Positions 1-64,000 of a DNA stretch of 64,000 nucleotides are shown here, one piece after another. The DNA lies in the NCBI RefSeq assembly GCF_016820245.1, contig NZ_JAFCAR010000001.1:496001-560000 (forward strand), written 5' to 3'. Both the position numbers and the translations under genes were made by a program. This DNA is from Jannaschia sp. Os4 (lineage in GTDB: Bacteria; Pseudomonadota; Alphaproteobacteria; Rhodobacterales; Rhodobacteraceae). Each line of letters opens with the position of its first letter. The stretch's first letter is position 1. The notes under the pieces were generated by a model. It made no database searches. It had not been told where the DNA came from and saw only the letters and a program-made list of their open reading frames with translations.

Positions 1-895
1 AGAGCGTGGCCATGAACGTCTCGTGCCGGGCGGAGTAGTCGACCATGCCCAGCATGTGCAGCCGGGGCCGCGCGCCCGCGTCGAACCCGTCGAAGTCCGG
101 GTCGGCCAAGGCCGACAGGATCTCGCGCGCGCGGTCGGCGCGGAAGTTGAGGCAGAACAGCCCGTCGCCGTCGGCCATCCCGCCGTAGCCGTCGATCACG
201 GTGGGCTGCAGGAACTCGTCGTCCTCGTCGCGGGCGCGGGCCTGCGCGACGGCGTCCGCGGCGTCCACGGCCGCCTCCCCGGTGCCGGAGACCATGGCGT
301 CGAAGCCGCGCCGCACCCGGTCCCAGCGGGTGTCCCGGTCCATGGTGAAGTAGCGCCCCGCGACGGTGCCTATGCGGGCGTTCTCCGGCATTTCCGCCAC
401 CAGCGTCTCGACGAACCCCTCGGCCGAGCGGGGCGCGACGTCGCGCCCGTCGGTGATGGCGTGGATCACCACGGGTACCTCCGCCGCGACGATGCGGGCG
501 GCGGCGATCAGATGGTGGATGTGGCCGTGCACGCCGCCGTCCGAGACGACGCCCATCAGATGCGCCGTGCCGCCCGAGGCCTTCACCCGCCCGATCCAGT
601 CGGAGAGGGTCTCGTTCGACGCCATCCCCCCGCTCTCGACCTCGTGGTCGATCAGGCCGAGGTCCATCCGCACGACCCGGCCCGCGCCGATGTTCATGTG
701 GCCGACCTCCGAGTTGCCCATCTGCCCCTCGGGCAGGCCGACGTCGGGGCCGTAGGTCACCAGCGTCGAATGCGGGCACTCCGCCATCAGCCGGTCGAAG
801 GTGGGCGTGTCCGCCACGTCGGGGGCCGACTGCTCGGGGCGGTCGCTGATGCCCCAGCCGTCGAGGATGCAGAGCACGGTCGGTCTGTGGGTCAT
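1..895 (-). CDS. gpmI: 2,3-bisphosphoglycerate-independent phosphoglycerate mutase (3' part outside window)
   Basis: Interconverts 3- and 2-phosphoglycerate in glycolysis and gluconeogenesis, in the cytosol, using two Mn2+ ions. About 298 of the usual roughly 505 codons are visible and the reading frame runs off the window edge, so the C-terminal part is missing. The start ATG gives MTHRPTVLCILDGWG, with the metal-binding Asp12. The MGNSEVGH motif carries Ser62, the residue that is phosphorylated during catalysis in this family. The frame then passes into the inserted transferase domain (DGGVHGH, ITDGRD). It lies downstream of rsfS and rlmH on the same strand, a common alphaproteobacterial order. 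Identification is secure. Confidence 0.96.
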   Translation of the reverse strand, partial: MTHRPTVLCILDGWGISDRPEQSAPDVADTPTFDRLMAECPHSTLVTYGPDVGLPEGQMGNSEVGHMNIGAGRVVRMDLGLIDHEVESGGMASNETLSDWIGRVKASGGTAHLMGVVSDGGVHGHIHHLIAAARIVAAEVPVVIHAITDGRDVAPRSAEGFVETLVAEMPENARIGTVAGRYFTMDRDTRWDRVRRGFDAMVSGTGEAAVDAADAVAQARARDEDDEFLQPTVIDGYGGMADGDGLFCLNFRADRAREILSALADPDFDGFDAGARPRLHMLGMVDYSARHETFMATL

Positions 896-996
896 GGGGC
901 ACCTCCGGGGGGCGGGGTAACCCGCGGGCGGGCGCGTGTGTAGGGCGGGCGTCGCCGCCCGCGCGGGGCGTGACGGGCGCGCATCGCCGGGAGGCC

Positions 997-1434
997 TCAG
1001 TCCCGGTGGTAGGGCGACCCCGCGAGAATGGACGCCGCGCGGTAGAGCTGCTCGCACAGCATCACCCGCGCCAGCATGTGCGGCCACACCATCGGCCCGA
1101 ACGACAGCAGCAGGTCGGCCCGATCCCGCACCGCCCCGTGCCCGTCCGCGCCGCCGATGGCGAAGGCCACGTCGCGCGCGTCGTCGCGCCATCCGGCGAG
1201 GCGGCGGGCGAGGTCGGGGGAGGAGAGCGTCGCGCCGCGCTCGTCGAGGGCGACAAGCACCGCGCCCGCGGGCAGCGCGCGTGCCATCGCCGCGTCGTCG
1301 CCTGCCTCGTGGACGCGCACCGGCGGCAGGCCGAGGCCCCGCCCCGCCTTGGCGAAGCGGTCGAGGTAGTCGTCGACGAGGACCTTCTCCGGCCCCTTGC
1401 GCAACCGCCCGACGGCGTGGAGGTCGATCTTCAC
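997..1434 (-). CDS. rlmH: 23S rRNA (pseudouridine1915-N3)-methyltransferase RlmH
   Basis: SPOUT-fold enzyme that methylates pseudouridine 1915 in helix 69 of 23S rRNA on the assembled ribosome, using S-adenosylmethionine. At 145 residues it is close to the usual size of about 155. The start MKIDLHAVGRLRKGPE and the C-terminal knot region (LSFGPMVWPHMLARV, then LCEQLYRAASI) are typical. The family usually ends in a His-Arg/Lys-rich tail, and here the protein ends YHRD. It lies between rsfS upstream and gpmI downstream on the same strand, so it is probably cotranscribed with both. Confident. Confidence 0.95.
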   Translation of the reverse strand: MKIDLHAVGRLRKGPEKVLVDDYLDRFAKAGRGLGLPPVRVHEAGDDAAMARALPAGAVLVALDERGATLSSPDLARRLAGWRDDARDVAFAIGGADGHGAVRDRADLLLSFGPMVWPHMLARVMLCEQLYRAASILAGSPYHRD

Positions 1435-1464
1435 GCCGCGCGGGCCGCCGTCACGCGGGCGGGC

Positions 1465-1848
1465 TCAGTTGGCGCGCGGGGTCGGCGCGGGGCCGTCCTG
1501 CCACATCGCCTCGAGCGCGTAGAACTCGCGCACTTCGGGGCGGAACACGTGGACGATCACGTCGCCCGCGTCGACCAGCACCCAGTCGCCTTGGTCCTTG
1601 CCCTCCATCCGGGCCGTGCGGCCCAGCGTAGTCTTGAGCCGGTCGGCCAGCTTCTCGGCGATGGACGCGACCTGCCGCGACGAGCGGCCCGAGGCGACGA
1701 CCATGTGGTCCGCCACGCTCGACTTGCCGCGCAGGTCGATGGTGACGACGTCCTCGGCCTTGTCGGCGTCGAGGGAGTTCAGCACGAGATCGAGCGTCTC
1801 GTCGCCGGTCTGGGACGCGCCGCGCGCGCCCTTGGTGGTTGCGGCCAC
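1465..1848 (-). CDS. rsfS: Ribosomal silencing factor RsfS
   Basis: Binds ribosomal protein uL14 and blocks joining of the 30S and 50S subunits under starvation. The 127 residues cover the whole RsfS/Iojap domain. LDADKAEDVVTIDLRGKSSVADHMVVASGRSSRQV (written here in separate parts in the family as DLRGKSS, ADHMVVASG and SSRQV) is followed by EGKDQGDWVLVDAGDVIVHV and the FRPEVREFYALE region. The start chosen is GTG at 1848 (GTGGCCGCAACC), with a GGAG about 13 bases upstream; the first 15 or so residues are variable in the family. It is the first gene of an rsfS-rlmH-gpmI run. Confidence 0.94.
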   Translation of the reverse strand: MAATTKGARGASQTGDETLDLVLNSLDADKAEDVVTIDLRGKSSVADHMVVASGRSSRQVASIAEKLADRLKTTLGRTARMEGKDQGDWVLVDAGDVIVHVFRPEVREFYALEAMWQDGPAPTPRAN

Positions 1849-2025
1849 CGAGTGGGTCTCCGTGGACAGGGGTCCGGTCCTCCGTGTCGGGCCGCGCGGG
1901 ATGCGGGGCCTCTTGGGTCAGGCTAGCGCCCGGTCCGCGACCCGGCAACGCCTCGCGGGGATATGGTGCCGGTGTGCGGCGCGATCAATCGGCGCGCCGG
2001 GCCGGGGCCCGCGTCCACGGCAGGA

Positions 2026-3384
2026 TCACGCCGAGGGGGGGACGCGCGCGGACCAGCGCATCTCGGCCTCGAACCGCGCGGCGAGGTCGATCAGCGCATG
2101 GTCCCAGCCACGGCGGGCCGTCACCTGCAGCCCGTTCGGACGGCCCTCCACCGAGCCGGTCGGCAGGGCGAGCGACGGCAGCCCCGCGAGCGAGGCGGGG
2201 ATCACCGGCTCCATCCAGCGGTGGTAGGTGTCCATCTCCCGGCCCGCGACTGCGCGCGGCCAGTCCCATCCGACGGGGAAGGGCATCAGCGCGGCGGCGG
2301 GGGTGACGAGGGCGTCGGCCTCCATCGCGTGCAGCGCGCGGAACAGCGCGGTCCGCGTGACGGAGGCGGCATGCACCTCCGCCGCCGTCAGGCGGAGGCC
2401 GCGCTCCACCTCCCACACGAGGGCGGGCTTCGAGGCGGCGGCGAAGTCGTCCGTCCACAGCGGGCGCAGCTTCTCCGCGATGGCCCACGACCGCAGGGTG
2501 ATCCACGCGGACCACGCCTCCTCGGCCGGAAGGGGGGGCGCGAAGCGCACGACGTTGTGGCCCTGCGCCGCGAGGGCCGAGAGCCCCGCCTCGCAGAGCG
2601 CGACCACCTCCGGCTCGACGGCCCAGCCGTCCCAGTCCGGCGTCCACGCGAGGGTCCAGCGCTCCGGCGCGGGCGCACGGGGGCGGGCCGCCCAAGGCGA
2701 GGCGGGCGCGTCGGCGGCGAGGACGTCCAGCAGCAGGCGGAGATCCTCCGGCGTCCGCGCCATCGGCCCGTCCGTCGAGAGCGGGTGGAGGAAGGCGTCG
2801 GGGCCGGGCGTCCCCGGCACGAGGCCATGTGACGGGCGCAGGCCGTAGACCCCGTTCCAGACCGCCGGGTTGCGCAGCGACCCCATCATGTCGCTGCCGT
2901 CGGCCAGCGCCACCAGCCGCGCGGCCAGCGCGGCCCCCGCCCCGCCGGAGGAGCCACCGGCGCTGCGCCCGCGGTCCCACGGGTTCAGCGTCGGGCCGTG
3001 CACTGGGTTCGTGGTGTGGCTGCCCAGCCCGTATTCCGGCGTGTTGGTCTTGCCGATCACGATGGCCCCCGCCGCCCGCAGGCGCGCGACGAGCGGGGCG
3101 TCCGCCTCCGGCACGTGGTCGGCGAACCGGGGATGGCCGTAGGTGGTCCGAAGGCCCGCCGTGTCCGCGAGGTCCTTGACCGCCATCGGCAGCCCGGCCA
3201 GCGGCCCCGGGCGCGGGACCGCCGCCTCCGCCATCAGCGCGTCGCGGTCGCGCAGCGAGACCACCGCGTTGATCCGGGACGCCTCGATCCGGTCGAGCGT
3301 CGCCGCCATCAGGTCCGGCGCGGCGACCGCGCCGTCGCGGAGCGCGGCGATCTGGTCGGCGGCGGGGCGGTCGAGGAGGTCCAT
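2026..3384 (-). CDS. Amidase-signature family hydrolase
   Basis: Amidase with the Ser-cisSer-Lys triad, 452 residues. The catalytic lysine lies in MAVKDLADTAG (about residue 70). The glycine/serine-rich segment RSAGGSSGGAGAAL and ALADGSDMMGSLRNPA (about residues 140-175) supply the cis-Ser and the nucleophilic serine. The DMMGSLRNPA variant of the motif occurs in a subgroup usually annotated as generic amidases, not in the GatA subunit. There is no gatB or gatC nearby, which argues against tRNA amidation. No signal peptide is visible, so it is cytosolic. The substrate cannot be named from the sequence. It stands alone between rsfS and a mechanosensitive channel gene. Confidence 0.85.
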   Translation of the reverse strand: MDLLDRPAADQIAALRDGAVAAPDLMAATLDRIEASRINAVVSLRDRDALMAEAAVPRPGPLAGLPMAVKDLADTAGLRTTYGHPRFADHVPEADAPLVARLRAAGAIVIGKTNTPEYGLGSHTTNPVHGPTLNPWDRGRSAGGSSGGAGAALAARLVALADGSDMMGSLRNPAVWNGVYGLRPSHGLVPGTPGPDAFLHPLSTDGPMARTPEDLRLLLDVLAADAPASPWAARPRAPAPERWTLAWTPDWDGWAVEPEVVALCEAGLSALAAQGHNVVRFAPPLPAEEAWSAWITLRSWAIAEKLRPLWTDDFAAASKPALVWEVERGLRLTAAEVHAASVTRTALFRALHAMEADALVTPAAALMPFPVGWDWPRAVAGREMDTYHRWMEPVIPASLAGLPSLALPTGSVEGRPNGLQVTARRGWDHALIDLAARFEAEMRWSARVPPSA

Positions 3385-3467
3385 CCCCGACCGCTAGGGA
3401 GTCACCCTCCATCCGCGCAAGGGTGCCGTTGCGGGAATGCGACGGCCCGGCGGATCGCGGGCGCGCG

Positions 3468-4862
3468 CTACTCGGCCGCCTGCGCCATCTCGTCCCGGCG
3501 CGTCACGAGCCGCGAGCCGTCGAGCACCTTCACCTCCCGCTGCGGGAACGGGATGGAGATGCCGTGCTCGTGGAACGCGTCCCAGAGCGCGAGGTAGACG
3601 TTGCCGCGGATGTTGGTGAGGCCCTGCGTCGGGTCCGCGATCCAGAAGCGCAGGATGTAGTCCACGCTGGAATCGCCGAAGCCCACGATGTGGCAGACGG
3701 GCGGGCGGATATCGATGACGCGGCCCACCGAGCCCGCCGCCTCGACGGCGATGCGCCGCACGAGGTGGGGGTCGTCGCCGTAGGCCGTGCCGAAGAAGAT
3801 GTCCAAGCGGACGTAGTCGTTCGAGTGCGACCAGTTCACCACCTGCCCGGTGATGAGGTCCTCGTTCGGGATCAGGTACTCCTTGCCGTCCCGCGTCGTC
3901 AGCGAGACGTAGCGCGAGGTCAGCGCCGTGACCCAGCCGAACGTCTCGCCCAGCGAGATCACGTCGCCCGGCTTGATCGACTTGTCGAGCAGGATGATCA
4001 CGCCCGAGACGAGGTTCGAGATCACCTTCTGCAGGCCGAAGCCCAAGCCCACGCCGATCGCGCCCGACAGCACCGCGAGGCCCGTCAGGTCCACGCCCAC
4101 CGCCTTCAGCCCGATGAAGAACGCCCCCGCGTAGAGGACGATCTGGATCATCTTGACCGTCAGCACCTGCATCGACGGGCTGAGGTTCTCGGACTTGGTG
4201 ATCCGCGCGCTCGTCGTCGTCGTCAGGAACCGGGCGGCGGCGAAGAGGACGCCGACGATCACCAGCGCCTTGAGCACCGTCAGCGCCGAGAGGCGCAGGT
4301 CGCCCACCTCCAGCGCGAGGCCCTCCAGCGTGCGCTCGGTCGAGTCCCACAGCCCGAGGTAGAACAGCGTCACCCACGCCCACAGGCCCCAGCGCACCAC
4401 CTTCTGGAGGATCGGGTTGCGGACCAGCTTGGTGGCGAAGGAGACCGCGACCCACGCCGTGCCGATCGTCGCCGCCAGCCCGACGAAGTAGGAGCGCGAG
4501 GGCCACGTCACCTCCTGCATCGTGAGGTAGACCGCCCACGCCATCACCGCGAAGGCGATCAGCGGCAGGCGGTTGCGGATCGTCACCAGCCAGCGCAGCT
4601 GCCACTTGGGGCGGTGCGTGAGGCCGCGCATCCATTCGGTCATGCGCCCGGCGACGACGCGCCCCACGAGCCACGCCAAGGCGATCAGGCCCAGCACGAT
4701 CAGCACCTGCCACAGCTTCCAGCCGGGCCGCGCGAGGTCGCCGACGAACGCCTCCAGCCGCGCCCAGAGCGCCCACAGCTCGACCATCAGGTCGGGCGGC
4801 GGCGGGGCGGGGGGCGCTTCGGGCGCACCCATCCCGGGCGGGTCGGGCATGGTCGGGTCCAT
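3468..4862 (-). CDS. MscS-family mechanosensitive ion channel
   Basis: Membrane channel of the MscS superfamily, 464 residues. After a proline-rich N-terminus (APEAPPAPPPPDL) there are several hydrophobic segments from about residue 50 to 260. The pore-lining helix and beta domain follow: SGAIGVGLGFGLQKVISN, then SGVIILLDKSIKPGDVIS and the conserved IPNEDLI. The extra N-terminal membrane helices make it longer than E. coli MscS (286 residues) and like the larger YnaI/MSL-type relatives. It probably relieves turgor on osmotic downshock. It sits between an amidase and an unknown exported protein, with no obvious operon logic. Confidence 0.9.
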   Translation of the reverse strand: MDPTMPDPPGMGAPEAPPAPPPPDLMVELWALWARLEAFVGDLARPGWKLWQVLIVLGLIALAWLVGRVVAGRMTEWMRGLTHRPKWQLRWLVTIRNRLPLIAFAVMAWAVYLTMQEVTWPSRSYFVGLAATIGTAWVAVSFATKLVRNPILQKVVRWGLWAWVTLFYLGLWDSTERTLEGLALEVGDLRLSALTVLKALVIVGVLFAAARFLTTTTSARITKSENLSPSMQVLTVKMIQIVLYAGAFFIGLKAVGVDLTGLAVLSGAIGVGLGFGLQKVISNLVSGVIILLDKSIKPGDVISLGETFGWVTALTSRYVSLTTRDGKEYLIPNEDLITGQVVNWSHSNDYVRLDIFFGTAYGDDPHLVRRIAVEAAGSVGRVIDIRPPVCHIVGFGDSSVDYILRFWIADPTQGLTNIRGNVYLALWDAFHEHGISIPFPQREVKVLDGSRLVTRRDEMAQAAE

Positions 4863-4911
4863 CGCGCGAGTATGCGCCCCCGGAGGCAGGCCGGCAACGG
4901 CGCGCGGCGCC

Positions 4912-6114
4912 TCACCCGTCCGGCGGCAGGAGGCGGCGCTCCGGCACCGAGTAGAGGGCGGTCTCCCCGCCCCGCCACATCCGGACGACGCCCGGGCGTC
5001 CGGGGACGTCGCCGAGGTCGTAGTAGTCCGGCCCGACCAGCAGCGTGCCGTCGGGGTGCAGCAGCCCGCGGTCGTTCGGCGAGGTGCGCCCCGGCCCGGC
5101 CCGGCGCTCCACGACGATCGCGCCCGCGGCGGGCAGCCACCCGGCGGACAGCCACCCCTCCCCGGACACGAACGTCCCGTCCGGGCGCAGCACGAAGAGG
5201 CCCGGCCTGTCGTCGCGCAGCACGGAGAAGAGCGCGTCGCCCAGCGGCTCGACGCTCCGGAAGGCCCGCAGGCGCGCGAGCACCGCGTCGGGCAGGCTGG
5301 ACGTGTCGGGCAGGGCCGCCCCCCGCAGGTGCCGCGCGTGCAGGGCGAGGGCCAGCGGATCGCGGGACGTCGTCGCGCAGAGCAGGTCGAGGCGGCCCGC
5401 CCGCCGCAGGTCGAGCATCAGGTGCCCCTCCGCCGTCCGCCCGAAGGCGCGGCGGGGGCCGGACGCGACCCACGCCACGGGGCCCGCCTCCGGCCCGCCG
5501 GGCCCTCGGGCGGACCACCGCGCGGGCAGGGGGTCGTCCGCCGCCCGGACGAGGACGCAGGCCCCGTCGACCGGCGCGAGGAGGTCCGCCCCCTCGGTCC
5601 CCACGCCGATCCACGCGCCGTCCCGCCCCATCAGCCGCGCGGGCGCGGCGGCCGCGCGCATCGCGGCCGCGACGGCCCGGAGGTCCGGCCCGACCGCCGC
5701 CCCCGGCCCGGCCGGGCCGGAAAGGGCCGCCGACAGGTCGGCGTCCGGGGCGAGGCCCGGCTCGTCGGCGCGCGGCGCCCGGTCCAGCGAGGCGGCGAGC
5801 GCCGCCGCGGCCCGCGCGGTCGCGGCGTCGTCCGCCCCCGCCCGCACGCGCGCGCCCGCCGCCGCCCCGGGCCGCACGAGCAGCGGCCCGTGGGCGGCGG
5901 CGACGTGCACCAGCCGCAGCCGTCCATCCGCATCCACGCCCCGCTGCACGGTCCCGAGCGGCACCGTCACCGGCCCGTGCCCCGCGAGGAACAGCGTCTT
6001 GAGCGGCCCCTCGAATCGCGCCTCCGCCACGGAACCGGTCCCCCCGCGCCACGGCAGCCCGCCCAAGACCGCGAGCGCCAGCGCGGCGAGGATGACGACG
6101 ATCGTGGCGCGCAT
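4912..6114 (-). CDS. Exported or membrane-anchored protein of unknown function
   Basis: Not recognised. The 400 residues begin with an uncleaved-looking hydrophobic segment (VVILAALALAVLGGLPW, residues 5-21), so the protein is probably exported or anchored by its N-terminus. The middle (about residues 75-140) is alanine- and proline-rich. The C-terminal third holds short DG-containing repeats such as LRPDGTFVSGEGWL and LHPDGTLLVGPDYY, resembling beta-propeller blades. No catalytic motif is evident. The start ATG is preceded by GGAAGGGGGAGC, a strong Shine-Dalgarno. It is divergent from leuC across a short gap. High coding-frame GC bias supports a real gene. Confidence 0.6.
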   Translation of the reverse strand: MRATIVVILAALALAVLGGLPWRGGTGSVAEARFEGPLKTLFLAGHGPVTVPLGTVQRGVDADGRLRLVHVAAAHGPLLVRPGAAAGARVRAGADDAATARAAAALAASLDRAPRADEPGLAPDADLSAALSGPAGPGAAVGPDLRAVAAAMRAAAAPARLMGRDGAWIGVGTEGADLLAPVDGACVLVRAADDPLPARWSARGPGGPEAGPVAWVASGPRRAFGRTAEGHLMLDLRRAGRLDLLCATTSRDPLALALHARHLRGAALPDTSSLPDAVLARLRAFRSVEPLGDALFSVLRDDRPGLFVLRPDGTFVSGEGWLSAGWLPAAGAIVVERRAGPGRTSPNDRGLLHPDGTLLVGPDYYDLGDVPGRPGVVRMWRGGETALYSVPERRLLPPDG

Positions 6115-6183
6115 GCTCCCCCTTCCGCCGACCGCGCGGCCGTTTCTTGTGGCGGGTCGTGCCAGCCGCTAGGACATGACGCG

Positions 6184-6270
6184 ATGCGACGGGTCCACAA
6201 CCTCTGCGACCACGATTTCCTGCCTTGGCGGTTCTTCGGGCGCGCCTACGGGGTGGTCGCCCGCGCCTGA
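6184..6270 (+). CDS. Possible small ORF upstream of leuC
   Basis: A 28-codon frame ahead of leuC reads MRRVHNLCDHDFLPWRFFGRAYGVVARA, in sections MRRVHNLCDHD, FLPWRFFGRAY and GVVARA. Its stop is 57 bases before the leuC start. It has only two leucine codons, so a classical leucine attenuator peptide is unlikely. The aromatic/arginine-rich tail reads like protein and not random GC-rich translation. No good ribosome-binding site precedes the ATG (nor the in-frame upstream codons), so whether it is translated is uncertain. GGGCGC and GCGCCC stretches near its end could form an RNA stem before leuC. Confidence 0.25.
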   Translation: MRRVHNLCDHDFLPWRFFGRAYGVVARA

Positions 6271-6327
6271 GGGCGCCCTTCCCGCCTTCACCGACAAAAC
6301 GACCGCGTTCTCCAAGGAGTCCGACCG

Positions 6328-7734
6328 ATGGCCGGCACGACGCTCTACGACAAGATCTGGGATGCCCACGTGGCCCACGAGGCCGAGGACGGCACCTGCC
6401 TGCTCTACATCGACCGCCACCTCGTCCACGAGGTGACCTCCCCGCAGGCCTTCGAGGGCCTGCGCATGGCGGGCCGCACGGTCCGCGCCCCCGACAAGAC
6501 CATCGCGGTGCCCGACCACAACGTGCCCACCACGGCGGGGCGCGAGGATCCGGCGAACATGACCGAGGACAGCGCGATCCAGGTCGCGGCCCTCGACAAG
6601 AACGCCCGCGAGTTCGGCATCCACTACTACCCCGTCACCGACGTCCGCCAAGGCATCGTCCACATCGTCGGCCCCGAGCAGGGCTGGACCCTGCCCGGCA
6701 TGACGGTCGTCTGCGGCGACAGCCACACGGCCACCCACGGCGCCTTCGGCGCGCTGGCCCACGGCATCGGCACCTCCGAGGTGGAGCACGTGCTCGCCAC
6801 CCAGACGCTGATCCAGAAGAAGTCCAAGAACATGAAGGTGGAGGTGACGGGCCAGCTCCAGCCCGGCGTCACCGCCAAGGACGTCACGCTGGCCATCATC
6901 GGCGCCACCGGCACGGCGGGCGGCACCGGCTACGTCATCGAGTATTGCGGCGAGGCCATCGAGTCGCTCTCGATGGAGGGCCGCATGACCGTCTGCAACA
7001 TGGCCATCGAGGGCGGCGCGCGGGCGGGGATCATCGCCCCCGACCAGACGACCTTCGACTACGTGAAGGGCCGCCCCCACGCGCCGAAGGGCGAGCAGTG
7101 GGACGCCGCCGTCGCGTGGTGGTCCACGCTCAAGTCCGACGACGACGCCCACTGGGACAAGGTCGTCACCCTCAAGGGCGAGGAGATCGAGCCCGTCGTC
7201 ACGTGGGGCACCTCGCCCGAGGACGTGCTGCCGATCTCGGCCACTGTCCCCGCGCCGTCGGACTTCCAAGGCGGCAAGGTCGACGCGGCCAAGCGCTCGC
7301 TCGACTACATGGGCCTGACGCCGGGCACCCCGCTCAAGGAGATCGCCATCGACACGGTGTTCATCGGCTCGTGCACCAACGGGCGGATCGAGGACCTGCG
7401 CGCCGCCGCCGCCGTGCTCAAGGGCAAGAGGATCAAGGACGGGATGCGCGCGATGGTCGTGCCCGGCTCGGGCCTCGTGCGCGCGCAGGCCGAGGAGGAG
7501 GGCCTCGCGGATGTGTTCAAGGAGGCGGGCTTCGAATGGCGCCTCGCGGGCTGCTCCATGTGCCTCGCGATGAACCCCGACCAGCTCCAGCCGGGCGAGC
7601 GCTGCGCCTCCACGTCCAACCGCAACTTCGAGGGACGGCAGGGGCGCGGCGGGCGCACCCACCTCGTCAGCCCCGCGATGGCGGCGGCGGCGGCCGTGAC
7701 CGGCCACCTGACGGACGTGCGCGAGCTGATCTGA
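6328..7734 (+). CDS. leuC: 3-isopropylmalate dehydratase large subunit
   Basis: Isomerises 2-isopropylmalate to 3-isopropylmalate in leucine synthesis, as a heterodimer with LeuD. The 468 residues match the family length. The [4Fe-4S] ligands are visible in [14 protein letters not shown] (about residue 345) and [12 protein letters not shown] (about residue 410). Aconitase-family landmarks such as [13 protein letters not shown] and [11 protein letters not shown] are present. AAGGAG lies 11 bases before the ATG. The partner gene leuD is not in this window downstream; the next gene is on the opposite strand. LeuC therefore needs a LeuD encoded elsewhere. Confidence 0.97.
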
Positions 7735-7741
7735 TCGGTCC

Positions 7742-7765
7742 GGGCGCGCGCCTGCGGGCGCGCCC
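7742..7765 (+). terminator. Hairpin after leuC
   Basis: An 8-bp perfect stem (GGGCGCGC at 7742-7749 with GCGCGCCC at 7758-7765) follows the leuC stop codon by 7 bases, with no T-run. It lies just before the end of a convergent gene. It is a plausible GC-rich transcription end or RNA-stability hairpin, not a textbook intrinsic terminator. Confidence 0.4.
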
Positions 7766-7768
7766 CGC

Positions 7769-8878
7769 CTACCCCTCCGCCCGCAGGCGGACGACGTCGT
7801 CGATGACCAGCATGTCGCCGATGGCCCCGCAGTCGGGCAGCGGGATCTCCATCGCGTCGCGCCGCATCGCGCCGTCCGCGCCCGGGGACAGCAGCAGTCC
7901 CGCGAGCACCTCGCCGCAATTGCCGGCCGTGATCGGCACCTCCAGCCCCAGCGCCGCCGCGCCCCGCGCGGGCAGCGTGTAGACCTGCGCCATGCGCGCC
8001 TCGGGCAGCGCCGGGTCGCCCAGCGCGACCATGTAGCCGCCCGTCCCCGACAGCGCGTGCGCCACCGTGCGCGGCATGTGCAGGCCGACATGCCCGTCCG
8101 ACCCGGGACCGGCGCCGCCCTCATAGGCGTGCAGCTCGGGCGCAAGGTCCCGCTCCCACGCGAGGACCACGCGGCGGTAGGCGTGGTGATCGGACAGCGC
8201 GGCAGCGACCTCCACCGGCGGGTGGCCGATCACCGTGGCGGTCACGCGGGACTCGGGCGCCAGCGCGGGCCAGTCGACGGCGGCGCGCCCGTCCCCGTCG
8301 AGGCGCAGCGCGACCTCCACCCCGTCCTGCGCGAGGGTCAGGCGCGCGCCGGGATCGCACGGCGCCGACACGGAGATCGACAGGGTCGCGGCCCCGAGGA
8401 TGCCGTGCTCCACCTCCGGCGCGCAGCCGTCCGCGGCCGTGGGCACGATGCCCCGCAGCACGAGGCGCGCGCCGCCCGCCTCCTCGCGCGGGGCGCGCAG
8501 CTCCGCCGCCTCGGAGGCCGCGATGGCGGGGTCGATCGCCGCGGCGGGCATCGGGACGATGCCGCCGGACCGGGCGGGCGCGGAGGTGGGCCGCGTCTCC
8601 GCGGGCTCGACGCCCGCCTCGCGCAGAACGCCGGCGGCCCGCCCGTCGGTGACGACGGACTCGGCGAAGCCGTCCACGGGCGGGGGCGCGTCGGACGCCT
8701 CGACGGTCCGGTCCACGGCGGGGATCGCCCACGCCGCGTCGGAGGGGGCCACGGTCGGCGCGGTGTCGGAGTAGGCGGACAAGGCCAAGGCGCCCCCGGC
8801 CACGGCCAGCAGCCCGAGGCTGATGCGGGTCACGCGCCGCCGGGTCGCGGCGCGGCGCAGTTCCAGGGTCTTGTGCAT
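7769..8878 (-). CDS. Membrane-anchored periplasmic protein of unknown function
   Basis: Not recognised. I chose the ATG at 8878 (MHKTLELRRAATRRRV) because GAGGGA lies about 10 bases upstream; an in-frame ATG lies further 5' at 8929. The 369-residue product has a basic N-terminus and one hydrophobic segment (ISLGLLAVAGGALALSAY), then a proline/alanine-rich linker to about residue 125. The C-terminal half has four cysteines (in DGCAPE, APCDPG, AGNCGE and PDCGAI), which could form two disulfides. That topology fits a single-span protein with its bulk in the periplasm. It is downstream of secA on the same strand, with a gap of nearly 150 bases. Confidence 0.6.
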   Translation of the reverse strand: MHKTLELRRAATRRRVTRISLGLLAVAGGALALSAYSDTAPTVAPSDAAWAIPAVDRTVEASDAPPPVDGFAESVVTDGRAAGVLREAGVEPAETRPTSAPARSGGIVPMPAAAIDPAIAASEAAELRAPREEAGGARLVLRGIVPTAADGCAPEVEHGILGAATLSISVSAPCDPGARLTLAQDGVEVALRLDGDGRAAVDWPALAPESRVTATVIGHPPVEVAAALSDHHAYRRVVLAWERDLAPELHAYEGGAGPGSDGHVGLHMPRTVAHALSGTGGYMVALGDPALPEARMAQVYTLPARGAAALGLEVPITAGNCGEVLAGLLLSPGADGAMRRDAMEIPLPDCGAIGDMLVIDDVVRLRAEG

Positions 8879-9025
8879 CGGTCCCATTCCCTCGTCACGG
8901 AACGGGCACTCGCCTCGAAATATGGCCATTCTTTGAAGCGGCGTGATCGATTCGAGCGGTTTACCCTCGGGAAACCGAACGATCGGGGGACGGACCGCCC
9001 ATCCGCCCCCCGGTCGGGGACGGCC

Positions 9026-11734
<2,709 letters not shown>

Positions 11735-11915
11735 CTGTCTCTCCGGCGGCGGCCCTTGCCGGGTCGCGGGGTGCCCCATATCAGGGGCACGGACATCCGG
11801 GCGGGCGCATGAAATCCTTGCGTCCGGCCCGACCTATGACCGGCCCCCGAGGGTGTCAACGAACCCCCCGGAGGGCCGCCTCCACATGGCGCCGATGCGT
11901 GCCGGAAAGGACTCC

Positions 11916-12749
11916 ATGACCCGCCTCCTGACGACCGCCGCCCTCCTCCTCGCGAGCGCCGCCCCGTCCATGGCCCAGGACGTCGACGCCGACACCGTCC
12001 TCGCCACGGTGAACGGCACCGACATCACGCTGGGCCACGTCATCGCGATGCGCAGCCGCCTGCCCGAGCAGTTCCAGCAGATCCCCGACGAGCAGCTCTA
12101 CGACGGGGTCGTCCAGCAGCTGATCCAGCAGCAGGCGCTCGCGGACGCGCAGCTCGCCGAGGGGCGCCGGATCGACGCGCTCGGCATCGAGAACGAGCGC
12201 CGCGCCTACCTCGCCGGGCAGGCCATCGACGCCGCCGCCGGGGGCGAGCTGGACGACGCCGCGGTGCAGGCCGCCTACGAGGCGCGGATCGAGGGGTTCG
12301 AGCCCGCGACCGAGTACAACGCCTCCCACATCCTCGTGGAGACCGAGGAGGAGGCCGCCGAGCTGGTCGCGCTGCTGGAGGACGGGGCCGACTTCGCGGA
12401 GCTGGCGCAGGAGCGCTCGACCGGTCCGTCCGGCCCGAACGGCGGCGACCTCGGCTGGTTCCAGGCGGGCATGATGGTCCCGCCCTTCCAGGAGGCGGTC
12501 GAGGCGCTGGAGGTCGGGGGCGTCAGCGCGCCGGTCCAGACGCAGTTCGGCTGGCACGTCGTCAAGCTGGACGACACGCGCGAGACGACGCCGCCCCCCC
12601 TGGAGCAGCTCTACCCCGAGATCGCGCAGGAGGTGCAGCAGGCCCTCGTCGCCGACGCCATCGCCGCCGCGACCGAGGCCGCCGAGGTCGAGACCTTCGA
12701 GGTCGAGGTCGACCCCGCCGTCATCCGCCGGACGGACCTCCTCGAATGA
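11916..12749 (+). CDS. Parvulin-type peptidyl-prolyl cis-trans isomerase, periplasmic
   Basis: PpiC/SurA-like foldase of 277 residues. The ATG at 11916 has GGAAAGGA 5 bases upstream and gives an N-terminal signal peptide (MTRLLTTAALLLASAAPSMAQD) with likely cleavage after SMA. Residues 25-130 resemble the SurA N-terminal chaperone segment, with NGTDITLGHVIAMRS. The parvulin domain follows at about 130-230: ASHILVETEEEAAEL, GPNGGDLGWFQAGMM and FGWHVVKLDDTR. It probably isomerises prolyl bonds or chaperones exported proteins. It is divergent from secA, and its stop codon overlaps the argJ start (ATGA), so the two are cotranscribed. Confidence 0.92.
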   Translation: MTRLLTTAALLLASAAPSMAQDVDADTVLATVNGTDITLGHVIAMRSRLPEQFQQIPDEQLYDGVVQQLIQQQALADAQLAEGRRIDALGIENERRAYLAGQAIDAAAGGELDDAAVQAAYEARIEGFEPATEYNASHILVETEEEAAELVALLEDGADFAELAQERSTGPSGPNGGDLGWFQAGMMVPPFQEAVEALEVGGVSAPVQTQFGWHVVKLDDTRETTPPPLEQLYPEIAQEVQQALVADAIAAATEAAEVETFEVEVDPAVIRRTDLLE

Positions 12750-14032
12750 GCGAGATCGACGACCTGCGCGCCCGCGTCGCCGAGCTGGAGGCGCGGCTCG
12801 CCGCGCCCAAGGGGCCGCTCGTGTCGCCCTTGGCCGTCGACCTGCCGGACCTGCCCGCCGTCGCGGGCGTCCGCTTCGCCACCGCGCGGGCGGGCGTGAA
12901 GTACGCGGGCCGCACCGACGTGATGCTCTGCGTCTGCGACCCCGGAACGGTGGTCGCGGGCACCCTCACCCGCTCGGCCACCGCGTCCGGCGCGGTCGAG
13001 GACTGCCGCGCCAAGCTGGGGCATGGCGGCCCGGACGGCTGGGCGATCGTCGTCAACTCCGGCAACGCCAACGCCTTCACGGGCCGCAACGGCGCCCGCT
13101 CCGTGCAGGCGGTGGTGCAGGCCGCGTCCAAGGCCACCGGCGTGCCCGGCGGCCACGTCCTGACCTCCTCGACCGGCGTGATCGGCGAGCCGATGGCCCA
13201 CGAGCGCATCGTCGCGGTGCTCGACGACTGCGCCGCAGCCCTCTCGCCCGGCGGCATGGCGGACGCCGCCCGCGCGATCATGACGACCGACACCTACCCC
13301 AAGGGCGCGGTCCGCACCGTCGACATGGACGGCGCGACCGTCACCGTCGCGGGCATCGCCAAGGGCTCGGGCATGATCGCCCCCGACATGGCGACGATGC
13401 TGGCCTACGTGTTCACGGACGCCGCCGTCACGCGCGAGGCGCTGCAGGCGATGGTCTCCGCCTCCGTGGACGCGACCTTCAACGCCGTCTCCGTCGACAC
13501 CGACACCTCCACCTCCGACACGCTGATCGTCGCGGCGACAGGCAAGGCCGGGAACGCGCCGGTGGAGGCGCCCGACGGCCCGCTGGCCGAGGCGCTCCAC
13601 GCCGTGCTCCACGACCTCGCGCTGCAGATCGTCCGCGACGGCGAGGGCGCGACCAAGCTGATCGAGGCCCGCGTGACCGGCGCCCACGACGCGGCGGACG
13701 CGCGGCGGGTGGCCAAGGCCATCGTCGACAGCCCCCTCGTCAAGACCGCCGTCGCCGGCGAGGACGCCAACTGGGGCCGCGTCGTGATGGCCGTGGGCAA
13801 GTCCGGCGCCCGCGCCGACCGCGACCGCCTCTCGATCCGCTTCGGCGACCTGGAGGTGGCGCGCGACGGCGTCCGGGCGGAGGGCTACGACGAGGCGGCC
13901 GCCACCGCGCATGTCCGGGGCGAGCACGTCGTGATCGCCGTCGACCTCGGCCTCGGCGACGGCGCGGCCACCGCCTACGGCTGCGACCTCACCTACCGCT
14001 ACGTCGAGATCAACGCCGACTACCGGTCGTGA
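12746..14032 (+). CDS. argJ: Glutamate N-acetyltransferase / ornithine acetyltransferase (bifunctional)
   Basis: Transfers the acetyl group from N-acetylornithine to glutamate, and in bifunctional forms also makes N-acetylglutamate from acetyl-CoA, closing the arginine cycle. The 428-residue precursor self-cleaves before the nucleophilic Thr in APDMATMLAYVFTDA. Other family marks are NSGNANAFTGRNG, SSTGVIGEPM and the C-terminal GEDANWGRVVMAVGKSG. Length is typical apart from a front extension MSEIDDLRARVAELEARLA. That extension reads as a short amphipathic coiled coil and is not part of the catalytic fold. The gene overlaps the preceding PPIase gene by 4 bases. Confidence 0.96.
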   Translation: MSEIDDLRARVAELEARLAAPKGPLVSPLAVDLPDLPAVAGVRFATARAGVKYAGRTDVMLCVCDPGTVVAGTLTRSATASGAVEDCRAKLGHGGPDGWAIVVNSGNANAFTGRNGARSVQAVVQAASKATGVPGGHVLTSSTGVIGEPMAHERIVAVLDDCAAALSPGGMADAARAIMTTDTYPKGAVRTVDMDGATVTVAGIAKGSGMIAPDMATMLAYVFTDAAVTREALQAMVSASVDATFNAVSVDTDTSTSDTLIVAATGKAGNAPVEAPDGPLAEALHAVLHDLALQIVRDGEGATKLIEARVTGAHDAADARRVAKAIVDSPLVKTAVAGEDANWGRVVMAVGKSGARADRDRLSIRFGDLEVARDGVRAEGYDEAAATAHVRGEHVVIAVDLGLGDGAATAYGCDLTYRYVEINADYRS

Positions 14033-14037
14033 AATGG

Positions 14038-14086
14038 GCGTACGTTCCGTGAAGACCGCCCCTCCCAGAGCGTACGTTCCGTGAAG
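14038..14086 (+). repeat. 17-bp direct repeat spanning the mutT start codon
   Basis: The 17-mer GCGTACGTTCCGTGAAG occurs at 14038-14054 and again at 14070-14086, and the second copy contains the mutT GTG start. The first copy contains an equivalent GTG at 14049 that opens an 11-codon frame. The TGA of that frame (14082-14084) overlaps the mutT GTG as GTGA. This looks like a short tandem duplication of the start region. Confidence 0.7.
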
Positions 14087-14479
14087 GTCGTGCTCGTCTC
14101 CGCCGTCGCGCTGGTCGATCGGGACGGGCGCGTGCTGCTGGCGCAGCGTCCCCCCGGGAAGTCCATGGCCGGCCTGTGGGAGTTTCCCGGCGGCAAGGTC
14201 GAGCCCGGCGAGACCCCCGAGGCCGCCCTGATCCGCGAACTGGAGGAGGAGCTGGGCATCGGCACGTGGGAGAGCTGCCTCGCCCCCCTCACCTTCGCCT
14301 CCCACGCCTATGACGGCTTCCACCTCCTCATGCCCCTCTTCGCCTGCCGCAAGTGGGACGGGATCCCGCAGGCCCGCGAGGGCCAGACGCTCGAATGGGC
14401 CGACCCCAAGCGCCTGCGCGACTACCCCATGCCGCCCGCCGACATCCCGCTGATCCCGATCCTGCGCGACTGGCTCTGA
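14081..14479 (+). CDS. mutT: 8-oxo-dGTP diphosphatase (MutT-type Nudix hydrolase)
   Basis: Hydrolyses oxidised guanine nucleotides so that they are not built into DNA. The 132 residues are typical. The Nudix box is complete: GGKVEPGETPEAALIRELEE followed by ELGI, at about residues 36-59, with all catalytic glutamates present. The start GTG gives MKVVLVSAVALVDRDGRVLL, as in close relatives. The C-terminal MPPADIPLIPILRDWL is also typical of the alphaproteobacterial form. It follows argJ by 48 bases; that gap contains a duplicated copy of its own start region. Confidence 0.93.
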   Translation: MKVVLVSAVALVDRDGRVLLAQRPPGKSMAGLWEFPGGKVEPGETPEAALIRELEEELGIGTWESCLAPLTFASHAYDGFHLLMPLFACRKWDGIPQAREGQTLEWADPKRLRDYPMPPADIPLIPILRDWL

Positions 14480-14563
14480 CCCGCGATCCTCCCGCCGCCC
14501 CTTCCCAAACCGCCTCTTTTCTGCCTCAATCCCCGTATCGTCGCCGCAAAGGGAGGCAGCGCC

Positions 14564-14686
14564 ATGCTCAGGACCATCACCATCGGGACCCGGATCCTGA
14601 TCCAAGGGGTGTTCGTCCGCGCCCTCGACGCGGGGCTCATGCAGGTGCGCGTCGGCGACCGCGTCTTCACGGGCCGCCCCGTCTGA
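14564..14686 (+). CDS. Small conserved-looking protein, 40 residues
   Basis: An ORF of 40 codons with an excellent ribosome-binding site (AAAGGGAGGCAGCGCC before the ATG). The product reads MLRTITIGTRILIQGVFVRA and then LDAGLMQVRVGDRVFTGRPV. It alternates hydrophobic and charged residues, as in a small beta structure, and ends in VGDRVFTGRPV. There is no signal peptide and no catalytic motif. It lies between mutT and a flavin monooxygenase on the same strand, 10 bases before the latter's GTG. Function unknown; the Shine-Dalgarno and codon use make it likely to be real. Confidence 0.6.
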   Translation: MLRTITIGTRILIQGVFVRALDAGLMQVRVGDRVFTGRPV

Positions 14687-14696
14687 CCGCACGCCC

Positions 14697-15920
14697 GTGA
14701 CGGTCCTGATCGCCGGGGCCGGCATCGGGGGCCTCGCCCTCGGCCTGACGCTGCACGAGATCGGCGTCCCCTTCCGCATCCACGAGCGCGTCCGCGCGCT
14801 GCGCCCGCTCGGCGTGGGCATCAACGTGCAGCCCGACGCGGTCCGCGAACTCTGGGCGATGGGCCTGCGGGACGCGCTGGAGGCGGCGAGCGTCCGCACC
14901 CGCGACTACGGCTTCCACACCCGCACCGGCCGCGAGATCTGGACCGAGCCGCGCGGCACGTGGGCGGGCTACGCCCACCCGCAATACTCCATCCACCGCG
15001 GGCGGCTGCAGATGATCCTGCACGACGCCCTGATCGACCGCGCGGGCCGGGACGTCCTCGCCACCGGCGCGCCCGCCACCGGCTTCGACCCCGACGGCAC
15101 GCTCCACCTCGGCGACCGCACCGCGACGGGCGACCTCGTGATCGGCGCCGACGGCCTCCACTCCGCGATCCGCGCGCGGATGGCCCCCGGCGAGGGCGCG
15201 CCCGTCTGGTCCGGGCGCGTCCTGTGGCGCGGCACCACGCAGGCCCCGCCCTTCCGCACCGGGGCCTCCATGGTCATGGCGGGCAACGACGACATCCGCA
15301 TCGTCGCCTACCCCATCACGCCCCCCGGCGCGGGCGGCGCCGCCACGATCAACTGGATCGCCGAGCGCACCCTCGGCCCGATGGGCGGCACCCGCGAGGC
15401 CGACTGGACCCGCGCCGTGGACCCCGAGGACGTCGCCCCGCACTTCGAGGACTGGCGGTTCGACTGGCTCGACGTGCCCGCGCTGATCCGGGGCGCGGCG
15501 GAGGTGCTGGAGTACCCGATGGTCGACCGGGCGCCGCTCGCCCGCTGGACCCGCGGTCGCGCCACCCTGCTCGGCGACGCCGCCCACCCGACCTACCCGG
15601 TGGGCTCCAACGGCTCGGCGCAGGCGATCCTCGACGCGCGCGTCCTCGGCCGCTGCATCCGCGACCACGGTCCCACCCCCGAGGCGCTGGAGGCCTACGA
15701 GGCCATCCGCCGCCCTCGCACGACGGCGATCCAGCGGGCCAACCGGGGGCGGGGTCCGGACGCGATCATGCAGATGGTGGAGGACCGGACAGGCGGCGAC
15801 TTCGACCGGATGGACGAGCTGGTGCCCCTGCGGGAGCGCGCGGTCCACGCGGAGCGCTACAAGGCGCTGGCCGGCACATCCATCGCCGCGCTCAACGCCG
15901 AGCCGCCGATCCTCGGCTGA
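14697..15920 (+). CDS. FAD-dependent aromatic-ring monooxygenase (group A type)
   Basis: Flavoprotein hydroxylase of the p-hydroxybenzoate hydroxylase/UbiH superfamily, 407 residues. The N-terminal dinucleotide motif is in VLIAGAGIGGLALGL (residues 3-17). The conserved DG motif is in VIGADGLHSAIRARM, and the second FAD motif is GDAAHPTYPVGSNGSAQAI (about residues 290-310). Close relatives include salicylate and 3-hydroxybenzoate hydroxylases, but the ring substrate cannot be told from sequence. The start is GTG at 14697, ten bases after the preceding small ORF. No reductase is needed in this class because NAD(P)H reduces the same flavin. Confidence 0.88.
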   Translation: MTVLIAGAGIGGLALGLTLHEIGVPFRIHERVRALRPLGVGINVQPDAVRELWAMGLRDALEAASVRTRDYGFHTRTGREIWTEPRGTWAGYAHPQYSIHRGRLQMILHDALIDRAGRDVLATGAPATGFDPDGTLHLGDRTATGDLVIGADGLHSAIRARMAPGEGAPVWSGRVLWRGTTQAPPFRTGASMVMAGNDDIRIVAYPITPPGAGGAATINWIAERTLGPMGGTREADWTRAVDPEDVAPHFEDWRFDWLDVPALIRGAAEVLEYPMVDRAPLARWTRGRATLLGDAAHPTYPVGSNGSAQAILDARVLGRCIRDHGPTPEALEAYEAIRRPRTTAIQRANRGRGPDAIMQMVEDRTGGDFDRMDELVPLRERAVHAERYKALAGTSIAALNAEPPILG

Positions 15921-15952
15921 CCCCCCTTTCTTGGCCGAAATATCCCGGGGGT

Positions 15953-15996
15953 CCGGGGGCGGCGCCCCCGGCGGGTCCGGTCCGCGCGGACCGGAC
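15953..15996. terminator. Two GC-rich hairpins between convergent genes
   Basis: Between the convergent monooxygenase and hemH genes lie two perfect stems. CCGGGGGC/GCCCCCGG has a 3-base loop (15953-15971). GTCCGGTCC/GGACCGGAC has a GCGC loop (15975-15996), whose last base is part of the hemH stop codon. Neither is followed by a T-run, but their place between convergent genes suggests a bidirectional transcription end. The first shares GAAATATCCC plus GGGGGCG.CGCCCCC with an element near 43.0 kb. Confidence 0.5.
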
Positions 15997-17096
15997 TACT
16001 CCGCCGCCTGCGCCACCGCCCGGCGGGGGGCGACCCACCCCGCGAGGTTCTCCGCCGCGATCGCGGCCAGCGCGTCCATGTGCGCGTCGTCGTCGTTGAG
16101 GCAGGGGATGTAGGTGAAGCGCTCGCCGCCCGCCTCCTCGAACGCCTCGTGGATCTCCTCGTTGATCTCCTCGAGCGTCTCGATGCAGTCGGCGGAGAAG
16201 GCGGGCGCGATGACGGCGATGCTCTTCTTGCCGTCCTCCTCGGCCAGCCGCGCGACCTCCTCGACGGTATAGGGCTTCAGCCACTCCTCGGGGCCGAACT
16301 TCGACTGGAAGGTCGTGACGATCTCCGTGGCGTCCCAGCCCAGCCGCTCGCGCAGCAGGCGCGTCGTCTTCTGGCACTGGCAGTGGTAGGGGTCGCCCTC
16401 CAGCAGGTAGCGCTTCGGCACCCCGTGGTAGGAGCAGACCAGCACGTCCGGGCGGTGGTCGAGCGCGGCGTAGGCCCGCTCGACGGACCGGGCCAGCGCC
16501 TCGATGTAGCGCGCGTCCTCGTAGTAGGCGGGCACGGTACGGCAGGTCGGCTGCCACTTCATCTTCATCAGGGCGCGGAAGAACTGGTCGCAGGCCGTGG
16601 CCGAGGTCGCGCCCGCGTAGTGCGGGTAGAGCGGGAAGAACACGATGCGGTCGCAGCCGGCGGCCTTCATCTGCTCGACCTTCGACGCGGTCGACGGGTT
16701 GCCGTAGCGCATGCAGTAGTCGACCACGACGTCGTCGCCGAACATGGCCTGCATCCGCTCGGCCATCTTGGCGGTCTGGGCCTTGGTGATCGTGGCCAAG
16801 GGGCTCTCGCCCTTCTCCTCGTTCCAGATCGAGCGGTAGGCCGCGCCCGACGAGAAGGGGCGCTTGGACAGGATGATCCCCTGCAGGAGCGGCTGCCAGA
16901 GCCATGGCGAGTAGTCGATCACCCGGCGGTCCGACAGGAACTCGCCCAAGTAGCGGCGCATCGACCAGTAGTCGGTGTCGTCCGGCGTCCCGAGGTTGGC
17001 GAGCAGCAGGCCCACCCGGCCCATCCGCACCTTGGGGTGGTCCGCCTCGGCATGGGCGGGCACGGTGCCGCCGGCCATTCCGGTCATCGTCTTCAT
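15996..17096 (-). CDS. hemH: Ferrochelatase
   Basis: Inserts Fe2+ into protoporphyrin IX, the last step of haem synthesis. The 366 residues show the family landmarks GLLLANLGTPDDTDYWS (about 30), the catalytic-His motif CSYHGVPKRYL (about 215) and the acidic segment FSADCIETLEEINEE near the C-terminus. The cysteines in DPYHCQCQKTT are at the position used by [2Fe-2S]-type or cysteine-rich ferrochelatases, but a cluster cannot be proved from sequence. About 20 residues precede the core. Its start overlaps the stop of the upstream methyltransferase gene (ATGA), so the two are cotranscribed. Confidence 0.96.
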   Translation of the reverse strand: MKTMTGMAGGTVPAHAEADHPKVRMGRVGLLLANLGTPDDTDYWSMRRYLGEFLSDRRVIDYSPWLWQPLLQGIILSKRPFSSGAAYRSIWNEEKGESPLATITKAQTAKMAERMQAMFGDDVVVDYCMRYGNPSTASKVEQMKAAGCDRIVFFPLYPHYAGATSATACDQFFRALMKMKWQPTCRTVPAYYEDARYIEALARSVERAYAALDHRPDVLVCSYHGVPKRYLLEGDPYHCQCQKTTRLLRERLGWDATEIVTTFQSKFGPEEWLKPYTVEEVARLAEEDGKKSIAVIAPAFSADCIETLEEINEEIHEAFEEAGGERFTYIPCLNDDDAHMDALAAIAAENLAGWVAPRRAVAQAAE

Positions 17097-17914
17097 CGGT
17101 CCCCTCCCAGCTCGGGCACCCCGAGCGCGTCGGCCAGCCGCGCCTGCGCCGACCCCGGGCGCAGCGGCCGCTGCTGGCTTTCATGCGGCACCCAGCCCGT
17201 GAGGAACACGAGTTGGTATGTCGCGGCGATGCCGTCCCCCTCGGGGAAGGCCTCCTCGTAAATACGCCCCGCGCGCTTGAACAGATGACGCGGGGGCGTG
17301 CGGCGGTGGCGCGCGGCCAGCGCGTTGGTCTCGCCCATCGCGCGCAGGTCCCGCGCGAGGTGGGCGAGGTCGCGGTAGCGCACGGTGCGCGTGGTCGCGT
17401 CCGCCACCGGGAGCGCGAGCCCCGCGCGCTGCAGCAGCGCGCCGAGGTCGCGGATCTCGCCCATCGGGGCCACGCGGGGGCTGAGGCCGCCCATCGTCTC
17501 GGCCTCGGCCTGCCCCAGCGCGGCGCGCAGCTCGTGCAGCGTCTCGCCGCCGAAGGTCGCCACCAGCAGCAGCCCGTCGGGCCGCAGGGCGCGGCGGCAC
17601 TGAATCAGCTGGCCCACCGGGTCGTCCGCCCAGTGCAGGCCCATCGCGTGGATCACGAGGTCGTGGGCGCCCGGCTCCAGCGCGAGCGTCTCGTCGTCGG
17701 GCACCACAGTGGCGCCCGGCACCACGTCCGCCCAACGCGCGGGGTGCGGCGTGACGACCGCGGGGGCCGTAAACGTCCTGTTAACGTCTCTCAGCCTCTC
17801 CTCGATCTCGTCGCGCGCTTCGTCGTGCAGGAAGAACGCGCCGTCGTCGCCGATGCGGGCGGCGCGGGCGCGGTGCGCCTGCAGGGCGCGTCGGTCGGAG
17901 AGGGTGTTGGCCAT
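17093..17914 (-). CDS. BioC/NDUFAF5-like SAM-dependent methyltransferase
   Basis: Class I methyltransferase of 273 residues. The start MANTLSDRRALQAHRAR is the usual beginning of this alphaproteobacterial family. The post-I region reads AHDLVIHAMGLHWADDPVGQL (in parts HDLVIHAMGLHW and ADDPVGQL), followed by RALRPDGLLLVATFGGETL. Those segments resemble BioC and the complex-I assembly factor NDUFAF5. The canonical glycine-rich motif I is eroded: there is no E/DxGxGxG between residues 40 and 70. Catalysis is therefore less certain than fold. It sits upstream of hemH with a 4-base overlap and is divergent from comF. Confidence 0.8.
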   Translation of the reverse strand: MANTLSDRRALQAHRARAARIGDDGAFFLHDEARDEIEERLRDVNRTFTAPAVVTPHPARWADVVPGATVVPDDETLALEPGAHDLVIHAMGLHWADDPVGQLIQCRRALRPDGLLLVATFGGETLHELRAALGQAEAETMGGLSPRVAPMGEIRDLGALLQRAGLALPVADATTRTVRYRDLAHLARDLRAMGETNALAARHRRTPPRHLFKRAGRIYEEAFPEGDGIAATYQLVFLTGWVPHESQQRPLRPGSAQARLADALGVPELGGDR

Positions 17915-17930
17915 CGGGGGACGATCTAGG

Positions 17931-18800
17931 GTGACGGGCGCCGGAGTGAAAGCGCTGCGGGCCGTGGCGGACGCGGTCTGGCCGCGCACCTGCATGACCT
18001 GCGAGGCGCGCGTCGAGGAGGAAGGGCTCTGCCCCGCCTGCTGGCGCGACATGCCGTTCCTGCGCGCCGCGCGCTGCGACGGCTGCGGCCTGCCCCTGCC
18101 CGGCCCCGGCGACGAGCCGGATGGCGGGCCGATCCGCTGCGACGGCTGCCTGGCCGAGCCGCGCCCGTGGGCGGCGGGGCGCGCCGCGCTGGCCTATGCG
18201 GGACCGGCCCGCGCCCTCGTGCTGCGCCTCAAGCACGGCGACCGCCCCGACCTCGCCGTCGGCGCGGGCCTCTGGATGCACCGCGCCGCGCGGGGGGCGG
18301 TGGACGCCGACACCCTCGTCGTGCCCGTCCCCCTGCACCCGTGGCGCCTCTGGCGGCGCCGCTACAACCAAGCCGCCCTGCTCGCCCGCGAGCTCGCGCG
18401 CCACGCGGACGCGGCCTTCGCCCCGCAGGCCCTCCGCCGGGTCCGGCGCACCCCCACCCTCGACCGCCGCCCCCGCGCCGAGCGCATGGCGCTCCTCGAC
18501 CGCGCCATCGCCGCCGACCCTGCGCAGGTCGCCGGGCAGGCCGTGGCGCTGGTGGACGACGTGATGACGACGGGCGCCACGCTGGCCGCCTGCACGGAGG
18601 CGCTGGCGGGGGCGGGGGCCGCGCGCGTGACGGTCCATGTGCTCGCGAGGGTCGAACGGGACGCGGGGATCGTTATATCGGAGGCGATGGAGGAGTCCCC
18701 CGATGAAGACCGCGACGATCTACACCCAGCCCCTCTGCGGGTTCTGCACCGCAGCGATCCGCCTCCTCCGCCAGAAGGGCGTGACGATCGACGAGCATGA
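17931..18800 (+). CDS. comF: ComF-family phosphoribosyltransferase-like protein
   Basis: ComF family protein linked to DNA uptake and recombination; biochemical role unresolved. The N-terminal zinc-ribbon cysteines are in RTCMTCEARVEEEGLCPACW, followed by a second set (CDGCGLP, CDGCLAE). The phosphoribosyltransferase motif VALVDDVMTTGATLAACTEAL (in parts VALVDDVMTTG and ATLAACTEAL) lies near residue 210. I chose GTG at 17931 because GGGGGA precedes it by 9 bases; GTG at 17946 is an alternative. The reading frame continues about 40 residues past the usual ComF end and overlaps grxC by 98 bases, which is unusual. Confidence 0.85.
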   Translation: MTGAGVKALRAVADAVWPRTCMTCEARVEEEGLCPACWRDMPFLRAARCDGCGLPLPGPGDEPDGGPIRCDGCLAEPRPWAAGRAALAYAGPARALVLRLKHGDRPDLAVGAGLWMHRAARGAVDADTLVVPVPLHPWRLWRRRYNQAALLARELARHADAAFAPQALRRVRRTPTLDRRPRAERMALLDRAIAADPAQVAGQAVALVDDVMTTGATLAACTEALAGAGAARVTVHVLARVERDAGIVISEAMEESPDEDRDDLHPAPLRVLHRSDPPPPPEGRDDRRA

Positions 18801-18960
18801 CGTCGGGCGCGACCCGTCGCTCCGCGCGGAGATGATCCAGAAGGCCGACGGCGCGCGCACCACGCCGCAGATCTGGATCGGCGACACCCATGTCGGCGGC
18901 TGCGACGACCTCTACGCCTTGGAGCGGTCGGGCAAGCTGGACGCGCTGATCGCCGCATGA
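18703..18960 (+). CDS. grxC: Glutaredoxin 3
   Basis: Small dithiol glutaredoxin, 85 residues, which reduces protein disulfides with glutathione. The active site is CGFC in YTQPLCGFCTAAIRLL (about residues 12-15); the classic form is CPYC, and CGFC is common in this bacterial family. The cis-proline is in TTPQIWIGDTHVGGCDDL, which also contains the glutathione-binding GG-D. GGAGGAG lies 8-14 bases before the ATG. Its 5' end is embedded in comF and its stop overlaps the start of the following nitrilase-type gene (ATGA). Confidence 0.95.
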   Translation: MKTATIYTQPLCGFCTAAIRLLRQKGVTIDEHDVGRDPSLRAEMIQKADGARTTPQIWIGDTHVGGCDDLYALERSGKLDALIAA

Positions 18961-19787
18961 GGGCGGCGCTCTGCCAGATGTCGTCCTCGGACGACCCGGC
19001 GGAGAACGCCGCCGCCCTCGCCGCGATGCTGGACGAGGCGGCGGAGGGCGGCGCGGGCTGGGCGCTGACGCCGGAGGTGACGAACTGCGTCTCCGGCTCC
19101 CGGACTCGGCAGCGCGCGGTGCTCGGGCCGCTCGATGCCGACCCCTGCCTCCTCGCCGCCCGCGCGGCCGCTTCGCGGCACGGGATGTGGGTGCTCCTGG
19201 GTTCCCTCGCGGTGACGACGGAGGACGCCGACGGGCGCTTCGCGAACCGCTCCGTGCTGATCGGCGCGGACGGGACGGTCGCGGCGACCTACGACAAGAT
19301 CCACATGTTCGACGTGGAGATCGACGCCACGGAGACCTACCGCGAATCGTCGGGCTACCGCCCCGGCGACCGGGCCGTGGCGGTCGACGCGCCGTGGGGC
19401 CGGACCGGCCTGACGATCTGCTACGACCTCCGCTTCCCCGCGCTCCACCGGGCGCTTGCGCAGGCGGGCGCGCGAATCCTGACCGTGCCCGCCGCCTTCT
19501 CCCCGGTCACCGGCGCGGCGCACTGGGAGGTGCTGCTGCGCGCGCGCGCCATCGAGACGGGATGCTGGATCCTCGCGCCCGCGCAGACCGGCGCCCACCC
19601 CGCGACGCGGGGCCGGCCGCGACGCTCGCACGGCCATTCGCTCGCCGTCGCGCCGTGGGGCGAGGTCGTGCTGGACGCGGGCACCGGGGTGGGCGTCGCC
19701 TTCGTCGACCTCTACATGGACGCGGTTGACGCCGCGCGCCGCCGGGTGCCGTCGCTCGCCCACGACCGCCGGTGGGCGGGGCCGTGA
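18957..19787 (+). CDS. Nitrilase-superfamily carbon-nitrogen hydrolase (Nit1/Nit2-like)
   Basis: Amidase with the Glu-Lys-Cys triad, 276 residues. The glutamate is in TPEVTNCVS (about residue 42), the lysine in YDKIHMFDVEI (about 113) and the nucleophile in GLTICYDLRFPALHR (about 148). These segments match the Nit branch, whose eukaryotic and bacterial members hydrolyse deaminated glutathione. Cotranscription with glutaredoxin (4-base overlap) fits that glutathione-repair role. omega-Amidase activity remains possible. The protein is cytosolic. Its stop overlaps the start of a MarR regulator gene (GTGA). Confidence 0.9.
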   Translation: MRAALCQMSSSDDPAENAAALAAMLDEAAEGGAGWALTPEVTNCVSGSRTRQRAVLGPLDADPCLLAARAAASRHGMWVLLGSLAVTTEDADGRFANRSVLIGADGTVAATYDKIHMFDVEIDATETYRESSGYRPGDRAVAVDAPWGRTGLTICYDLRFPALHRALAQAGARILTVPAAFSPVTGAAHWEVLLRARAIETGCWILAPAQTGAHPATRGRPRRSHGHSLAVAPWGEVVLDAGTGVGVAFVDLYMDAVDAARRRVPSLAHDRRWAGP

Positions 19788-20233
19788 GCGAGGAGGACGC
19801 CCTCGCCTCGGCGCTGTTCTCCGAGATGCTGGTGGCCGAGCACCTCGTCCGCGCCCGCGTGGCGCGGGTGCTGCCGAAGGGCATGGAGCTGAGCCATTTC
19901 GCGGTGCTCGACTACCTCGCGCAGTCGAAGGAGGAGCGCACGCCCGCCGACCTCGCCCGTGCGTTCCACCTGACGCGGGGGGCGATGACCAACACGCTCG
20001 CCAAGCTGGAATGGGCGGGCCACGTCCACATCCGGCCCGACTGGGACGACGCGCGGCGCAAGCGCGTGGCGATCTCCTCGTCGGGCCGCGCCGCGCGGGA
20101 CTCCGCGCTGGCCGCCCTGCGCCCCGTGCTGACCGGGGCGGTGCGCGGGATCGGGGCCGACAAGGTCCGCGCCGCCCTGCCCGTCCTGCGCGAGGTCCGC
20201 GCGCGGTTCGGGGAGGTCCCGCCGAAGGACTAG
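19784..20233 (+). CDS. MarR-family transcriptional regulator
   Basis: Winged-helix repressor of about 149 residues. The GTG at 19784 is chosen because it overlaps the preceding stop as GTGA; an in-frame GTG 12 bases earlier is possible. The helix-turn-helix is in TPADLARAFHLTRGAMTNTL (about residues 55-75), followed by the wing region HIRPDWDDARRKRVAIS. It resembles regulators of aromatic or stress responses, but the ligand is unknown. It is the last gene of the comF-grxC-nitrilase-MarR run and ends convergently, overlapping by 4 bases the M20 amidohydrolase gene on the other strand. Confidence 0.88.
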   Translation: MSEEDALASALFSEMLVAEHLVRARVARVLPKGMELSHFAVLDYLAQSKEERTPADLARAFHLTRGAMTNTLAKLEWAGHVHIRPDWDDARRKRVAISSSGRAARDSALAALRPVLTGAVRGIGADKVRAALPVLREVRARFGEVPPKD

Positions 20234-21408
20234 GCGAGCCGCGCCACCGCGTCGGCCAGCACCTCCAGCCCGAGGCGCAGGTCCGCCGCGGCGGTGTCCT
20301 CCGCGAAGTCGTGGGAGATGCCCCCGATGGAGGGCGCGAAGAGCATGCCGACGGGCAGGACGCGGGCGACGTTGGTGGCGTCGTGCAGCGCGCCGGAGGG
20401 CATCCTGCGCCAGCGGTCCGGGGCATGGCGGGCGGCCGCGGCGGAGAGGGCGCCGACCAGCCCCGCGTCCATCGTGGTGGGCGGCAGGGCGGCCGTGCCG
20501 GAGACCTCGAGGGCGAGGTCGCCCCTCGCCTCGTCCAAGGCGGCGCGCACCGCCGCCTCCATCGCGTCGAGCCGCGCCGCCGCGGCGTCCCGCCACTGCA
20601 CCGTGAAGCGCGCCCGCCCCGGCACGGCCGAGGCGGCGTTGGGATGCAGCGCGACGTGGCCCACCGTCCAGACGCTGTCCGGCGTGACGAGCGGCGCGAG
20701 GGCCGCGTCGATGGCGGCCTTGGCCCGCACCAGCCCGGAGAGCGCGTCGCGGCGCAGGCGCATGGGCGTGGTGCCCGCGTGGTTCTGGTCGCCCGTCAAC
20801 GTGACGGTGACTTGGCGCAGGCCGACGATGGCGGTGACGACGCCCACCGCCTCGCGGGCCGCGTCGAGGACGGGCCCCTGCTCGATATGCGGCTCGAGGT
20901 AGTGGGTGAAGCGGTCGGCCGCGGGGGCCTCGCCGGTGGCGGGGAGCGCGCGGCGGGCCTCGGCGAACGGGGTGCCGTCGAGGTCCGTTAGGGCATCAGC
21001 CTCCGCCAGGCTCAGCGCGCCGGACCAGATCTCCGACCCGGTGGTCGCGCCGAAGCGGCCCTCCTCGTCCTGGAAGCTGACCACGGAGACGGGCAGCCCC
21101 GCCCGCGCGCATTCCAGCCCGCAGGCCACGCCCCACGCGCCGTCGAGCCAGCCGCCCTCGGGCTGGGTGTCGGTGTGCGAGCCGATCAGCACGGGGCCGC
21201 CGAGGCCCCAGACGTTGCCCGCGCCGTCGATGGTGGGCGCGAGGCCCGCGTCGGCCATGCGGTCCGCCAGCCACAGCCGCGCCTCGACGTCCGCGGCCTC
21301 GAAAGCGCGGCGCCGGACGCCCATGCGCCCGTCGCGGGTGAGGGCACCGATCGTGCGGAGGTCGTGGAGGTCGGCGAGGTGGCGGGCGGGGTCAACGGCC
21401 AAAGACAT
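20230..21408 (-). CDS. M20-family Zn amidohydrolase (allantoate/N-carbamoyl amino acid type)
   Basis: Cytosolic zinc hydrolase of 392 residues from the hydantoinase/carbamoylase group of M20 peptidases. Metal ligands and landmarks are VLIGSHTDTQPEGGWLDGAW (about residues 72-91), FQDEEGRFGATTGS, PHIEQGPVLD, the bridging NHAGTTPM and a C-terminal SGALHDATNVA. Relatives cleave allantoate, ureidoglycolate, beta-ureidopropionate or N-carbamoyl-L-amino acids. No purine or pyrimidine catabolic neighbours are present to choose among these. Its start lies inside the 3' end of the upstream HNH endonuclease gene (17-base overlap), which suggests cotranscription. Confidence 0.9.
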   Translation of the reverse strand: MSLAVDPARHLADLHDLRTIGALTRDGRMGVRRRAFEAADVEARLWLADRMADAGLAPTIDGAGNVWGLGGPVLIGSHTDTQPEGGWLDGAWGVACGLECARAGLPVSVVSFQDEEGRFGATTGSEIWSGALSLAEADALTDLDGTPFAEARRALPATGEAPAADRFTHYLEPHIEQGPVLDAAREAVGVVTAIVGLRQVTVTLTGDQNHAGTTPMRLRRDALSGLVRAKAAIDAALAPLVTPDSVWTVGHVALHPNAASAVPGRARFTVQWRDAAAARLDAMEAAVRAALDEARGDLALEVSGTAALPPTTMDAGLVGALSAAAARHAPDRWRRMPSGALHDATNVARVLPVGMLFAPSIGGISHDFAEDTAAADLRLGLEVLADAVARLA

Positions 21409-22267
21409 GCTCCCTGTGCCAAGCGAGCGCAGTATCGGAGGGACGGTCCCGCAGTCGGTCAGGCGCGCGCAGGACCATGTCGGGCACGAAGAGGCGGCGC
21501 GCGGTGTCTGCGTCGACCTTGTTATGGCTCACGAGAATTCGGTGGGTCGCGGGCTCCACGCCGATCAGGCCGCGGTCGAACATCCAGTGCAGTGTGCCGG
21601 ACAGGGCGATCCCGTTGCGGACCACGTCCGCGCCGCCCTCGGCCACGGGGACGATATGCGCGGCCTGCACCTCGGCCCGCCCACCCCCGTTCCGCAGGCC
21701 CAGCCCCGATATGGCACAGCGCCTGCCGTAGGCTCGGCGGACCATGCGCCCGAAGGCCGCGTCGCGTGCGGAACGAGAGGAGAGGGCGGTGCGGCGATCG
21801 GCGCCCGGGAAGGGTGACTGACGGTCGCCGAACGCACGGAGCGGGCCTGTGCGGGGGTGGGCGTCCGCGTCGGGGACCTCCGCAAGCCCGGCGTCCACGA
21901 TGGCCGCGAAGTCCGCTGGGGGGAGGCGACGGACGGCCAGCATGTTGTTCCCGGCGCGGGGGGCGAGCGTGCTCTCGTAGAGCGTGCCATCGGGGCGGGC
22001 GCGGGGAACGAGGGTCTCGAAGTCGAGCGTCTCTCCTGGGACGAGGTCCGCGTAGAAGTGGTCAGGCCGGACCGGGTCGGGGCGGATGGCGGCGATCTTG
22101 GCGACGTGGGTGTAGCCGAACGCGCCGCGCCGCCCTTCGTAGAACACCACCCAGTCGCCGATGCAGTCGGAGAGGGTGCCGAGATACTGCTTGGGGAAAT
22201 GATAGTGCGCACCATGCGCGTCGTTGTAGATCGACGTCGGGTTCTGGATCAGGACAGCGTGCGGCAT
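21392..22267 (-). CDS. HNH endonuclease with PUA/EVE-like N-terminal domain
   Basis: Predicted DNA endonuclease, 291 residues. The start MPHAVLIQNPTSIYND is chosen because upstream in-frame codons add no recognisable sequence. Residues 1-105 (GDWVVFYEGRRG, THVAKIAAI, HFYADLVPGETL) look like a compact beta-barrel of the PUA/EVE/SRA type, a fold used to read modified bases. The C-terminal HNH_2 domain is clear: RRAYGRRCAISGLGLRNGGG, VQAAHIVPVAEGG, and NGIALSGTLHWMFDRGLI with conserved catalytic histidines. The layout suggests a modification-dependent restriction enzyme, but this is inference. It is downstream of the reductive dehalogenase gene on the same strand. Confidence 0.8.
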   Translation of the reverse strand: MPHAVLIQNPTSIYNDAHGAHYHFPKQYLGTLSDCIGDWVVFYEGRRGAFGYTHVAKIAAIRPDPVRPDHFYADLVPGETLDFETLVPRARPDGTLYESTLAPRAGNNMLAVRRLPPADFAAIVDAGLAEVPDADAHPRTGPLRAFGDRQSPFPGADRRTALSSRSARDAAFGRMVRRAYGRRCAISGLGLRNGGGRAEVQAAHIVPVAEGGADVVRNGIALSGTLHWMFDRGLIGVEPATHRILVSHNKVDADTARRLFVPDMVLRAPDRLRDRPSDTALAWHREHVFGR

Positions 22268-22330
22268 CGGCGCGAGAATGGCGCGTCGGTCGGTGGGGGC
22301 CAAGGGGGACGGCCATTGGTCCCGGCTGCT

Positions 22331-25255
22331 CTAGTCGATCTCGACCGTCCCGCCCTCCTCCGCCGCGCGGGAGCGGCAGGTGATCATCCAGTCCGCCCGC
22401 TCCGCTTCGGACAGCACGTGGTCGCGGTGGTCCACGTCGCCTGCGACCACCCGGCGGCGGCAGACGCCGCAGAGGCCGTCGGCGCACTTGACGTCGACGG
22501 ACAGGCCCGCCGCGATCATCGCCTCGGCGGCGGTCTCGTCGGCGCCCACCTCGATCCGGCGCCCGCCCGCGATCAGGGTGAAGGGGCGGGACGGGCGCGC
22601 CTCCTCCTCGGGTGGCGCGAAGAGTTCGACGGACACGGGGATGCCGCGCGCGGCCCCCGCCGCCTGCGCCGCGCGCATCAGGGCGTCGGGGCCGCAGGCA
22701 TAGGTCTGCGTCTTGGCGTGGGTGAGGGCGGCGAGGTCGGCGCGGGTGCCCTCGTCGCTGACATGGAGGGTGGCGGAGGCGGCCCACGGGGCGGCCGCGA
22801 TCTCGGGCCACAGCGCGGCGCGGGCGCGGGTTGGAACGGCGTAGTGCAGCGCGAAGGGGAGCCCGGCGCGGTGCAGGGCCCACGCCATCGGGATCATCGG
22901 CGTCACCCCGATCCCGCCGCCGAGCAGCAGCGTGTGAGGCTGGGGATCGAGGGGGAAGTGGTTGGCGGGGGGCGCCGCGAACACGCGGCGGCCCACGGCG
23001 AAGATGCGGTGGAGCAGGGTGGAGCCGCCGCGGCCGGCGTCCTCGCGCAGCACGGCGATGCGGTAGGCGGCGCCGTCCTCGGGGTCGCCGGTCAGCGAGT
23101 AGGGGCGCAGGTATTCGGGCGCGACCATAAGGTCGACATGGGCGCCGGGATCCCATGCGGGGAGGTCGGCCCCGGTGGGGTCGCGCAGGGTCAGCAGCAT
23201 CACGTCGCCGCGCCGCTCGGCCTCCGCCACCTCCAGGCGCAGGACGGGCGACGCGGAGGCGGGGGGCACCCGGTCGAGCACGGTCTCGTCGCCCGCGTCG
23301 CGGCGGCGCTTGTACTCCGCCACCGAGGGCATGGCGCGGTGGGCGGCGATGCCCGCCTCGCGGTCCATCGGGTAGGGATAGGGGGCCGGGGGCGGCGTGA
23401 GGGGCGCGGGATAGACGGCCATCGTCTGGTCCTCGGCGCGGACCTCCAGCCCCGGGGAGATGCCGCGCGCGTTGACCGGCTTGTCGGTGGGGGCGTAGCC
23501 GCCGTCGGGCTGCAGCTCGAGGTCCCACCACCACTTCTTGGACGGGTCGATGCCGCCCCGTCCCAGCGCGTCGTCGAGGCGCTGGAGGGCGGGCGCGAGC
23601 CGCGGCATCTTCATCGCCGCCCAGCGGAACGGCTTCTCGGCGAAGATGCCCTGCAGGTTCCACGGGCAGGTCTTCATGCACCGCCCGCACATCGCGCCGC
23701 CCTCGGTCGTGATGCGGTAGGTGGCGCATTTCTGGCTGTCGGACTTCCAGATCTCGTAGCCGTTGAACATCGTCTTCGGCCCCGCCGTGATGGCGCCGGA
23801 CGGGCATTCGCGGGCGCACTTGTTGCAGCCATCGCAGAAGGTCTGGAGGCCGAAGTCGATGGGCCGGTCGTGGGCCAGCGGCAGGTCGGTGGTGACCACG
23901 CCGGACTTGAGCCGGGGGCCGAGGAAGGGGTTGAGGATGACCTCGCCGATGCGGCTGACCTCGCCCAGCCCGGCGAGCAGGAGGAGGGGCGGCTGCAGCA
24001 CCTCGCCGTCGAGGACGGTGTGGGCCTTGGCGGAGTAGCCGAGGCGGCGGATGTGGCGGGCGAGGACGCTGCCCAGGAGCGAGAAGCGCAGGTAGGCGCG
24101 CATCGACTGCGCCACGCTGATCCAGTCGTCGCCCGAGGCGCCCTCCATCGTCTCCCAGCCTTGGTCGACGATCATGCTGATGGCGTGGGGATGGGGCGGG
24201 TCGATCGGGTCGCCCGCCGCGTCGTGGGAGTACCACGCCCAGTCGGGGCAGCGGCTGATCCCCACCGCGTCGAGGCCGAGGAAGTAGCTGGCCGCCTTGA
24301 CGTTCTCCGCCGCCGCCTGCGGGTCGAGCGGCTGGGGCGGCCCCTCGGGGGCGCCGTCCTGCAGCAGCACCAGCGCGCCCAAGAGGCGGCGCTGGGCGGC
24401 GGAGGGGGCGGCCTTGCGGACGTAGTGCCCGGCGGTGGCCTTGCGCTGCACCTTGGGGCCGAGGTCGCCGAACTGGGCGCGGGCGAAGAGGTCGGCGCGC
24501 TTGGGCACGCGGGGGACGTTGGGCTCGTCGATGTAGGTGGTGGGCGCGTCGACGCGGCGGAGCGATTCGAAGGGGTGGGGGCCGAGGTGGTAGGGGCGGC
24601 GGGCGTAGGGGTCCTTGGACGCCGTCTCCATCCGGGCCTCGGCCAAGGGGAGCGTCGTGGTGACGGCGGCCAGCGTGACGCCATCGGTCGGCAGGCCCCC
24701 GCGGCGGGCCAGTCCGGGGAGGTCGACGTCGTGCGTCGTGGGGGTGTGGGCGGTGGCGTCCCAGCCCAGCACGCGGAGGTAAGACGCGAGGACGACTGCG
24801 ATTTCCGAGGCGCGGATCGCGCCGCGGGCGGCGGTGGCGTCGGCGATCCAGTCGTGGCCCGGCTCATCCGTGCGGGGCGGGCGGGGGTCGCGGATGGCGA
24901 GGATCAGGGCGTGGCCGTGATGGGCGGAGACGGCCTCGGTCGCCGCAGATTCGCGCAGGTCGGCCATGATGAGGTCGATGCCCGCCGCGAGCGTCTTGGT
25001 CTGCCGATCGAGCAGGGCGGTGAGCGCGCCCATGTCGGGATTCCGCACGGGAGTCCCGTGGGTTCCGGCGGCGGGAACGGTGGCGGCGAGGTCGGCGTCG
25101 GAGAAGCGGGCGAAGGCGAGCAGGTGGCGCGCGCGCTCGGTCGGGTCGTCGGGGATGCGGGAGCGGACGGGGTTGGCGGGGCCGTGGCGGATCGCGTCCA
25201 TCATGGCCTGCGCCTCGGTCGTGGCATGGGCGATGGAGTGGGGGTGCGGGGCCAT
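22331..25255 (-). CDS. Self-sufficient reductive dehalogenase (RdhA fused to FMN/[2Fe-2S] NAD(P)H reductase)
   Basis: Predicted cobalamin-dependent enzyme that removes halogen from aromatic compounds. ATG 25255 gives 974 residues; a TTG at 25315 is possible. Residues about 300-560 form the RdhA core. They carry a [4Fe-4S] motif CDGCNKCARECP (C474, C477, C480, C484) and a second set at C510, C523, C526 and C530. Tyr388, Lys450 and Arg514 have exactly the 62- and 64-residue spacing I recall for NpRdhA Tyr426, Lys488 and Arg552. Residues about 680-974 match phthalate dioxygenase reductase: FMN motif RPYSL (717-721), nucleotide motif GGGIGVTPM (about 779) and [2Fe-2S] cysteines 924, 929, 932 and 960. 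No Tat signal or rdhB is present, so it is of the cytosolic catabolic type. QueG is excluded by the length and the fused reductase. Confidence 0.92.
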   Translation of the reverse strand: MAPHPHSIAHATTEAQAMMDAIRHGPANPVRSRIPDDPTERARHLLAFARFSDADLAATVPAAGTHGTPVRNPDMGALTALLDRQTKTLAAGIDLIMADLRESAATEAVSAHHGHALILAIRDPRPPRTDEPGHDWIADATAARGAIRASEIAVVLASYLRVLGWDATAHTPTTHDVDLPGLARRGGLPTDGVTLAAVTTTLPLAEARMETASKDPYARRPYHLGPHPFESLRRVDAPTTYIDEPNVPRVPKRADLFARAQFGDLGPKVQRKATAGHYVRKAAPSAAQRRLLGALVLLQDGAPEGPPQPLDPQAAAENVKAASYFLGLDAVGISRCPDWAWYSHDAAGDPIDPPHPHAISMIVDQGWETMEGASGDDWISVAQSMRAYLRFSLLGSVLARHIRRLGYSAKAHTVLDGEVLQPPLLLLAGLGEVSRIGEVILNPFLGPRLKSGVVTTDLPLAHDRPIDFGLQTFCDGCNKCARECPSGAITAGPKTMFNGYEIWKSDSQKCATYRITTEGGAMCGRCMKTCPWNLQGIFAEKPFRWAAMKMPRLAPALQRLDDALGRGGIDPSKKWWWDLELQPDGGYAPTDKPVNARGISPGLEVRAEDQTMAVYPAPLTPPPAPYPYPMDREAGIAAHRAMPSVAEYKRRRDAGDETVLDRVPPASASPVLRLEVAEAERRGDVMLLTLRDPTGADLPAWDPGAHVDLMVAPEYLRPYSLTGDPEDGAAYRIAVLREDAGRGGSTLLHRIFAVGRRVFAAPPANHFPLDPQPHTLLLGGGIGVTPMIPMAWALHRAGLPFALHYAVPTRARAALWPEIAAAPWAASATLHVSDEGTRADLAALTHAKTQTYACGPDALMRAAQAAGAARGIPVSVELFAPPEEEARPSRPFTLIAGGRRIEVGADETAAEAMIAAGLSVDVKCADGLCGVCRRRVVAGDVDHRDHVLSEAERADWMITCRSRAAEEGGTVEID

Positions 25256-25458
25256 GGGGCGGGTGTGGCACGGGCCGGGGCCGGGGGCGAGGGCGCCGAG
25301 CGCGGCGCGGGTCAAGGGGGACTACATCTTGTGGTTCGGGGTGCGTTCGGTGGGGGGGCGCCCCCCGTGCACCCCCCGTGCATACACCGTACATACGCAC
25401 GTTCATACGCGGGGCGTTCATCTGTCGTTAACCATCGGTGGAAAGTTCTTGGGGGCGT

Positions 25459-25481
25459 GATGGGGTGGAACCCCATCCTAC
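25459..25481 (-). repeat. GTAG-type REP hairpin, 5' of the RAYT gene
   Basis: Palindromic unit GATGGGGT/ACCCCATC followed by CTAC, i.e. GTAGGATGGGGTTCCACCCC-type read on the minus strand. The GTAG foot next to a stem-loop is the mark of REP sequences recognised by RAYT transposases. It lies 28 bases before the RAYT start codon. Confidence 0.85.
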
Positions 25482-25509
25482 GTTAACCTTTCGGTGCGAC
25501 GGTCGCTGG

Positions 25510-26127
25510 ATGACGGCGTATCGGCGGCTGCGGGTTCCGGGCGGGACGTACTTCTTCACCCTCGCGCTGGAGCGGCGGGGGGCGTCCACGCTCGTGGATC
25601 ACATCGACCTATTGCGGGCCGCGTGGGCGGCGACGGCGCGGGAGCGGCCGTTCGTGACGGAGGCGGTCGTGGTGCTGCCGGACCATCTGCACGCGGTGTG
25701 GCGGCTGCCGGAGGGGGATGTGGATTTCTCGACGCGGTGGGGGGCGATCAAGGCGCGGTTCACGCGGGGGGTGCGGGCGCGGGTGGAGGGGATGGGTGGC
25801 GACGAAGATGGGGTGGAACCCCATCCTACAGGTGCGCGTGGCGGAACCCGTAGGATGGGGTTTCACCCCATCATGGATATACCGAACCCCCGCGCGATCC
25901 CATTCCGTCCCACCACCCCGTCCAAACGGCGCAAGGGCGACGCGGGACTGTGGCAGCGGCGGTTCTGGGAGCATTGGTGCCGCGACGAGGCCGACGTGGC
26001 GCGGTGCGTCCGGTACTGCTGGGTCAACCCGGTGAAGCACGGGTTCGTCGCGCGCCCCGCCGATTGGCTGTGGTCGTCCATCCACCGCGACATCCGTGTG
26101 GGACGGGTCGATGCGGGGTGGTCGTAG
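25510..26127 (+). mobile_element. REP-associated tyrosine transposase (RAYT, TnpA_REP)
   Basis: Single-copy HUH-type transposase relative (Y1_Tnp family) that binds and cuts REP hairpins, 205 residues from ATG 25510. The HUH motif is in VVLPDHLHAVWRLP (about residue 60). The catalytic tyrosine is in RCVRYCWVNPVKHGFV, followed by PADWLWSSIHR. Codons for about 22 residues in the middle (DGVEPHPT and RRMGFHPIM) are two inverted REP units that keep the reading frame. The stop codon TAG comes from another REP at the 3' end. The insert lies between the HUH and Tyr regions and may or may not be tolerated. Upstream bases give only a weak ribosome-binding site. Confidence 0.88.
25807..25872. repeat. 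Inverted REP pair (BIME) inside the RAYT reading frame
   Basis: Two units face each other. GATGGGGTGGAACCCCATCC plus TAC lies at 25807-25829, and GTAGGATGGGGTTTCACCCC plus ATC at 25850-25872, with 20 bases between them. Both are read through in frame by the transposase gene as DGVEPHPT...RRMGFHPI. This is a classical head-to-tail-inverted REP doublet inserted in a coding sequence. Confidence 0.85.
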
Positions 26128-26146
26128 GATGGGGTTTCACCCCATT
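26124..26146 (+). repeat. REP hairpin supplying the RAYT stop codon
   Basis: GTAGGATGGGGTTTCACCCC plus ATT. The TAG within its GTAG foot (26125-26127) is the stop codon of the RAYT gene, so the original 3' end of the gene may have been altered by REP insertion. Confidence 0.85.
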
Positions 26147-26171
26147 ATGGCGGGGCGTGGGTGGTGGGGAA

Positions 26172-26194
26172 GATGGGGTGGAACCCCATCCTAC
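26172..26194 (-). repeat. REP hairpin at the right edge of the RAYT locus
   Basis: Same 23-base unit as at 25459 (GATGGGGTGGAACCCCATCC plus TAC), inverted relative to the one at 26124, with 25 bases between them. It ends 6 bases before the stop codon of the NYN-domain gene. Confidence 0.85.
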
Positions 26195-26200
26195 GCTTGC

Positions 26201-26893
26201 TTAACCTGCTTGTCGCGGATTGGGACACATCGATCTGATGTCATCGATATGTTCGTGTAACTCAGGAAAGACAGGATTCCACATCGGATCAAGGATGATC
26301 TCCACACCGTGACGTCGAGCTAGTTTTGCGGCAGGGACGAAATCATAGTCTCCTGCGATGAGGACCATCTTCGATACATGTCCCTGCCTAGCGATGTCAG
26401 TGATGTCCGAACCCAGCTTCACGTCTACTAGACGTTGCTTTGCATAGAAGACGAAGTCGTCGTCTGTGAGGTCCTCCCACTGCCTCTCCTTCTTTCGAAG
26501 GGCTTTCAACGCCTGCGGCCTAAGCTGCCAGTCACCGTTCTTGTCCAGCTGTCCTAAGCGAAGGGCGAAGGACGGAGTAGTTCTAAGCGCACTATGCCAA
26601 TCAACTCGGAAGACTGTCTGTGTCTCTTTGCCGAAGTGCTTGGTTTTCCCAGAAATGGGGTATGTTCGGTTTTCGGTGAAAGGCGGACAGTCGTAGAAAT
26701 AGACACGGAGTAGATCGTGGAAACGCTGCCCGCGCCCAAGGGGGTGATGAGGCGGGCGCTCATACATGTGGGCATGGCAGTACAACTCAAGCTGTCGAGC
26801 AACCACCGCCGCATCGGTTGGCTGACCGCCGGAGAGACTTGTAAATCGCTTTAGGAAGAACGAACCGTCGACGAAGACAACCGCTCTTGACAT
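26201..26893 (-). CDS. NYN-domain (PIN-like, DUF88) putative ribonuclease
   Basis: Predicted metal-dependent RNase of the LabA/NYN family, 230 residues. The start MSRAVVFVDGSFFLKRF places the first catalytic Asp at the end of strand 1, as in the family. The second acidic cluster is KLGSDITDIARQ (about 160). The third is MVLIAGDYDFVPAAKLARR (about 180), equivalent to the SGDSDF motif. Between them is a long basic insert (ALRKKERQWEDLTDDDFVFYAK). Base composition is clearly lower in GC than neighbours and codons are unlike the host's, so the gene was probably acquired. NYN proteins act in RNA decay, phage defence or toxin roles; which applies here is unknown. Confidence 0.8.
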   Translation of the reverse strand: MSRAVVFVDGSFFLKRFTSLSGGQPTDAAVVARQLELYCHAHMYERPPHHPLGRGQRFHDLLRVYFYDCPPFTENRTYPISGKTKHFGKETQTVFRVDWHSALRTTPSFALRLGQLDKNGDWQLRPQALKALRKKERQWEDLTDDDFVFYAKQRLVDVKLGSDITDIARQGHVSKMVLIAGDYDFVPAAKLARRHGVEIILDPMWNPVFPELHEHIDDIRSMCPNPRQAG

Positions 26894-27150
26894 AATAAAC
26901 CCCAGCCAGTGAAGGCTACGTGAGCCACACCATGCTGGGGTTTGCAATGTTGCTCGAGAGATGGGCCGTTGCAGTATCGCAAGCAAGCATCTGCTGCAGC
27001 AAGAATTCTACACCCCCTGTCTCACGACAGGGGGTGTAGAGCCAGATTGGTTGACTTGTCAAGTCCTCAGGGCCCTTGTTTCTATAGAAGCAGAGGAAAT
27101 AGTGTGGTACCCTCTTGCTGCACAAAATTACCTTGCAGCAAGGCTGGACC
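26894..27150. promoter_or_regulatory. AT-richer divergent region with several inverted repeats
   Basis: This 257-base stretch separates the divergent NYN and winged-helix genes. It holds a 10-bp inverted repeat AAACCCCAGC/GCTGGGGTTT (26897-26906 and 26934-26943) next to the NYN start. It also has a 14-bp perfect stem TCTACACCCCCTGT/ACAGGGGGTGTAGA with loop CTCACG (27007-27040). TGCAGCAAG occurs at 26995 and 27134, with an inverted copy at 27114-27122. A TTGACT at 27051 could serve as a -35 box, but no well-spaced -10 follows. Operator sites or a small structured RNA are possible. Confidence 0.5.
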
Positions 27151-27513
27151 GTGCTTCTGAAAGAGATCGAAGAAGAGCTTAAGCGCGTAGAAGAGCGTCT
27201 CAGAGAGTTGTCTGCGGAGCGGGCCGCCTTGATGCGGCTGCGGTCGCGGGCTCAACTCTACCCAACAGTCAGCATCCGAACACGGCGGCGGTCCTCTCTG
27301 GATCGGGCAATCTCGGAAGACCAGATCCTCGCAGTTCTCACGACAGCCGGACGACCACTTAGGTCGTCCGAGATCTATAAACGTCTGAGATCAACCTCGC
27401 TCGCCATCAAGGAACCGACGTTTCGATCGCACCTTACGAGAATGCATAGGAAGGGAATCGTCAGTTCTGATGGGAATAGACCTGCTCTGTGGACAGTAAA
27501 CCCTACCTCGTAA
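27151..27513 (+). CDS. Coiled-coil plus winged-helix protein of unknown function
   Basis: Not recognised as a named family; 120 residues from GTG 27151, preceded by AAGG about 10 bases upstream. A TTG at 27115 in the same frame lies inside an inverted repeat and is less likely. Residues 1-32 are a strong coiled coil (LLKEIEEELKRVEERLREL). A basic linker (SIRTRRRSSLDRA) and a winged-helix-like fold follow: ISEDQILAVLTTAGRPL, SSEIYKRLRS, FRSHLTRMHRKGIVSS. It may be a dimeric DNA-binding regulator. GC content is low like the divergent NYN gene. It overlaps the end of ettA on the other strand by 11 bases. Confidence 0.6.
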   Translation: MLLKEIEEELKRVEERLRELSAERAALMRLRSRAQLYPTVSIRTRRRSSLDRAISEDQILAVLTTAGRPLRSSEIYKRLRSTSLAIKEPTFRSHLTRMHRKGIVSSDGNRPALWTVNPTS

Positions 27514-29158
27514 ACTTCTTATACTTCACCCGAGTCGGCTCCAGCGCGTCCGCCCCCAGCCTGCGCTTCTTGTCCTCCTCGTAGGCCTCGAAGTTGCCCT
27601 CGAACCACTCGACATGCGCCTCGCCCTCGAAGGCGAGGATGTGGGTGCAGAGGCGGTCGAGGAAGAAGCGGTCGTGGGAGATGACCACGACGCAGCCGGC
27701 GAAGTCGGAGATGGCGTCCTCTAGCGCGCGCAGCGTCTCGACGTCGAGGTCGTTGGTGGGCTCGTCGAGGAGGAGGACGTTGCCGCCCTCCTTGAGGAGC
27801 TTGGCCATGTGGACGCGGTTGCGCTCGCCGCCCGAGAGGAGGCCCACGGACTTCTGCTGGTCGCCGCCCTTGAAGTTGAAGGAGCCGCAATAGGCGCGGG
27901 AGTTCACCTCGGCGTCGCCCAGCTTGATGAGTTCGGCGCCGCCCGAGATCTCCTCCCAGACGGTCTTCTTGGGGTCGAGCGCGTCGCGGGACTGGTCGAC
28001 GTAGGAGAGCTTCACGGTGTCGCCGTACTCGACGGTGCCCCCGTCGGGCTGCTCCTGCCCGGTGAGCATGCGGAAGAGCGTGGACTTGCCCGCGCCGTTG
28101 GGGCCGATCACGCCGACGATGCCGCCGGGCGGCAGCGAGAAGGACAGGTCCTCGATCAGGAGCTTGTCGCCATAGGCCTTCTGCAGGCCCTCGACCTCGA
28201 TCACCTTGTTGCCGAGGCGGGGGCCGTTGGGGATGACGATCTGGGCGCGGCCCACCTTCTCGGTCTCGGACTGGGCGGCCATCTTCTCGTAGGCGTTGAG
28301 GCGGGCCTTGCCCTTGGCCTGCCGGGCCTTGGCGCCGGAGCGGATCCACTCCAGCTCGCGCGCGAGCGTCTTCTGGCGGGACTTGTCCTCCTTGGCCTCG
28401 CGGGCGAGGCGCTCGGCCTTCTGCTCGAGCCACGCGGAGTAGTTGCCCTCGTAGGGGATGCCGCGGCCGCGGTCCAACTCGAGGATCCAGCCGGTGATGT
28501 CGTCGAGGAAGTAGCGGTCGTGGGTGACGATCAGGATGGTGCCCTTGTAGTCGATCAGGTGGCGCTGGAGCCACGCGATCGTCTCGGCGTCGAGGTGGTT
28601 GGTCGGCTCGTCCAGCAGCAGCATGTCGGGCGCCTCGAGCAGCAGCTTGCAGAGCGCGACGCGGCGCCGCTCGCCGCCCGAGAGGTTGTCGGGCATGGCG
28701 TCGTCGGGCGGGCAGCGCAGCGCCTCCATCGCGATGTCGACGCGGGAGTCGAGGTCCCACAGCCCCTCGCTGTCGATCTCGTCCTGGAGCCGGGCCATCT
28801 CCTCGGCGGTCTCGTCGGAGTAGTTCATGGCCAGTTCGTTGAAGCGGTCGAGCTTGGCCTGCTTGGCGGCGACGCCCATCATCACGTTGGCGCGGACGTT
28901 CACCTGCTCGTCGAGGTCGGGCTCCTGCGGCAGGTAGCCGACGGTGGCGCCCTCGGCCGCCCACGCCTCGCCGGTGAAGTCGGGGTCCTGGCCCGCCATG
29001 ATCCGCATGAGGGAGGACTTGCCGGTGCCGTTGACGCCGACGACGCCGATCTTCACGCCCGGTAGGAAGGACAGGCGGATGTTCTCGAACACCTTCTTGC
29101 CGCCGGGATACTGCTTGGACACGCCGTCCATGTGGTAGACGTACTGATAGCTGGCCAT
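27503..29158 (-). CDS. ettA: Energy-dependent translational throttle protein (ABC-F)
   Basis: Cytosolic ABC-F ATPase that binds the ribosomal E site and gates entry into elongation according to ATP/ADP ratio. At 551 residues it is the usual size. Two Walker A motifs (GVNGTGKSS and GPNGAGKST), two signature motifs (NLSGGERRRVAL and LLSGGERNRVHM) and two Walker B motifs (MLLLDEPTNHLD and VLLLDEPTNDLD) are intact. The EttA-type start MASYQYVYHMDGVSKQYPGG is typical. GGAGGA precedes the ATG. The gene stands alone and ends convergently against a low-GC islet. Confidence 0.96.
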   Translation of the reverse strand: MASYQYVYHMDGVSKQYPGGKKVFENIRLSFLPGVKIGVVGVNGTGKSSLMRIMAGQDPDFTGEAWAAEGATVGYLPQEPDLDEQVNVRANVMMGVAAKQAKLDRFNELAMNYSDETAEEMARLQDEIDSEGLWDLDSRVDIAMEALRCPPDDAMPDNLSGGERRRVALCKLLLEAPDMLLLDEPTNHLDAETIAWLQRHLIDYKGTILIVTHDRYFLDDITGWILELDRGRGIPYEGNYSAWLEQKAERLAREAKEDKSRQKTLARELEWIRSGAKARQAKGKARLNAYEKMAAQSETEKVGRAQIVIPNGPRLGNKVIEVEGLQKAYGDKLLIEDLSFSLPPGGIVGVIGPNGAGKSTLFRMLTGQEQPDGGTVEYGDTVKLSYVDQSRDALDPKKTVWEEISGGAELIKLGDAEVNSRAYCGSFNFKGGDQQKSVGLLSGGERNRVHMAKLLKEGGNVLLLDEPTNDLDVETLRALEDAISDFAGCVVVISHDRFFLDRLCTHILAFEGEAHVEWFEGNFEAYEEDKKRRLGADALEPTRVKYKKFTR

Positions 29159-29245
29159 GATCTGCGTCCTCCGTTGGGGGCGGCGTAACGGGGGCGCGGG
29201 ACGGGGGCAACGGGGCGCGGCGGCGCGGGGCCGCCGCGCGGGGGA

Positions 29246-29656
29246 TCACGTGGCGGGGAGCGCCGCGATCTCCGTCTTCAGCTCGGCGCGCTGCCGCTCC
29301 GCCGTGGTCTTGGCGTCGGCATCGCCGTCCCACGCGTCGAGCGCGGCGTCGTAGACGCCGAGCAGCATCTCCTCGCCTTGGCGCACGAAGGACAGCGCGT
29401 CGCGGTCGAGGCCGCCCGCCCAGTCGCGCAGCGTGGTGGCGATCTTGTTGACCGTGCCGCGGACCGAGCCGTCGTCGGTGTCCTCGCCCAAGGCGGCGAG
29501 CTTGGCCGCGACCTCGGCGGCGTGGCGCTCGTGCATGGCCTTGAGCTTGGTGGCCACGGGCATGATCTCGGGGGCGCCCTTCTGGAGGAGCGTCTCGAAG
29601 CCCGACAGCACGTCGCGGATGCCGGAGTTGATCTGGTGGAGGGCGTCTTGGGCCAT
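29246..29656 (-). CDS. DUF2383-like four-helix-bundle protein
   Basis: All-helical protein of 136 residues resembling the ferritin-like DUF2383 group (roughly LEALIxxxxDGxxGF-type helices). Segments such as LHQINSGIRDVLSGFETLL, MHERHAAEVAAKLAALGED and DALSFVRQGEEMLLGVYDAA carry the His/Glu spacing expected in helices 1-4. Metal binding is not assured because the canonical ExxH pairs are incomplete. No signal peptide. AGGAG lies upstream of the ATG. Members are often stress- or stationary-phase induced; the role here is unknown. It lies between ettA and xylA on the same strand. Confidence 0.6.
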   Translation of the reverse strand: MAQDALHQINSGIRDVLSGFETLLQKGAPEIMPVATKLKAMHERHAAEVAAKLAALGEDTDDGSVRGTVNKIATTLRDWAGGLDRDALSFVRQGEEMLLGVYDAALDAWDGDADAKTTAERQRAELKTEIAALPAT

Positions 29657-29728
29657 GTCGGAATCTCCTGTTCTGGGGTGCGGGGGCGCAACGCCGCCCG
29701 CATCCCCCGGTTCCGCAAGGGTTTTCCC

Positions 29729-31024
29729 TCAGACGTAGCGGTTGACGATGGCCTCCAGCCGCTCCTGCCGCCCCGAGCGGGGCCGCGGCTCGATCCCCTC
29801 GGCCTCGACGCGGGCGGCGGCCTGCTCCAGCGTGCCGGACAGCATCGCGGCGGCGGCGTCCTCGTCCCAGCCCGCGTAGCGCTCAGCCCGCAGATCCTCC
29901 AGGACGCCGTCCTCCAGCATCGCGTGGGCGGCCCGCAGGCCGCGGGCGCAGACGTCCATCGCGCCCACATGGGCCGCCACGAGGTCGATGGGATCGAGCG
30001 ACTGGCGCCGCAGCTTGGCGTCGAAGTTGGTGCCGCCGGTGGTGAAGCCGCCCGCGCGGAGCACCTCGTAGTAGGCGAGCGCCACCTCGGGGACGGAGTT
30101 GGGGAACTGGTCCGTGTCCCAGCCCGACTGGTAGTCGTTCCGGTTCATGTCGATGGAGCCGAAGATGCCGAGGGCGGAGGCCAGCGCCAGCTCGTGCTCG
30201 AAGCTGTGGCCCGCGAGGATGGCGTGGCCCTGCTCGACGTTGACCTTCACCTCCGCCTCCAGCCCGAAGTCCTTGAGGAAGCCGTAGACCGTGGCGACGT
30301 CGTAGTCGTACTGGTGCTTGGTCGGCTCCTGCGGCTTGGGCTCGATCAGGATGGTGCCGTCGAAGCCCACCTTCCGGGCGTAGTCGACCACCATCGACAG
30401 GAACCGGCCCGCCTGCTCGCGCTCGCGCTTGAGGTCGGTGTTGAGCAGCGTCTCGTAGCCCTCGCGCCCGCCCCAAAGGACGTAGTTCTCGCCGCCCAGG
30501 CGGTGCGTGCCGTCGATGCAGGCCTTCACCGTCGCGGCGGCGTAGGCGAACACGTCCGGGTCGGGGTTGGTGGCCGCCCCCGCCATGAAGCGCCGGTGCG
30601 AGAAGAGGTTGGCCGTGCCCCAGAGGCACTTGGTCCCGGTCTCCTCCATCCTGCCGCCGATGTGGTCTATCATGGCTTCGAGGTTGGCGCGGGACTGCGC
30701 GAAGTCGTCGCCCTCGGGGCGGATGTCGGCGTCGTGCCAGCAGAAGTAGGGCTGGCCGAGGATGGCGAAGAGGTCGAAGGCCGCGTCCGCCTTGGCCCGC
30801 GCGTGGTCCATGGTGTCGCCGAACCACGGGCGCTCGAAGGTCTGGCCGCCGAACGGGTCGCCGCCGGGCCATGCGAAGCCGTGCCACCACGCCACCGCGA
30901 AGCGCAGGTGCTCGGCCATGGTCCGCCCGCCCAGCACCTCGTCCGCATCGTAATGGCGGAAGGTCGTGATCCCGTCCCCGTCCGGGTCGAAGCGGATCGG
31001 CGCGATGCCCTCGAAATAGCCCAT
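29729..31024 (-). CDS. xylA: Xylose isomerase
   Basis: Interconverts D-xylose and D-xylulose (and glucose/fructose) with two Mg2+ or Mn2+ ions. The 431 residues are typical of class II enzymes. The active site is visible: [12 protein letters not shown] (catalytic His near residue 97), [18 protein letters not shown] (metal Glu), [15 protein letters not shown] and [19 protein letters not shown]. There is no xylB kinase, xylose transporter or XylR regulator beside it, so the rest of the xylose pathway must lie elsewhere. It is divergent from the acyl-CoA ligase at 31.2 kb. Confidence 0.96.
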
Positions 31025-31161
31025 GCTCGTCCTCCCTCATGGCCCCGGCGCGCGGGTGCCCCCTGCAAGGCATGGGGGAGGCGGGCGCGTCAATCGCCGG
31101 GGCCGCGCGCGGCCATTGACGCGCCCGCCCCGCCCGGCATGGTGAGGGCCGGGAGGACGCC

Positions 31162-33117
<1,956 letters not shown>

Positions 33118-33136
33118 AAAGGAAGGACCAAGCTAT

Positions 33137-33469
33137 ATGGCGATGACTACCTGCGCCGAGTGTGGGCACGACGTAAGTACGAAGGCGACCAAGTGTCCCT
33201 CATGCGGTGCACGCCTTCGGAAGCCACGGCGCGGCTTCTTCGGCTCGCTCTTCAAATGGGCATTTATCCTCTTCAATGTGCTGATGGCTGTCTGGATAAT
33301 TTCCTACTGGAGCGATCTGTCCGAGATGTCCGGCGATCTCTCCTCGGAAGCGGAACGTGCTGGTGCCGCAGTCGGCGGTACCATCGGTTCAGGCGTCTTG
33401 CTTATTCTCTGGGTAATTGGTGACATCATTCTCGGACTACTGGTTCTGTTCACCCGGCCCAGGGATTAG
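33137..33469 (+). CDS. Zinc-ribbon protein with two membrane segments
   Basis: Unknown function; 110 residues. The N-terminal zinc ribbon uses CAECGHDVSTKATKCPSCG (residues 6-24). A basic stretch (RLRKPRRG) and two hydrophobic segments follow: WAFILFNVLMAVWIISYW (about 40-57) and GSGVLLILWVIGDIILGLLV (about 83-103). AAGGA precedes the ATG. Base composition is noticeably less GC-rich than its neighbours, which suggests recent acquisition or relaxed selection. It sits between the acyl-CoA ligase and a REP-like hairpin, interrupting the transporter cassette. Confidence 0.7.
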   Translation: MAMTTCAECGHDVSTKATKCPSCGARLRKPRRGFFGSLFKWAFILFNVLMAVWIISYWSDLSEMSGDLSSEAERAGAAVGGTIGSGVLLILWVIGDIILGLLVLFTRPRD

Positions 33470-33483
33470 CCGCTGTAGCAAGC

Positions 33484-33565
33484 GTAGGATGGGTGCAATC
33501 CACCAAATTGAGTTCCATTGGCGCACCTTGGCTGGTTTCACCCACCCTTCGTCCGTACCGTTCAA
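33484..33565 (+). repeat. Degenerate GTAG-type REP pair
   Basis: GTAGGATGGGTGCAATCCAC begins at 33484 with the GTAGG foot of the RAYT-locus REPs and an imperfect stem. About 50 bases on, GGTTTCACCCACCCTTCG resembles the inverted partner. The unit is diverged from the copies at 25.5-26.2 kb. No gene is seen between 33470 and 33744; the rest is a GC-rich stretch with short hairpins. Confidence 0.55.
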
Positions 33566-33744
33566 GATCGGCGCCGCGGCCCCCACGCCCCCGCCTTGCG
33601 CGGGGGCCTCTCCCTCCTCCGGGCGCACTGCTGCGACGCGACGCGCGCGACCCGGCCCGAGCCCCCCGCGCAGGGCGGGGGCGCCTCCTCCTGTTTGACA
33701 AACCTTGCCATCCCAACCACCTTCTCCACCGAAGGAGACCCCCG

Positions 33745-33996
33745 ATGGCGACCATGAACATCTCCCTCCCCGACAGCCTCAAGGCCTTCGTCGAGGAGCA
33801 GGCCGCCAGCGGCCACTACGCCGGGACCAGCGACTACGTCCGCGACCTGATCCGGCAGGACGCCGAGCGGCGGCGGGCGCTGGACGAACTTCGGTCCGAG
33901 ATTCAGAAGGGTCTCGACAGCGGGGTGGCTGAAGACTTCGACATGGAGACCTTCCTCGCCGAGCGGCGGGCCGAACGCGCGAGACGGCGTGCCTGA
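33745..33996 (+). CDS. parD: ParD-type antitoxin
   Basis: Type II antitoxin of 83 residues. The N-terminal ribbon-helix-helix is MATMNISLPDSLKAFVEEQA, followed by the conserved YAGTSDYVRDLIRQDAERR. The C-terminal part (residues 50-83, EIQKGLDSGVAEDFDMETFL) is the toxin-wrapping segment. GAAGGAGA precedes the ATG. It probably also represses its own promoter. The toxin frame starts at GTG 33989, overlapping this gene's end, as in an ordinary parDE operon, but that frame has a stop codon near its beginning. Confidence 0.92.
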   Translation: MATMNISLPDSLKAFVEEQAASGHYAGTSDYVRDLIRQDAERRRALDELRSEIQKGLDSGVAEDFDMETFLAERRAERARRRA

Positions 33997-34285
33997 CGAC
34001 TAGCGGCTGTCGAACGAGGCGGTGGCGGATTTGGCGGACATCCTTGATTTCGGCGTCGAACGCTGGGGCGAGGATCGCGCGGAACGATATCAGTGGGACC
34101 TTGCTGGCACGTTCGACACCCTCGCGGGCAATCCTCGGATCGCGCGGACGCGACCGGACCTGCCGGGGAACGTGAGGGTTCATCCGAGCGGGTCGCACGT
34201 CGTCGCATATACCGAGGACGCGGGCGGTATCCTGATCGTCCGCGTCCTCCACGGGCGCAGCGACTGGCGCCGCCTCCTCGCCTGA
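33989..34285 (+). pseudogene. parE: ParE-type toxin gene with an amber codon at codon 5
   Basis: The frame overlapping the end of parD reads GTG-CCT-GAC-GAC-TAG-CGG-CTG, i.e. M-P-D-D-stop-R-L-S-N-E-A-V-A-D-L-A-D-I-L. In ParE proteins this beginning is typically a tyrosine followed by RLS. A single TAC/TAT to TAG change would explain it. After the stop the frame is intact to 34285 and typical of ParE (FGVERWGEDRAERY, NVRVHPSGSHVVAYTED, IVRVLHGRSDWRRLL). Restart at GTG 34022 would lose the first 11 residues, including strand 1. Either the toxin is inactive, or it is restarted or read through, or there is a sequencing error. The full frame would be 98 residues, a normal ParE length. Confidence 0.85.
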
Positions 34286-34352
34286 CCCCTTCCCCCCGCC
34301 GCCCCACCCGCTAAGGTCGCCCAACGCATCCGCACCTTGGGAGGGGGGCCGC

Positions 34353-35168
34353 ATGCTCGACGCCGACACCACGACCACAGCCGACGGGCGCACCATCGGG
34401 GGCACCGTCCTCGACCTGCGCAACATCACGCTGCGCTTCGGGGGCGTCGAGGCGATCAAGGACATCTCCTTCGACATCCGCGAGGGCGAGATCCGCGCGA
34501 TCATCGGGCCGAACGGCGCGGGCAAGTCGTCGATGCTGAACGTCATCTCGGGCTTCTACGTGCCGCAGGAGGGCGAGGTCTGGTTCCGCGGCAAGCCCCG
34601 CCCGCCGATGAAGCCCTACCAAGTCGCGCGCCAGGGCATCGCGCGCACCTTCCAGAACATCGCGCTGTTCGAGGGGATGACCGTCCTCGACAACGTCATG
34701 ACCGGGCGGCTGGGGCACATGCGGTCGGGCCTGCTGACCCAAGCGCTCTGGTGGGGCGGGGCCGCCCGCGAGGAGGCGGAGAACCGCGCCGCCGCAGAGC
34801 GAATCATCGACTTCCTCGAGATCCAGTCGATCCGGAAGACCCCCGTGGGCCGCCTGCCCTACGGCCTCAAGAAGCGGGTCGAGCTGGCCCGCGCCCTGGC
34901 AGCCGAGCCGTCGCTCCTCCTGCTCGACGAGCCGATGGCCGGCATGAACGTCGAGGAGAAGGAGGACATGTCCCGCTTCATCCTGTCGGTGAACGACGAG
35001 CTGGGCACGACGATCGCATTGATCGAGCACGACATGGGCGTGGTGATGGACCTGTCCGACCGGGTGGTCGTGATGGACTACGGCAAGAAGATCGGCGACG
35101 GAACGCCCGACGAGGTGCGCGCCAACCAAGCGGTGATCGATGCCTATCTCGGCGTGGCGCACGACTGA
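34353..35168 (+). CDS. livG: Branched-chain-type ABC transporter ATP-binding protein (LivG-like)
   Basis: ATPase of a hydrophobic amino acid/carboxylate uptake transporter, 271 residues. Walker A is IIGPNGAGKSSMLNVISGF (about residue 50), the signature region RLPYGLKKRVELARALA, and Walker B LLLLDEPMAGMNVEEKEDM. The PYG signature in place of LSGG is normal for LivG. It has the LivG-specific C-terminal extension SDRVVVMDYGKKIGDGTPDE. It belongs with the permeases at 36.1 and 38.0 kb, the binding protein at 39.6 kb and LivF at 42.1 kb, although small genes lie between them. Confidence 0.93.
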   Translation: MLDADTTTTADGRTIGGTVLDLRNITLRFGGVEAIKDISFDIREGEIRAIIGPNGAGKSSMLNVISGFYVPQEGEVWFRGKPRPPMKPYQVARQGIARTFQNIALFEGMTVLDNVMTGRLGHMRSGLLTQALWWGGAAREEAENRAAAERIIDFLEIQSIRKTPVGRLPYGLKKRVELARALAAEPSLLLLDEPMAGMNVEEKEDMSRFILSVNDELGTTIALIEHDMGVVMDLSDRVVVMDYGKKIGDGTPDEVRANQAVIDAYLGVAHD

Positions 35169-35533
35169 GCGGCGCACGCGACTCGCGGGCCTCGGCGCCG
35201 GCGCCCCTCTCGGCTCGGTCGTCGTCGCGGGATGGGTCGCCGTCCCCAGCAGCGGAACGGAGGAGATCGGCGGCATGCCCTCGCTCGATCCGTTCCGCGC
35301 CGTGTCGCGCCCGGTCGATGCATCCGGGCGGAGGCCCGTTCCCGCCGTGACCCTGTTCCGCAAGATTGTCGGCCCCGTGGGCGACCCGTCCCGAGGGGCG
35401 ACCTATCTGACGCTCACGACCGCCACTCTGGACGGGGCCTGAGACGCGGCCCGTCCCGAAATCCGCCGGCTAGGCGCGGAACATCGCGAGTCCCCGCCCC
35501 GTTGCACTCTCCGAACCAACACGGAGACCTCGC
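35169..35533 (+). other. 365-base gap with one doubtful short ORF
   Basis: No convincing gene is seen between livG and the next gene. The only candidate is a 55-codon frame at 35275-35442 (MPSLDPFRAVSRPVDASGRR..., ending LTLTTATLDGA). It has a GGAGGAG placed rather far (about 13 bases) from its ATG. It has no recognisable domain. It may be a small real gene or a remnant; the remainder holds no repeat or hairpin that stands out. Confidence 0.3.
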
Positions 35534-35992
35534 ATGTCCGACCACGAGACGTGGCTCAAGAAGACCCTCGCCGACATCCTCGGGGCCGACGAAGGCCTGC
35601 CCGACTTCACGATCCAGCGCCTGAAGGGCTTCCGCCCCGACGACATCGACGAGCTGCGGATCAACGAGAAGCAGGCGGTGTTCGACGCGTTCAAGCGGGT
35701 CGCGCACCAGTCCCGCAACGCCCGCGGCGCGACCGCCACCGAGGAGGGCACCGCCACGCCCCCGTGGGTCGACGGCGACATCGACTGGGGCCTGCGCGCC
35801 GCCAAGTCCGCCTTGGAGGGCATCCCGGCAGGCAAGCGCAGCGAGAAGGCCAACGAACTGCTCGCGGCCTGCACCTGCCCCGCCGCGACGGGCCCGAACC
35901 CCGGCATCGACGGCGGCACGGCGGCCTTCCGCGACCCGATGCCCGCCTTGGAGCGCGAGCCGGGCTCGCCGGAGAAGCCGCTCCCCTACTGA
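35534..35992 (+). CDS. Hypothetical cytosolic protein, 152 residues
   Basis: Not recognised. The N-terminal half is charged and helical (LKKTLADILGADEGLPDFTI, FRPDDIDELRINEKQAVFDA). The C-terminal half is proline/glycine-rich with a lone CTCP motif near residue 115 (LLAACTCPAATGPN). No signal peptide or membrane segment. The start ATG follows ACGGAGACCTCGC, a fair ribosome-binding site. It lies between the livG and livH genes of the transporter cassette and is followed by a strong hairpin. Codon bias supports a real gene; function unknown. Confidence 0.6.
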   Translation: MSDHETWLKKTLADILGADEGLPDFTIQRLKGFRPDDIDELRINEKQAVFDAFKRVAHQSRNARGATATEEGTATPPWVDGDIDWGLRAAKSALEGIPAGKRSEKANELLAACTCPAATGPNPGIDGGTAAFRDPMPALEREPGSPEKPLPY

Positions 35993-36003
35993 CGCGCCGT
36001 CGT

Positions 36004-36026
36004 GGCGGGCCGCATGACGGCCCGCC
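36004..36026 (+). terminator. Hairpin before livH
   Basis: A perfect 9-bp stem GGCGGGCCG/CGGCCCGCC with the loop CATGA starts 12 bases after the preceding stop codon and about 85 bases before the livH start. There is no T-run. It may end transcription of the upstream small gene or attenuate read-through into livH. Confidence 0.45.
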
Positions 36027-36111
36027 CCGCTTGCGGATCGCCCCCCACGTGCCATGATGCCCCCGGGAGGATGCCGGGGGCGTCCGCGTCACGTCTTGGG
36101 AGGGGCGTCCG

Positions 36112-37101
36112 ATGCCCGATCAACTGCTCTTCGCGGCCGAGGTGATGCTCAACGGCCTGATGGCCGGGGTGATGTATAGCCTCGTGGCGCTCGGCTTCGT
36201 GCTGATCTTCAAGGCGTCCGGCATCTTCAACTACGCCCAAGGGGTCATGGCCCTCTTCGCGGCGATGACCTTGGTGGGCATCCAGAACGGGCAGGTGCCC
36301 TTCGCCCACCTCATCAACGCGACCTTCGGCACGTCCATCCACCACTTCGGCTGGGAGGTGCCCGCCCTCTTGGCGATCCTGCTGACGGTGCTGGTGATGG
36401 CCGCGTTCGCGTGGGCCGTGAACAGGTGGGTGTTCTCCAAGCTCGTGAACCAAGAGCCGATCATCCTGTTCATGGCGACGATCGGGCTGGCCTTCTTCCT
36501 CGAGGGGGTGGCGGACCTGATGTGGGGGTCGGAGATCAAGACGCTGGACGTCGGGCTCCCGCAGGGGATCAACGACTGGATCGACGGCGTCACCTTCGAG
36601 GCGACGGGCTACGGCTTCTTCATCGACAACCTCGACATCGTGGCCACCGTGATCGCGGCGCTGCTCGTCCTCGGGCTGGTGCTGTTCTCGCAATACACCA
36701 AGCAGGGCCGCGCGCTCCGCGCCGTGGCCGACGACCACCAGGCGGCGTTGTCGGTGGGCATCTCGCTCAACTTCATCTGGGTGCTGGTCTGGTCCATCGC
36801 GGGCTTCGTGGCGCTGGTCGCGGGGATCATGTGGGGCACCAAGTCGGGGGTGCAGTTCTCGCTGTCGCTCATCGCGCTCAAGGCCCTGCCGGTGCTCATG
36901 CTGGGCGGCTTCACCTCGATCCCCGGCGCCATCGTCGGCGGGCTGATCATCGGCGTGGGCGAGAAGCTTTTCGAGTTCCTGATCGGCGCCCCCTATCTCG
37001 GCGGCGCCACCGAGAACTGGTTCGCCTACGTGCTGGCGCTGATCGTGCTGGTATTCCGCCCGCAGGGGCTGTTCGGCGAGCGGATCATCGAGAGGGTGTA
37101 G
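36112..37101 (+). CDS. livH: Branched-chain-type ABC transporter permease (LivH-like)
   Basis: Inner-membrane permease of 329 residues with about eight hydrophobic segments, for example MYSLVALGFVLIFKASGIFN at residues 20-40 (written from MYSLVALGF) and NWFAYVLALIVLVFRPQGLF at the C-terminus. The LivH signatures GIFNYAQGVMALFAAM, GRALRAVADDHQAA and LGGFTSIPGAIVGGLIIG are present. It pairs with LivM at 38.0 kb to form the channel. GGGAGG lies just ahead of the ATG. It is separated from livM by two small genes, which is unusual for this operon type. Confidence 0.93.
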   Translation: MPDQLLFAAEVMLNGLMAGVMYSLVALGFVLIFKASGIFNYAQGVMALFAAMTLVGIQNGQVPFAHLINATFGTSIHHFGWEVPALLAILLTVLVMAAFAWAVNRWVFSKLVNQEPIILFMATIGLAFFLEGVADLMWGSEIKTLDVGLPQGINDWIDGVTFEATGYGFFIDNLDIVATVIAALLVLGLVLFSQYTKQGRALRAVADDHQAALSVGISLNFIWVLVWSIAGFVALVAGIMWGTKSGVQFSLSLIALKALPVLMLGGFTSIPGAIVGGLIIGVGEKLFEFLIGAPYLGGATENWFAYVLALIVLVFRPQGLFGERIIERV

Positions 37102-37152
37102 CCGTGCCCCGTAATCGCCATAACCCCGTCGGCAGGGCGCCCAGCGCCGTGC

Positions 37153-37175
37153 GTAGGACGCCCGAGCATCGGGCG
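37153..37175 (+). repeat. GTAG-footed REP-like hairpin
   Basis: GTAGGA followed by a 7-bp stem CGCCCGA/TCGGGCG with a GCA loop, between livH and a small membrane protein gene. It keeps the GTAGG foot of the RAYT-locus REPs but has a different stem sequence, so it may be a second REP class. Confidence 0.5.
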
Positions 37176-37197
37176 CCCGCCCGCCGGGAGGTCCGAC

Positions 37198-37542
37198 ATG
37201 GGGAAGATATTCGGCACGGTGTTCGCCCTCGACGCCGGGGCGATCATCCTCCTCCTTCTCCACGACCTGACCAACGGGGACCGGCTCATGCTCGTTCGCG
37301 ACTGGCTCGGCCCCGAGGCGACGCTCGTGGTGGTCGGGTTCTACCTTGCGGCGGCGTTCGGGTCCGCGTTCCTCTCGTGGCTCTCCTTCGCGATCGACGC
37401 GCTGCTCGTCCGGTCCCGCGCCCCGACATCTCCTGTCCCGGCACGACGGAGGCCCGAGCCGCCGCTGCGGAACGTCCGCCTCGACGAGGTGACGGGTTCG
37501 CGCGGCCTCGTTCGGGCCAGCGCGTCAACCCCGAGCGGGTGA
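37198..37542 (+). CDS. Small membrane protein of unknown function
   Basis: Predicted inner-membrane protein, 114 residues, with two or three hydrophobic stretches: TVFALDAGAIILLLLHDL (about 7-24), ATLVVVGFYLAAAFGSAFLS (about 41-60) and its continuation to about 70. The tail is basic and proline-rich (RSRAPTSPVPARRRPEPPL). CGGGAGG lies 9 bases before the ATG. It lies between livH and a VOC-family gene. No family recognised. The tail beyond residue 95 could be non-native, since its codon use resembles out-of-frame GC-rich sequence. Confidence 0.5.
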   Translation: MGKIFGTVFALDAGAIILLLLHDLTNGDRLMLVRDWLGPEATLVVVGFYLAAAFGSAFLSWLSFAIDALLVRSRAPTSPVPARRRPEPPLRNVRLDEVTGSRGLVRASASTPSG

Positions 37543-37585
37543 CCGTCGGCCCGCCGTCGGGGACGCGCCGACGGAGGCCGTTGCC

Positions 37586-37966
37586 GTGACGCACCGCTCC
37601 CGCCTCGGCGTGGTCGTCATCGACTGCGAGACGGACGACCTGTCCGCGCCGCTGGCCTTCTGGTCCGCCGCGCTCGGGCTGGAGGGCCGGATCGACGCGC
37701 GGGGCAAGTACGCGACCTTCGCCGACGCCGAGGGCTATCCGAGGCTGCTGCTGCAGGCCGTGGACCACGCGCCCCGCGTCCATCTCGACGTCGAGACCGA
37801 CGACCAAGAGGCCGAGCGCGCCCGGCTGGAGCGGCTGGGCGCCACCGTCGTGGACCGCTGCGACCACGGCTGGATCGTCATGGAGGCCCCGACGGGCCAC
37901 CGCTTCTGCCTCGTGAACCCGCAGACGAACGACTTCCCGGGGCACGCCCCGGTCTGGGAGGACTGA
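37586..37966 (+). CDS. VOC/glyoxalase-like domain protein
   Basis: Single vicinal-oxygen-chelate domain of 126 residues. The beta-alpha-beta-beta-beta modules are visible as LGVVVIDCETDDLSAPLAFW, YATFADAEGYPRLLLQAV, VHLDVETDDQEAERARLERL and WIVMEAPTGHRFCLVNPQ. This is the form usually annotated glyoxalase-like (Glyoxalase_6). Substrate unknown. The start is GTG 37586. It ends 2 bases before the livM start, so the two are cotranscribed and perhaps translationally coupled. Confidence 0.82.
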   Translation: MTHRSRLGVVVIDCETDDLSAPLAFWSAALGLEGRIDARGKYATFADAEGYPRLLLQAVDHAPRVHLDVETDDQEAERARLERLGATVVDRCDHGWIVMEAPTGHRFCLVNPQTNDFPGHAPVWED

Positions 37967-37968
37967 CC

Positions 37969-39045
37969 TTGCTCTACCGTGAAGCCGGCGACTTCAAGAC
38001 GTCCTACGCCAAGGACGACCAGACCTTCCCGCTGGCCTTCGACCGGCGCGCCTACTGGGCGCTGCTGCTCGTCGCGGCGGTGGCGCTGCCGTTCCTCGTG
38101 ACGGACTACTGGGCCAACGCCTTCCTCGTGCCGTTCCTGATCTACGCCATCGCGGCGCTCGGGCTGAACATCCTGACGGGCTATTGCGGGCAGGTCAGCC
38201 TCGGGACGGGCGGGTTCATGGCCGTCGGTGCCTACGCCTCCTACAAGCTGATGACGGCCTTCCCGTGGATGGACATGATCTCCGTCACGCTGCTGTCGGG
38301 GCTGGTCACGGCCGCCGTCTGCGTGCTGTTCGGCCTGCCGTCCCTGCGGATCAAGGGCTTCTACCTCGCGGTGGCCACGCTCGCCGCGCAGTTCTTCCTC
38401 GTCTGGCTCTTCAACCGGGTGGGGTGGTTCTACAACTACTCCGCCTCGGGCCAGATCAACGCGCCGGTGCGCGAGCTGTTCGGCATCCCCGTCACCGGGC
38501 CCTCGGTGGCGGCGTCGACGCAGTACCTGTTCTGCCTCGGTTTCGTGGTGGTGCTGGCGTGGGTCGCGCGCAACCTGACGCGCGGCGCGCTGGGGCGGCA
38601 GTGGATGGCCATCCGCGACATGGACATCGCCGCCGAGATCATCGGGGTGAACCCGCTGCGCTCCAAGCTGACGGCCTTCGCGGTGTCGGGCTTCTTCGTC
38701 GGCGTGTCGGGCGGGCTGTTCTTCACCATCTACCTCGGCGCGGTCGAGGTGGGCGAGGTGTTCGGCATCCAGAAGTCCTTCCTCGTGCTCTTCATGGTGA
38801 TCATCGGGGGCTTGGGCAGCATCCTCGGCTCCTTCCTCGGCGCGGCCTTCCTCGTGCTGCTGCCGGTGGTGCTCAAGCTGGTGGGCGTCGACCTGCTGGG
38901 CTGGCCCACCGACATCGTGGCGCACCTGAACCTCGTGATCGTGGGCGCGCTGATCGTCATGTTCCTGATCGTCGAGCCGCACGGGCTGGCCCAGCTCTGG
39001 CGCCTGACCAAGGAGAAGCTGCGCCTCTGGCCGTTCCCGCACTAG
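37969..39045 (+). CDS. livM: Branched-chain-type ABC transporter permease (LivM-like)
   Basis: Second permease of the transporter, 358 residues. Family marks are AIAALGLNILTGYCGQVSLG (about residues 58-77), GFYLAVATLAAQFF, the EAA-like loop GRQWMAIRDMDIAAEIIGVN and FLIVEPHGLAQLW at the C-terminus. The start is probably TTG 37969 (LYREAGDFKTSYAKDDQTF), because those residues are conserved in relatives. No nearby ATG would keep them. About eight to ten hydrophobic segments follow. It forms the channel together with LivH at 36.1 kb. Confidence 0.93.
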   Translation: MLYREAGDFKTSYAKDDQTFPLAFDRRAYWALLLVAAVALPFLVTDYWANAFLVPFLIYAIAALGLNILTGYCGQVSLGTGGFMAVGAYASYKLMTAFPWMDMISVTLLSGLVTAAVCVLFGLPSLRIKGFYLAVATLAAQFFLVWLFNRVGWFYNYSASGQINAPVRELFGIPVTGPSVAASTQYLFCLGFVVVLAWVARNLTRGALGRQWMAIRDMDIAAEIIGVNPLRSKLTAFAVSGFFVGVSGGLFFTIYLGAVEVGEVFGIQKSFLVLFMVIIGGLGSILGSFLGAAFLVLLPVVLKLVGVDLLGWPTDIVAHLNLVIVGALIVMFLIVEPHGLAQLWRLTKEKLRLWPFPH

Positions 39046-39052
39046 AGGGTCG

Positions 39053-39277
39053 ATGACGCGACCCCCAGCCTCTCCCCGGGAGCGCTTCCTCTACGAAGCC
39101 TGCACCGTCTACGGGTTCTGCCTTCCGCCCGGGGACCAAGCGAAGGTTCTGGCGGCGGACGCGGCGGATCCGGCCACTCTCGTGGATATGGTCATCCTTC
39201 TGGAGGGGCTTGAGCCGTCGGTCTGCCGGTGGCGTGACGACCTGCTGGAAGCTGCTAGGCGGTGCGGCCTCGACTAG
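39053..39277 (+). CDS. Small hypothetical protein, 74 residues
   Basis: Compact helical-looking protein beginning MTRPPASPRERFLYEACTVY and ending CRWRDDLLEAARRCGLD. Hydrophobic and charged residues alternate in a helix-friendly way (PATLVDMVILLEGLEPSV). A GAGG lies 8 bases before the ATG, and the gene starts 8 bases after livM, so it is probably cotranscribed. No family recognised, and no signal peptide. Confidence 0.5.
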   Translation: MTRPPASPRERFLYEACTVYGFCLPPGDQAKVLAADAADPATLVDMVILLEGLEPSVCRWRDDLLEAARRCGLD

Positions 39278-39331
39278 GACAAGGCGCGCCGGACGAACGG
39301 TGCGCCCGGCGCGATACGACCGCGCAGCGGT

Positions 39332-39470
39332 CCGCGCATCGCCGGGCCGCCCCCCGGCCCGGCGATACTGGGCCGACGGCGCACCGCCGGGGCGTCGTGC
39401 GGGGGTGAGGGATAAAGCGCCCCGCCTCGCCGTACCATCGCCGCGCCACGGCCCGCCGACGCGCTGGGTC
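39332..39470 (+). repeat. Dispersed repeat, copy A (about 140 bp)
   Basis: Begins CCGCGCATCGCCGGGCCG and includes GGGGTGAGGGATAAAGCGC and CGCCGCGCCACGGCCC. The same blocks occur in the same order and orientation at 54120-54272, with a few indels in between. It occupies the 279-base space between a small gene and the binding-protein gene. It contains a short internal hairpin (GCCGGG..CCCGGC). It has no coding potential of its own that is shared in frame by both copies. Confidence 0.75.
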
Positions 39471-39556
39471 GCGACCCCCTTCCCATCCTCTCCCGACTCG
39501 CTAACCTCGCCGCCATCCGGGGCACGGGGAGGTGCCCCCCACAGGGAGAGACAACC

Positions 39557-40834
39557 ATGAAACTCGGCACCCTCGCCGTCGCGGCCATCTGCGCCGCCGC
39601 CCCCGCCGCCGCGGACCTCGTGTTCCCGTCGCTGTCGTACCGCACCGGCCCCTACGCCGCCGGCGGCATCCCCTTCGCGGACGGCTACGCGGACTACTTC
39701 ACGCTCCTCAACGAGCGCGACGGCGGCATCGGCGGGGTCGAGACCCGCGTGCTGGAGTGCGAGACGGGCTACAACACCGAGAAGGGCGTCGAGTGCTACG
39801 AGTCGACCAAGGGTGAGGGCTCCCTCGTCTACCAGCCGCTCTCGACCGGCATCACCTATCAGCTGATCCCCAAGACCGCCGCCGACGGCATCCCGCTCCA
39901 CACGATGGGCTACGGCCGGACCTCCGCCGCCAACGGCGCGGTGTTCAACAACGTGTTCAACTACCCCGGCACCTACTGGGACTCGGCCTCCGTGATCGTG
40001 AACCACATCATGGACCAGGAGGGCGGCGACCTTTCGGGCAAGAAGATCGCGCTGGTCTACCACAACTCCGCCTACGGCAAGGAGCCGATCCGCACCCTCG
40101 AGGACCTGTCGGCGAAGCACGGCTTCGAGCTGACGCTGCTGCCGATCGACCATCCGGGCCAGGAGCAGAAGTCCCAGTGGCTGCAGATCCGGCGCGAGCG
40201 CCCGGACTACGTGGTGATGTGGGGCTGGGGCGTGATGAACCAGGTCGCCATCCAGGAGGCCGCCAACATCCGCTTCCCGATGGACAAGTTCATCGGCAAC
40301 TGGTGGGCCGGCTCCGAGAACGACGTGCGCCCGGTGGGCGAGGCGGCGGACGGCTACAAGTCGCTGGCCATGCACAACGTGGGCGACGACTTCCCGGTCT
40401 ACGCCGACCTCGAGGAGCACGTCTACGGACCCGGCCTCGCGGCGGGCGCGGGCGACCAGGCGGGCACCGTCCTCTACAACCGCGGCATGTACGCGGCCAT
40501 GCTCGCCGCCGAGGCGGTGAAGAAGGCGCAGGAGATCCACGGCGAGGCCGACATCACCCCCGCGATGATGCGCGACGGGATGGAGGCGCTGTCGGTCGAC
40601 GACGCGCTGATGGAGAGCCTCGGGATGCCCAACTTCGGGCCGACCTTCTCCGTCTCGTGCGAGAACCACGGCGGGTCGGGCCAAGCCAAGATCCAGCAGT
40701 GGGACGCGTCCGCAGGCGAGTGGACCGTCATCACCGACTGGATCAGCCCCGACGCCGAGGTGATCGCCCCGCTGATCGAGGAGGACTCGGCCGCCTACGC
40801 CGCCGAGAACGGCATCGAGCCGGGCTGCTCCTGA
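39557..40834 (+). CDS. ABC transporter periplasmic substrate-binding protein (Liv/amide type)
   Basis: Periplasmic type I binding protein, 425 residues, with a signal peptide (MKLGTLAVAAICAAAPAAAD, cleavage after AAA). The mature start LVFPSLSYRTGPYAAGGIPF differs from LivJ and is typical of binding proteins in cassettes with AMP ligases. Other parts include DGGIGGVETRVLECETGYN, GKKIALVYHNSAYGKEP and VVMWGWGVMNQVAIQEAA. Mature cysteines occur in ECETGYNTEKGVECYE and SCENHGG. The ligand is not known; aromatic or aliphatic acids are plausible given the two flanking CoA-ligase genes. It is followed by a strong hairpin. Confidence 0.9.
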   Translation: MKLGTLAVAAICAAAPAAADLVFPSLSYRTGPYAAGGIPFADGYADYFTLLNERDGGIGGVETRVLECETGYNTEKGVECYESTKGEGSLVYQPLSTGITYQLIPKTAADGIPLHTMGYGRTSAANGAVFNNVFNYPGTYWDSASVIVNHIMDQEGGDLSGKKIALVYHNSAYGKEPIRTLEDLSAKHGFELTLLPIDHPGQEQKSQWLQIRRERPDYVVMWGWGVMNQVAIQEAANIRFPMDKFIGNWWAGSENDVRPVGEAADGYKSLAMHNVGDDFPVYADLEEHVYGPGLAAGAGDQAGTVLYNRGMYAAMLAAEAVKKAQEIHGEADITPAMMRDGMEALSVDDALMESLGMPNFGPTFSVSCENHGGSGQAKIQQWDASAGEWTVITDWISPDAEVIAPLIEEDSAAYAAENGIEPGCS

Positions 40835-40841
40835 CGCCCTT

Positions 40842-40869
40842 CGGGCCGCCCTCCCCGGAGGGCGGCCCG
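40842..40869 (+). terminator. Strong hairpin after the binding-protein gene
   Basis: A perfect 12-bp stem CGGGCCGCCCTC/GAGGGCGGCCCG with a 4-base loop starts 7 bases after the stop codon, without a T-run. In transporter operons such hairpins often protect the abundant binding-protein mRNA from 3' decay as well as reducing read-through. Confidence 0.6.
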
Positions 40870-40893
40870 TCCCACGGACCCGGAGGCCCGGCC

Positions 40894-42096
40894 ATGCGCC
40901 GCATCGTGCCGCTCCTGCTCCTCGCGCTCTCGGCCTGCGCGCTCGACCGGCCCGAGGGCCTCTCCTGCCCCAGCCTCCCAGTCGACGCGCCCGCGCCCGT
41001 GCTCTCCAGCCAGTCCGAGGGCGGGGACGTGCTGGAGGCGACGACCAACAGCATGATCGCCGCCATCGAGGCCGAGGCGCCCGCCGCCCGTGCGATCCCC
41101 ACGCCGCAGGTGCGCCGCGCGCCCGCCGCCCCGCCCATCACGCTGCGCATCGTGACCCTCTCGGCGGGCGGCCAGTACGGCGCGTTCGGCGCGGGCGTGC
41201 TGCGCGGCTGGTCCGAGGCGCCGGGCGGACGCCCGACCTTCGACGTGGTGACCGGCGTCAGCGCGGGCGCCATCCTCGCGCCCATCGCCTTCGCCGGACC
41301 GGAGTTCGACGGCGCGCTCGACTTCTACCGCGGGCTGGACGCCGACCGCGTGTCGCGCGGGCGGTTCCTTCCCGCGCTCCTGCGCGCGCCCTCGCTGCGC
41401 GACGCGTCCCCGCTGCGCGCCTTCCTCGCCCGCGCGCTCTCGCCCGCGCTCGTCTCCGCGATCGCGGCGCGCCACGCGCAGGGCGACCGGCTGCTCGTGG
41501 CCGCGACCAACCTCGACACGACGGCGGGCGAGGTGTTCGACCTCGGCGCGGGCACGGCGGACGGCGCGCCCTGCCTCGCGGCCGCGATGCAGGCCTCGGC
41601 GGCCATCCCCGGCGTCCTGCCGCCCGTCGCCATCGACGGCGCCCTCTACGCGGACGGGGGCCTGCGGGAGCAGGTGTTCTTCCAAGCCATCGACACCGCC
41701 CGCGCCCGCATCGCCCGCGAAACGGGGCGCGAGGTGCGCGTGGAGGCCTTCCTCGTCGTGAACGGCGCGCTCGTCCCGCCGCAGGCCCCGGTGGAGGACC
41801 GGCTGCTCTCCTACATCGGGCGGGCCGTGGAGACCTTGGCCGACGAGGTGCTGCGCGACTCGATCCTCGACGCGGTGCGCTTCGCCGAGGGGCGGCCCGG
41901 CTGGACGCTGCGCGGGCTGGCGGCGCAGGACGTCGACCTGTCGCCCTGCCTCGCGCCCGGCGAGGGGACGCCGACCGGCACCTTCGACCCCTGCGTGACC
42001 CGCGTGCTGTTCGACCACGGGCGCGGGATCGGGCGGGGGCTGCCGAACGGCTTCCTGTCGGCGGCGGACCTGCGTAGGCTCGCGGCGGAACTCTGA
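40894..42096 (+). CDS. Patatin-like phospholipase, predicted lipoprotein
   Basis: Predicted serine acyl hydrolase of 400 residues. The N-terminus MRRIVPLLLLALSACALDRP has a lipobox (LSAC), so the protein is probably lipid-anchored. The oxyanion loop is TLSAGGQYGAFGAGVLRGW. The nucleophile elbow is GVSAG (in VVTGVSAGAILAPI, about residue 125), and the catalytic Asp lies in DGALYADGGLREQVFF. No DGR/K is needed in this DGG variant. CGGAGG precedes the ATG. It lies between the binding-protein and livF genes on the same strand but has no obvious role in transport. Ends 11 bases before livF. Confidence 0.88.
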   Translation: MRRIVPLLLLALSACALDRPEGLSCPSLPVDAPAPVLSSQSEGGDVLEATTNSMIAAIEAEAPAARAIPTPQVRRAPAAPPITLRIVTLSAGGQYGAFGAGVLRGWSEAPGGRPTFDVVTGVSAGAILAPIAFAGPEFDGALDFYRGLDADRVSRGRFLPALLRAPSLRDASPLRAFLARALSPALVSAIAARHAQGDRLLVAATNLDTTAGEVFDLGAGTADGAPCLAAAMQASAAIPGVLPPVAIDGALYADGGLREQVFFQAIDTARARIARETGREVRVEAFLVVNGALVPPQAPVEDRLLSYIGRAVETLADEVLRDSILDAVRFAEGRPGWTLRGLAAQDVDLSPCLAPGEGTPTGTFDPCVTRVLFDHGRGIGRGLPNGFLSAADLRRLAAEL

Positions 42097-42107
42097 GGGA
42101 GGGGACC

Positions 42108-42953
42108 ATGCTGGACGCCAAGCCGGACGCCGACGCGACCGCCACGCAGGGCGAGGCCCTGCTGGAGGTCAACAACATCGAGGTGATCTACAACCACGTC
42201 ATCCTCGTGCTGAAGGGCGTGTCGCTCTCGGTGCCCAAGGGCGGGATCACCGCGCTCCTGGGCGGCAACGGCGCGGGCAAGTCGACCACGCTCAAGTCGA
42301 TCTCGAACCTCCTGCGCTCCGAGCGGGGCGAGGTGACGAAGGGCTCGATCCTCTACCGCGGCCAGCGCATCCAGGACCTGACGCCCGCCGACCTCGTGGA
42401 GAAGGGCGTGATCCAAGTGATGGAGGGGCGCCACTGCTTCGAGCACCTCACCGTCGAGGAGAACCTGCTGACCGGCGCCTACACCCGCCGCGACGGGGGC
42501 CGCGCGACGAAGGACGACCTCGAGATGGTCTACGAGTACTTCCCCCGCCTCAAGGAGCGGCGGGCCTCGCAGGCGGGCTACACCTCGGGCGGGGAGCAGC
42601 AGATGTGCGCCATCGGGCGCGCGCTGATGTCCCGCCCCGAGACGATCCTCCTGGACGAGCCGTCGATGGGCCTCGCGCCCCAGCTGGTCGAGCAGATCTT
42701 CGGCATCGTGAAGCGGCTGAACGAGGAGCAGGGCGTGACCTTCCTCTTGGCCGAGCAGAACACCAACGTCGCGCTCCGCTTCGCGCATCACGGCTACATC
42801 CTCGAATCGGGGCGCATCGTCATGGAGGGGCCGGCGGCGGAACTGCGCGAGAACCCCGACGTGAAGGAGTTCTACCTCGGCATGTCCGAGGAGGGGCGGA
42901 AGTCGTTCCGCGACGTGCGCTCCTACCGGCGGCGCAAGCGCTGGCTGTCGTAG
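42108..42953 (+). CDS. livF: Branched-chain-type ABC transporter ATP-binding protein (LivF-like)
   Basis: Second ATPase of the transporter, 281 residues. Walker A is ALLGGNGAGKSTTLKSISN, signature TSGGEQQMCAIGRALM, and Walker B TILLDEPSMGLAPQLVEQIF. The segment GVIQVMEGRHCFEHLTVEEN is typical of LivF from cassettes with acyl-CoA ligases. The C-terminus is unusually basic (RSYRRRKRWLS). It completes the set with LivG, LivH, LivM and the binding protein. Confidence 0.94.
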   Translation: MLDAKPDADATATQGEALLEVNNIEVIYNHVILVLKGVSLSVPKGGITALLGGNGAGKSTTLKSISNLLRSERGEVTKGSILYRGQRIQDLTPADLVEKGVIQVMEGRHCFEHLTVEENLLTGAYTRRDGGRATKDDLEMVYEYFPRLKERRASQAGYTSGGEQQMCAIGRALMSRPETILLDEPSMGLAPQLVEQIFGIVKRLNEEQGVTFLLAEQNTNVALRFAHHGYILESGRIVMEGPAAELRENPDVKEFYLGMSEEGRKSFRDVRSYRRRKRWLS

Positions 42954-42983
42954 GGACCGCACGCCCGCGGCGTCCGATCCGCC

Positions 42984-42998
42984 GGGGGCGTCGCCCCC
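42984..42998. terminator. GC hairpin between convergent genes
   Basis: GGGGGC/GCCCCC with loop GTC, followed on the plus strand by TGGGGAAATTT, between livF and the convergent CBS-domain gene. Read on the minus strand it carries GAAATTTCCC then GGGGGCG.CGCCCCC, the same layout as the element at 15.94-15.97 kb. A bidirectional end of transcription is likely. Confidence 0.5.
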
Positions 42999-43055
42999 TG
43001 GGGAAATTTCAGGGACACCGAATGGGCCGGACGAGTCCGCCGACGCCGCGCGGCG

Positions 43056-44072
43056 CTAGGTCGCCCGCCGCTGGCGCGCCACCTCCCGCAGGTCCGCGTC
43101 GGTGTCGTGCTCGTCCATGATCTCGGCGCCGATCAGCGTCTCCATCACGTCCTCCATCGTCACCAGCCCCGCCGTGCCGCCGTAGTCGTCCTCGACCAGC
43201 GCGACGTGGGTGTCCCCTTCGAGGAAGAGGTCGAACAGCGCGTCGAGGTCCATCCCCTCCGGCACGCGCGGCAGGTCGCGCGCGAACTCGCCCACGGTGC
43301 GCTCCCCCTCGCCGCGCAGGGCGGCCAGCAGCAGCTCCCGCGTCAGGACGAAGCCGCGCACCTCGTCCAGCGAGTCGCCGGTGACGGGGAGCCGGGAGTA
43401 GGGGAAGGCCTCGCGCTCGGCAACCACGTCGGCCACGGTCGCGTCCGCCGACAGATGCTCGACCACCGTGCGGGGCGTCATCACCTCGCGCGCCGCGGTC
43501 TCGGGCAGGCGGAAGAGGTTGGACACGATCCGCGTCTCGTCCTCCTCGATCACGCCGAGGCGCTGGCCCGCCGTGGTCAGCGCCGTGATCTCCTCGCGCG
43601 AGACCTCCTCGCCCGAATGGCCCCGCGTCAGCAGCTTGGTCAACCATTGCGACATCCACACCAGCGGAAGCTGCGCCCAGATCAGGATCGGCAGCACCCG
43701 CACCGCGAAGGGCGCGAGCCCCCGCCAGTAGGTCGCGCCCAGCGTCTTGGGCACGATCTCCGACAGCACGAGGATGCCCAGCGTCAGCACCGCCGAGAAG
43801 ATGCCCACGCCCGCGTCGTCGAACACCACCGCCGCCTGCGCCCCCGCGCCGGTCGCGCCGACCGTGTGGGCGATGGTGTTGAGCGACAGGATCGCGGCGA
43901 GGGGGCGCTCGATGTCGGCGCGGAGCCTGCGCAGCTTGGCGGCGAGGTCGGGGCGCTCCGCCTCGGCGGCCTCGACGTAGGAGGGGGTGATCGACAGCAG
44001 CACCGCCTCGAGGATGGAGCACAGGAACGAGACCCCGATGGCGAGGACGACGAAGAGGATCAGCAGGGTCAT
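43056..44072 (-). CDS. CNNM/HlyC-CorC family membrane protein with CBS domains
   Basis: Integral membrane protein of 338 residues with a DUF21 transmembrane domain (MTLLILFVVLAIGVSFLCSI at the start, then further segments to about residue 165) and a cytosolic CBS pair (about residues 190-320). EVMTPRTVVEHLSAD and HVALVEDDYGGTAGLVTMED (in parts) are the typical CBS-pair landmarks. I chose the ATG at 44072, preceded by GAAGG, over the one at 44102. It stops soon after the second CBS domain and so lacks the CorC_HlyC C-terminal domain of many relatives. Related proteins affect Mg2+/Co2+ efflux. Confidence 0.88.
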   Translation of the reverse strand: MTLLILFVVLAIGVSFLCSILEAVLLSITPSYVEAAEAERPDLAAKLRRLRADIERPLAAILSLNTIAHTVGATGAGAQAAVVFDDAGVGIFSAVLTLGILVLSEIVPKTLGATYWRGLAPFAVRVLPILIWAQLPLVWMSQWLTKLLTRGHSGEEVSREEITALTTAGQRLGVIEEDETRIVSNLFRLPETAAREVMTPRTVVEHLSADATVADVVAEREAFPYSRLPVTGDSLDEVRGFVLTRELLLAALRGEGERTVGEFARDLPRVPEGMDLDALFDLFLEGDTHVALVEDDYGGTAGLVTMEDVMETLIGAEIMDEHDTDADLREVARQRRAT

Positions 44073-44155
44073 GGCGGCCTTCGGTCTGGTCTGGGGGGCC
44101 ATGTAGCACGGATGCGCCGCTTGCCTTCCCCTGGACGCCGCGCCACCTCCGGCCC

Positions 44156-44710
44156 ATGCGCGCCTTCGTCGGCCTCCCCGTCCCCGAGCCTTGGGTCACG
44201 CCGCTGATGCGGGCGCAGGCGCGCCTGCCCGGCGGGCGGCCCGTGGACGCGGACGACCTGCACGTCACGCTGGCCTTCCTCGACGACCAGCCCGAGCACC
44301 GGCTGGAGGCGCTGCACGACGCGCTGGAGGGCCGCGCCCTGCCCAGCGCGACGCTGACGCCCGCCGCCTACGTCCCCTTGGGCAAGCGGCCCAACCTCGT
44401 GGCGCTGGACCTTGCGCCCGACGCGGGGCTGGCGGCGCTGCGCGACCTCGTGCGCGGCTGCTGCCGCTCCGCCGGGATCGACCTGCCGCGCGAGCGCTTC
44501 CGCCCGCACGTCACGCTGGTCCGCTTCCCGGCCGCACGCCCCCCGTCCGGTCGGCTGCCCGCCGCGCTGGCGGGCCTCGGCGCCCCCGGGATGGCGCCCG
44601 CCCCCGCCGCGCAGGCGGTGCTCTGGTCGTCCACGTTGACTCCCGACGGGCCGATCTACGACCCTCTGGCGACCTATCCACTGGCCGCGCCCCCCGAGGT
44701 TCCCCGATGA
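44156..44710 (+). CDS. thpR: RNA 2',3'-cyclic phosphodiesterase
   Basis: 2H phosphoesterase of 184 residues that opens 2',3'-cyclic phosphates on RNA. The two catalytic HxTx motifs are DLHVTLAFLDDQPEH (about residue 40) and RPHVTLVRFPAARPP (about residue 120). The start MRAFVGLPVPEPWVTPL is typical of ThpR. It is divergent from the CBS-domain gene. Its stop overlaps the start of the next gene (ATGA). Confidence 0.93.
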   Translation: MRAFVGLPVPEPWVTPLMRAQARLPGGRPVDADDLHVTLAFLDDQPEHRLEALHDALEGRALPSATLTPAAYVPLGKRPNLVALDLAPDAGLAALRDLVRGCCRSAGIDLPRERFRPHVTLVRFPAARPPSGRLPAALAGLGAPGMAPAPAAQAVLWSSTLTPDGPIYDPLATYPLAAPPEVPR

Positions 44711-44994
44711 CCGAACGCATCCCCTGCCGAACGCCTGCCAACCCCGAGGGCGGCACGTCGAACATCCCCGCGTGGAAGTACGACGCCTTCGCCCGTGCCA
44801 TCCGCGCGGCGCTGGCCGACGGGCCGATGCGGCAGGCGGAGGTCAAGGACGCCGCCGCCGCCCACCTGACCGACGAGGAGCGCGCGGCGATGGGGTCGCT
44901 GGGCTGGCACGCGACCACGGTGCGCCTCGAGATGGAGGTGCGCGGCGACCTGCGCCGCCTGCCGGGGGCGCCGGTGCGGGTGGCGCTGCCCTAG
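44707..44994 (+). CDS. DUF6958-like small protein
   Basis: 95-residue protein of unknown function. Residues 15-45 (GGTSNIPAWKYDAFARAIRA) and 55-90 (LTDEERAAMGSLGWHATTVR, then LEMEVRGDLRRLPGAPVRV) give the pattern of a small winged-helix-like domain. The sequence resembles proteins labelled DUF6958 as I remember them; I cannot confirm this without a search. It overlaps thpR by 4 bases and is presumably cotranscribed with it. Confidence 0.6.
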   Translation: MTERIPCRTPANPEGGTSNIPAWKYDAFARAIRAALADGPMRQAEVKDAAAAHLTDEERAAMGSLGWHATTVRLEMEVRGDLRRLPGAPVRVALP

Positions 44995-45044
44995 GAGGGA
45001 ACCGCGCCTCGCCGGGCCCCGTTCCCCGGGCAGGAGGTGCGACG

Positions 45045-46085
45045 ATGATCAGGACCGGATTGGGCGCGCTCGCGCTGAGGACCGGACGGATGGTGGAGCG
45101 AGGGCTGGAGCGGATCGGCGACCGCCCCGACGACGCGCCCGTGCTCGACCCCTACATCGGCTACGCGACCCCCGAGGGCCTCGTGCTGCGCGCGCGCGTC
45201 CTGTCCCACCTGCGCCGGGCCGAGCCCAACCCCCGCCAGTCCAAGTGGACCAACCTCAGGCAGATGGCCTCCCTCTTCGTGACCGACGAGGTGTCGGGCG
45301 TCCCCGTCTCCGCGCGCGGCATGACCGCGACCTCGGACGCCGAGGGCTACGTCACCCTCACCGTCCCGCGCGCCGACGGCGAGAGCGGGTGGATCGACGT
45401 CGAGGCGACGGTGGGCGGCCCCACCGGAGGTGCCTCGGCCCTCTGCCCCGTCCGGGTGCCGCCCGCGTCGGCAGAGCACATCGTGATCTCGGACGTGGAC
45501 GACACGATGATCCGCACCGGCGCCCACAGCCTCGCCAAGAACCTCTGGACCACCTTCACCGGCTCGGCGCTCACGCGGGAATGGCACGAGGACGCCCCCG
45601 CGCTGATGGACGCGCTGGCCGAGGGCGGGCGCAACCCGGTCTTCTACGTCTCCTCCTCGCCGTGGAACCTGCACCAGTTCCTCGAGACGCTGCTGTTCGA
45701 GCGGGCGGGCCTGCCACGCGGGCCGATGTTCCTGCGCGACCTCGGCGTGACGGAGGACGGGGTGGGCCAGTCCCATCTGGGGCACAAGGCGACCGCCATC
45801 GACACGATCCTCGCGGCGAACCCGGACCTGCCCTGCTACCTGCTGGGCGACACGGGCCAGAAGGACAGCGCCGTCTACCTCGCCGCCGCGCGCCGCCATC
45901 CCGGGCGCATCCGGGGCGTGGCGCTGCGCGAGCCCGCCGAGGGCGTGTCGGGCGACGACGCCGACGAGATCGCCGCGCTGGAAGGGCTGGACGTGCCCGT
46001 CTGGCACGGTCCATCCCTTGCGGGTGCCGCGAGCCTGTGGGGGATGCATGAGCCACTACGACGACCTGGAGACGCAGTCGCCTGA
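45045..46085 (+). CDS. App1-type phosphatase domain protein (DUF2183)
   Basis: Predicted HAD-like phosphatase of 346 residues. CAGGAGGTGCGACG precedes the ATG, an ideal ribosome-binding site. Residues 30-140 form a beta-rich region (YIGYATPEGLVLRARVLSH, VSGVPVSARGMTATSDAEGY). The catalytic domain starts at HIVISDVDDTMIRTGAHSL (about residue 150; DxDxT motif) and continues with PVFYVSSSPWNLHQFLETLL and LPCYLLGDTGQKDSAVY. The family contains yeast App1 phosphatidate phosphatase; the bacterial substrate is not known. Its 3' end overlaps the following ligase gene by 38 bases. Confidence 0.88.
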   Translation: MIRTGLGALALRTGRMVERGLERIGDRPDDAPVLDPYIGYATPEGLVLRARVLSHLRRAEPNPRQSKWTNLRQMASLFVTDEVSGVPVSARGMTATSDAEGYVTLTVPRADGESGWIDVEATVGGPTGGASALCPVRVPPASAEHIVISDVDDTMIRTGAHSLAKNLWTTFTGSALTREWHEDAPALMDALAEGGRNPVFYVSSSPWNLHQFLETLLFERAGLPRGPMFLRDLGVTEDGVGQSHLGHKATAIDTILAANPDLPCYLLGDTGQKDSAVYLAAARRHPGRIRGVALREPAEGVSGDDADEIAALEGLDVPVWHGPSLAGAASLWGMHEPLRRPGDAVA

Positions 46086-47187
46086 GGCGCGCCGCGCCCG
46101 GCAGGACGAGGCCCTGCGCGCGGTGGCGGGCATCGGTCTGGACGACCTGTCCTCCCGCCCCGTCCTGCGGAAGTCGGACCTGATGGAGCGACAGGCCGAG
46201 GATCCGCCCTTCGGCGGCCTGACGGTCGGCAACGTCGCGCAGGTGTTCCAGTCCCCCGGCCCGATCTACGAGCCCGGCGGCGTGACTGAGGACTGGTGGC
46301 GGCTCGGCCGCTTCCTCCATGCGGCGGGGATCGGGTCGATGGACGTGGTGCAGAACTGCTTCGGCTACCATCTTACGCCCGCGGGCCACATCTTCGAGAA
46401 CGGGGCACGCGCGGTCCATGCGGTCGTGATCCCGGCAGGCACGGGTCAGACGGACCTGCAGGTGCGCGCGGCCCGCGACGTGGGCGCGACGGCCTATGCG
46501 GGGACGCCGGACTACCTGAAGGTCATCCTCGACCGGGCCGACGAGATGGGGGTGGAGCTGGGCTTCCGCCGCGCCGCCGTGTCGGGCGGGGCGCTCTTCC
46601 CCTCGCTGCGTCAGGAGTATGCCGACCGGGGAATCGCGTGCCTGCAGTGCTACGCGACCGCCGACCTCGGCCTCGTCGCCTACGAGAGCCAGTCGCAGGA
46701 GGGCATGATCGTCGACGAGGGGGTCATCGTCGAGATCGTCACCCCCGGCACCGGCGACGCCGTCCCCGAGGGCGAGGTGGGCGAGGTCGTCGTCACGTCG
46801 CTCAACCCCGACTACCCGCTGATCCGCTTCGCCACGGGCGACCTGTCGGCCGTGCTGCCGGGGCAGTCGCCCTGCGGGCGCACCAACATGCGGATCAAGG
46901 GCTGGATGGGCCGGGCCGACCAGACGGCGAAGGTGAAGGGCATGTTCGTCCGCCCCGAGCAGGTGGCCGAACTGGTCGCCGCGCTCGACGGGGTCGAGCG
47001 GGTGCGCGTGGTCGTCACCCGCGACGGGGAGCGGGACGCGATGGCGATCCGCTACGTCGGGGACGCCGATCCCGCGACCGTCGAGGTGCGAGCGGGCGAG
47101 GTGCTGAAGCTCAAGGGCGAGGCGGAGCGGCGCGACGACCTGCCCCGCGACGGGGTGGTGATCGAGGACGCGCGCGTCTACGACTGA
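46048..47187 (+). CDS. Phenylacetate-CoA ligase-like AMP-forming ligase
   Basis: PaaK-family aryl-CoA ligase, 379 residues from ATG 46048 (SHYDDLETQSPEARRARQDE), with GGGGGA upstream. Marks include PVLRKSDLMERQAEDPPFGG, NCFGYHLTPAGHIFENG and YATADLGLVAYESQSQEG (the aromatic-acid branch motif in place of YGxTE), and MRIKGWMGRADQTAKVKGMF near the C-terminus. It is shorter than PaaK (about 430). It appears to lack some residues between the first helix and VLRKSDL. Similar ligases accompany the same liv-type transporter and AMP ligase in relatives, so it probably activates the imported acid. Confidence 0.85.
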   Translation: MSHYDDLETQSPEARRARQDEALRAVAGIGLDDLSSRPVLRKSDLMERQAEDPPFGGLTVGNVAQVFQSPGPIYEPGGVTEDWWRLGRFLHAAGIGSMDVVQNCFGYHLTPAGHIFENGARAVHAVVIPAGTGQTDLQVRAARDVGATAYAGTPDYLKVILDRADEMGVELGFRRAAVSGGALFPSLRQEYADRGIACLQCYATADLGLVAYESQSQEGMIVDEGVIVEIVTPGTGDAVPEGEVGEVVVTSLNPDYPLIRFATGDLSAVLPGQSPCGRTNMRIKGWMGRADQTAKVKGMFVRPEQVAELVAALDGVERVRVVVTRDGERDAMAIRYVGDADPATVEVRAGEVLKLKGEAERRDDLPRDGVVIEDARVYD

Positions 47188-47263
47188 TGCCGCGCCGCAG
47201 CATCGCCCTTCCCAACCGGGAATACCCGACTATGGTGGTCGGGTAACCTTCCCGGAGGACGCC

Positions 47264-47662
47264 ATGCCTGCCCTGCCCGTCCCCGAGATCGCGCGCGATC
47301 GGCAGCCCCCGCTGATCGCGTGGCTGCGCCTCGCGGCCTTGGAGTGCCGGATCGCGCCGCCTCCAGGCCTCCCCGCCGAGGGCGCCATGCGCATGGCCGA
47401 GGCGGAGGACATGGCGGCCATGCTCGCGCGCCTGCTGCCGGCGCTGCTGTTCCGGCGCCCGGTGCTCCTGCGGCCCGGCTCCCCGGGGCGGTCCTTCGAC
47501 GAGGACTGGCTGCTCGCCCTCGCGCGCGCGGAGGTCTCGGGGGACCGGCGGTCCGCCCGGTTCCTGCTCGCGCGCCGGGCGCGGCCCGACGGGGCGGCGG
47601 TCCTCCGGATGCTGGTCGGCGACCTCGCGGCGCGCCTCGGAACGGACGGACCCGCGCCCTGA
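47264..47662 (+). CDS. Hypothetical protein, 132 residues
   Basis: Not recognised. Helical and alanine/leucine-rich throughout (LIAWLRLAALECRIA, AEAEDMAAMLARLLPALLFR, SFDEDWLLALARAEVSG). No membrane segment or signal peptide. CCCGGAGGACGCC precedes the ATG, a good ribosome-binding site. Upstream lies an inverted repeat CCCGAC/GTCGGG (about 47226-47244) that may be part of its promoter region. It is followed by the rpmI-rplT terminator on the other strand. Confidence 0.5.
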   Translation: MPALPVPEIARDRQPPLIAWLRLAALECRIAPPPGLPAEGAMRMAEAEDMAAMLARLLPALLFRRPVLLRPGSPGRSFDEDWLLALARAEVSGDRRSARFLLARRARPDGAAVLRMLVGDLAARLGTDGPAP

Positions 47663-47669
47663 ACGCGAA

Positions 47670-47693
47670 ACGGCCGCCCCGGGGGGCGGCCGT
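47670..47693 (-). terminator. Intrinsic terminator of rpmI-rplT
   Basis: A perfect 11-bp stem ACGGCCGCCCC/GGGGCGGCCGT with a 2-base loop region lies 23 bases past the rplT stop on the minus strand. There it is followed by TTTCGCGTT. It may also serve the convergent hypothetical gene ending at 47662. Confidence 0.8.
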
Positions 47694-47716
47694 CGGAGGA
47701 CGAGGTCGGCGGCGGC

Positions 47717-48079
47717 TCAGACGCGCGCGGCGCGGGCCTGCTCGACGATCGAGGCGAAGGCCTCGGGCTCGTGCACGGCGAGGTCGGCGAGGACCTTGCG
47801 GTCCAGCTCGATGCCCGCCTTGTTCAGGCCGTCGATGAAGCGCGAGTAGGTCAGCGTCTCGTCGATGGCGCGCACGGCGGCGTTGATCCGCTGGATCCAC
47901 AGGGCGCGGAACTGCCGCTTGCGGTTCTTGCGGTCGCGCGTGGCGTATTGGTTGGCCTTGTCGACCGCCTGCGTGGCGGTGCGGAAGGTGCGCGAGCGGC
48001 GGCCGTAGTAGCCCTTCGCGGCCTTCAGGACCTTCTTGTGACGGGCGTGGGTGACCTTGCCGGAGGTGACTCGGGACAT
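47717..48079 (-). CDS. rplT: 50S ribosomal protein L20 (bL20)
   Basis: Ribosomal protein needed for early 50S assembly, 120 residues. The start [20 protein letters not shown], the basic [20 protein letters not shown] and [16 protein letters not shown] are family signatures. The gene order rpmI-rplT is conserved in bacteria. In E. coli L20 represses its own operon by binding the mRNA; whether this holds here is not visible. infC is not adjacent. Confidence 0.98.
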
Positions 48080-48093
48080 GTCTCAGGCTCCTC

Positions 48094-48294
48094 TCAGCGG
48101 TCGTAGGGCATGAAGCCCTTGACGATCTTGGCGTCCGGCTCGGACAGGGTGGTCATGCCGCGCGCGTCGCGGATGAACTTGTTGCTGCGCTTGATCATGC
48201 CGTGGCGCTTGCCGGCCTGACCCGCCAGCACCTTGCCGGTGGCGGTCACCTTGAAGCGCTTCTTGGCGCTCGACTTGGTCTTCATCTTGGGCAT
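48094..48294 (-). CDS. rpmI: 50S ribosomal protein L35 (bL35)
   Basis: 66-residue basic ribosomal protein: [20 protein letters not shown] at the start and [19 protein letters not shown] in the middle are diagnostic. It lies 14 bases upstream of rplT on the same strand. The 161 bases upstream show no gene and no clear infC remnant; the promoter is presumably there. Confidence 0.98.
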
Positions 48295-48455
48295 TTCGGG
48301 CTCCTTCTCCTGCGCCCCCGAAGGGGCCCGCGCGGTCGAGGCATCCCAATCGCCCGCCGCGCGCGAAGCCGCCCCCTACGCGGTCGGCCCCGACGGTGCA
48401 AGACCCGCGCGGGGGCGCCGGGACGGCCCGCGCGGGACGTCCGGCGGAGGCGGCG

Positions 48456-48821
48456 TCAGCGCAGGATGCGCGCCACGATCTCGACGAACCCTTCGGGAAC
48501 GACCGTCCAGGTCACGCTCCGGTCGGCCTCCCAGACCCAGAAGAACAGCCCCGCCGCGATCAGGAGGACGAGCCAGCCGAACCAGCTCGTCCGGCGCTCG
48601 ACCCACGCCGAGACCACCGCGGTGAGCGAGATCGCGAGCAGCGTCGTGGCGATGACCACCACGACCGGCCAGTCGAAGACGGGGGGGAGGTCGAGGTCCG
48701 GCACCGGGGGCACCGTCCCCCACCACGCCGCGACGCGGCCCCACGCTCCGACCAGCCACGCCCACGCCACGGCGAACCCGTCGGCGATGGTCTGGAGGAC
48801 GGACGCGGGGCCCTCCTCCAC
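48456..48821 (-). CDS. Small membrane protein of unknown function
   Basis: 121 residues with two clear hydrophobic segments, VVVVIATTLLAISLTAVVSA (about residues 53-72) and WFGWLVLLIAAGLFFWVW (about 79-96). The front (ADGFAVAWAWLVGAWGRVAA) is also amphipathic and tryptophan-rich. It begins 1 base after the pyk stop on the same strand, so it is cotranscribed with pyruvate kinase. No family recognised. Confidence 0.65.
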   Translation of the reverse strand: MEEGPASVLQTIADGFAVAWAWLVGAWGRVAAWWGTVPPVPDLDLPPVFDWPVVVVIATTLLAISLTAVVSAWVERRTSWFGWLVLLIAAGLFFWVWEADRSVTWTVVPEGFVEIVARILR

Positions 48822-48822
48822 C

Positions 48823-50268
48823 TCAGTCGACCTCGGCTCCGAAGATCAGGCGCTCGTCGCAGGGCGCGACGCGCAGGATGTTGGTCGATCCCGCGACGTT
48901 GAACGGGATGCCCGCCGTGACGACCACCTGGTCCTCCGCCTCGGCGAAGCCCGCGTGCTTGGCGGCGCGCACGGCCGAGACGACGGCGAACTTGAACCGC
49001 TCGACCGGCTGCGTGACGACCGCGTGGGTGCCCCACGACAGCACGGCGCGCCGCGCGGTCGCGTCGAAGGGCGTCAGCGCGATGATCGGCACGCGCGGGC
49101 GCTCGCGCGCAACCTTCAACGCGGTCGAGCCGGAATGCGAGAACACGCAGATCGCCTTGACGTCCGTGGTCTCGGCGATCTCGCGGGCGGCCGAGACGAT
49201 GGCGTCGGTGGTCGACGACTTCTGCGCGTCGCGCTGCGCCTCGATGATCTCGCGGTAGGGGTCGTTCGCCTCGACCTGCTCGGCCACGGCGTTCATCGTC
49301 GAGACGGCCTCCAGCGGGTACTGGCCCGCCGCCGACTCGGCCGACAGCATGATCGCGTCGGTCCCCTCGTAGATGGCGGTGGCGACGTCCGAGACCTCGG
49401 CGCGGGTGGGCATCGGGGACTCGACCATCGATTCGAGCATCTGGGTGGCCACGATGCAGGGCTTGCCGACCATGCGGCAGGCGCGGGTCAGCTTCTTCTG
49501 GATCGGCGGCACGGCCTGCACCGGCAGCTCCACACCGAGGTCGCCGCGCGCGACCATGATCCCGTCCGAGGCGGCGAGGATCTCGTCGAAGGCGTCGACG
49601 GCGGCGGGCTTCTCGATCTTGGACAGGATGGCGGCCCGGCCCTTGGCGAGGCCACGCGCCTCCTCGACGTCCGCCGCGCGCTGCACGAAGGACAGCGCCA
49701 GCCAGTCGACGCCGAGGTCGCACACGAACTCGAGGTCCTTGCGGTCCTTCTCCGACAGCGCCGCGAGGGGCAGCACCACGTCGGGGACGTTCACGCCCTT
49801 GCGGTTCTTGATCGTGCCGCCGGTGACGACCGAGCAGTCCGCGAAGTCCGGCCCGCAGGCCTCGACCTTCAGGCGCAGCTTGCCGTCGTCCACGAGGATC
49901 GTCGCGCCGCGCTCCAGCGCCTCGAAGATCTCGGGGTGGGGCAGTTGCACGCGGGTCGCGTTGCCCGGCTCGTCGGTCAGGTCGAATCGGAAGGGCTGGC
50001 CCTCCTCGAGCTCGGCCTCGTCGCCCTCGAACGTGCCGCAGCGCAGCTTGGGCCCCTGCAGGTCCGCGAGGATGCAGATCGGGCGCCCTGTGTCGCGCTC
50101 GATGTCGCGGATGATGTTGTGGCGGGCGCGAATCTCGTCGTGGCCGCCATGGGACATGTTCAGGCGGAACACGTCGGCCCCTGCCTCGAACAGGGCGCGG
50201 ACGGTGTCGTAATCCTCGGAGGCGGGTCCGAGCGTGGCGACGATCTTGACGTTGCGGTGGCGTCTCAT
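48823..50268 (-). CDS. pyk: Pyruvate kinase
   Basis: Makes pyruvate and ATP from phosphoenolpyruvate and ADP. ATG 50268 (MRRHRNVKIVATLGPASEDY) is preceded by AGGAG and gives 481 residues. Active-site segments are VFRLNMSHGGHDEIRARHN, ILADLQGPKLRCGTF and the signature GIMVARGDLGVELPVQAVP with the conserved MVARGDLGVE. KPCIVATQMLESMVESPMPT is also present. The C-terminal allosteric domain (about 350-481) is complete. Monovalent-cation and effector control cannot be read from sequence here. It is followed by a small membrane protein gene. Confidence 0.97.
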   Translation of the reverse strand: MRRHRNVKIVATLGPASEDYDTVRALFEAGADVFRLNMSHGGHDEIRARHNIIRDIERDTGRPICILADLQGPKLRCGTFEGDEAELEEGQPFRFDLTDEPGNATRVQLPHPEIFEALERGATILVDDGKLRLKVEACGPDFADCSVVTGGTIKNRKGVNVPDVVLPLAALSEKDRKDLEFVCDLGVDWLALSFVQRAADVEEARGLAKGRAAILSKIEKPAAVDAFDEILAASDGIMVARGDLGVELPVQAVPPIQKKLTRACRMVGKPCIVATQMLESMVESPMPTRAEVSDVATAIYEGTDAIMLSAESAAGQYPLEAVSTMNAVAEQVEANDPYREIIEAQRDAQKSSTTDAIVSAAREIAETTDVKAICVFSHSGSTALKVARERPRVPIIALTPFDATARRAVLSWGTHAVVTQPVERFKFAVVSAVRAAKHAGFAEAEDQVVVTAGIPFNVAGSTNILRVAPCDERLIFGAEVD

Positions 50269-50380
50269 GGGGCTCCTGCCATGTGGCGATAGCGCTGACA
50301 GGGCCAATAAAGGACCCCCCGTGCAGCGCAAGGGACGGGGCGGCTGGCGCCGTCGGGATGTGACGATTACGGAAAGCGGC

Positions 50381-51136
50381 ATGGATGGCCCTTCGTTCCA
50401 CGTCACGCCCGGCGCCTCGCCGCGCTGGGTGCTCACCTGCGACCACGCGTCCAACCGCGTGCCCCCCTCGGTCAACGGCGGCGACCTCGGCCTGCCGCCG
50501 GAGGACATGGCGCGCCACATCGCGTGGGACGTGGGCGCGGCCGGCGTCACGCGGGGGCTGGCCGCGCGGCTGGGCGCGGCGGCGGTGGAGAGCGACTTCT
50601 CCCGCCTCGTGATCGACCCCAACCGGGGCGAGGACGACCCCACGCTGCTGATGCGGCTCTACGACGGGACGGTGATCCCGGCGAACCGCCACGCGGACGC
50701 GGGCGAGAAGGCGCGGCGGCTCGACGCGTTCCACCGGCCCTACCACGCCGCGCTGGCGGGCCTGCTGGCCGATCGGCCGGGGGCGGCGCTCTGCGGCATC
50801 CATTCCTTCACGCCGCAGCTGCGGGGCCGCCCCCCGCGCCCGTGGCAGGTGGGCGTGCTCTTCGCGTCCGACACCCGCCTGTCGGACCGGCTGATCGCGC
50901 GGCTGCGGGGCGAGCCGGACCTCTGCGTGGGCGTCAACGAGCCCTACAGCGGGGCGCTGCCGGGCGACGCGATGGACCGGCACGCGCTTTCGGTCGGGCG
51001 CCCCCACGTGTTGATCGAGGTCCGCAACGACCTCATCTCGACCCCGGGGGGCCAGGCCGAATGGGCCGACCGCCTCGCGCCGCTGCTGGAGGCGGCGCTC
51101 GACGACATGCTCGCGATGGAGGAGGCCGCGCAATGA
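50381..51136 (+). CDS. N-formylglutamate amidohydrolase family protein
   Basis: FGase/HutG-like zinc hydrolase of 251 residues. The ATG at 50381 has GGAAAG upstream; a GTG at 50360 is in frame. WVLTCDHASNRVPPSVNGG (about residue 18) supplies the first His, followed by HIAWDVGAAGVTRGLAARLG and SDFSRLVIDPNRGEDDPTL. LCGIHSFTPQLRGRP and the C-terminal VLIEVRNDLISTPGGQ complete the family pattern. No hut genes are nearby, so a role in histidine degradation is unproved. It is divergent from pyk and overlaps the next gene by 4 bases. Confidence 0.88.
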   Translation: MDGPSFHVTPGASPRWVLTCDHASNRVPPSVNGGDLGLPPEDMARHIAWDVGAAGVTRGLAARLGAAAVESDFSRLVIDPNRGEDDPTLLMRLYDGTVIPANRHADAGEKARRLDAFHRPYHAALAGLLADRPGAALCGIHSFTPQLRGRPPRPWQVGVLFASDTRLSDRLIARLRGEPDLCVGVNEPYSGALPGDAMDRHALSVGRPHVLIEVRNDLISTPGGQAEWADRLAPLLEAALDDMLAMEEAAQ

Positions 51137-51438
51137 CCGAGATGGACCCGCAGACCCGGCTGGAGGTGGAGGCGGCGGCGTTCCGGCGCCTGCGCGCGCA
51201 CCTGATGGAAGAGCGGCCCGACGCCCAGAACATCGACCTGATGAACCTCGCGGGGTTCTGCCGGAACTGCCTGTCGCGCTGGGCCCAAGAGGCGGCGTCC
51301 GAGCGCGGCGTCGAGATGTCCAAGGACGAGGCGCGCGAGTGGTACTACGGGATGCCGATGTCCGAGTGGAAGGCGAGGCACCAGACCGAGGCGACGGACG
51401 CCCAGAAGGCGGCCTTCGCGGAGAGCCACGAGGAATGA
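51133..51438 (+). CDS. DUF1244 family protein
   Basis: 101-residue conserved proteobacterial protein of unknown function. The diagnostic stretch is NIDLMNLAGFCRNCLSRWAQ (about residues 36-55) with the conserved CxxC, followed by EAREWYYGMPMSEWKARHQ. The two cysteines may bind a metal. It starts within the stop codon of the amidohydrolase gene (ATGA) and is cotranscribed with it, an association also seen in other alphaproteobacteria as far as I recall. Confidence 0.88.
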   Translation: MTEMDPQTRLEVEAAAFRRLRAHLMEERPDAQNIDLMNLAGFCRNCLSRWAQEAASERGVEMSKDEAREWYYGMPMSEWKARHQTEATDAQKAAFAESHEE

Positions 51439-51442
51439 GGAC

Positions 51443-51510
51443 CGTCATCCCCGGACCCGATCCGGGGACCGAGAGGGGGAGAGATCCTCGGGTCGGGCCC
51501 GAGGATGACG
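51443..51510. repeat. Nested palindromic intergenic repeat
   Basis: An outer inverted repeat CGTCATCC/GGATGACG (51443-51450 and 51503-51510) encloses CCCCGGA/TCCGGGG (51449-51467) and CCTCGGG/CCCGAGG (51486-51504). It lies between convergent genes. Elements reading GTCATCCCCGG...GGATGAC are common intergenic repeats in alphaproteobacteria. It probably forms a long RNA hairpin at the ends of both transcripts. Confidence 0.75.
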
Positions 51511-51526
51511 GGTTGGCGGGGCGCCC

Positions 51527-52015
51527 CTAGCCCGCCTCCTCCGGCGCGATGCCCCAGAGGTCGCCCACGGGCACCCAGCCGCCGCGCGCGCCCGCCTCGA
51601 TCCGGCACCAGCCGCCCTCGCAGCGGTCGAGCCACGCGATGACGCCGTGCTCCAGCACCGCCGCCGCCTTGGCCTCCGGGTCCGCCTTGCGCCGCATCTG
51701 CACCCGCTCGCCGCGCACGAGGACCGTGCGGGTGCCCGACAGCAGCGAGTAGTGCATCCAGCCCCCCTGCCCCTCGGCGTCCTGGACGCGGCGCCAGTGG
51801 CCGTACTCGTCGACGATCCGCACCGGCATGTGGCGGCGCTTGTAGACCCAGTCGATCCGGTGCTCCCGCGACGGCCCGCGCCGGGCGTAGCCCTCGGCGG
51901 CCTTCATCGAGACGAAGCGCGGAATGGGGAGGTCGGTGACGGGGCCGCGCATCTGCGCCTGCAACGGCGAAAGCGGCACGACCGCCATGACGGCGGCGAA
52001 GATCAGCTTGCGCAT
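51527..52015 (-). CDS. Exported protein with two SH3-like domains
   Basis: 162 residues with a signal peptide (MRKLIFAAVMAVVPLSPLQAQ, cleavage near LQA). Two bacterial SH3-like segments follow: DEYGHWRRVQDAEGQGGWMH (about 70-90) and CEGGWCRIEAGARGGWVPVG (about 132-151). The conserved Trp/Gly pattern is typical of SH3_4 proteins that bind cell-wall peptides. GGAGCG precedes the ATG. Probably periplasmic. Divergent from the hydroxyacid dehydrogenase gene. Confidence 0.85.
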   Translation of the reverse strand: MRKLIFAAVMAVVPLSPLQAQMRGPVTDLPIPRFVSMKAAEGYARRGPSREHRIDWVYKRRHMPVRIVDEYGHWRRVQDAEGQGGWMHYSLLSGTRTVLVRGERVQMRRKADPEAKAAAVLEHGVIAWLDRCEGGWCRIEAGARGGWVPVGDLWGIAPEEAG

Positions 52016-52143
52016 GGGAACGCTCCGAATACTGCTCGGCCGGGATCTGGCGCCCCGGTCCTCAAACTCGTCCACGGCGCCCCTTGCGCCGCAGGCCGAC
52101 CCTGCCATGGTCGCGCGGAGGCCCCAAGCGTCGAGGGAGGACG

Positions 52144-53130
52144 ATGGCCAAGCCGCGCCCCCGTGTTGTCGTCACGCGACGCCTGCCCGCCCCGGTCGAG
52201 GCGCGGATGGAGGAGCTGTTCGACGTGGCGCTCGCGCCCTCGGACGCGCCGATGGACCCGGACGCGCTGGCCGCCGCCCTGCGGGACGCCGAGGTGCTGG
52301 TGCCGACGCTGGACGACCGGCTGGACGCGGAGGCGCTCGGCCATGCGGGCGACGGCCTGCGCCTGATCGCCAACTACGGCGCGGGGGTGGACCACATCGA
52401 CGTCGGCGCGGCGCACGCGCGCGGCGTGCTCGTGTCCAACACGCCGGGCGCGGCGACGGAGGACACCGCCGACATGACGCTGGCGCTGATGCTGGCCACG
52501 CTGCGCCGCGTGGCCGAGGGGGCGGCGGCGATGCGCGCGGGCGAATGGGCCGGCTGGGCGCCCGAGGCGATGCTGGGCCGGCGGCTGCGGGGCCTGAAGC
52601 TGGGCGTCCTCGGGATGGGCCGGATCGGGCAGGCGGTGGCGCGCCGGGCGCGGGCCTTCGGGATGGAGGTCCATTACCACAACCGCCGCCGCCTCCACCC
52701 CGGGCTGGAGGCGCCGCTCCGCGCGACCTTCCAGGAGAGCCTCGATCGCATGATGGCGACCGTGGACGTGCTGTCGGTGAACTGCCCGCACACGCCGGCC
52801 ACCTTCCACCTCGTCAACGCCCGCCGCCTCGCCCTGATGCGCCCCGAGGCGGTGGTCGTGAACACGTCCCGCGGCGAGGTGATCGACGAGAACGCGCTGA
52901 CCCGGATGCTGCGGTCCGGCGACCTCGCGGGGGCGGGGCTGGACGTGCTGGAGCGGGGGCACGGCCCGAACCCGCGCCTGCGCGCGCTGCCCAACGTGGT
53001 CCTGACGCCGCACATGGCCTCGGCCACGCGGGAGGCGCGGCTGGAGATGGGGGAGCGGGTGCTGCTCAACGTGCGGACATGGGTCGATGGGCACCGCCCG
53101 CCCGACCTCGTGCTGCCGGGGACGCTCTGA
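52144..53130 (+). CDS. D-2-hydroxyacid dehydrogenase (glyoxylate/hydroxypyruvate reductase type)
   Basis: NAD(P)H-dependent reductase of 328 residues. The start at ATG 52144 has GGGAGGACG upstream. The Rossmann motif is [20 protein letters not shown] (about residue 155). The arginine of the triad lies in [15 protein letters not shown], the Glu in [13 protein letters not shown] and the His in [19 protein letters not shown]. The segment [20 protein letters not shown] is typical of GyaR-like enzymes. Reducing glyoxylate or hydroxypyruvate is the most likely role. It precedes htpX by 55 bases. Confidence 0.9.
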
Positions 53131-53185
53131 AACGACACCGCCCTTCGCGCGTTGGACCGTCGATCCGAGACGGGAGGCGTGCCCG

Positions 53186-54073
53186 ATGCCGATGCTCCGA
53201 ACCGCGCTCTTGATGGCGGCGATGACCGCGCTCTTCATGGGCGCGGGCTGGCTGATGGCGGGGATGCAGGGGGCGTGGATCGCCCTCGCCGTGGCGGCGG
53301 CGATGAACGTCTGGACGTGGTGGAACTCCGACAAGGCGGTGCTGCGGATGCACTCCGCCCGCCCGATCGCGCCGGGACAGGTCGGCGGCCTCCACGAGGC
53401 GACGCGGAGGATGGCGGACCGCGCGGGCCTCCCGATGCCCGCGCTCTACCTGATGGACACGCCCCAGCCCAACGCCTTCGCCACGGGGCGCGATCCGGAG
53501 AATGCCGCCGTGGCGGTGACGCGGGGGCTCCTGGAGCGGCTCTCGGCCGAGGAGGTGGCGGCGGTCGTCGCGCACGAGCTGGCCCACATCAAGAACCGCG
53601 ACACGCTGATCATGACCGTCACCGCGACCTTCGCGGGGGCGATCTCGTTCCTCGCCAACTTCGGCCTGATGTTCGGGGGGCGCCGCGACGCGCCGATGGG
53701 GATCGTCGGCGTGCTGGCCATGATGGTCCTCGCGCCGCTCTCCGCCGTCTTGGTCCAGACCGCGATCAGCCGGACGCGGGAGTACGAGGCCGACCGGGTG
53801 GGCGCCGAGATCTGCGGGCGGCCCGACTGGCTGGCCTCGGCCTTGGCCAAGATCGCGGGCGGGGCGCGGGCCATCGACAACCACTCCGCCGAGCGCAGCC
53901 CCGCGACGGCGCACATGTTCATCGTCAACCCGCTGCACGCCCACGCCGTCGACGGCCTGTTCTCGACCCACCCGCCGGTGGAGCGGCGCATCGCGGCGCT
54001 GCGCGAGCTGACGGGGACGGCGTCGGCCGCCCCGGCTGCCGGGCGGCGCACGGCCGAGGGTCCGTGGGCGTGA
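53186..54073 (+). CDS. htpX: Membrane zinc metalloprotease HtpX
   Basis: Inner-membrane protease (M48B) of 295 residues that helps remove misfolded membrane proteins. Two N-terminal membrane segments ([20 protein letters not shown] and the next ~25 residues) precede the catalytic site [13 protein letters not shown] (HExxH, about residue 130). The third ligand lies in [16 protein letters not shown]. Two further hydrophobic stretches flank [15 protein letters not shown] precedes the ATG. Usually a stress-induced gene, but no heat-shock promoter can be called with certainty. Confidence 0.95.
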
Positions 54074-54119
54074 CGTCGGTCTGATCGGCGCGCCCGCGCG
54101 AAACGCGAGCGCAAGCGAG

Positions 54120-54272
54120 CCGCGCATCGCCGGGCCGTCCCCCGGCACGGCGATCGGTCAAGGTCCCGTGATGCGGGGGCGTCGTACGGGGGTGAGGGAT
54201 AAAGCGCGTCGCGGCGGTGTCGGATCGCCGCGCCACGGCCCTGCGATGCGCTCGCGTCGGCGCGCTGGTCGA
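54120..54272 (+). repeat. Dispersed repeat, copy B (about 150 bp)
   Basis: Shares CCGCGCATCGCCGGGCCG, CGGGGGTGAGGGATAAAGCG and CGCCGCGCCACGGCCC, in the same order and orientation, with copy A at 39332-39470; the spacing differs by small indels. Upstream it has GCGAGCGCAAGCGAG. It fills most of the 223-base gap between htpX and the sulfotransferase gene. Confidence 0.75.
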
Positions 54273-54278
54273 AGCAAC

Positions 54279-54300
54279 GGCGGGGTGAACCCCGCCCTAC
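54279..54300 (-). repeat. GTAG-type REP hairpin at the sulfotransferase stop codon
   Basis: GGCGGGGT/ACCCCGCC followed by CTAC, i.e. GTAGGGCGGGGTTCACCCCG-type on the minus strand. The TAG in the GTAG foot (54297-54299) is the stop codon of the sulfotransferase gene. It differs from the RAYT-locus REPs mainly by compensated G/A and C/T stem changes. Confidence 0.75.
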
Positions 54301-55115
54301 CCGCCCAGCACCTTGTGCACCTCGTCGAGGTCGATGTCCCGCACGGGCATCTTGTTGGACGGATCGTCGAAGTCGTAGCCGAACAGCTTGAAGTCGCGGT
54401 GGTAGATCTCCCAGACGAGGTGCCGCGACAGGTCGTCGAAGTAGTCCTCGACCGGATGCGCCCGCTTCGGCCCGTGCCCCTCGGATTCGTTGAAGCGCGG
54501 CACCTCGGACAGGACGATCGGGACGGGCGTCTCGATGGCGTCCACGACGCGCTGCATCCCCTCGTCGAACCGCTCGGTCCACACGATCTCGTCAAAGCGG
54601 CCGCCGTTTGCGACGAAGGTGCCCACGTGCCCCGCCATGGCGGACCAGTGGATGTCGGGGTCCATCGGCTTGCGGAAGCGGATCGTGTCCCGCGCGAACA
54701 GCAGGAACCGCCGGAACGAGGCGATCTGGTCGAAGTCGAACCCGTCCTCGGGGGAGCCCACCTCCACCCCGTACTGCTGGGCGAGCTTGGGCACGAGGTT
54801 GCCGCGGTAGCGGCGCCCGTTGCGCTGGATGCCCGCGATCTTGTCGAAGAAGGACGACAGGATGCGGGTGTAGGGGTTGCGCACGCAGGTGAAGGCATAG
54901 GCCGTGTGGCCGGACACGGCGGCGGTGATCGGCGCGCGGCTCTCCTCGCGGGACCACTTGTGCAGGCCCTCGGTCGCGTCGTGGATGTCGCCGTCGAAGA
55001 ACCGCCCGTGGTCCGAGTAGTAGAGGATCTGCCCGATCGACGAGCAGGCGCATTTCGGCACCACGCGGTACACCACGCTCTCCGATTCGGTCATCCATGT
55101 GCCCGGAAAGCCCAT
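54297..55115 (-). CDS. Sulfotransferase family protein
   Basis: Predicted PAPS-dependent carbohydrate sulfotransferase of 272 residues. ATG 55115 is preceded by AAGGAG. The 5'-phosphosulfate loop is YRVVPKCACSSIGQIL (about residue 16). The 3'-phosphate motif is AFTCVRNPYTRILSSFFDKI (about residue 74). ERFDEGMQRVVDAI and the acidic tail follow. There is no membrane segment. It is divergent from a core-2/I-branching glycosyltransferase gene, so both probably decorate a surface polysaccharide. Its stop codon lies in a REP hairpin. Confidence 0.85.
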   Translation of the reverse strand: MGFPGTWMTESESVVYRVVPKCACSSIGQILYYSDHGRFFDGDIHDATEGLHKWSREESRAPITAAVSGHTAYAFTCVRNPYTRILSSFFDKIAGIQRNGRRYRGNLVPKLAQQYGVEVGSPEDGFDFDQIASFRRFLLFARDTIRFRKPMDPDIHWSAMAGHVGTFVANGGRFDEIVWTERFDEGMQRVVDAIETPVPIVLSEVPRFNESEGHGPKRAHPVEDYFDDLSRHLVWEIYHRDFKLFGYDFDDPSNKMPVRDIDLDEVHKVLGG

Positions 55116-55199
55116 CGGCCGCTCCTTCTTCGCGTCGGGGGCCGCTCTGCCCCGCCCCTGCGGTGACATTGCGACGCCGTTGGGGCAATCGTCCCCGCG

Positions 55200-56777
55200 A
55201 TGGCCAAGATCGCGTTCATCCTGCTGTGCCACAAGGACCCCGACGCCATCGTGCGCCAGGCGGAGGACCTGACGTCGCGCGGCGACGGCATCGCGATCCA
55301 CTTCGACGCCCGCGCGCCCGACGCCGCCTACCGCACGATCCGCGAGAAGCTGGCCCACAATCCCAACGTCGCCTTCGCCACCAAGCGGGTGAAGGGCGGG
55401 TGGGGCGGCTGGAGCCTCGTGCAGGGCACGCTCAACGCCGTGGAGGCCGCGCTGGAGGCGTTCCCCCGCGCGACCCACTTCTACATGGTCTCGGGCGACT
55501 GCCGGGCGATCAAGTCCGCCGCCCACGCGAAGGCCATGCTGGACGCGCGGGACGCCGACTGGATCGAGTCGTTCGACTTCTTCGCCTCGGACTGGATCAA
55601 GACCGGCATCAAGGACGAGCGGCTGACCTACCGCCACTGGTTCAACGAGCGGACGCACAAGCGCCTGTTCTACGCCTCGATGGACCTCCAGCGCCGCCTC
55701 GGGCTGCAGCGGTCGCCGCCGGAGGACATCGAGCCGATGATCGGCTCGCAATGGTGGTGCCTGCGCCGCTCGACCATAGAGAAGGTCATGGCGTTCCGCC
55801 GCGAGCGCCCCGAGGTCGAGCGGTTCTTCCGCACCACGTGGATCCCGGACGAGACCTACTTCCAGACCCTCGTGCGCCACCTCGTGCCGCGCACCGAGAT
55901 CGAGAGCCGGACGCTCACCTTCCTGATCTTCACCGACTACGGGATGCCCGCGACCTTCCACAACGACCACTACGACCTCTTGGTGGCGCAGGACTTCCTG
56001 TTCGCCCGCAAGATCAGCCCCGAGGCGCGCGAGCTGCAGGAGCGGCTGGGCGCGCTCTGGGCGTCGGACCGGCGCGACTTCCCCGTCGCGGGCGACGGGC
56101 GGCGCATGTTCGCCTTCCTCACCAGCCGGGGCCGCGAGGGGCGCCGCTTCGCGCAGCGCTTCTGGGAGCGCGAGGCGTCCTTGGGCCGCGAGCGCGAGGT
56201 GACGGTGCTGGTCTGCAAGAAGTGGCACGTCGCAAAGCGCCTCGCCGCCCGCGCGCGCGAGGTGCTCGACTGGCCGGTGCTCGACTACCTCTTCGACGAG
56301 GAGGAGGCCGCAATGCCCGACCTCGGCGGCGCCGAGCGGGGCCTCGAGAAGCGCAACCGCCACCGCCGCGCGACCCTGCGCCTGCTGCTGGCGCAGGCGG
56401 GCGGGGACCGGCTGGCCTTCTGCCTCGACCCCGCGCGCTTCGACATCCTGTCGGACCTGCACGCCGACCGGAACGTCACCCGCACGCTGCTGATCGACGT
56501 GGAGGCCGACGACGCCTACCTGCGCGGCCACGCCGCCCGCGTGGGCCTGATCGGCGACGCCACCCCCGAGGCCACGGTCGAAACGCTGATGCCCACGCTG
56601 CGGCAGGACTTCGCGCAGGAGGCCGAGCGCATCCGCGAGGCGGACCTGCCGGGGGTCGCGCGCCTCGCCCCCTCCATGGACGAGGACGCCCGCGCCGCGG
56701 CCATCGCCGAGGCGTTCGACTGCGCCCCCGACCAAGCGCGCGAGATCGCCCGCGCCCCCCATCTCTTCGACGACTGA
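55200..56777 (+). CDS. GT14-type beta-1,6-N-acetylglucosaminyltransferase-like protein
   Basis: Glycosyltransferase of 525 residues from the core-2/I-branching (GT14) group. The start AKIAFILLCHKDPDAIVRQ, then GIAIHFDARAPDAAY, KGGWGGWSLVQGTLNAVEAA and FYMVSGDCRAIKSA show the fold. MIGSQWWCLRRSTIEKVM and the catalytic-Glu segment WIPDETYFQTLVRHLVP are near residues 185-225. The C-terminal 220 residues match a family-specific extra domain (DUF5927/5928 in my memory) of unknown function. Divergent from a sulfotransferase; both likely act on an exopolysaccharide. It ends 10 bases before the HIT gene. Confidence 0.87.
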   Translation: MAKIAFILLCHKDPDAIVRQAEDLTSRGDGIAIHFDARAPDAAYRTIREKLAHNPNVAFATKRVKGGWGGWSLVQGTLNAVEAALEAFPRATHFYMVSGDCRAIKSAAHAKAMLDARDADWIESFDFFASDWIKTGIKDERLTYRHWFNERTHKRLFYASMDLQRRLGLQRSPPEDIEPMIGSQWWCLRRSTIEKVMAFRRERPEVERFFRTTWIPDETYFQTLVRHLVPRTEIESRTLTFLIFTDYGMPATFHNDHYDLLVAQDFLFARKISPEARELQERLGALWASDRRDFPVAGDGRRMFAFLTSRGREGRRFAQRFWEREASLGREREVTVLVCKKWHVAKRLAARAREVLDWPVLDYLFDEEEAAMPDLGGAERGLEKRNRHRRATLRLLLAQAGGDRLAFCLDPARFDILSDLHADRNVTRTLLIDVEADDAYLRGHAARVGLIGDATPEATVETLMPTLRQDFAQEAERIREADLPGVARLAPSMDEDARAAAIAEAFDCAPDQAREIARAPHLFDD

Positions 56778-56787
56778 AGGACCCGCC

Positions 56788-57171
56788 ATGGCTTGGACCT
56801 ACGACGACGCCAACATCTTCGCCCGCATCCTGCGCGGTGAGATCCCCAACAGGACGGTGGCCGAGACGGACCACACCCTCGCCTTCGAGGACATCCAGCC
56901 GCAGGCCCCCGTCCACGTGCTCGTCATCCCCAAGGGCCGGTACGTCTCCTTCGACCACTTCGCCGCGGAGGCGTCGGACGCCGAGATCGCCGACTTCCAC
57001 CGCGTCGCCGCGCGCGTCTGCCGGGAGCGGGGGATCGCCTCGGACACCACCGAGGGCTTCCGCGCCATCACCAACGCCGGCGCCCACGGGGTGCAGGAGG
57101 TGCCGCACTACCACCTCCACCTGATCGGCGGGCGGCCCCTCGGGCGGATGCTGGCGAAGGCCGACGCATGA
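56788..57171 (+). CDS. HIT-family nucleotide hydrolase (HinT-like)
   Basis: Histidine-triad protein of 127 residues that hydrolyses AMP-linked amides or related nucleotides. The triad [18 protein letters not shown] lies at the C-terminus (about residues 107-124). The N-terminal [20 protein letters not shown] and [20 protein letters not shown] are typical HinT segments. CCCGCC precedes the ATG, so the ribosome-binding site is weak. Its stop overlaps the start of betB (ATGA). Confidence 0.93.
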
Positions 57172-58622
57172 GGTTCCAGCCGCCCGCGAGCCACTTCGTC
57201 GACGGTGCCCGCTTGGAGGACGAGGGCGGCGCGCCCTTCGACGTGACCTATCCCGCCACGGGCGAGGTCATCGCGCGTCTGCACGCCGCCACCCCCGCCG
57301 TGATCGACGCCGCGCTCGGGGCGGCCAAGCGGGCGCAGGCCGGGTGGGCCGCCCTGACCGGCACCGAGCGGGGCCGCGTCCTGCGCCGCGCCGCCGAGAT
57401 CATGCGCGATCGCAACCGCGACCTGTCGATCCTCGAGACCCACGACACCGGCAAGCCGCTGCAGGAGACGCTGGTCGCCGACGCCACCTCCGGCGCGGAC
57501 GCCTTGGAGTATTTCGGGGGGCTGGCCGCGACGCTGACGGGCGAGCACATCCCGCTGGCGGGGGGCGACTTCGTCTATACCCGCCGCCGCCCCTTGGGCG
57601 TCTGCGTCGGCATCGGGGCGTGGAACTACCCCACCCAGATCGCCTGCTGGAAGGCCGCGCCCGCGCTCTGCGTGGGCAACGCGATGGTGTTCAAGCCGTC
57701 CGAGACGACGCCGCTCTCCGCGCTCAAAGTGGCGGAGATCCTGGTCGAGGCGGGCGCGCCCCCCGGCCTCTTCAACGTGGTGCAGGGCATGGGCGAGGTG
57801 GGCGGCGCGCTTGTGACGGACCCGCGCGTGGCCAAGGTCTCGCTCACCGGCTCGGCGCCGACGGGGCGGAAGGTCTATGCGGCGGCGGCGGACGGCATGA
57901 AGCACGTCACGATGGAGCTGGGCGGCAAGTCGCCCCTCGTGATCTTCGACGACGCCGACCTCGAGGACGCCGTGGGCGGCGCGATCCTCGGCAACTTCTA
58001 CTCCTCGGGGCAGGTCTGCTCGAACGGGACGCGCGTGTTCGTGCAGCGCGGCATCAAGGAGCGGTTCCTCGCCCGCCTCGTGGAGCGGGTGAAGGGGGCC
58101 GTGATCGGCGACCCGATGGACGAGGCCACGAACTTCGGCCCCATGGTGTCCGAGCGGCAGGCGGAGATCGTGCTGGGCTACGTCGCCAAGGGCATGGCCG
58201 AGGGCGCGCGGCTGGTCCACGGCGGCACCCGGCTCGACCGGCCCGGCGTGTTCGTGGAGCCCACCATCTTCGCGGACGTGACCGACGGCATGACCATCGC
58301 GCGCGAGGAGATCTTCGGACCCGTGCTCTCCGTGCTCGACTTCGACACGGAGGAGGAGGTCATGGCGCGCGCCAACGCCACCGACCTCGGGCTGGCGGCG
58401 GGGGTGTTCACCCGCGACCTCGCGCGCGCGCACCGCGTGGCGGCGGGGTTCGAGGCGGGGACCTGCTACATCAACACCTACAACCTCGCCCCCGTGGAGG
58501 CGCCGTTCGGCGGGTCCAAGATGTCGGGCGTGGGTCGGGAGAACTCCAAGCTCGCCGTCGAGCACTACAGCGAGATGCAGGGCATCTACGTGGCGGCGGG
58601 CCCCGTGGAGGCACCCTACTAG
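57168..58622 (+). CDS. betB: Betaine-aldehyde dehydrogenase
   Basis: NAD+-dependent aldehyde dehydrogenase of 484 residues that makes the osmoprotectant glycine betaine. The catalytic Glu is in [20 protein letters not shown] (about residue 250). The nucleophilic Cys is in [18 protein letters not shown] (about 284). The BetB-like [20 protein letters not shown] and [17 protein letters not shown] are present. No betA, betI or choline transporter gene adjoins it. A general aminoaldehyde dehydrogenase is possible. It overlaps the HIT gene by 4 bases and is followed by tRNA-Arg. Confidence 0.88.
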
Positions 58623-58659
58623 ACGCGGCCCGTCCGCCGGGGCATTTCGGCGGGCACGC

Positions 58660-58736
58660 GGGCCCATAGCTCAACTGGATAGAGCAGCCGACTTCTAATC
58701 GGCAGGTTGAGGGTTCGAGTCCTTCTGGGCCCGCCA
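58660..58736 (+). tRNA. tRNA-Arg (anticodon TCT)
   Basis: Cloverleaf: acceptor GGGCCCA/TGGGCCC, D-arm TAGCTCAACTGGATAGAGCA, anticodon stem GCCGA/TCGGC with loop CTTCTAA, T-arm GAGGGTTCGAGTCCTTC. Discriminator G is followed by an encoded CCA (58734-58736). Anticodon TCT reads AGA. The 3' part is overlapped antisense by the end of the next gene. Confidence 0.97.
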
Positions 58737-59327
58737 CGCCGCGCGGAAGGCGGGCGCGCGCCGCCCGATGCCCGCCGCGACGGCGAGGGCCGCGACGGCC
58801 ACCAGCGCGCAGAGCATCCACTTGGTCGCCACCCCCATCGTCCCTTGGATCAGGAGCGCGTGCGCGACCGTGCCGCCCGCCGCGACCGTCACGAGCAGGC
58901 GGTGCGCGGCGCGCCACGCGCGCGGGGGCAGGCGACGGCGCCCGGCGGCGACGAGCGCGGCCACGAGGACGGCCGCGAGCGCGAGGACGCCCCAGACGGA
59001 GAACGGGGTGGGGGAGCGCAGCAGCAGCGCGTCGATCACGTCGGGCGGGCTGGTGACCCACAGGCCGCCGACATGGAGGGCGACCAGCGCGAGCAGCGCC
59101 ATGCCGGTCCACGCATGGAGGCGGCGGCCCGCCGCGCCGGTCGCGCCGGGCAGCCAGCCGAGCGCGGCCACCGCCTGCACCAGCAGCAGGGCCAGCGCGG
59201 CGACCCCCGCGAGGCCCGCCGCGACGTAGGCCGCGTCGCGCCATTGCAGCAGCGGCGAGGTCGCGGCGACCGCGAGCGGGGCCAGCGTGGCGACCGCGAG
59301 CGCCACCCAGACCGCCGCCGCCCTCAC
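58695..59327 (-). CDS. Ferric-reductase-like haem b membrane protein
   Basis: Membrane protein of 210 residues with five or six hydrophobic segments. Two His pairs suit two b haems: RRLHAWTGMALLALVALHVG (about 67-86) and RAWRAAHRLLVTVAAGGTVA then H (about 136-157). This is the ferric-reductase-like domain without a flavin or NAD domain. It starts at GTG 59327, overlapping the stop of the upstream exported protein gene (GTGA). The last residues, AQKDSNPQPAD, are encoded antisense to the tRNA-Arg 3' half, so the native stop may have been lost or the tail is tRNA-derived. Confidence 0.82.
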   Translation of the reverse strand: MRAAAVWVALAVATLAPLAVAATSPLLQWRDAAYVAAGLAGVAALALLLVQAVAALGWLPGATGAAGRRLHAWTGMALLALVALHVGGLWVTSPPDVIDALLLRSPTPFSVWGVLALAAVLVAALVAAGRRRLPPRAWRAAHRLLVTVAAGGTVAHALLIQGTMGVATKWMLCALVAVAALAVAAGIGRRAPAFRAAWRAQKDSNPQPAD

Positions 59328-59815
59328 GCGGGGGTCAGGACGAAGTCGACCTCCAGCGACGTCTCCGACGCGGAGGCCATGACGGGGCGCAGGAACACGG
59401 TCCCGTAGGCGCCGCCGCCGTAGCCCGCGTCCTGCTCGGCGTCGTAGGCGAGGTGGCCGTGCGGCTGGCCGAAGGCGGGCACGATCTGGGGCATCTCGAT
59501 GGAGAAGCGGCCCTCCGCATCCGTCAGCGTCGCCCCGTGGGAGCGCGCGTCGCGCTCGTGCCCCTCGGTGGTGTGCGCCCAGACCTGGATGCGGTGGTTC
59601 GCCAGCGGCGCGCCGTCGCCCGCGCGGCGCACGGTGCCGAAGGTGGTGAACCCGCCCCCGCCGATCCGCGCCACGAGGGGCGCGCCGGGGCGGTAGTTGT
59701 TGGCGCCGCCGCGCATGGTCGGCGTGGGCGCGAGATCCTGCGCCCGCGCGCGGGCCGGGACGATCAGGGCCGCGCCGGCGGCGGCGAGCAGGCTGCGGCG
59801 GTCGGGACGGATCAT
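59324..59815 (-). CDS. Tat-type exported intradiol-dioxygenase-like protein
   Basis: 163 residues with a twin-arginine-like signal (MIRPDRRSLLAAAGAALIVP then ARARAQ). The mature part resembles the intradiol ring-cleavage dioxygenase/transthyretin-like fold: GTVRRAGDGAPLANHRIQVW, ATLTDAEGRFSIEMPQ and FGQPHGHLAYDAEQDAGYGG. A GQPHGHLAY segment occupies the place of the metal-binding RxHxH of protocatechuate dioxygenases. Other ligands are less clear, so catalytic activity is uncertain. Coupled by GTGA overlap to a ferric-reductase-like membrane protein gene, suggesting a periplasmic redox pair. Confidence 0.75.
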   Translation of the reverse strand: MIRPDRRSLLAAAGAALIVPARARAQDLAPTPTMRGGANNYRPGAPLVARIGGGGFTTFGTVRRAGDGAPLANHRIQVWAHTTEGHERDARSHGATLTDAEGRFSIEMPQIVPAFGQPHGHLAYDAEQDAGYGGGAYGTVFLRPVMASASETSLEVDFVLTPA

Positions 59816-59963
59816 GGCGGGTCTCCCTCTGGGGTTCGCCGGACAGGTAGTGCGTCCGGCGGCGCGGCGGGACCGACGCTCACGCCCGCGTGAACCCCGC
59901 GGGCGGGCCTCCGCCGAAGGGGGGGATCGGAACCCGCCGGACTCGCGGCGGATTCCCCTCCCC

Positions 59964-60691
59964 ATGACGCCCGCCGAGAAAGCCATGGAGGTGCACCGCC
60001 GCCTCTGCCCCGTCTACGGGTGCCCGATCGAGTACTTCAACCGGCTGGGGCCGCTGGAGGAACTCGTCTCCTCCTACCTCAACCACCGGACCAGGAACCG
60101 CGACGCCCGCCGCGCCTACGACGCGCTGCGCGCCGCCTTGCCGACATGGGAGGCGGTGCGCGACGCGGACGTGGCCGAGGTGGAGCGCCTGATCGCCCCC
60201 GCCACGTGGCCCGAGCAGAAGGCCCCCGGCCTGCAGCGCCTGCTGCGCGCGGTGGAGGCGAAGGCGGGGCGGCTGGACCTGGGCTTCCTCGCGGACATGC
60301 CCGTCCGCGACGCCCGCGACTGGCTGGAGGACCTCCCCGGCTGCGGACCCAAGACCTCCGCCGCCGTGATGTCCTTCTCGACCCTCCGCGCCCCCGCGCT
60401 GCCGGTGGACAGCCACCACCACCGCGTGGCCCAGCGCCTCGGGCTGATCGGGCCGCGCGTGGCCGTCGGCCCCTCCCACGCGGTCCTCGAAGGCTGGCTG
60501 CCCGCCGAGTGGGACGCCCAGACCGTCTACGACCACCATCAGGTGTTCATGCGCCACGGGCAGCGGGTCTGCCACTGGCGCGAGCCGGACTGCGCCGACT
60601 GCCCGCTCCTCGACCTCTGCCCCGAGGGCGCGGCGCAGGTGCCGGGCGCTGCCCGTGTCGCCGAGGTCGAGGAGCGGCAGGGGCGGCTGCT

Positions 60692-60695
<4 letters not shown>
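59964..60695 (+). CDS. Endonuclease III-like DNA glycosylase (HhH-GPD, [4Fe-4S])
   Basis: Base-excision repair glycosylase of 243 residues. The helix-hairpin-helix is WLEDLPGCGPKTSAAVMSF with the catalytic Lys (about residue 128), and the catalytic Asp lies in LPVDSHHHRVAQRLGL. The cluster cysteines CHWREPDCADCPLLDLC (C-x6-C-x2-C-x5-C) are intact. The protein differs from standard Nth in the N-terminal EYFNRLGPLEELVSSYLNHR, so it is a paralogue whose base preference is unknown. Its end overlaps typA convergently by 4 bases. Confidence 0.9.
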
Positions 60696-62512
<1,817 letters not shown>

Positions 62513-62685
62513 GGGGAACTCCGGGAGAAGGAAGGCGACGGGTCGGTCGGGGATCGCGCGCCCCTATCAGGGCTTTGCAGCGTTGGCCATATGGCAATGC
62601 TGCGGTGCAGAAAGAAGGGGCGGCGGTCCGCCGCAGGGCGCCGGGGGGGCTTCCGGGCGGGGATGCTCGGGGTCAGAAACGGGGC

Positions 62686-63984
62686 ATGCTGCGATTCGCC
62701 CTCCTCTGGCTCCTCGCCCTGCCCGCCTCCGCCATGGAGTTCCCGGCGCCGGTGACGGACGACGCATACCTGCCCACCGATCCGGCCGTGGTGGCATGGG
62801 GACGGCTGCTGTTCTGGGATCCGATCCTGTCGGGCAACCGCAACATCTCCTGCGGGACGTGCCACCATCCGGCCTTCGGCACGGGCGACGGTCTGGCGCT
62901 GGGCCTCGGCGAGGGCGGCGTGGGGCTGGGGCCGGAGCGCGCGGCGGACCCGGCGAACGTCCCGGAGGACCGCATCCCGCGCAACGCGCCGGGGCTGTGG
63001 AACCTCGGCGCGCGCGAGTTCACCGTGATGTTCCACGACGGGCGGATCGAGGAGACGGCGGACGGCCTGCGCACCCCGATGGGCGAGGAGATGACCCAAG
63101 GGTTCGACACGCTGCTGTCGGCGCAGACGATGTTCCCGGTGCTGTCGGCGGACGAGATGGCGGGGCAGGCCAACGAGAACGACGTGGCCCGCATGGTCCG
63201 CTCGGGGCGGATCACGGGGCCGGGCGGCGCGTGGGACATCCTCGCCCGCCGGGTCGAGGCGGTGCCCGAGTACCGCGCCATGTGGGAGGCCGCGTTCCCC
63301 GGCGACGACGCGCTGGACTTCACCGATATCTCGGACGCCATCGCGCAGTTCGTGGAGCACGAGTGGCGGTCCGACACGTCCCCCTTCGACGCGTGGTCGC
63401 GGGGCGAGGCGGAGCTGCACCCCGTCGCGCTGCGTGGCGCGGAGCTGTTCTACGGGAGCCTCGGCTGCGCCGACTGCCATGCGGGGCCGTTCCAGACCGA
63501 TCACGGCTTCCACGCGATGGGCCAGCCGCAGATCGGGCCGGGCAAGGCGATGGCCTTCGAGGACCATGCCCGCGACACGGGGCGCGAGCGGGTGACGGGC
63601 GATCCGGCGGACGCCTACGCGTTCCGCACGCCGTCCCTGCGCAACGTGACGGAGACGGGACCTTGGGGGCATGCGGGCGCCTACGACGACCTGCGGGCCT
63701 TCGTGGAGGCGCACGCCGCGCCGCGCGCCGCGTTGGAGGCGTTCGAGCCGGGGACGGTGAAGCTGCCCCTGCTGGCCGCCGCCGAGGACTGGCGGGAGAC
63801 GGCCCCGGAGGCGCGGGCGGCCATCGCGGCGGCGGTGAAGGGGCCGGAGCGGGCGGTGACGGAGGACGAGGTGACGGCGCTGATGGCGTTCCTCGAGACG
63901 CTGCGCGACGAAGGGGCGCTGCGGGGTCGGTCGGGCGTGCCGGAGACGGTGCCCTCGGGGCTGGCGGTGGATCGCGGGGAGTGA
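62686..63984 (+). CDS. Di-haem cytochrome c peroxidase (MauG/CcpA family)
   Basis: Periplasmic c-type cytochrome of 432 residues. ATG 62686 gives a signal peptide (MLRFALLWLLALPASAMEF, cleavage after ASA). Two haem-attachment sites are ISCGTCHHPAFGTGDG (about residue 58) and LGCADCHAGPFQTDHG (about residue 265). NAPGLWNLGAREFTVMFHDG and FRTPSLRNVTETGPWGHAGA are typical of bacterial cytochrome c peroxidases and relatives. It may reduce H2O2 with electrons from a small cytochrome c; the sequence does not exclude a MauG-like role. Confidence 0.9.
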   Translation: MLRFALLWLLALPASAMEFPAPVTDDAYLPTDPAVVAWGRLLFWDPILSGNRNISCGTCHHPAFGTGDGLALGLGEGGVGLGPERAADPANVPEDRIPRNAPGLWNLGAREFTVMFHDGRIEETADGLRTPMGEEMTQGFDTLLSAQTMFPVLSADEMAGQANENDVARMVRSGRITGPGGAWDILARRVEAVPEYRAMWEAAFPGDDALDFTDISDAIAQFVEHEWRSDTSPFDAWSRGEAELHPVALRGAELFYGSLGCADCHAGPFQTDHGFHAMGQPQIGPGKAMAFEDHARDTGRERVTGDPADAYAFRTPSLRNVTETGPWGHAGAYDDLRAFVEAHAAPRAALEAFEPGTVKLPLLAAAEDWRETAPEARAAIAAAVKGPERAVTEDEVTALMAFLETLRDEGALRGRSGVPETVPSGLAVDRGE

Positions 63985-64000
63985 CCGGCGGCTTGGCGTG

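Follow-up and report, generated by a model that had tools for sequence, protein, structure and literature searches.

The window analysed here is a stretch of 64,000 nucleotides of Jannaschia sp. Os4 (contig NZ_JAFCAR010000001.1, positions 496,001 to 560,000), and on its minus strand lies a gene in which a predicted reductive dehalogenase (RdhA) is followed, in one chain, by an electron module of the phthalate dioxygenase reductase (PDR) type. The features of the gene, with positions given in the window, are as follows.

22331..25255, minus strand: RdhA-PDR fusion gene, translated as 974 amino acids and a stop, with TIGR02486, NpRdhA and PDR matches
In-frame TTG at 25315 and Met codons at 25204/25201, minus strand: alternative starts of the fusion gene
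24611..25255, minus strand: vestigial, non-cofactor duplicate of the B12-binding domain (approximately residues 1-215), trimmed in comparison with relatives
24920..25078, minus strand: insert-bearing region (approximately residues 60-112), placed by the spacing of two NpRdhA alignments of a fused relative
24671..24688, minus strand: site at which the vestigial 'NPYLGxRFG' loop is about 12 residues short (residues 190-195)
24638..24643, minus strand: site at which the linker joining vestigial half and core is about 25 residues short (residues 205-206)
23336..24610, minus strand: predicted catalytic B12 and [4Fe-4S] core (approximately residues 216-640)
24092..24094, minus strand: Tyr388 codon (NpRdhA Tyr426, putative proton donor)
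23906..23908, minus strand: Lys450 codon (NpRdhA Lys488)
23714..23716, minus strand: Arg514 codon (NpRdhA Arg552)
23804..23836, minus strand: cluster motif C474/C477/C480/C484, by position check
23666..23728, minus strand: cluster motif C510/C523/C526/C530, by position check
22598..23254, minus strand: FMN/NAD(P)H part of the PDR-like module (approximately residues 668-886; RPYSL at 717, GGGIGVTPM at 779, C854 in CGP)
22334..22588, minus strand: C-terminal plant-type [2Fe-2S] domain (approximately residues 890-974; C924/929/932/960), with a Fer2 match

By the TIGR02486, 4ras and 2pia matches of its predicted product the fusion gene is judged not to be a chance ORF. The reductive dehalogenase core profile TIGR02486 scored 180.8 bits (cut-off 160.35) in a protein search and, in agreement, 162.2 bits for the same gene in a genome-wide profile search, in which a second weak match of 21.3 bits at C1:520737-521150 corresponds to the vestigial domain. 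Among the matches listed were the NpRdhA structure 4ras (E 5e-145) and phthalate dioxygenase reductase 2pia (E 1.4e-40), and at the C-terminus Fer2 was over its cut-off with 33.1 bits. Pfam NAD_binding_1 stayed under its cut-off (17.2 of 22 bits), and PF13486 (Dehalogenase) matched neither the protein nor its genome at E <= 1; as the latter profile was also silent genome-wide in 14 of 14 control genomes, TIGR02486 was used as the probe instead. An earlier note, made from the letters alone, had described just such a joining of an RdhA core to an FMN/NAD/[2Fe-2S] module, and these matches bear it out, with all twelve of its cluster cysteines and both of its reductase motifs found at the positions it gave. 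The two [4Fe-4S] cluster motifs are kept in all 117 rows of our alignment of relatives. A predicted structure aligns to NpRdhA over model residues 1-656, with weak prediction in the cluster region (block means 40-60 for residues 471-540).

The same note pointed to the lack of a Tat signal and of rdhB, and on both counts we agree: the translation, as read, shows no twin-arginine motif at its N-terminus and, at this locus, an adjacent rdhB of the usual length would have little room, the next gene lying 27 bp downstream and the divergent one 182 bp upstream.

The earlier note called such fused enzymes rare, but in this family they are not: one is carried by 111 genomes in a family sample of 295 and, within the genus, by 12 of 20. 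In the family sample a match of at least 850 bits was found in 112 genomes, of which one (G102) was left out of the fusion count as its match ends at residue 727, the other 111 reaching at least residue 910; many of these matches begin near residue 211, the vestigial half having been matched separately. The 12 genus genomes, the window's own included, gave matches of more than 1100 bits running to residue 973 or 974. A species collection yielded 452 stretches encoding a relative at E <= 1e-3, and the best 80 of these (56-63% identical over the best segment) were fetched, a set that leans to closer relatives. In 8 of 72,556 plasmid records there is a place covering at least 80% of the query. 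The alignment was built once 12 loci duplicating another in the compared stretch had been collapsed, with sets A1 and A2 contributing 51 and 47 sequences chosen from a larger fetched set, and holds 117 rows; the tree and identity counts use 114, leaving out three cut pieces of genes already present (L152, L154, L155), and the conserved-column count uses 112, also leaving out L114 and L117.

The closest characterised counterpart appears to be JtRdhA of Jhaorihella thermophila (WP_104007082), which fits the already studied marine Rhodobacteraceae relative that the earlier note mentioned. JtRdhA is reported as a purified, NADPH-dependent enzyme that debrominates and deiodinates ortho-halophenols, with 3,5-dibromo-4-hydroxybenzoate as its best substrate; the chlorophenols tested there were not turned over and chlorinated analogues only inhibited it (Fisher et al. 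2023, PMC10463259). As described there, JtRdhA shares with the window protein the domain order, absence of a Tat signal, duplicated domain, NpRdhA pocket residues and PDR fusion (PMC10463259); it differs in having been purified and its activity shown, the window protein being known from sequence. BhbA of Comamonas sp. 7D-2 (WP_015585978, L114), encoded on plasmid pBHB, which is among the 8 plasmid records above, has the same fusion and is 49% identical to the window protein; unlike the window gene, the plasmid gene adjoins protocatechuate 4,5-dioxygenase genes, and BhbA retains an N-terminal arm that the window copy is without. NpRdhA of Nitratireductor pacificus (PDB 4ras, 6zxu) is 38-39% identical over the RdhA part and shares the catalytic residues but has no PDR module and is without the insert of approximately residues 60-112; it is reported to act on both chlorinated and brominated substrates (PMC7565698). 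Also among the matches listed were the self-sufficient CYP116B P450s (PDB 6laa, 6kbh), which have the same C-terminal PDR-type electron module and a P450 (heme) domain where the window protein has its B12 core. The window enzyme is thus a further member of a class that is already purified and characterised and is common in its family. Dehalogenases that supply their own electrons in this way serve as tools to debrominate phenols in air, and they probably have a role in the turnover of natural marine bromophenols.

NpRdhA Ser422, Met423, Tyr426, Lys488 and Arg552 correspond to Ser384, Met385, Tyr388, Lys450 and Arg514 at a constant offset of 38, so that the placement of the tyrosine, lysine and arginine in the earlier note stands. 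Phe257 corresponds to NpRdhA Phe291 at an offset of 34 because gaps lie between. All six of these active-site residues are identical in 117 of 117 rows. Six other pocket positions differ from NpRdhA (F290L, K307A, F310Y, P311V, A419V, N452V), at five of which the window protein has the most frequent residue of the alignment, L256 being the second commonest at its position (17 of 117 rows vs Met in 98). At the same six positions BhbA carries F, S, S, V, S and A and differs from the window protein at five. In NpRdhA, A419 is reported to line the pocket for the second bromine and K307, which is A273 in the window protein, to contact the carboxylate in one complex (PMC7565698), and for JtRdhA minor conservative changes alone are reported near the second-bromine site (PMC10463259). 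The A419V substitution in the window protein, whose pocket was aligned with related fused enzymes, fits this description of JtRdhA.

Taken together, sequence features and analogy make it likely that the window gene encodes a cytosolic, self-sufficient catabolic reductive dehalogenase acting on ortho-bromophenols, and most likely, by analogy, one that debrominates and deiodinates ortho-halophenols as JtRdhA does. That it is active, which cofactors it binds and how the host uses it are deduced from the sequence; its electron path, halogen preference, oxygen tolerance and class of substrate are carried over by analogy from JtRdhA and NpRdhA. NAD(P)H would pass a hydride to FMN in the C-terminal module, from which single electrons would reach base-off cobalamin by way of the [2Fe-2S] cluster and then both [4Fe-4S] clusters. 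An ortho-halophenol would be held by Lys450, Arg514 and Ser384 while the reduced cobalt takes the halogen, with Tyr388, as part of a Tyr-Lys/Arg pair, donating a proton. Likely substrates would be bromophenols of natural origin, for example 3,5-dibromo-4-hydroxybenzoate, whose product, 4-hydroxybenzoate, could pass through PobA to protocatechuate 3,4-dioxygenase. Elsewhere in its genome the host has pobA (4-hydroxybenzoate 3-monooxygenase; 630.2 bits, cut-off 538.7) and pcaH (protocatechuate 3,4-dioxygenase beta chain; 341.9 bits, cut-off 296.4), and debrominated 4-hydroxybenzoate could therefore be consumed. A homogentisate dioxygenase was also found in the genome but says little on the substrate of the dehalogenase. 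A host supply of B12 is plausible from part of the synthesis genes, including cobN (1490 bits) elsewhere in the genome, 2.8 kb downstream of a cobalamin riboswitch on its strand; BluB was under its cut-off in the host genome (26.5 of 150 bits), a point against such a supply, since it concerns the source of the lower B12 ligand. In four related loci (L060, L061, L064 and L117; neighbour cluster 19) a pobA-like hydroxylase flanks the fused dehalogenase gene, in L117 as a gene annotated pobA approximately 3.4 kb away on the other strand, which hints at a halogenated 4-hydroxybenzoate as substrate in those loci.

That this is a functional RdhA-PDR enzyme with a substrate other than a bromophenol, be it a chlorophenol, an iodophenol only or a non-halogenated compound, seems improbable to us. 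Sequence cannot reveal a substrate, the neighbouring genes are not conserved and give no pathway, and the lysine that contacts the carboxylate in one NpRdhA complex is replaced by A273 (PMC7565698); against this, the polar catalytic residues are those of NpRdhA and are reported to be conserved in JtRdhA, and both of these enzymes act on ortho-bromophenols (PMC7565698, PMC10463259). The absence of chlorophenol turnover in that account of JtRdhA does, however, narrow the substrates suggested in the earlier note from halophenols to bromo- and iodophenols, which stand by analogy while chlorophenols do not. A QueG-like epoxyqueuosine reductase fused to a reductase is hardly conceivable: QueG, another member of the class III B12 family, gave a weak score (24.5 bits, cut-off 200), but this reading is largely refuted by the scores of 180.8 bits for the reductive dehalogenase profile and E 5e-145 for NpRdhA, and by the duplicated domain and NpRdhA-type pocket.

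Our alignment shows three losses in the vestigial half that are absent from the earlier note. By a count of alignment columns, 113 of 114 rows have an N-terminal arm (FSxxxRPVHLGPYPLERL), the window copy being the sole row without it, and the only arm-like sequence found in the window is the core's own copy from residue 219 onward, the presence of which suggests that the arm belongs to an ancient domain duplication. The 'NPYLGxRFG' loop, which by its surroundings looks like the vestigial counterpart of the core segment N442PFLGPRLK450 carrying the catalytic lysine, has 13 residues between its anchors vs 21-26 in the other 116 rows. The linker between vestigial half and core is likewise the shortest, with 32 residues vs 36-58 in the other 116 rows, ten of which have short linkers of 36-45 residues. 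The insert of about 42 residues that separates the fused enzymes from NpRdhA is retained, its anchors lying 56 residues apart in the window copy, 60 in 113 of 117 rows and 59 in 3.

Divergence extends beyond the vestigial half. The mean identity of the window copy to the other rows is 0.502 for the vestigial half (median of the 114 rows 0.664), 0.506 for the FMN/NAD part (0.679) and 0.656 for residues 536-640 (0.771), each the third lowest of 114, and 0.525 for the [2Fe-2S] domain (0.674), the lowest, with residues 216-535 near normal at 0.796 (0.830; 11th lowest). The ratio of vestigial to core identity is also the lowest of 114 (0.631, median 0.801); the FMN/NAD part has diverged about equally, so that what is peculiar to the vestigial half is the deletions alone. 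On the tree the window copy has the longest end branch (0.54, median 0.15), although its place and length are rough as the tree was built by FastTree only, rooted on L117, and a check flagged two rows, those of the window copy and L135, for an odd amino-acid composition. The 12 genus copies (Jannaschia, judged by identical named loci) fall in five or six separate places on this tree, and the gene has therefore probably been transferred or lost repeatedly. The row nearest to the window copy is L080 (6001-9000), which has the N-terminal arm, a linker of 39 residues and 14 deviating conserved columns.

The 5' end of the gene raises the question of whether the copy is decaying. By eye no ribosome-binding-like sequence was found upstream of the ATG at 25255, while in front of the in-frame Met codons at 25204/25201 there is a GAGG-like stretch; an in-frame stop lies 22 codons upstream of that ATG, and a scan for promoters of the sigma-70-like type found none in 22250-25500. 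Only 182 bp upstream of the fusion gene lies a REP-associated tyrosine transposase (RAYT) gene (25438-26190; NF047646, 164.3 bits, cut-off 80), around and inside which are five REP-like palindromes (GATGGGGT...ACCCCATC) from 25459 to 26190, giving 10 matches on both strands with up to 3 mismatches vs 0.13 expected; exact copies number 22 strand matches genome-wide, 7 of them here, and a reversed control gave 0. With a RAYT gene upstream, an in-frame stop and no promoter-like or ribosome-binding-like site found, the 5' end may have been replaced. A copy that lost its promoter, ribosome-binding site and arm in a rearrangement, maybe via REP/RAYT, and is becoming a pseudogene would account for the arm missing in this row alone, for the low identities given above and for the most deviations of any of the 112 rows at columns conserved in at least 98% of the others (17 of 337, median 1), and in DNA of 72% G+C the intact frame by itself is weak evidence to the contrary. 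Such decay is nonetheless unlikely in our view, as the other 320 conserved columns, all 12 cysteines and all 6 active-site residues are kept, residues 216-535 are close to the median and third-position GC is 0.96, like that of most neighbouring genes measured. Since L080 deviates at 14 columns and yet has the arm, rapid divergence in this lineage is not necessarily a sign of decay.

We therefore favour, from its sequence, a functional pared-down enzyme. Tentatively, and with some doubt, it may be a natural minimised self-sufficient dehalogenase, one that retains all of its catalytic and cluster residues but has lost its arm, much of the linker and, in the vestigial half, the loop that corresponds to the one with the catalytic lysine. 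If so, the vestigial half may erode stepwise once the fusion supplies its own electrons, and the gene would offer a natural design for a smaller bioremediation enzyme. As the three clear losses all lie in the vestigial half, the window copy is a natural test of how much of that half is needed. New here, among 114 aligned copies, are the loss of the arm, a vestigial loop and a linker shorter than in any other copy, and an end branch longer than any other on the tree; a literature search found no published report of this gene or its losses, which is not proof of absence.

No neighbour of the fusion gene is widely conserved as far as the scanned flanks show, these being approximately 6 kb on both sides in 55 of the 80 loci L001-L080 and approximately 1.5 kb in L082-L110. 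Neighbour clusters reach at most 8 of the 114 loci, a count that includes the window's own piece (L111) and leaves identical copies uncollapsed. An HNH gene (21392-22303) follows the fusion gene on the same strand after the 27 bp gap, and a gene for an M20-type amidohydrolase (20230-21408) comes next, also on the same strand. An operon with these two genes was considered, but neither was matched in any relative locus (E <= 1e-15 over at least half the length), and with the lack of a shared neighbour cluster we claim none, although a rare link could be missed. The C-terminus of the HNH protein resembles phosphorothioated-DNA restriction enzymes (75.2 bits, under the cut-off of 180). An aldehyde-dehydrogenase-like gene, recognised by eye at 57168-58622, has relatives in 8 loci and was dropped as a member of a large common family. 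A xylose-isomerase-like gene (29729-31024) has a relative in L080 at 72%. Third-position GC is 0.957-0.981 in the rdhA gene and in six of the other eight genes measured, and the NYN-domain gene at 26201-26986, with a value of 0.569, looks recently acquired.
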